32,422 nt of DNA from an uncultured Thermomicrobiales bacterium. GTDB lineage: Bacteria > Chloroflexota > Chloroflexia > Thermomicrobiales > UBA6265. The notes beneath the pieces are model-generated. The model searched no databases. It saw only the letters and a list, made by a program, of their open reading frames with translations, and was not told the DNA's origin. Location of the stretch: assembly GCA_902806325.1 (NCBI GenBank), contig CADCWE010000031.1, forward strand, positions 80,112-112,533. The letters are read 5' to 3'. This document shows, one piece after another, positions 1 through 32,422 of the stretch (the stretch's first letter is position 1; the number at the start of each line of letters is the position of its first letter). A program made the translations under genes and the position numbers.

Positions 1-744
1 GCCCATCGTGCCCACGCCTCCACCTCCGGGGTGACGGCGTATCTGCCGGCGTACGCCGGGTTGTTGCTGGAGGCGGAAGTCGCGGCCCTCGGCGGGTTAC
101 TCGACGCGCCTGAGCGGCCGTTCGTGGCCATCCTGGGCGGCGCCAAGGTCTCGGACAAGCTGGCCGTGATCGGGAACCTGTTGCGGAAGGTCGACGCCAT
201 TCTTGTCGGCGGCGGCATGGCCAACACGTTTCTCCTCGCCCAAGGGCACGAAATCGGTTCCTCGCTGGCGGAACGGGAGCGAGTTCCAGAGGCGATCCGC
301 CTGCTCGACGAGGCAAACCACTATGGCGTCGAGTTGGCGCTGCCGTCGGATCTGATCGTCGCGCCCGACCTCGACGCTGCCGGTCACGCGGTCGCCGCCG
401 CGGCGATTCCCGCCGACGCCGCCGCGTTCGACATCGGACCGCAGACCAGCGGACGCTTCGCGGACAGGATCGTTTCGGCCAGGACCGTGTTTTGGAACGG
501 CCCGATGGGGGTATTCGAGAAGCCCGGATTCGCGACCGGCACGATTACCGTCGCCGAGGCGGTCGCCGCCTGCACCGGATTCACCGTCGTCGGGGGGGGC
601 GATTCGGTGGCCGCCCTCGAACTCGCCGGATTGGCGGACCGGGTCTCGCACGTTTCGACCGGCGGCGGCGCGTCGTTGGAGTTCGTCGAGGGCAAAACGT
701 TGCCGGGCATCGCCGCGCTCCTCGACGCGGACGAGGGAACGTGA
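1..744 (+). CDS. pgk: Phosphoglycerate kinase, C-terminal part (5' end outside window)
   Basis: Frame is open from base 1 (AHRAHASTSGVTAYLPAYAG); motifs GGAKVSDK, FWNGPMGVFE, GGGDS, STGGGASLEF; stop TGA at 742-744. Confidence 0.97.
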   Translation, partial: AHRAHASTSGVTAYLPAYAGLLLEAEVAALGGLLDAPERPFVAILGGAKVSDKLAVIGNLLRKVDAILVGGGMANTFLLAQGHEIGSSLAERERVPEAIRLLDEANHYGVELALPSDLIVAPDLDAAGHAVAAAAIPADAAAFDIGPQTSGRFADRIVSARTVFWNGPMGVFEKPGFATGTITVAEAVAACTGFTVVGGGDSVAALELAGLADRVSHVSTGGGASLEFVEGKTLPGIAALLDADEGT

Positions 745-1490
745 TGGCGTCGCCGTTGATCGTTGGCAACTGGAAGATGAACCTCGGCTTGCGGGACGCG
801 TTGGCCCTGGCCGTTGCCGTCGGCGACGCTCCGGTCACGGGCGTGCAGATGGTCGTCTGTCCGCCGTTCCCGTGGCTCGTGCCGGTCCGGGACGCGCTCG
901 GCGGGTCGCCGGTTGCCCTCGGAGCGCAAAACTGCGCCAGCGAGCCGCAAGGCGCCCACACCGGCGAGGTCTCGGCGCCGATGCTGGCCGAACTGTGCCG
1001 CTTCGTCATCGTCGGTCATTCGGAACGGCGGGCGACCTACGGCGAGACGGACCCGATAATCGCCCGCAAAACGCGAGCGGTGCTGGAGGCGGGGCTGACC
1101 CCAATCGTCTGCGTCGGCGAGAATCTGGATCAACGCCAGCGAGGCGATGCCGTCGCCGTCGTCCACGCGCACCTGGCTGGATCGCTGAGCGAGATCGAAC
1201 CGGCCGCAATCGCACGATGCATCGTCGCCTACGAGCCGGTTTGGGCGATCGGCACCGGGGTCGCCGCGACCGCCGACGATGCCGCTGCGATGGCCGCGGC
1301 GATCCGCGAATGGCTGGTTTCCATACACCAGGACGTCGGAAGCACGCTGCCGATCCTGTACGGCGGCAGCGTCACGGCGACCAACGCGGCGGCGCTGCTC
1401 GCGCCGGAGGACATCGGCGGCGCGTTGGTCGGCGGCGCCAGTCTCGACGCGGTCGCCTTCACCGCCATCGCCGAGGCGGCGCGCCGTTGA
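744..1490 (+). CDS. tpiA: Triosephosphate isomerase
   Basis: GNWKMN, GHSERR, AYEPVWAIGTG, YGGSV motifs; ATG overlaps the pgk stop. Confidence 0.97.
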   Translation: MASPLIVGNWKMNLGLRDALALAVAVGDAPVTGVQMVVCPPFPWLVPVRDALGGSPVALGAQNCASEPQGAHTGEVSAPMLAELCRFVIVGHSERRATYGETDPIIARKTRAVLEAGLTPIVCVGENLDQRQRGDAVAVVHAHLAGSLSEIEPAAIARCIVAYEPVWAIGTGVAATADDAAAMAAAIREWLVSIHQDVGSTLPILYGGSVTATNAAALLAPEDIGGALVGGASLDAVAFTAIAEAARR

Positions 1491-1516
1491 TACGGACGCC
1501 CCACCGGTGGTAGGCT
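1487..1516 (+). promoter_or_regulatory. Candidate sigma70-type promoter for secG
   Basis: TTGATA-18-TAGGCT overlapping the tpiA stop. Confidence 0.35.
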
Positions 1517-1576
1517 GCGACCGGTGCGGCGCCGATGGGAGCGCCGCCGACGGCGCAACTCCCGGAGCACTTCACC

Positions 1577-1798
1577 GTGGACACCGCGATCAGTCTGGTC
1601 ATGATCATCATCTCCATCGTCCTGATCCTCGTCATTCTGCTCCAAACCAAGGGGTCGTCGTTCAGCGGCGCGTTCGGCGGCGACACCGGCTCGATCAACC
1701 GCACCCGCCGCGGCGTCGAGCGGACGCTGTTCCAGTTCACGATCGGCATCACGGTGGTCTTTCTCCTGCTCGCCATCGTGACCAGCCTTCGCGGCTGA
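1577..1798 (+). CDS. secG: Preprotein translocase subunit SecG
   Basis: Two hydrophobic helices around LLQTKGSSFSGAFGG; GTG start at 1577 (ORF is open back to 1535). Confidence 0.88.
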   Translation: MDTAISLVMIIISIVLILVILLQTKGSSFSGAFGGDTGSINRTRRGVERTLFQFTIGITVVFLLLAIVTSLRG

Positions 1799-1923
1799 CC
1801 GAACGCCGACTGGGGCGAGGTTCCCGCTGGCACCCACGCCGCGGGACCGCTATACTCGCGCCCACTACGGCCCTGAATCCATAGCGCGGCGGCGTCGTTG
1901 TGACCGCAGGAGGACTTCCGACC

Positions 1924-2160
1924 ATGGCAGGACTTGGATGGCAGGAGTTGACGATCATCTTGGTGATCGTCATCATCATCTTCGGCGCCGGCAAGCTGCC
2001 GGAAATCGGTGGCGCGCTCGGTAAGGGCATCAAGGAGTTTAAGACCAACTCCAACGACGACGATGCCCTGCCGGGTGGTTCGACGACCACCGCCTCCACC
2101 ACGACCCGCCGCCAGGAAGAGCCGGTCGCCCGCCGCGAGATCCGCGCCGACGAGATCTAG
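1924..2160 (+). CDS. tatA: Twin-arginine translocase subunit TatA
   Basis: [43 protein letters not shown] aggagga upstream. Confidence 0.95.
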
Positions 2161-2190
2161 CGGTCACGGCGCCACGGACATGCGTTGCGA

Positions 2191-2222
2191 CGAAGGGGAG
2201 GGCCGCTGGGCCCTCCCCTTCG
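2191..2222. terminator. Intrinsic terminator between convergent transcription units
   Basis: Perfect 14-bp stem cgaaggggagggcc-gctg-ggccctccccttcg followed by tttg. Confidence 0.8.
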
Positions 2223-2372
2223 TTTGTCCATGACTAGGTCTTCGCGCTTCTCGTCGTCGCGGAAGTAGCCGAGGAACTCGGTCGAACCGGGCGTCCCGTT
2301 CGCGCCGACCGGCGTCGCGCCCGGCACCTCGCCCATCGCCTCGACGAAGGTGATCCGGGTTCTGGGGTACAT
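2217..2372 (-). pseudogene. Small ORF or frameshifted C-terminal half of the upstream small protein (MYPRTRITFVEAMGEVPG...)
   Basis: ATG overlaps the upstream stop (TGATG); ORF continues through the terminator to 2157, so the native 3' end is unclear and 2217 is arbitrary. Confidence 0.35.
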
Positions 2373-2530
2373 CAAGGCCGCGCCCCTTCGGTCACATACG
2401 CCAGCGCTTTTCCGTCCCGCTTGCGGATATTTCGGAGCAGCAAGGTCGTTCGATGTGGGTCCGGTAGTGCATCCATATTGGCGAGAATCGGTTCCTCGCC
2501 GACGAGGTGGACGATGACGGATAACGCCAT
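2372..2530 (-). CDS. Small conserved-looking protein downstream of the kinase gene; possibly a frameshifted N-terminal half
   Basis: MALSVIVHLVGEEPILANMDALPDPHRTTLLLRNIRKRDGKALAYVTEGARP; same strand and directly downstream of the kinase. Confidence 0.45.
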   Translation of the reverse strand: MALSVIVHLVGEEPILANMDALPDPHRTTLLLRNIRKRDGKALAYVTEGARP

Positions 2531-2584
2531 GTGTGCTTGCTCCCTGTGCGGCGCCCGCACCGTTCGGACCGGGCGCGGATCCAA

Positions 2585-4714
2585 CTACGTTCCGCGGTGG
2601 ACGGCGTAGTTCTTGCCACCCGAGCTCCCGAAGACCACGTGATCCGCCGTCACCAATGGCTTGACGACGATCGGCCCGGCCGCGCCAAAGCGCCAGTGCA
2701 CCGTGCCGTCGGCTTGATTCAGGCACGAGAGGATTCCGTCCGTTCCACCGACGTAGAGCGGTTCCCCGTCGGCGACCGCACTCGATGTAGTCAGGCAGCA
2801 GAGGGTCGTTCGGCAATTGATCGCCCCGCTCGCCACGTCGAGGGCGTCGAGCGCGCCGTGCGCCGATCCGACGTAGGCGGATTGATCGACGACCACCGGC
2901 GACGCAATCACCGCTTTCGGCGTCTGGTGGGTTCAGAGCAGCTTCCCGGACTCCGCGGCGACGGCCCGAACCGCCCCGTCGCAGGCGCCGACCATGACCG
3001 CCTTGACCGCCAAGCAGGGCGAGGACACCACCGGGGCGTTGACGTTCAGCCGCCATCGGAGCTGACCCGTCCCGCGGTCGACGCTGTAGAGGTATCCGTC
3101 GTCGCTTCCGAAGAGGACCCCGCGCTCGCACACCAGCGGGGTCGATCGCTCCGGTCCCCACGTCCGGTACCGCCACAGCACCGCGCCGCGGACCCGCTCC
3201 AACCGGTAGACGAAGCCATCGTCGGAGCCGATGGAGTACGACCGATCGTCCATCGCCGGCGAGGACCGGATCGGCGTCGTGCTCCGCAACGACCAGACCG
3301 ACCGTCCCTGCTGCCGCGACGCGACGTAGGCGTTGTGGTCCTCGCAGCCGAACATGACAAGGTCGGCCGCCGGCTGGGGACGCGAGACGACCCCGCGTCG
3401 GATACGAAACATCCACCGCACCGTACCGTCCGTCTCGTCGATCGCGTAGAGGTTGGCATCGTACGATCCGACGTAGATCGCGCCCTCTGCCTGAGACGCC
3501 GACCACCGCACCTCGTCGTTGGTCGCGCAGACCCAGGACAAGCGCTCGTTCCCGGCCATCGGCGATATCGAGTCCGGGGTCAAATCGGCCGGAACGACGA
3601 GCAATCGGCATCCGCTGGCGAACGACCGGTTCGGCGCCGAGACCGCGCCGCCGGCCGGTTTCACACCGCGCAAGGTTTCCAGCGCCGCGACCAACTCGTC
3701 GACCGACCCGTAGCGATCGTGCGGGCTGTGGGCGACGCGCTTGAGGATCAGCTGGCCGAACTCCGGCGGCACGGCCGGATTGAGCCGGCGCGGCGGTCGC
3801 TGGACAAGGGTGAACGGCGTCTCCCCGCGGTGATCCGATCCGGTGATCAGGTGGTGGAACGTGGCCCCGTAGGCGCAGATGTCGCCCTGTGCGTCGGCGA
3901 TGCCGCGGTACTGCTCCGGCGGGGCGTACCCTTCGGTCCCGATCATCGTCCCCTTCTGCTGGGGGGCGGAGGCGCGGGCGATGCCGAAGTCGACCAAGGT
4001 CAACGATCAGTCGACCAGGATCATGATGTTGCTGGGCTTGAGATCCCGGAAAATGTTCGGTTCTGGCTGCTGGACGTGCAGGTAACGCAGGATCTCGCAC
4101 GGTTCCAAACTCCTCTGGAGCAGCGTCGGTTCCGAAAACGGCTCCCCCCGCTGGGCCAGCAACGACTCGAGATCGTTGCCCAAGATCAACTCCAGCACCT
4201 GATAGATGGAGCCTTGGGCCTCGAAGAAATCGTAGATGCGGGGGATCGCCGGGTGCAACAACGTCGCCATCAGCGCGGCTTCGCGCTGAACGTGGACGAG
4301 CCGCATCTGTCGCACCCGGGCGTCGTCGCCGAGATCAAACATCACTTTGACCGCGCAGAGCCGGTCCACGCCCAAGAATCGGAAGTTCCTCGTCCGGTAG
4401 ACGGTGCTCATCCCGCCGATGCCGAGCACGTCCAAGACGTGGTAACGGCCTCGGAGAACCGTGCCCGGCTTGAGCACGTTGGGACGTCCGGGCGCAGCGG
4501 AGCGGCGGGAATGATCGTCGCCGTTGGTCACCGCATTAGCCGGAACCTCGGTTCTAGGAGCGGAGACCGACGCGGGCTGCTCCGATGTTCCGGCCCGAGG
4601 CCGGGGGAATGGTCGTCTCGTGGTTCTCGTTCCCGCCTGAGCGGCCAGGTTCGTCGCGACGGGCTCCACCCCATTAGAGGCGCCGATTGAGCCGGCCGGA
4701 AGGCACTTCGCCAC
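2585..4714 (-). pseudogene. Serine/threonine protein kinase with C-terminal PQQ (beta-propeller) repeats, interrupted by two in-frame TGA codons
   Basis: Kinase motifs GIGGMSTVY, AVKVM, FRDLKPSNIM, VDFGIAR, GTEGYAPPEQY; PQQ-like repeats (IYVGSYDANLYAIDETDGTVRW, VLFGSDDGYLYSVDRGTGQLRW). Three ORFs (4007-4714, 2933-4003, 2585-2911) lie in one frame, separated by TGA at 4007-4009 and 2933-2935. Confidence 0.85.
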
Positions 4715-4892
4715 TCATCTGACCGACTTGGTGCTTAAGGACCGGGCGACCGGCCGCCGTTGGAGGGACCGCGCCGGGCAGGAAGCCGGTCGGGTTGTTG
4801 GCGCGACCCACCGCCGCTATCATCGCGGTGCATGGCGCCGGGATCCCGGCCGCTCGTCCCTCGATTCCCACGACATCCCGCCCGAGGATTTG

Positions 4893-5720
4893 ATGGCCCA
4901 AGACGACCGACGCATCGCCACCGATGTGCGCCACCAGCAGCCGGTCGTCGCCGACCAGGGAGTCGTTCCGGACGACGCGTTTCGCGTCCCGATCGCGGGC
5001 GACGAGGCACCGGTTCCCCCCCAAGCCCGATCCAGGCGACGCGGCCGTGGCGCGCTGCGCGAGGTGGTCGAGACCCTGTTCCTGGCGCTCGTCATTTTCG
5101 TCGCGGTGCGGTTGGTCGTCCTCAACTTCCGGGTCGACGGGTTGAGCATGAGCCCGAACCTCGCCAACGCCGAGATGTTGCTCGTCAACCGCAACGTCTA
5201 CTTCCACTTCGACGCCAACCGTTGGCGCAATCTCCTGCCCGGCGACGACCGCGAAGGCGAGGACATCGTCTACCTGTTCCACCCCCCGGAGCGGGGCGAC
5301 ATTATCGTCTTCAACCCCCCGGTCGGCGGTCCGTCCAAGCCCTACATCAAGCGCGTGATCGGCATCCCAGGGGACCGGGTCACGTTCGCCAACGGCGACG
5401 TGTTCATCAACGCCGAAGTGCTGCCGGAGGACTACATCGAAGACGGGATCACCGAGTGCCCCAGCTCCTCCAGAAACTGCGACCTTGGGGTGATCCCGGA
5501 CGGCAAGATCTTCGTCCTCGGCGACAACCGAAACAACAGTTCGGACTCCCGCAGCTTCGGGCTCGTGGACGTGGACTCGATCATCGGCAAAGCGTGGATC
5601 ACCTATTGGCCAGCCGACGACATCGGGTTCGTCCCCCACGAGGACTACCCCGGGATCCCCGACTCCGCCGATCGCGGCACGGCCGCCGCATCCGGGATCG
5701 GTCCGCGAAAACCGGGCTGA
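4893..5720 (+). CDS. lepB: Signal peptidase I
   Basis: TM helix, VDGLSMSPNL (Ser), YIKRVIGIPGD (Lys), LGDNRNNSSDSR. Confidence 0.95.
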   Translation: MAQDDRRIATDVRHQQPVVADQGVVPDDAFRVPIAGDEAPVPPQARSRRRGRGALREVVETLFLALVIFVAVRLVVLNFRVDGLSMSPNLANAEMLLVNRNVYFHFDANRWRNLLPGDDREGEDIVYLFHPPERGDIIVFNPPVGGPSKPYIKRVIGIPGDRVTFANGDVFINAEVLPEDYIEDGITECPSSSRNCDLGVIPDGKIFVLGDNRNNSSDSRSFGLVDVDSIIGKAWITYWPADDIGFVPHEDYPGIPDSADRGTAAASGIGPRKPG

Positions 5721-5866
5721 ATCGGATGGTGCCCCACCGGGCGGGGATGTAGAATAGGGACCGGCGGACGAACCGCCGGCGCGACGCACCTCAGAACCCA
5801 GCGATCCACCCATCCTCCCTTCATCGCGGTCTCTGGGCAGTCGGGTGACACCGAGAGGGCCTGCCG

Positions 5867-6427
5867 ATGATCGAGACGGTCGTCGAAAGTATTCGCGTCA
5901 GTTTGATGACGCAACACCGCGTCGTGATCCTGAAGGAAGTTCAGGGGGAACGGCACCTTCCGATCTGGATCGGCCCGTACGAGGCCGAGGCGATCGCGAT
6001 GGAGCTCCAGGGGGTGGCAGCGGCTCGCCCCTTGGCCTACGATCTGATGCGGTCCCTGATCGGGGACCTCGGCGGAACCGTCGACCGGATCTTGGTCACC
6101 GATCTGTCGCAGGACATCTTCTACGCCAGGATCGTGATCCGGCAGAACGATCGCTCGGTCGAGATCGACTCCCGCCCCAGCGACGCGATCGCCCTTGCCG
6201 TCCGCGCCCAGGTGCCGATCATGGTCGCCGAGTCCGTGATGGACCAGGCCGGCGTCGCCCTCGATGGCGATTCCGACGACGAAGAAACCGCGGCCCTGCC
6301 ACAGCGAGGCCGCGACCGGGAACGCGATGCGTCGCGCGAGCGCGTCGACGACGAGCAGCTTTCGGCCTTCCGCGACTTCATCAACACTCTGGACCTCGAC
6401 GATTTCGACAAGAAGCGGGGGACCTAG
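5867..6427 (+). CDS. DUF151/bifunctional nuclease family protein
   Basis: LPIWIGPYEAEAIAMEL, RPLAYDLM, IDSRPSDAIALAVR. Confidence 0.92.
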   Translation: MIETVVESIRVSLMTQHRVVILKEVQGERHLPIWIGPYEAEAIAMELQGVAAARPLAYDLMRSLIGDLGGTVDRILVTDLSQDIFYARIVIRQNDRSVEIDSRPSDAIALAVRAQVPIMVAESVMDQAGVALDGDSDDEETAALPQRGRDRERDASRERVDDEQLSAFRDFINTLDLDDFDKKRGT

Positions 6428-6477
6428 GCTTCCCCCGAAGCGCCCTCCGGCGCCCGGAACTGGAGCAACACCAACCG

Positions 6478-6843
6478 ATGGACGTTTCCGAACCGCAAAT
6501 CAAACGCATCGTGCTCAACCGCCTCGAGCGGTGCAGCGTCTGCCACCACCTCTACGAACCCGACGACATCCGCGTCATTACGCGCAAACCCGCGATGTGG
6601 ACGTTGCTCGTCGAATGCACCGAATGCCCGGCGCGCAACTTCGTCGCGGCCGTCCTCCAGGACGGTGACCCGGAAGAAGCGCAACGCACCCTGCGCGAAC
6701 TCAGCCGATCCTCCGCGTTCGGTGACGAATTCCCGTCGGTGCCCGAACCGGTGTCGCCTCCGGTCTCGACCGACGACCTGCTCGATCTCCACGAGTATCT
6801 CGCCGACTTCGACGGCGACTTCCGGAAACTCTTCGGCGCGTAG
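6478..6843 (+). CDS. Hypothetical Cys4 (zinc-ribbon-like) protein
   Basis: CSVC...CTEC; C-terminal part of ORF 5845-6843, ATG at 6478. Confidence 0.7.
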   Translation: MDVSEPQIKRIVLNRLERCSVCHHLYEPDDIRVITRKPAMWTLLVECTECPARNFVAAVLQDGDPEEAQRTLRELSRSSAFGDEFPSVPEPVSPPVSTDDLLDLHEYLADFDGDFRKLFGA

Positions 6844-6915
6844 CCGGCCGACCCGGTGGGTCCCGCCAAATCGGCGGTGGCGCCCCATCGGTGGCCCGCC
6901 CGGTCGCCCGCGTCG

Positions 6916-6945
6916 TTGACGCCCGTTCTCGCCCCCTCCTATACT
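6916..6945 (+). promoter_or_regulatory. Candidate sigma70-type promoter for nuoE
   Basis: TTGACG-18-TATACT about 60 bp upstream of the nuoE GTG. Confidence 0.6.
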
Positions 6946-7003
6946 CGCCGCAGAGGCGGGCGGACTGACGGCGCCCATCAACAGTTGCGGTCAGGGGAGG
7001 CCG

Positions 7004-7555
7004 GTGTCGCACGCCGTCCACGGCGAAATCGATCTCGAGGTCGTCAGGGAACTGGTTTCTCACCTGACCTTCAGCGACCACCAGGAAGCGCAGGAACTGA
7101 TCCTGGCCGCGTTGCAGGAGATCAACGAACATTTCGGCTGGGTCTCCCCCGAGGCGGCCGAGATCGTCGCCGATCACCTCGGGACCACGGTCAACCGCAT
7201 CTACGGGTTGCTGACGTTCTACGCCGACTTCCGAACCGAACCCCGTGGCAAGCACTTCATGCTGCTCTGCCACGGGATGTCGTGCTACGTCCTCGGTTCC
7301 CAGAACCTGGTCCAGGATCTGCAGGACCGCTACGGCATCGCCGACGGCCAAACCACCGCCGACGGCGAGTTGACGGTCCAGGTCGTCAACGGCTGTCTCG
7401 GCGTTTGCGACCGCGCGCCGATCGTCAAACTCGACGACGACTTCCACGGCAATTTGACCCCTGATTCGCTCAACGACGCGATCCAACGCGCCATCGCGGC
7501 CCGCCGGGCCAACGGGAGCCCCCCCCATGGCAACAGCAGCGTCCGCGCCGGCTAA
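7004..7555 (+). CDS. nuoE: NADH-quinone oxidoreductase subunit E-like (thioredoxin-like 2Fe-2S)
   Basis: CHGMSC ... CLGVC ligand motifs; INEHFGWVSPEAAEIVADHL. Confidence 0.9.
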   Translation: MSHAVHGEIDLEVVRELVSHLTFSDHQEAQELILAALQEINEHFGWVSPEAAEIVADHLGTTVNRIYGLLTFYADFRTEPRGKHFMLLCHGMSCYVLGSQNLVQDLQDRYGIADGQTTADGELTVQVVNGCLGVCDRAPIVKLDDDFHGNLTPDSLNDAIQRAIAARRANGSPPHGNSSVRAG

Positions 7556-9260
7556 CGACGCCGCCCGGTTGTCGTCGCGCGACGAGTTCGTCGCCTTCCG
7601 GTCCGCCGCCAACGACCGCTGGTCGCGACTGTGGGACGCCAAGTCGTCCGTGATCAGCGTCGGCGTCGGAAGCTGCTCGATCGCCAAAGGCGCGCTCCAG
7701 GTGCTGGCCGAATGCCGGCGCCTCGGCGGCGACGCGACGGTGCGTCAGGTGGCCTGCAACGGCGCCTGCTTCCTGGAGCCGTGGGTCGAGATTAAGCGAC
7801 CCAACGAGCCGCCGGTGATCTACTCCAACATCGAACCGGGCGAGGTCCAAGCCTTGCTTACCGGCCAACTCGAAGACCGCGCCGCTGGCGTCCGCGCAGC
7901 GGACGCCCACCGGGGCATCCCGCCGCTGGATTCGTTGCCGTTTTTCAAGCACCAGCAGCGGATCGTGCTTGCCAACACCGGCATCATCGACCCCGATTCG
8001 ATCGAGGACGCGGTCGCCCGCGGCGCCTACAGCGCCTACTTCAAAGTCCTCTTCGAGTTGACGGCCGAGGAAGCGATCGCGGAGGTCACCGCGGCCAACC
8101 TGCGCGGCCGCGGCGGCGCCGGATTCCCGGCCGGGATCAAGTGGGAAAGCGGGCGCAAGGCGCGGGCGACGCCCAAGTTCGTGGTCTGCAACTCCCACGA
8201 GGGCGAACCGAACGTCTACAAGGACCGCCGGATCCACGAGGGCGACCCGCACCGGATTCTCGAAGGGATCCTGATCGCCTGCGTCGTCTGCGGCGCCGAG
8301 CGCGGCTACAACTACATCGGCGGCGAATACCCGCTCGCGATCGCCCGCTTCCGCAGAGCGGTCGCCGACGCCGAGCGCTTTGGCCTGATCGGCAAGAACA
8401 TCCTCGGCTCCGGCAAGGACGTCGCCTTCCGGGTTCGTACCGGCGGGGGTGCCTACATCTGCGGCGAAGGCTCGGCCTTGATGTACTCCATCATGGGCGT
8501 CCGCGGCCAGCCCCGCACCAAGCCGCCGCGCTCGGTTGAGGAAGGAATCTGGAAGCGACCGACCGTCGCCAACAACACCGAGACCCTCGCCAATGTCCCC
8601 GACGTCATCCTTAACGGCGGCGCCTGGTACGCCTCGATCGGCACCCCAAAAAGCGCCGGGACCAAGTTGATGACGGTCCAGGGCGCGCTAAAGACCATGG
8701 GGTTGGTCGAGGTCCCCATGGGGACGACGCTCGGCACGCTGGTCAACGAGATCTGGGGCGGGATGCGCGACGGCCATCGGTTCAAGGGCATCCAAACCGG
8801 CGGCGTCTCGGCCGGTCCGCTGACCGCGGATCACTTCGACCTGCCGGTCGACTTCGATTCCTTGACCGACGTCGGCGGGATGCTCGGCTCCGGCGGGTTC
8901 GCCGTCTTCGACGAGTCGGTTTGCGCCGTGGACTACGCCCGATACTTGACCGCATTCAACCGCTACGAGTCCTGCTCCAAGTGCGTCCCCTGCCGCCTCG
9001 GCAATCCCGCTTTGGTCGAGATCCTCGACCGGATCCGCTTCGGCCGCGGCACGATGGACGATCTGGTGCTAATGGAGCGGACCAGCAAGCACATCATCGA
9101 ACTCTCGCTCTGCGGTCTCGGCCAAGTCGCGCCGGCCCCGCTGCTCGGGATGATGAAGATGTACGCCGACGAGTTTCGCTCCCACGTCGTCGACGGCGTC
9201 TGCCCGGCCGGCGTCTGCCCGATCGGCGGCGCCGAGGCGGTCCTCGCCGCCGGGGACTAA
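7527..9260 (+). CDS. nuoF: NuoF-like flavoprotein with N-terminal ferredoxin-like domain
   Basis: GRGGAGFPAGIKWE, NSHEGEPNVYKDR, YICGEGSALM, ESCSKCVPCRLG; overlaps the end of nuoE. Confidence 0.9.
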   Translation: MATAASAPANDAARLSSRDEFVAFRSAANDRWSRLWDAKSSVISVGVGSCSIAKGALQVLAECRRLGGDATVRQVACNGACFLEPWVEIKRPNEPPVIYSNIEPGEVQALLTGQLEDRAAGVRAADAHRGIPPLDSLPFFKHQQRIVLANTGIIDPDSIEDAVARGAYSAYFKVLFELTAEEAIAEVTAANLRGRGGAGFPAGIKWESGRKARATPKFVVCNSHEGEPNVYKDRRIHEGDPHRILEGILIACVVCGAERGYNYIGGEYPLAIARFRRAVADAERFGLIGKNILGSGKDVAFRVRTGGGAYICGEGSALMYSIMGVRGQPRTKPPRSVEEGIWKRPTVANNTETLANVPDVILNGGAWYASIGTPKSAGTKLMTVQGALKTMGLVEVPMGTTLGTLVNEIWGGMRDGHRFKGIQTGGVSAGPLTADHFDLPVDFDSLTDVGGMLGSGGFAVFDESVCAVDYARYLTAFNRYESCSKCVPCRLGNPALVEILDRIRFGRGTMDDLVLMERTSKHIIELSLCGLGQVAPAPLLGMMKMYADEFRSHVVDGVCPAGVCPIGGAEAVLAAGD

Positions 9261-9655
9261 GCGATCCCGGGCAGAAGGCCGAAGACCGGCTTGCAACTCG
9301 GACGCGAAGCCCGTTCGCCTCCGCCGCCGTTGCGCACGATACCGTCCCGGTAGGCGGTCTTCGCTTCGCTTAATGCCGGCGCCTCTCGACTCCGTGCCGC
9401 CCCAGCAACCTGCCCGGTGGCGACGTTGAGGCGATTCCCGACGCTGAGCGAGGCGATCGAAAGGACCAAAGCCGTCAGTGCCGGCTCGTCGTCGTGCAGG
9501 GCGGCCTGATCCCCAATAGCGCCCGATACCGGGTCCGCCAGGTCGGCGATCCGGGTGACGTCCCCGGTGAGCGCCAGCGCGGCGGGTTCGAGCGCGATCG
9601 TCACCCCGCTCGAACCGTTGGGTGTGGTCCTCGGAGGCACGACGGACGCGATCAC
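9257..9655 (-). pseudogene. Probable C-terminal relic of an AhpD/carboxymuconolactone decarboxylase-like protein
   Basis: AALALTGDVTRIADLADPVSGAIGDQAALHDDEPALTALVLSIASLSVGNRLNVATGQVAG resembles the AhpD-like C-terminal pattern (ALAxTEAVTxI... LxALxxAIxxINxWNRLxVA); no intact N-terminus or CxxC core found. Confidence 0.45.
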
Positions 9656-9759
9656 CGACCGGCACCGACTTCGTCGACTTGACTCGGTGGTCCTCGGCGA
9701 CCGACTCGTACTGCTGGGCCGACGCCGACGGCAACCGGCGGCGATCCGAAGGTACCTTG

Positions 9760-10746
9760 CTATCCCAGTCGGATCTCGGTCCCCACGCCTCGGGCGATGG
9801 CCCGCTCGACCGCCCGCCGCGCCACCACCACGTCCTGCACCGCGTTGCCGACGGACTTGAACAACGTCAGCTCGTCGCTGCTGGTGCGCCCCGGCACGGT
9901 CCCGGAAACCACCATCCCGAGTTCACGCTGATAGTGTTCCAGACCGACCAGCCCCTCGGTCATCGGCACGATCAGGTCGCCCGCCTCGGCGACCGCCGCC
10001 TCGGCCGCGTCGACGACCACCGTCGACCGCGCGACCAACGCCGACGGCAACTCTTGCATCTGCGGCGTGTACGACCCGACCGCGTTGACGTGCGTTCCGG
10101 GACGCACCCCGGCCGCGTCGAAGACGGGCGTCCGGGACGTCGTCGCGGTGCAGACCACGTCGGCGTCCGCGATCGCGCCGTCCTCCCGCTCACGGGTCTC
10201 GATCCGGTCCCCGAGGTCGGGCCAATCGCGGGCGATCGCGGCCCGGTAACGCTCCAACGCCGCCCGGTTCGGATCGACGACCACGATCCGCTCGATCGGT
10301 CGCACCGCGCAGACGGCCGCCGCCTGGGTCACGCCTTGAGCCCCGCTGCCGAAGACCACCAAGGTCCGCGAATCCGGACGCGCCAACAGGTCGGTCGCCG
10401 CGCCGCAGCCCGCTCCGGTGCGGAGCGCGGTCAGGTACGTCCCGTCCATGATCGCCACCGGTTCGCCGGTCTCGTCGCTGACCAGGCAGACCAAGGCGTT
10501 GATGGTCGCCAAGCCGCGTTCCAGATTTGCCGGGAACACGGACACGATCTTCAGTCCCAGGGCGCCCATCACCGGCACCGACGCCGGCATAAACAAGGTG
10601 TCGCGCCCGTCGCCGAGGTGCAGCACCGTCCGCAACGGCGACTGCGTCCGTCTGGCCGACAGCTCGGCGAATACCTGCTTCATCAACGCGATCGCATCGG
10701 GCATCGGCACCAGCGCCCGGACTTCTTCCCTCGCCAACGCCAACAC
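9760..10746 (-). CDS. Ornithine cyclodeaminase/mu-crystallin family protein
   Basis: [15 protein letters not shown] Rossmann motif, [39 protein letters not shown] start chosen. Confidence 0.93.
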
Positions 10747-10897
10747 GTCGTCGCTCCTCCCGTGCTCCCCGGCCCGCTCTTTCCCGGCGCCGATAGTAGC
10801 GGTGGGCGTTCTCCACCGCAACGGTCGGCCAGGGTTCGCGTGCTATACTCCCCCGCCGTTCGAACAACAGTCGCCTGATCCGTCTGCGAAGGGGCCG

Positions 10898-11473
10898 ATG
10901 GCCGAAGCGGGGCTTTCCAACCGGCTACGACACCACACCCGTCGCTCGGGCATCATGGTCGGACTGTCCATGGCGCTCGCGATCGCGGTTTGCATCGGCA
11001 GCTTCGTCGTCATCTACGCCCAGTTGACGCCGCTCGCCAGCGACTTCATCGGCATCGCCGAAGCGGAGCAGACCCCGACCCGGGTCGCTCGTCGCCCCAC
11101 GGCGGCGTCGGATGTCGCGGTGGTGGTCCAAACCCCGCCTCCAGACGCGGAGCCGCCGGGCACCACCGCCGCACTCCCAGTCGCGCCGACCGCGTCCGTG
11201 GCCGCGCAACCCGAACCGACCGCGACGGAATCGGCGTTTGAGGCCACGCACCGTTCGAACCCGGACACCGCGGTCAACCTCCGCAGCGAGCCGAGCCGCC
11301 AAGGCGGCGGCGAGACCGTTATCGTCGCGTTAACCGCCGGCACGGAACTCCAGTTTCTCGACGACGAGCAAGCCGATGAGCGAGGCGAAATCTGGCTCCG
11401 GGTTCGGACCGAAAACGACGAGGAAGGTTGGGTCCTCGAGTCGACGACGGAAGTACTGACAAACCCGGCATAG
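10898..11473 (+). CDS. Membrane-anchored protein with C-terminal SH3-like domain
   Basis: N-terminal TM helix, Pro/Thr/Ala-rich linker, VNLRSEPSRQGG...WLRVRTENDEEGWV. Confidence 0.75.
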   Translation: MAEAGLSNRLRHHTRRSGIMVGLSMALAIAVCIGSFVVIYAQLTPLASDFIGIAEAEQTPTRVARRPTAASDVAVVVQTPPPDAEPPGTTAALPVAPTASVAAQPEPTATESAFEATHRSNPDTAVNLRSEPSRQGGGETVIVALTAGTELQFLDDEQADERGEIWLRVRTENDEEGWVLESTTEVLTNPA

Positions 11474-11524
11474 CCGCGACGACCGCGACCACCGGCCGCC
11501 GCTCCAGCGCAAAGGACCGTCGCC

Positions 11525-12571
11525 ATGCAGCGCATCACCATCGTCGGGCTCGGCTTGATCGGCGGTTCCATCGGATTGGGGCTGCGCAAGTGGTCCGCCG
11601 GTGAAGGCCGCGCCGACGCCGCGATCGAGGTCATCGGGTTCGACACCGACCTCGATCAACAGCACTACGCGAAAAAGATCGCCGCGGTCGAGCGCGCCGA
11701 GTGGGACCTGGGCAAGGCGGTCCGCCAAGCCGATGTCGTCATCTTGGCGACGCCGGTCGGGGCGATGCGCGAGGTGATGACCGACATCGCCCCGCACCTC
11801 CAAAGCGGCTGCGTCGTCACCGACACCGGCTCGACGAAGGCCGACGTCGTGACCTGGGCGGACGAACTGCTGCCGCGCACCGTCAGCTTCGTCGGCGGTC
11901 ACCCGATGGCGGGCAAGGCGCAAAGCATCGAGGCGGCCGAGGCCGGGTTGTTTCAGGGCGCCACCTGGTGCGTCTCGCCGTCGGTGCGCGCCGCCGACGA
12001 GGCAATCCGCAACGTGCTCGGGATGATCGCCGCCCTCGGCGCCGAACCGTTCTTCGTCGACGCCGCCGAACACGACGCCTACGTCGCCGGGGTCAGCCAC
12101 CTCCCGTTCGTCCTCTCGGCGGCACTGATGAAGGCGGTCAGCGCCGACGCCTCCTGGCGCGACATGAAAACCCTGACCGCGGGCGGGTTCCGCGACTTCA
12201 GCCGCCTCGCCGCCGGCAGCCCGGCGATGCACCGCGACATCCTGCTGACGAACCGCCAGGCGGTCGACCGCTGGCTGGAGTCCTACATCGGTGTTTTGGG
12301 CGAGGTGAGGACGCTGCTTGCCCGCCACGACGACGAAGCCGCCGAGGGACTGCACGCCTTTTTCGACCAGGCCCGCGACGCCCGCGCCGAATGGGCGACC
12401 CAAACCACCCGCGAAGGCGAATTGCTCCACGGCACGGCCGCCGAGCTGTCGCCCGAGAACATCGGCGACCAGATGGGCCGGATGCTGATGGGCGGCTTCG
12501 CCCGCCGCCGCAAGTCCGCCCTCGATCGGGTCGGCCGGGGCACCGATCGCAAAGGTGCCCGGCGCGACTAA
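11525..12571 (+). CDS. tyrA: Prephenate dehydrogenase
   Basis: IVGLGLIGGSIGL, TDTGSTKADV, FVGGHPMAGK, GVSHLPFVLSAAL. Confidence 0.93.
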   Translation: MQRITIVGLGLIGGSIGLGLRKWSAGEGRADAAIEVIGFDTDLDQQHYAKKIAAVERAEWDLGKAVRQADVVILATPVGAMREVMTDIAPHLQSGCVVTDTGSTKADVVTWADELLPRTVSFVGGHPMAGKAQSIEAAEAGLFQGATWCVSPSVRAADEAIRNVLGMIAALGAEPFFVDAAEHDAYVAGVSHLPFVLSAALMKAVSADASWRDMKTLTAGGFRDFSRLAAGSPAMHRDILLTNRQAVDRWLESYIGVLGEVRTLLARHDDEAAEGLHAFFDQARDARAEWATQTTREGELLHGTAAELSPENIGDQMGRMLMGGFARRRKSALDRVGRGTDRKGARRD

Positions 12572-12576
12572 CCCTG

Positions 12577-13056
12577 CTACGGAACGATGCGCCACTCCGG
12601 GGGCAACTCGTACCGGTACAGCGCCCGGGTCGGGCGACCGTCGCGCCAGATCCGGCCCCGGTCGCGGCGGCGCAGATTGTTGTACGCGTTTTGAATCTGG
12701 ACGATGCGCCGCGCCGGCAGATTGAACACGACCAAGCCCGCACCGACCCCTTCCAGACTGCGGCGGCGCGTGTCCTCGTCCACGACCCGAAACGGCGGCA
12801 CCTCCGTCGCGGGTGCCCAGCCGGCCCGGAGTATGAATTCCTTGACCGACGATGCGCCGTTGTGCTCGTCGAACACCCAAAGGCCGTTGAGAATCGGGGT
12901 CAGGGCGTCTGCGTCGTAGGCCGAGGCCGCGTTCAGGAGGGTCCGGTGGTCGGCCGTCCCCTGCGCGCAGGCGGCGGTGAGCATCTTCAGGATATGCGCC
13001 GGGGCCACGAAGCTGACGGCCCCGGCGTCGTCGACGACGGTGATACGGATCTCCAC
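12577..13056 (-). CDS. Hypothetical protein
   Basis: VEIRITVVDDAGAVSFVAPAHILKML...; GTG start inferred; convergent with tyrA, 5-bp gap. Confidence 0.55.
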   Translation of the reverse strand: MEIRITVVDDAGAVSFVAPAHILKMLTAACAQGTADHRTLLNAASAYDADALTPILNGLWVFDEHNGASSVKEFILRAGWAPATEVPPFRVVDEDTRRRSLEGVGAGLVVFNLPARRIVQIQNAYNNLRRRDRGRIWRDGRPTRALYRYELPPEWRIVP

Positions 13057-13250
13057 GGTACCGGTGCTCCAACAACCGAGTGCGGATTCGTTTGGCCGCC
13101 AAACGTTCCCGAACGTCGTCGCGGAACGGACCAGGGTGGCCAGTGAACCGGCTCCGGGTCGCGCGTTGGCGTCCACGGAAGTGGCTACTGTACCATCACG
13201 CTCGCGCACGGTCGCCGTGACGGCGTGTCGCCGCGGAGGAGCATCGGGTT

Positions 13251-13715
13251 ATGGATCGACCGAACCAGGGCGAGCCGAACGAGTCGCCTCCGCCGCGCCG
13301 GAGCCGGCTGGAGGACGAGGTGCTGGAGATCCTCCACCGCACGGACCAGCCGGCGTCGTTCGGCGACCACGTCCGGCGCAAGTCCGCCCGCCAGCGTCGA
13401 GACCGGCTGGATCGGGCGCGTGGCGCGGTCACCCCGACCGGGGGAGTTTTCCCGCTGGACCCCACCACCTCCTTGGTCGGGTGCCTCATCGCCGCGTTCC
13501 TGGCCTTGGTGATCCGCGATATCTCCGCGTTGCTGTCGACCTTGCTCGCGATCGTCAGCATCGGGCTGCTCCTGTGGCCGATCGTCGACCGGTTTCGGCG
13601 TCCCCAACAGGCGGACATCAAACGGTGGCGCGGGCGCGACGTCGACCTCAGCCCGCCGCCGCCGCCGTGGGTGCGCTCGCTGCAGAACCGGTTCCGCCGC
13701 CCGCCCAGGATCTAG
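13251..13715 (+). CDS. Hypothetical membrane protein (two predicted TM helices)
   Basis: Hydrophobic segments SLVGCLIAAFLALVI and ALLSTLLAIVSIGLLLWPI; ATG start. Confidence 0.65.
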   Translation: MDRPNQGEPNESPPPRRSRLEDEVLEILHRTDQPASFGDHVRRKSARQRRDRLDRARGAVTPTGGVFPLDPTTSLVGCLIAAFLALVIRDISALLSTLLAIVSIGLLLWPIVDRFRRPQQADIKRWRGRDVDLSPPPPPWVRSLQNRFRRPPRI

Positions 13716-13760
13716 AGAAGCCACTTCGTCGTCTCGCCACCGCCACGTGAAGGACCGTCG

Positions 13761-14249
13761 ATGCCGCAGGTCGTGTCGGACATGGTGGACGCCTACATCG
13801 TCCGCCGGATCAACGCCAGGACCCAATTCCTGCTTCTCCTGCGTCGCCCCGACGTCGCCCTGGGCAGCACCTGGCAGAGCATCCACTCCGCCGTCCGTCC
13901 CGGCGAAACCGCCGTCGAGGCCGCCAAACGGGCGATTCTGGATTCGACCGGTCTCGAAACGATGGACGCCTACGCCGCCGATTACATCAACCAGACCTAC
14001 GACCATGGGCGCGACCGGATCGTCCTTGCGCCGGTATTTGCCTTCACCGTCGCCCCGCGCCCTGCGGTCCGGCTCGGCGACGACTACTGCGACAGCGCCT
14101 GGTGCGGGCGCGACGAAGCCGCCGCCCGGCTGCTCTGGTCGGGCCAGCGGTGGGCGGTGCGCCACATCGACGACGTGATCGGGATGGGCGGTCCCGACGC
14201 CGAGTTCTACCGCATCGAGTCGCCCGCCGGGTCCGGCGAGGGAACATGA
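13761..14249 (+). CDS. Nudix-fold protein with degenerate Nudix box
   Basis: [29 protein letters not shown] aligns with a Nudix box but lacks REUXEE. Confidence 0.7.
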
Positions 14250-14323
14250 TCCGGCCCCGGCGGGGTATACTTCCCCCTTGGCAGTTCCATGAATCATACC
14301 CGACGGCACCCTCCGGAGGGCCA

Positions 14324-16336
14324 ATGCCCGACTTCAAAATCGTCTCCGACCTCCGCCCCACCGGCGACCAACCGAAGGCGATCGAAGGGCTGGTCGCGGG
14401 CCTCAACGACCGGCTCCGCTTCCAAACCCTGCTCGGCGTCACCGGTTCCGGCAAGACGTTTTCGATGGCCAACGTCGTCCAGGCGGTCAACCGCCCGACC
14501 CTGGTGTTGGCCCACAACAAGACCCTCGCCGCCCAGCTCTACTCCGAGTTCAAGGAGTTCTTTCCCCACAACGCGGTCGAGTACTTCGTCTCCTACTACG
14601 ACTATTACCAGCCGGAAGCCTACGTCGCCCGCACCGACACCTTCATCGAAAAAGACGCCGACATCAACGAGGAGATCGACAAGCTCCGCCACGCCGCGAC
14701 CCGCGCCCTCTTGACCCGGCGCGATGTCCTCATCGTGGCCTCCGTCTCGTGCATTTACGGTCTCGGCTCGCCGGAAGAGTACGGCAACACCGTCGTCTCG
14801 TTGCGACGCGGCGCCCAGACCCGGCGCGACAAAGTCATCCGGCACCTCATCGACATCCAATACGACCGCAACGACATGACCCTCGTCCGCGGTTCGTTCC
14901 GGGTCCGCGGCGACACGATCGAGATTTTTCCGGCCTACGAGGAGATCGCGATCCGGGTCGAGTTCTTCGGCGACGAAGTCGAACGGATCGTCGAAGTCGA
15001 CCCGCTGACCGGCGAATTGCTGATCGAACGGTTGGAACTCGATGTCTACCCAGCGAAGCACTTCGTCACCACGTCCGACAAGCTGGCGGTGGCGATGAAG
15101 GACATCGAGGCCGAACTCGACGAGCGCCTGGCGGTGCTGGACGGCGACGGCCGGGTCCTCGAAGCCGCCCGCCTCCGCCAACGGACGATGTACGACCTGG
15201 AGATGATGCAAGAGGCGGGCTACTGCTCCGGGATCGAGAACTACTCGATGCACTTGTCCCGCCGCAAACCCGGCGAGCAACCATCGACCTTGTTGGACTA
15301 CTTCCCGGACGACTACCTCCTGTTCGTCGACGAGTCCCACATCTCCCTACCCCAGGTCCGCGGCATGTACTCCGGCGACCGCGCCCGCAAGGACGTTTTG
15401 GTCGAGCACGGGTTCCGTCTCCCCTCGGCGCGCGACAACCGGCCGCTGACCTTCGCCGAGTTCGAGCGGATGATCGGGCAGGCGATCTTCGTCTCCGCAA
15501 CGCCGGGTCCGTACGAGCAGGAGCACGCCGAGCGGGTGGTCGAGCAGGTGATCCGGCCGACCGGATTGATCGACCCGGCGATCTCGGTCCGCCCGACCAA
15601 AGGCCAGATTGATGACCTGCTCGCCGAAGTCAATCAGCGCGTCTCCCGTGGCGAACGCGTCCTGGTCACGACCCTGACCAAGCGGATGGCCGAGGACCTC
15701 GCCGATTACTTGAAGGAGATGGGCGTCCGCACCCAGTACCTCCACTCCGAGATCGAGACCCTGGAACGAATCGAGATCCTGCGCGACCTCCGGCTCGGCG
15801 TTCACGATGTCGTGGTCGGGATCAACCTGCTCCGGGAAGGGCTCGACCTCCCGGAAGTCTCTTTGGTCGCGATCCTGGACGCGGACAAGGAAGGGTTCCT
15901 CCGCTCGGCCGGTTCCTTGATCCAAACCATCGGCCGGGCAGCCCGGCACGTCGACGGCCAGGTCATCATGTACGCCGACACCATGACCGGCTCGATGAAG
16001 ACCGCGATCGACGAGACATACCGCCGCCGGGCGATCCAGATTGCTCACAACGAGGCCAATGGAATCGAGCCACGCGGCATTATCAAAGAGATCAAGGACC
16101 TGACCGACCGCGTCCGCGCGGTGGCGGAAGAACACGCCGGGTACTCGACCGGCGGCAACGACAATCCCGGCGTGATCGCCGAGGTACCAAAGGACGAGCT
16201 GGTGCGGATGGTCAAGGACCTCGAATCGCAGATGAAAGCGTCGGCGAAGGACCTCGAGTTCGAGAAGGCGGCGCTGCTGCGGGACCAGATCGTCGAGCTG
16301 CGCCGGATCATCCAACTCGACCCGGTGCTGCAGTAG
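14324..16336 (+). CDS. uvrB: Excinuclease ABC subunit B
   Basis: [67 protein letters not shown] motif at C-terminus. Confidence 0.98.
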
Positions 16337-16381
16337 CCGCCGGCCGCAGCTCACGCTCCGCCAGCAGGAGGCATTCGCCCG

Positions 16382-17395
16382 TTGACCTCTCTTTCTCGCA
16401 CTCCGTCGTCCGCCCGTATCGCCGCCATCGGGGCCGTGCTGGTGGTCGTGGTCCTCACGTCCGGATCGCCCGTCCGGATCGCGTCGGCGGGCGAGGCGAC
16501 GCCGACCCCGTCCGGCGCGGCCGGCGAAATCGCCTCGCAGTTGCCTCCCGCCGATTTGCCCAGCATCAGCGAGCAGGGTTACCGTTTCGCCCTCAACGCC
16601 GATCTCGACGCCGAGTTCGACAGCGTCGCCACCGAGGCACCGGTCTACCGGATTACGCCGACCCCGCTGGACGCCGACGCCGCGGCCGATCTAGCCGAGC
16701 GGCTGGACATCGGGGCGGAGATCGAGGACCGCGGTGGTGGCACCTTCGCCGCGTCCGGCGAGGGCCAGCTCTTCGTCACCCCGACCTTGATCCAGTACCT
16801 CTCGACGGCCGACGCGACCGACGGCGAGCTGCCCAACGACGAGGAAGCGGTGGCCTTCGCCCGAGAGTGGCTGCGCCGCGCGGCGCTGATCCCGCCGGAC
16901 CTCGGCGACGGCCGGGTCGTCAGCCGGACCGATCTGCCCGGCCGGGTCGTCGTCTCGTTTGCTCCCGTCGAACCGGCCCAGGTGCTGGCCGCCTATCCGG
17001 GGATCACCGTGTCGCTGGGTCCGAATGGCCGGGTGCTGGAAGCGTCGTCCCGCTGGATGGGGATCGAGCGCGCCGATCTGTACCGGCTGCGGCCCGCCCA
17101 AGACGCCTGGCTGCGGGTCGAAGCGGGAGAAGCCTACCTTGAAGTGGACCTCTCGGAATCCGGAATAACGCCCGGCTCCGAGGTCAAGGGGACGGTCGAG
17201 TACACCGAGATCGGCCTTGCCTATACCACCGCCGGTCCCCCCGGCGGAGAGCAGTACCTGGAACCGGTGTACGTCTTCGGCGGGCGCCTGCGAATCGAAA
17301 ACACCGACCAGGACTTGGACGTCAGGGCCTACGTCCCTGCGCTGGCCGTCAACGACGCCCCGGTCGGGGCGATCCCGGCCGCTCCCCGCGTATGA
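16382..17395 (+). CDS. Putative secreted/extracytoplasmic protein
   Basis: N-terminal signal-like segment IAAIGAVLVVVVLTSGSPVRIASAGEA; ORF overlaps aroQ start; start codon uncertain (TTG at 16382). Confidence 0.7.
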   Translation: MTSLSRTPSSARIAAIGAVLVVVVLTSGSPVRIASAGEATPTPSGAAGEIASQLPPADLPSISEQGYRFALNADLDAEFDSVATEAPVYRITPTPLDADAAADLAERLDIGAEIEDRGGGTFAASGEGQLFVTPTLIQYLSTADATDGELPNDEEAVAFAREWLRRAALIPPDLGDGRVVSRTDLPGRVVVSFAPVEPAQVLAAYPGITVSLGPNGRVLEASSRWMGIERADLYRLRPAQDAWLRVEAGEAYLEVDLSESGITPGSEVKGTVEYTEIGLAYTTAGPPGGEQYLEPVYVFGGRLRIENTDQDLDVRAYVPALAVNDAPVGAIPAAPRV

Positions 17396-17862
17396 GCGCG
17401 CGACCGACGATCCTGGTGCTACATGGGCCGAACCTCAATCTGCTCGGCACCCGCGAGCCCCACCTCTACGGGGCGACGACCCTCTCCGAAGTCGACGCCG
17501 ACCTGCGGCGGATCGGCGACGCGGCCGATCCGCCCGTCACCGTCCGGACGCTGCAATCGAACCACGAAGGCGCCTTGATCGACGCCATCCAAACGCTCGG
17601 CCCAAATGCCTGTGGTATCATCGTCAACCCAGGTGGCCTGACCCACTACAGCATCGCGTTGCGCGATGCGTTGGCCGCGGTTGATCGCCCGGTGGTCGAG
17701 GTCCATGTCAGCAACATCCACGCCCGCGAGGAGTTCCGCCACCGCTCGGTCGTGGCGCCGGTCGCGCGCGGGCAGATCGCGGGGTTGGGTGTGGACGGCT
17801 ATCGGTTGGCGCTGCGCCACCTGATTGAGACCGAATCACGGCGCAAGGGAGATCGCGGATGA
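17392..17862 (+). CDS. aroQ: 3-dehydroquinate dehydratase, type II
   Basis: LHGPNLNLLGTREPHLYG, SNHEGALID, NPGGLTHYSIALRDAL, EVHVSNIHAREEFR. Confidence 0.97.
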   Translation: MSARPTILVLHGPNLNLLGTREPHLYGATTLSEVDADLRRIGDAADPPVTVRTLQSNHEGALIDAIQTLGPNACGIIVNPGGLTHYSIALRDALAAVDRPVVEVHVSNIHAREEFRHRSVVAPVARGQIAGLGVDGYRLALRHLIETESRRKGDRG

Positions 17863-18953
17863 TGGGAGAATCGGATCGGTTGGCTCACCTGCGGGACCTG
17901 GCGCGGGAGCGCGGCCTGGACGCGGTCTTGGTTAGCCACCCCGCCAACCGGTTCTACCTGAGCGGCTTCCGCGCCGACGATCACGGGCCGGACGAAACCA
18001 GCGGCATGCTGCTCGTCGCCGCCGACGCCGCCCACCTCTACACCGGTGCCACCAACCTCGGCTGGGCGACGGCCGACGCGCCCGGGTTCGACGTCCGCGC
18101 CTGGCAACGCCCGTGGCCAAACGCGATGGCCGACGCGATCAAGGACGGCGGCTGGCGGCGGATCGGGTTCGAAGACGACGCCCTGACGGTCGCCTTCCAT
18201 GCCCGTCTCCAACGTGGTCTGGACGGCGCGGCGGAACTCGTCCCGCTCGGCGCCGCGCTGAACGCCCTGCGGGCGGTCAAGGATCGGAGCGAACTGGACG
18301 CGCTGCGCGCTGTGACGCTGCTGACCGACGCGGTCTTCGTCGACGCGACCGCCGACCTCCAGCCCGGGATCACCGAGCGGGAGCTGGCCTGGCGGATCGA
18401 ACGCGGCTTTCGGGACCGCGGCGCCGACAGACCCGCTTTTGACACCATCGTCGCCTCCGGTCCGCATGCCGCCCGACCTCACCACGAGCCGGGGGATCGC
18501 CCGTTCGCCGAGGGCGAACCGATCGTGATCGACATGGGTGCCCGGCTCGGCGGCTACAACGGCGACCTGACTCGCACGATTTGGATCGGCGACCCGGAGC
18601 CGCGCCTGCGCGAAATTTACGGCGTCGTCCATGCCGCCCAGCAAGCCGCGCTCGGCGCGATCGGCGCCGGCGTGCCGGCGAAGGATGTCGACGCCGCCGC
18701 CCGCGCCATCATCGAAGCGGCCGGCTATGCCGATCAGTTCGTCCACGGCACCGGGCACGGTCTCGGGATCAAGGTCCACGAGGCGCCGAGCGCGTCGACC
18801 GTCTCCGAGGACGTGCTTTCCGCCGGTCAGGTCATGACCGTCGAACCCGGCATCTATGTGACGGATTGGGGCGGCGTGCGGATCGAAGATGTCGGCGCCG
18901 TCCTTGCTGACGGGTTCGATGTCTTCACCACGGCGCCGAAACGGTTCGTTTGA
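17859..18953 (+). CDS. M24 family Xaa-Pro aminopeptidase/dipeptidase
   Basis: FDTIVASGPHAARPHHEPGDR, IDMGARLGGYNGDLTRT, GTGHGLGIKVHEAP, VEPGIYVTDWGGVRIED. Confidence 0.95.
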   Translation: MMGESDRLAHLRDLARERGLDAVLVSHPANRFYLSGFRADDHGPDETSGMLLVAADAAHLYTGATNLGWATADAPGFDVRAWQRPWPNAMADAIKDGGWRRIGFEDDALTVAFHARLQRGLDGAAELVPLGAALNALRAVKDRSELDALRAVTLLTDAVFVDATADLQPGITERELAWRIERGFRDRGADRPAFDTIVASGPHAARPHHEPGDRPFAEGEPIVIDMGARLGGYNGDLTRTIWIGDPEPRLREIYGVVHAAQQAALGAIGAGVPAKDVDAAARAIIEAAGYADQFVHGTGHGLGIKVHEAPSASTVSEDVLSAGQVMTVEPGIYVTDWGGVRIEDVGAVLADGFDVFTTAPKRFV

Positions 18954-19000
18954 CGCCCCCCGGCATCCGATGACGCCGGGCGGTGAACGGAGTACAGGCC

Positions 19001-19561
19001 ATGATCGATACCGGCGGGCTTCGCAAAGGCATCACCCTCGACATTGATGGGCGGTTGGTCAAGGTGATCGACTACGCCCACAACAAGCAAGGGCGCGGCT
19101 CCGCCCAGGTGCGGATGACCCTGCGCGACCTGCGCTCCGGATCGACCACCCAACAGACGGTCCAGTCCGGGGCAAAGTTCACCTCGGTCCGCCTCGAACG
19201 GCAGCACGTCCAGTACCTCTATCACGAAGGCGACCACTACCACTTTATGGACACCGACACGTTCGACCAGATGGCACTCGACGCCGCCGCGCTCGGCGAC
19301 AGCGTCAAGTACATCCGGGAGAACGACGTGGTCGACGTGCTGACCTACAACAACGAGCCCATTGACATCGAACTGCCGACCTCCGTTAACCTGCGGATCG
19401 AGCAAACCGACCCGGGCTTCAAGGGCGACACCGCCACCGGCGGCACCAAGCCGGCGACGATGGAAACCGGTCTGGTGGTCAGCGTGCCCCTCTTCGTCAA
19501 CCCCGGGGATCTGATCAAGATCGACACCCGGACCGGCGAGTACATCGAGCGGGTCACCTAA
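19001..19561 (+). CDS. efp: Elongation factor P (Arg at the modified-loop tip)
   Basis: GLRKGITLDIDGRLVKVIDYAHNKQGRGSAQVR, GDTATGGTKPATMETGLVVSVPLFVNPGDLIKIDTRTGEYIERV; ORF open from GTG at 18983. Confidence 0.95.
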   Translation: MIDTGGLRKGITLDIDGRLVKVIDYAHNKQGRGSAQVRMTLRDLRSGSTTQQTVQSGAKFTSVRLERQHVQYLYHEGDHYHFMDTDTFDQMALDAAALGDSVKYIRENDVVDVLTYNNEPIDIELPTSVNLRIEQTDPGFKGDTATGGTKPATMETGLVVSVPLFVNPGDLIKIDTRTGEYIERVT

Positions 19562-19563
19562 CC

Positions 19564-20085
19564 GTGGGCGAGCGACGCGACACGAGCGAGGGGCGAGATC
19601 CGCTCTTCGGAGCAACCGGGCTTCGTGGGCACGATCCGGAGCCGGTGATCGAGGCCGTCGGCACCTTGATCGCCCTAATGGGCCGGGGGGGGATCCACGA
19701 GTTGGATCTCTCGTTTGCGGACGTCACCATCCGGCTACGCGGTCAACCGGTCAACGGGGGCGCGAATACCACGATTGAGGTCGCGCCGGTGGTGCTCGAC
19801 GCGCCCGTGACGGAAGCGGTCGTCGAGCCGCTGGCAACGATCGCGGCGCCGATGATCGGGACGTTCTACGCCTCCCCCGCTCCGGGCGAACCACCCTTCG
19901 TCCGCGTCGGCGATTACGTGGATGTCGGACAGACCATCGGCATCATCGAAGCGATGAAGATCATGAACGAGATCGCCGCTGACCACGCCGGGGTCGTCCG
20001 CGAGGTCCTGATCGCGACCGGACAGGCGGTCGAGTACGGGTCGCCGCTGCTGCGGGTCGCGACCGAGGCGACGGTAATCGCGTGA
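19564..20085 (+). CDS. accB: Biotin carboxyl carrier protein of acetyl-CoA carboxylase
   Basis: APMIGTFYASPAPGEPPFVRVGDYV, EAMKIMNEI biotinylation motif. Confidence 0.95.
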   Translation: MGERRDTSEGRDPLFGATGLRGHDPEPVIEAVGTLIALMGRGGIHELDLSFADVTIRLRGQPVNGGANTTIEVAPVVLDAPVTEAVVEPLATIAAPMIGTFYASPAPGEPPFVRVGDYVDVGQTIGIIEAMKIMNEIAADHAGVVREVLIATGQAVEYGSPLLRVATEATVIA

Positions 20086-21320
20086 AATCGGGCGTCGTTT
20101 CGGTCGGGATGGTGACCAGTTACATCCGGGACCTGCTCGACGGCGACGACGTGCTCAGCGACGCGTGGATCGAAGGCGAAGTTTCGAATCTCTTCCGCGC
20201 CCAGTCCGGCCACTGCTACTTCGTCCTCAAGGACGCCGAGAGCCAACTCAAGTGCGTTCTGTTCCGCCACAGCATCCAGCGCCAACGTTATGGGCCACGC
20301 GACGGCGAACACGTCTCCGTCCACGGCCGGATCGGCGTCTACGAGCGGGAAGGCGCCTTCCAGCTCTACGTAGATCTGGTTCAGCCGGCCGGGATCGGCA
20401 TTGCCGCCCTTCAGTTGGCCAGGCTTCGCCAACAACTCGAGGCGGAAGGGCTGTTCGATCCGGCCCGAAAACGTCCCCTACCGGTCGCGCCGAGAACGAT
20501 CGCCGTGGTCACCTCCGGGGACGGCGCCGTCTGGCACGATATCCAGACGGTGATCTCTCGCCGTTACCCCCTGGTTCACCTGCTGCTGGCCCCGACGGCG
20601 GTTCAGGGCGACGCCGCACCGCTGAGCATCGTCGCAGCCCTCGAGGCCGTCGGGCACGATGGACGGGCCGACCTCGTCATTGTCGCCCGCGGCGGCGGTT
20701 CGGCGGAGGATCTGGGAGCGTTCAACGACGAGCGGGTCGCCCGCGCCGTCTACGCCTGCCCGATTCCCGTCGTCTCCGCCATCGGCCACGAGACCGACCA
20801 CAGCATCGTCGACGACGTCGCTGACGTTCGCGTCCCCACCCCGTCTGCCGCCGCGGAACTCTGCGTGCCCGATGTGCGCGAGATCGGAGAGCGCTTGGCG
20901 GAATACCGACTGCGGTTGGGACGCGTCGTGACCGACGACGTGGCGTCCGCCCGCCGATCCTCCACGATCCTTACCCGCCAGCTCGCGCACAGGCACCCGG
21001 CCGAGCGTATCGCACGACACCGGCGGGATCTGTCCGGTTTGCGCCGGATCAGCGGTTCGAGCCACCGTCAAATCCTCAATCAAACCAGGAGCGCGGTGGC
21101 CGAACGACGGGTGCTGCTGGCGGCGCTCGACCCCATGGCGGTGTTGGGACGCGGATTCGCCTTCGTCACGCACGGCGAAACCGGCGCCGCGGTGACCGGT
21201 ATTGGCGCCCTTGCCGGCGGCGATCCGATCGTCGTCCGGCTGCTGGATGGCGTACTCGGTGCCCGCGTCGAGTCGGCGACGACGATTGGTTCCCCCGGTC
21301 CGGTCGGGGGACGGCGTTGA
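20082..21320 (+). CDS. xseA: Exodeoxyribonuclease VII large subunit
   Basis: WIEGEVSNLFRAQSGHCYFVLKD, VVTSGDGAVWHDI, ARGGGSAEDLGAFNDERVARA, SAIGHETDHSIVDDVADVRVPTPSAAAEL. Confidence 0.97.
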   Translation: MKSGVVSVGMVTSYIRDLLDGDDVLSDAWIEGEVSNLFRAQSGHCYFVLKDAESQLKCVLFRHSIQRQRYGPRDGEHVSVHGRIGVYEREGAFQLYVDLVQPAGIGIAALQLARLRQQLEAEGLFDPARKRPLPVAPRTIAVVTSGDGAVWHDIQTVISRRYPLVHLLLAPTAVQGDAAPLSIVAALEAVGHDGRADLVIVARGGGSAEDLGAFNDERVARAVYACPIPVVSAIGHETDHSIVDDVADVRVPTPSAAAELCVPDVREIGERLAEYRLRLGRVVTDDVASARRSSTILTRQLAHRHPAERIARHRRDLSGLRRISGSSHRQILNQTRSAVAERRVLLAALDPMAVLGRGFAFVTHGETGAAVTGIGALAGGDPIVVRLLDGVLGARVESATTIGSPGPVGGRR

Positions 21321-21586
21321 GCCACGCCACTATCGATGAAGCCGACCTTGGGCGATGGGAAGCGGTGCTCGCCGACGGCGGCTTCGAGGAGGTCTACGCC
21401 GTCCTGGCCGAGGTCGTCGAGCTGCTCGAGGACGGCGGGTTGGCCCTGGACGCCTCGGTGACGCTCTTCGAGATGGGCTCGCGCCTGGCCGACCGGTGCG
21501 ATCTCCTGCTCGATCAGGCCGAACTGCGCGTCGGCAAGATAGAACGTCTCGCCGACCGGCTCGACGGCGACGACCGGCCGGTCTAG
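21317..21586 (+). CDS. xseB: Exodeoxyribonuclease VII small subunit
   Basis: Overlaps xseA; FEEVYAVLAEVVELLEDGGLALDASVTLFEMGSRLADRCDLLLDQAELRV. Confidence 0.9.
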   Translation: MSHATIDEADLGRWEAVLADGGFEEVYAVLAEVVELLEDGGLALDASVTLFEMGSRLADRCDLLLDQAELRVGKIERLADRLDGDDRPV

Positions 21587-21629
21587 GACCCCTCGCGATC
21601 CCCCTTCCGCGACTGAGGACCGAACGACC

Positions 21630-22652
21630 ATGCCCCCGCCACCGAATCCGGTGCTGCCCGTCGGAAAGCTGCCGGGCAACCTCCTCGGTCGCCTCATCGC
21701 CCGCTACACCCGACCCGAGCCAAGCGTCGTTGTCGGTCCCGGTACGGGGCACGATGCGGCGGTGATCCGCACCGGTTCCGGGCTCCTGGCCGTCAAGACC
21801 GACCCGATCACCTTCGCCACCGGTGACGCCCCGGCCTATCTGGTCGACGTCAACGCCAACGACCTCGCCTGCCTCGGCGCGGTCCCGCGCTGGATGGTGG
21901 TGACGGCCCTGCTGCCGGACGGCGCGACGACGCCCGACCTGGTCGAACGATTGTTTCGCCAACTGGACGAAGTCTGCACCCTGCGCGGAATCGCCCTCAT
22001 CGGCGGCCACACCGAGATCACTGCCGGGATGCCGCGTCCGATCCTGGTCGGCACGCTGCTGGGAGAGGTCGCGCCCGATCGTCTGATCCGACCCGGCGGG
22101 GCTCGACCTGGCGATGCCCTCCTGCTGACCAAGGCGTTGGCGATCGAAGGCACCGCCTTGTTGGCGCGAGAGTTGGGGTCCACGCTGGCCCGGAACGTTG
22201 ATTCGGACGTACTTCGGTCCGCTGCCGCCCTCCTTGACCAACCCGGCATCTCGGTGCTCGCCGACGCCAGCGCGCTGCTCGACACCGGAGGCGTAACCGC
22301 GCTCCACGACCCGACGGAAGGGGGCCTGGCGATGGGCATCCGCGAGATGGCCCGCGCCGCCGGCTGCGGGGCCACCGTCGTCGAAGACGCGATACCGGTC
22401 CTTGCCGAAACCCGCGCCATCGCCAACGCCCTGGGCCTCGATCCCCTCGGCATCCTGGCTTCGGGCAGCCTCCTCGCCAGCGCGGCGCCGGGGGCGGTCG
22501 GACGCCTCGTTTCGACCGGCGTCGACCACGGCTTTGCCGTCGCCCACATCGGTGAGATCACCGGACGCGGGGCACCGCTCCTGCTCCGGAGTGGGGACGG
22601 AGACCGCGAGCTTCCCGCGTTCGCCAGCGACGAGGTGACCAGGGTTATGTAG
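21630..22652 (+). CDS. AIR synthase-related protein (PurM/HypE-like)
   Basis: GPGTGHDAAVIRTG, KTDPITFATG, DVNANDLACLGAVPRW, GGHTEITAG, DPTEGGLAMGIREMA. Confidence 0.88.
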   Translation: MPPPPNPVLPVGKLPGNLLGRLIARYTRPEPSVVVGPGTGHDAAVIRTGSGLLAVKTDPITFATGDAPAYLVDVNANDLACLGAVPRWMVVTALLPDGATTPDLVERLFRQLDEVCTLRGIALIGGHTEITAGMPRPILVGTLLGEVAPDRLIRPGGARPGDALLLTKALAIEGTALLARELGSTLARNVDSDVLRSAAALLDQPGISVLADASALLDTGGVTALHDPTEGGLAMGIREMARAAGCGATVVEDAIPVLAETRAIANALGLDPLGILASGSLLASAAPGAVGRLVSTGVDHGFAVAHIGEITGRGAPLLLRSGDGDRELPAFASDEVTRVM

Positions 22653-22679
22653 CGGGCGAGGTAAAGAAGGAGGCAACCG

Positions 22680-23648
22680 GTGGCAGTCAAGGGGATCGTC
22701 GTCGCCAGCACCAACGGGGCGGTCGGCATCCAAGCCGCGATCGAGGTGATCCGCGCCGGTGGCAGCGCCCTCGATGCCGTCGTCGCCGGAATCGAACCGG
22801 TCGAGGCGAACCCGGACGACAACAGCGTCGGCCTCGCCGGATTGCCAAATCTCGTCGGCGACGTCGAACTGGACGCCAGCATCATGGACGGTCGCGGGTT
22901 GCGCGCGGGCGCGGTCGGGGCGTTGCGGCATTACCGGGACGCAATTGCCCTCTCACGCGTCGTCATGGAAGACCTCCCCCACAGCCTGATCGCCGGTGCC
23001 GGAGCGGAACGCCTGGCCCGCGAAGTGGGAATGACCGAGATGAACCTGTTGACGCCGGCGTCCGATGATCAATGGCGTCAGCGCCTTCTCCGCCGGGGCA
23101 TCCGCGACGGCGCGTTTGGGCCGGATCTTCGTGGCTGGGCGCGGCGCGTCACCCGCGACCCCGAGCTACCGCCGCCGCCCCACGGCACCGTCAACGTCAT
23201 CGCCCGCGACCGGGACGGCAACCTCGCCAGCGGCGTCAGCACTTCCGGCTGGGCGTGGAAGTATCCGGGGCGCCTGGGTGATTCCCCGATCATCGGCGCC
23301 GGTAACTACGCCGACAACCGCTGGGGCGCCGCCGCCTGCACCGGCCGCGGTGAAAAGGCGATGCGCTGCTGCACCGCCCACAGCGTGGTCACCTTCCTCC
23401 GTTTTGGGATGGGATTGACCGAGGCCCTAACGACCGCGATGGAGGACATGCGCGCCCTCGACGATCCCTACCGCGGTCAGATCAACATCGTCGCCCTGGA
23501 TCGCGACGGTCACCACGGGGCCGCATCGAGCGCCGTCGGCAAGACGTACATCGTCCAGGACGACGAGATGTCGTCCCACGAGGAACTGGTCCGCCTCCAC
23601 ATCCCGGTGACCGCCGAGACCGACGGGCGCTCCGCCGACAAGGCGTGA
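22680..23648 (+). CDS. N(4)-(beta-N-acetylglucosaminyl)-L-asparaginase-like Ntn-hydrolase
   Basis: HGTVNVIARDRDGNLASGVSTSGWAWKYPGRLGDSPIIGAGNYADN; HGT nucleophile motif. Confidence 0.93.
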   Translation: MAVKGIVVASTNGAVGIQAAIEVIRAGGSALDAVVAGIEPVEANPDDNSVGLAGLPNLVGDVELDASIMDGRGLRAGAVGALRHYRDAIALSRVVMEDLPHSLIAGAGAERLAREVGMTEMNLLTPASDDQWRQRLLRRGIRDGAFGPDLRGWARRVTRDPELPPPPHGTVNVIARDRDGNLASGVSTSGWAWKYPGRLGDSPIIGAGNYADNRWGAAACTGRGEKAMRCCTAHSVVTFLRFGMGLTEALTTAMEDMRALDDPYRGQINIVALDRDGHHGAASSAVGKTYIVQDDEMSSHEELVRLHIPVTAETDGRSADKA

Positions 23649-23660
23649 GGCGCTCGGCGC

Positions 23661-25898
23661 CTAGACGTCCTTGGTCAACGTGAGCAGGAACTCGTCGTTG
23701 GTCTGGGTCTTCGAGAGCCGGCTGAGCAGCAGTTCGGTGCCTTCGGACCCGCCGAGCATCGAGACCATCCGCCGCATCGTCCAGACCTGGCGCAGCGTGT
23801 TCTCCTCAAGCAACAGCTCTTCGCGCCGGGTGCCGGAACGCTGGATGTCGATCGAGGGGTAGATCCTCCGCTCGGCCAGCTTCCGATCGAGGTGCAACTC
23901 CATATTGCCGGTGCCCTTGAATTCCTCGTAGATCACGTCGTCCATCCGGCTGCCGGTGTCGATCAGGCAGGTGGCGACGATCGTCAGGCTGCCGCCGCCT
24001 TCGATGTTGCGGGCGGCGCCGAAGAAGCGCTTCGGCGGGTACAACGCCACCGGGTCGATACCGCCGGAGAGGGTCCGACCGCTCGGCGGCACGGCCAGGT
24101 TGTAGGCCCGGGCGAGCCGGGTGATCGAATCGAGCAGGATCGTCACATCCCGCCCCCCTTCGACCAACCGCTTCGCGCGTTCCAAGGCCATCTCGGCGAC
24201 CTTGGTGTGGTCCTCCACCGGCTCGTCGAACGTCGACGAGATGACCTCGCCTTCGACCGAGCGCCGCATGTCGGTCACCTCCTCCGGCCGCTCGCCGATG
24301 AGGCAGACCATCAGATGCATCTCGGGGCTGTTGGCGGTGATCCCGTTGGCGATGGACTTGAGCAGGATCGTCTTTCCGGCCTTGGGCGGAGAAACGATCA
24401 ACCCGCGCTGGCCCAGGCCGATCGGCGCGACCAGATTGAGCAGACGGGTCGACAGGATGTTGGGCTGCGTTTCGAGGTTGATCAACTCCAACGGAAAGAT
24501 CGGCGTCAGCGACTCGAACGCGGGGCGACGGCGCGCGGTCTCCGGATCGACCCCGTTGATGATTTCCACCCGGAGCAAACTGAAGAACTTTTCGTTGTCC
24601 TTCGGCGGGCGCACCTCGCCGGAGATGCGATCGCCGGTCCGCAACCCAAACCGCCGAATCTGCGATTGGGAGACGTAGATATCGTCGGCGGCCGGCAAGA
24701 AACGGTGGCTGCGCAAGAATCCGAAGCCGTCCTCGATGATCTCCAGGATGCCGTCGCCGAAGACGTGCCCTTCGAGTTCGGTCTGGGTCCGGAGCAACTT
24801 GATCATCAGGTCGGCGCGCTTCATCCGGGTGTAGCCTTGCAGCTCCATCCCGCGCGCCATGTCCCACAGTTCCTCGACCGACTTCTCCTGGAGATCGTTG
24901 ACCGAAAAGTGCGCCACGTTGCCGTTTCGGGCCGGGGGCACGATCGCCGGGGGAACGGGCGCCGGATTCACCGGTCGCGGGCGAGGCGGCTGAGCGACGC
25001 CGAACGATGGCCCCGGTTGGCGTTCACGTCCGTTCGGCCCCGTGCCGCCTTGGCGGACGCCCCGGTCGCCGCGAGGGGTCCTGTCTCCCCGCGGTTGCGA
25101 CTGCCGGTCGCCCCGGTCGAAACGGACCGCGCGGTCATCGCGCACCGCCCGATCCGAACGATCGCCGCGGTTGCCCCGATCCGAGCGTTCAACGCGGTCT
25201 GGGCGGTCTCCCTGCTCCCGGCGCTCCGGGCGCGACAACCGTTCCCTGGGAGCCGGGCGCTCGCTCGCCATCGGACCGTCGCTGGTGCTGGCGGCCTCGG
25301 CGGTGGTTGGCTCCGGCGCGGCGTCCGCCGTGATCACCGATTCAAGCGGAGCCGGCGCAGGAGCCGGCGCAGGGAGATTCGGCATTGTCTCGGAGCCGCC
25401 GGGGAAGGATGTCGGCAAGGAGTCGATCGTCTCGGAGGGCGGCTCCGGGAACGATCCAGAGGTCAACGGCGGAGCCCCAGTCGTGCCTGCCGGCGCCACC
25501 AGCAATCCCGCATCGGCCTCGGACGACGCGGCCTCGCCGGGCGTCGGTGCGGGGGTAGCAATGTCGTCGTGACTCGGGATGGGTGGCGTAGGGGCCGGGA
25601 GACCAGGAGCGGGGTCGACGGCGCGCAGCGCCTCGACAAGGTCCGTCTCCGAAGCCGGTTTCGGCGCCTTGCGCCGTCGCGGGGTCCGCGCGGGAGCTGG
25701 AGCCATTTCCACGGCCCCCTCAGGGAGCGCCGAGACCGCCGCGGGTGCTTCCTCGACCGGCGACTCCGCGGCGGGCGCGGCGTTTTCGGTCGGTATGGCG
25801 TCCTTGGCCGGCTTCGCCACCCGCCGCTTGGCACGGGTCGCGCTCGCTTTCGCGGGTTTCTCGGTGGCGTGGTCGGTTATCTCTTCGGCGGCTGACAA
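23661..25898 (-). CDS. rho: Transcription termination factor Rho with long low-complexity N-terminal extension
   Basis: [15 protein letters not shown] Walker [30 protein letters not shown] start with SD-like ggaggg (ORF open to 26000). Confidence 0.96.
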
Positions 25899-26204
25899 GC
25901 CGATCCCTCCAGCGACACGGCGTGGATCGCGGGTGACCCCGGCGCGAGGCGACCGGGTTCCGAATACGGGTGGGGCGAAGTGGGTCGTGCCCGGCGGCAA
26001 CCGCGGTCATGCGGTAGAGGCCGAGTCGTCGCCGGCCGGAAACGATCGCCTGGAAGCCCTATCGGCGGGGCGGTTCGCCCGGTCGCGTCAACGACCCAGG
26101 AACGAACCGTCCGCGCGGCAACGCGGTCAACCAAATCTCCAGCGGACGACAAGGTGAGGCGGCGAGGGGAAGGAGTGAGTACGCGCTCGCCGGAACGCAA
26201 TAGG

Positions 26205-26234
26205 ATCATAGCATCGGAACATGGACGACGTCAA
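26205..26234 (-). promoter_or_regulatory. Candidate sigma70-type promoter for rho
   Basis: On minus strand TTGACG-18-TATGAT. Confidence 0.6.
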
Positions 26235-26284
26235 TTCATTCCGCATTTCGTTCGGACCGAAGGCCGACCCCGATCTGGGATCGC

Positions 26285-27268
26285 TTAATCCAGCGGTACT
26301 TCGCCCCATTGCCGCAGCTTGGCCAGCCGATGGGTGGCGTCGATCCGCCGGATCGTGCCAGACTTCGACCGCATCACCAACGACTGGGTCGTCGCCCCGC
26401 CGCCGAAGTAGTGAACGCCGCGCAACAGCTCGCCGTCCGTGATCCCGGTGGCGGCGAAGAACACGTTGTCGCTGCCGACGAGGTCGTTCAACCCCAGCAC
26501 CCGGCCGGTGTCGATGCCGCGCTCGGCGACGATCCGCCGCTCGGCGTCGTTGCGGGGCCACAACCGGCACTGCATGTCGCCCCCGAGGCACTTCAGGGCG
26601 CAGGCCGCGACCACCGCCTCGGGCGCGCCGCCGATGCCGACCATCGCGTCGATCCCGGTCCCGGGCGAGGCGGCCATCACCGCACCGGCGACGTCGCCGT
26701 CGGTGATCATCTTGATCCGGGCGCCGGTGGCTCGGACATCCGCGATCAGGCTATCGTGGCGGGGCCGGTCGAGGATCACCACCGTCAGGTCGGTCACGGC
26801 GCGGCCTTTCGCCGCCGCGATCCGGGTCAGGTTCTCCGCCACCGGGGCGGTGATGTCGATTCGCCCGGCCGCTTCCGATCCGACGGCGATCTTGTCCATG
26901 TACATCACCTCGGGCGAGGCGAACATGGACCCGCGCTCGGCCACCGCCAGCACCGCGACCGAGTTCGGCATCCCGTTCGCCAGCAAGCGGGTTCCGTCCA
27001 CCGGATCGACCGCGATGTCGGTTTTTGGGGCATCGGCGCATCCCAGGTGTTCGCCGATAAACAGCATTGGCGCCTCGTCCTTCTCGCCCTCGCCGATCAC
27101 GACCACGCCGTCCATCTGGATCGTGTTCAGGACCGCGCGCATCGCGTCGACGGCGCCCTGGTCGGCGGCGTTCTTGTCGCCACGACCCATCCAACGCCCC
27201 GCCAGAAGCGCCGCCGCTTCGGTCACCCGGACCAGTTCCAAGGCCAAGTTGCGGTCCATCGTCTCCAT
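26285..27268 (-). CDS. glpX: Fructose-1,6-bisphosphatase class II (GlpX)
   Basis: METMDRNLALELVRVTEAAALLAGRWMGRGDKNAADQGAVDAMR, VDPVDGTRLLANG, GIGGAPEAVVAACALKCLGGDMQCRL. Confidence 0.97.
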   Translation of the reverse strand: METMDRNLALELVRVTEAAALLAGRWMGRGDKNAADQGAVDAMRAVLNTIQMDGVVVIGEGEKDEAPMLFIGEHLGCADAPKTDIAVDPVDGTRLLANGMPNSVAVLAVAERGSMFASPEVMYMDKIAVGSEAAGRIDITAPVAENLTRIAAAKGRAVTDLTVVILDRPRHDSLIADVRATGARIKMITDGDVAGAVMAASPGTGIDAMVGIGGAPEAVVAACALKCLGGDMQCRLWPRNDAERRIVAERGIDTGRVLGLNDLVGSDNVFFAATGITDGELLRGVHYFGGGATTQSLVMRSKSGTIRRIDATHRLAKLRQWGEVPLD

Positions 27269-27288
27269 CGCCGCCTCCCTCCGGTGGC

Positions 27289-30150
<2,862 letters not shown>

Positions 30151-30202
30151 CGTTCATTCACCATTGCCGGGCGAGGGCCCATCGCGGGCCGATGCGCCGA
30201 TC

Positions 30203-31375
30203 TCAACGTCGCCGGGTTTCCAGCCGTCCTGATGCCAGGGCGTCGGCCGCACCGAGGGCGACCAACGCGAGTTGGGTGAGCCCGCTGCGGATCGGCCCGG
30301 TCTCGATGTACTCGTCCTCGCGGTGGACGTTACCGCCCTCGGTCAAACCGAGGCACAACGCCGGCACACCACGCGCGATCGGCACGTTGGCGTCGGTGCT
30401 GGACGCGTCGAAGGTGATCTCGACCCCGACGGCGTCGAGCGCTTCGCGGGCGACTTCAACCAGAGGGCTGTCGGCCGAAACCCGACCGGCCGGACGCTCG
30501 CCAAGCAGCGTGGTCGACACCGAAACACCGTCCCGGTTTGCCCGCTCCACCAACCGATCGACCTCCCCCGCCACCGCCGTCAAGGCGTCCGGATCGACGG
30601 AGCGCAGGTCGAGCACGAACGACGCGCTCGGGGCAATGGTGTTGACCGAGATCCCGCCTTCGATCAGCCCGACGTTGAGCGACGTTTTTGGGGTGCCAGG
30701 AAGCGAAATCGCGTCGAGTTCGGCGATTAGGCGCGCCGCGGCGTGGATCGCGCTCGGCCGCCCGTGATCGCCCCAACTGTGCCCGCCGGGACCGGTGCAG
30801 GCGATCCTCAAGCGGCGGCTGCCAACCGCGACGGTGGTCACGCGGCCGAGGTTGTGGCCCTCGATCGCGACCGCGGCGCCGATCTCCGGAAAGGCGTCCA
30901 TCACCGCCCGCATCCCGACCAGATTGCCCAGACCTTCCTCGCCAACGTTGCCGGTCAACAGGATGTCGACCGCCGGCGTCTCGCCGGCCAACCGCAACAA
31001 CTCCGGCACCGCCAGCACCGCCGCCACGCCAAGGCTGTTGTCGCCGACCCCGGCCCCGGAGAGCCGGCCGCCACTCCGGCGGACGATCGTGTCGGTGCCG
31101 GCCGGAAACACCGTGTCGAGGTGCGCCGCCAGCAGCAACGCCGGTCCCCGGCCGCCGCCGGGGATTCGCGCGACCACGTTCCCCAGCGCGTCCTGCCACG
31201 GCGACGCACAACCGGCCGCAACGAACCAGCCGGCGACGGCCGCGCTCCGGGAATGCTCGGCGCCGGTGGGCGCGGCGATCGCCGCCAAACGCGCCGTGGT
31301 CTCGATCAGGTCCGGCAAGATCGCATCGACGGCCGATCGCACGGCCGCAACCCGCGCGGGTGCCAACGCGGTCAT
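30203..31375 (-). CDS. M20 family metallopeptidase
   Basis: LLLAAHLDTVFPAGTD, GVGDNSLGVAAVLA, NVGEEGLGNLVG, GPGGHSWGDHGRPSAIH. Confidence 0.93.
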   Translation of the reverse strand: MTALAPARVAAVRSAVDAILPDLIETTARLAAIAAPTGAEHSRSAAVAGWFVAAGCASPWQDALGNVVARIPGGGRGPALLLAAHLDTVFPAGTDTIVRRSGGRLSGAGVGDNSLGVAAVLAVPELLRLAGETPAVDILLTGNVGEEGLGNLVGMRAVMDAFPEIGAAVAIEGHNLGRVTTVAVGSRRLRIACTGPGGHSWGDHGRPSAIHAAARLIAELDAISLPGTPKTSLNVGLIEGGISVNTIAPSASFVLDLRSVDPDALTAVAGEVDRLVERANRDGVSVSTTLLGERPAGRVSADSPLVEVAREALDAVGVEITFDASSTDANVPIARGVPALCLGLTEGGNVHREDEYIETGPIRSGLTQLALVALGAADALASGRLETRRR

Positions 31376-31611
31376 CGCCGCGCCGCCCGGTTTTCTCTCA
31401 AGGGGAACTCCAATGGGCGAAAAACCGGGGTCATGCGACGCGGACGCCTCGGGCGTCGGACCGCCGCGCCTTTGCAACGACGCATGTCGGCACCGGCGAG
31501 TATACCCCAGGCGGATGCCGGGTTTTCCCGTGCGTCACCGGCATCGTCGAACGTCGGTAGCCGAGATGGGAATCACGGCCACGCCTGCCGATTCCGCCTA
31601 CGGGGTCGCGC

Positions 31612-31640
31612 TTGACACCACCCTGGGGCGGCGCTAGGTT
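31612..31640 (+). promoter_or_regulatory. Candidate sigma70-type promoter for sdhA
   Basis: TTGACA-17-TAGGTT about 90 bp upstream of the ATG. Confidence 0.5.
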
Positions 31641-31729
31641 TGCCGTGAAACGGGGTACGGGCCTCGCAGCGGGTTACGCCGGATCGCGCAGGGTGGCCGC
31701 GTTCGGACGGCGCGGCCGAGGGAGTTCCG

Positions 31730-32422
31730 ATGGCCTACCACCGGTACGACGCGGTGATCGTCGGCGCGGGCGGCGCCGGGTTGATGGCGGCGATCCAGAT
31801 GGCGGGCCACGCCAACATCGCCGTCGTCAGCAAGCTCTACCCGCCCCGCTCCCACACCGGCGCCGCCCAGGGCGGGATCAGCGCCGCCCTCGGCAACACC
31901 GAGGAGGACCACTGGCGCTGGCACATGTTCGACACCGTCAAGGGCGGAGACTATCTGGTCGACCAGGACGCCGCCGCCGTCCTCGCTCGCGAGGCGATCG
32001 ACGCGGTGCTCGAACTCGAGCACATGGGCCTTCCCTTCAACCGCACGCCCGACGGCCGGATCGACCAGCGCCGCTTCGGCGGCCACACCCGCAACTACGG
32101 CGAAGGGGCGGTCCGCCGCGCCTGCTACGCCGCCGACCGCACCGGTCACATGATCATCCAGACGCTCTACCAACAGGGGATCAAGCACAACGTCAACTTC
32201 TTCGACGAGCATCACCTGCTCGACATCCTGTTCACCGACGACGGTCTCTGCTGCGGTTGCGTGACCCTCGAAATCAAAACCGGCGAGATCCACACCATCC
32301 ACGCCAAGGCCGTGCTCATCGCCACCGGCGGCTTTGGGCGGGTGTTCAAGATCACCTCGAACGCGATGGCGGGCACCGGCGACGGCGTTGCCCTGGCGTA
32401 CCGCCGCGGCGTGCCGGTCATT
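31730..32422 (+). CDS. sdhA: Succinate dehydrogenase/fumarate reductase flavoprotein subunit, N-terminal part (runs off window)
   Basis: Own translation: [56 protein letters not shown] ... [16 protein letters not shown]; open to the window end. Confidence 0.96.

Follow-up and report, generated by a model that had tools for sequence, protein, structure and literature searches.

A Ser/Thr kinase/beta-propeller pseudogene and its broken small neighbor in an uncultured Thermomicrobiales bacterium

Background

Two described kinases share their architecture with the gene family considered here. AfsK of Streptomyces (PMC1262709) has a kinase domain followed by a C-terminal PQQ-repeat propeller, and RqkA (DR2518), a quinoprotein kinase of Deinococcus radiodurans, is built on the same plan, with its kinase activity being stimulated by PQQ and by DNA ends (PMC11007091). 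As for the ways in which bacterial genes die, Salmonella pseudogenes display nonsense mutations and small deletions between conserved flanking genes; among single inactivating events in bacterial pseudogenes, short deletions are the most frequent, and 346 of the 378 Salmonella pseudogenes carry one inactivating mutation (PMC2916853).

The locus described below lies in a 32,422-nt stretch of DNA from an uncultured Thermomicrobiales bacterium, hereafter the window (assembly GCA_902806325.1, contig CADCWE010000031.1, positions 80,112 to 112,533). It almost certainly contains a real two-gene pseudogene, comprising a kinase-propeller gene and a small partner gene, which is the product of ordinary gene death. 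Nonsense mutations and conserved flanking genes make it similar to the Salmonella cases, from which it differs in that here a two-gene unit is affected, with three inactivating lesions (two TGA codons in the kinase gene plus a frameshift in the partner) and missense erosion in addition. AfsK has the same order of domains; however, the Chloroflexota kinase is located between secG-tatA and lepB and is accompanied by the small partner gene. The AfsK equivalog model NF053615 yields 109 bits with the window read-through and 180 bits with the intact ortholog from genome G011, far below its cutoff of 1300 bits, and therefore we do not file the Chloroflexota family as AfsK. RqkA, which is marked by PQQ binding and a DNA-damage role, belongs to another phylum and is an active kinase, while the window copy appears dead. 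Among the solved structures, 7eq5 and 7dxn, annotated as “membrane associated protein kinase with beta-propeller domain”, are matches to the profile.

Results and Discussion

The locus and its orthologs

The window genome (G000) is a 4.17-Mb draft in 273 contigs, 93.6% complete. The features of interest are as follows, with coordinates counted from the first letter of the window:

1535..1798, plus strand: secG-like gene, intact by translation, found in the same position in relatives
1924..2160, plus strand: tatA-like gene, intact by translation, convergent neighbor, also present in the relatives with empty slots
2250..2530, minus strand: second pseudogene, a small partner gene of about 95 aa with an ATG at 2530, recognized by two half-matches in different frames to the intact G011 and G006 partners
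2585..4531, minus strand: Ser/Thr protein kinase pseudogene with a C-terminal PQQ-type beta-propeller, delimited by its frame, Pfam domains and the start of an intact ortholog (L025:5112)
2813..2815, minus strand: TGC (Cys) at a propeller position, Trp in 20/20 aligned orthologs
2933..2935, minus strand: premature TGA within a propeller repeat, Trp in 20/20 aligned orthologs
3875..3877, minus strand: TGC (Cys) in the GDxYAxGAT motif, Tyr in 20/20 aligned orthologs
4007..4009, minus strand: premature TGA in the RDLKPSN-to-DFG interval, Gly in 19/20 aligned orthologs and Arg in one
4728..5720, plus strand: signal peptidase I (lepB) ORF, intact, divergent from the kinase

Gene order is conserved on either side of the kinase, with yvcK-gapdh-pgk-tpi-secG-tatA on one side and lepB, a bifunctional-nuclease-like gene, nuoE, nuoF and an ornithine-cyclodeaminase-like gene on the other. 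We take the neighbor beyond lepB to be bifunctional-nuclease-like (bfn). No tRNA or Rfam elements were found in the window. A strong kinase match is present in 24 of the 61 genomes of the order, including the window genome, and 20 orthologs in the same order occupy the tatA-lepB interval; in the alignment every one of them is open at both TGA sites. Intact orthologs are therefore present at this locus, the identity to G011 being 57-59%. A “Chloroflexia bacterium” MAG (L025) is the nearest named record in which an ortholog occurs; L025 and G011:C27, both 21299 long, are in all likelihood one contig and were counted once.

Lesions in the kinase gene

Translation of the ORF at 2585-4714 on the minus strand yields a single frame with two internal stops, at codons 236 (4007-4009) and 594 (2933-2935), and a terminal TAG at 2585-2587, in agreement with a first-pass annotation made from the letters alone, which had described a kinase/PQQ-repeat gene interrupted by two in-frame TGA codons without any indel. 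While the frame stands, the start at 4714 assumed in that annotation should probably be moved downstream: the start of the intact ortholog corresponds to a GTG at about 4531, so that 4532-4714 probably lies outside the gene, and for G011 and G051 the reported in-frame stops probably sit in such upstream sequence as well. From the probable GTG start, the pseudogene would measure 648 codons plus the TAG.

The kinase domain (PF00069) spans the first TGA, and the PQQ/beta-propeller repeats, supported by matches to PF13570 and PF13360 and to propellers in the PDB, span the second. The Pkinase score is 62 bits for the first fragment and 97 bits once the stops are read through, and that of Beta-prop_ACSF4 likewise rises from 120 to 172 bits. 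GIGGMS, AVK, FRDLKPSN and DFG are all legible in the read-through translation, and the first stop separates them: the 235-aa first fragment holds the glycine loop, the AVK lysine and RDLKPSN, while the DFG and the activation segment follow the stop, and the fragment is therefore not a complete kinase. Gly and Trp, which had been predicted for the two TGA positions, are what the orthologs contain there, save for the single Arg, and the suspected erosion of a Trp in GAINCRTT and of a Tyr in GDICAYGAT proved to be real at 2813-2815 and 3875-3877. Comparison with the orthologs revealed no frame-breaking or private indels in the 1.9-kb kinase gene.

A second broken gene next to the kinase

In relatives, the kinase is immediately followed downstream by a gene for a protein of about 85-100 aa. 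The corresponding gene in the window is also broken, which goes beyond the first-pass annotation and is new here. Its first frame runs from the ATG at 2530 to an early stop at 2372-2374, and the coding sequence resumes in another frame from about 2399 to 2250, which locates a frameshift to 2372-2399. Matches to the intact G011 partner and to the partner profile come in two halves, each in its own frame.

The partner protein has no match in Pfam or NCBIfam. A profile search recovered it in 131 of the 400 Chloroflexota genomes sampled (L052:9921-10184 is one example), and at 11 loci inspected outside the order no kinase of the window's family was found within about 1.5 kb of it. An AlphaFold2 model predicts an all-beta protein (pLDDT 78.8), for which the top Foldseek matches are mostly Sm/LSm proteins with probabilities mostly of 0.93-1.00; since the E-values are no better than 0.02, the weakly predicted Sm-like fold is treated as a lead, not as an assignment.

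Relaxed selection and the age of the decay

We compared the window kinase with its orthologs at columns that are otherwise invariant. In a leave-one-out count, 17 of 129 such columns are broken in the window copy versus 5 of 134 in the next worst ortholog (Fisher p=0.007, with columns treated as independent). Identity to outgroups is 0.437 for the window kinase versus 0.483 and 0.476 for its sisters G011 and G006, and outgroup-invariant columns are violated 19 times out of 137 in the window, as opposed to five times in each sister. No such asymmetry is seen in the pooled lepB, bfn, nuoE and nuoF genes, with 36/280 violations in the window versus 37/280 in G011. A purpose-written codon model, in which the window branch is set against the other branches, agrees with these counts: omega for the kinase is 0.135 on the window branch versus 0.028 elsewhere (LRT 8.97, p=0.003), as opposed to 0.019 versus 0.022 for the four neighbor genes (LRT 0.05). 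Because synonymous sites on the branch are near saturation, these omegas are only approximate, and it is the contrast between the kinase and its neighbors that is informative. The dN/dS comparison suggested in the first-pass annotation thus shows relaxed constraint on the window kinase branch, which is absent from the four neighbors.

From the 10-13% of invariant residues that have been lost, we estimate about 0.05-0.07 neutral substitutions per site. Decay to that extent should create 2.3-4.3 new stop codons in the kinase, where 2 are observed. Counted against gene death are the zero frame-breaking indels in the kinase, where neutral decay should have left several and where bacterial pseudogenes, with their many short deletions, would lead one to guess at more, and also the GC3 content, which has not yet drifted (0.874 in the kinase pseudogene versus 0.884 in the neighbors); one indel is present in the partner. 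The absence of kinase indels and the retained GC3 fit early decay, or a long period of weakened rather than absent selection, and such a phase preceding the stops would explain why indels are few. The earlier suggestion of a recently dying gene therefore holds as far as dying is concerned, while the age appears intermediate rather than very recent, at about 0.05-0.07 neutral substitutions per site with codon bias retained.

Gene death and its alternatives

The reading as a dying gene rests on intact syntenic orthologs, excess changes at invariant sites, raised dN/dS and unaffected neighbors. The first-pass annotation had left open whether the gene is dying or the consensus contains errors, and the intact orthologs to which it proposed an alignment (20/20 open), the relaxed constraint, the broken neighbor and the co-loss described below support the former. 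It is very unlikely that the gene is intact and that wrong bases entered the consensus during sequencing or assembly of the metagenome. That the source is a MAG of 273 contigs speaks for such errors, but they would have to include two nonsense changes, a frameshift and an excess of about 14 missense changes at invariant positions, confined to a stretch of 2.3 kb, even though the 19 other window genes (22 kb) contain no internal stop and 9 of the 10 window genes tested match an NCBIfam family nearly full length, the tenth being without a model. The probability that three random lesions would all land in the pair is about 0.001, and both the relative-rate comparison and the codon model limit the excess of changes to the kinase as opposed to its neighbors.

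Continued production of functional protein from the broken frame is even harder to accept. With TTG and GTG codons in frame after each stop, a kinase half and a propeller could in principle be translated separately, yet none of the 20 orthologs is split, the first stop interrupts the kinase fold between catalytic motifs, and invariant sites are eroded on either side of the stops, making a functional split gene extremely improbable. Recoding or read-through of TGA, whether by a reassigned code, selenocysteine or a suppressor, would restore a full-length protein and is suggested by both kinase stops being TGA in a frame that is otherwise open; we give it practically no credence. The conserved window genes hold no in-frame TGA, which serves as the terminator in 8 of the 19, and the lost residues differ (Gly and Trp), so that a single recoding meaning could not restore both; missense erosion accompanies the stops, and the frameshift in the partner is left unexplained. 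The differing residues, the partner frameshift and the unsplit orthologs led us to reject selenocysteine, TGA recoding and a functional split gene alike.

Returning to gene death, selection on the pair was relaxed in the window lineage, after which the kinase gene would have acquired its two nonsense mutations, the first severing the catalytic domain ahead of the DFG and the second severing the propeller, with one frameshift arising in the small gene. With the catalytic domain cut before the DFG, no active kinase should be made.

Co-occurrence and co-loss of the pair

In the order as a whole (61 genomes), 26 genomes have both the kinase and the small gene, including a contig-edge kinase fragment in G034 and a heavily decayed kinase in G059, 35 have neither, and none has one gene without the other. 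The corresponding Fisher p of 8e-18 is overstated, as it ignores shared ancestry, and the class with neither gene includes some incomplete genomes. In family f1, 3 of the 32 genomes have both genes and none has only one, while lepB is present in 29. In the f1 relatives that were examined (L101-L115), lepB comes directly after secG and tatA, and no remnants of the pair were found in these clean, empty tatA-lepB slots; independent losses within f1 are not countable, since the deep nodes of the seven-gene tree are poorly supported.

A separate case is provided by G059, a 99% complete genome from another family, in which the kinase at the same locus has many stops in every frame and its homology jumps between frames:

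L137 (G059:C109:22000-28100), about 4680-6101, minus strand: older kinase pseudogene

Its congeners G053, G055 and G057 have intact kinases, and its partner gene is eroded, yet open over most of its length. The decay of this pair is independent of the window case and older. The relatives thus form a series that leads from intact genes through early decay (the window) and late decay (G059) to complete disappearance (the empty slots).

The matched decay of the kinase and the small gene is evidence that the two work together, and a two-gene partnership is probable. By analogy with AfsK and RqkA, the PQQ-type propeller at the C-terminus of the intact kinase probably senses a ligand or a partner, and the gene immediately downstream would supply a small protein, all-beta in the model; as a working model, it is most likely that the kinase senses through its propeller and operates jointly with the small protein. 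It is conceivable, if rather doubtful, that the intact pair forms an obligate and as yet undescribed signaling unit of this Chloroflexota order, in which a small Sm-like protein, otherwise conserved phylum-wide without the kinase, would be the target or the mediator of the kinase, and which would be undergoing dismantling as a whole here, as it did separately in G059 and, already to completion, in most of f1.

The pseudogene itself is ordinary in kind, and it is the co-lost pair that is of wider interest. Its loss has been caught midway, between relatives with intact genes and those with empty slots; the joint decay provides an uncharacterized kinase with a concrete candidate partner and points to a phylum-wide small protein that belongs to no Pfam or NCBIfam family. 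As for the adjacent lepB gene, a tandem duplicate is present at the locus in some relatives (L025:2850-4666, L108:6718-8013 and L114:3688-5019), and the window genome has one lepB at the kinase locus and another copy elsewhere (G000:C142).
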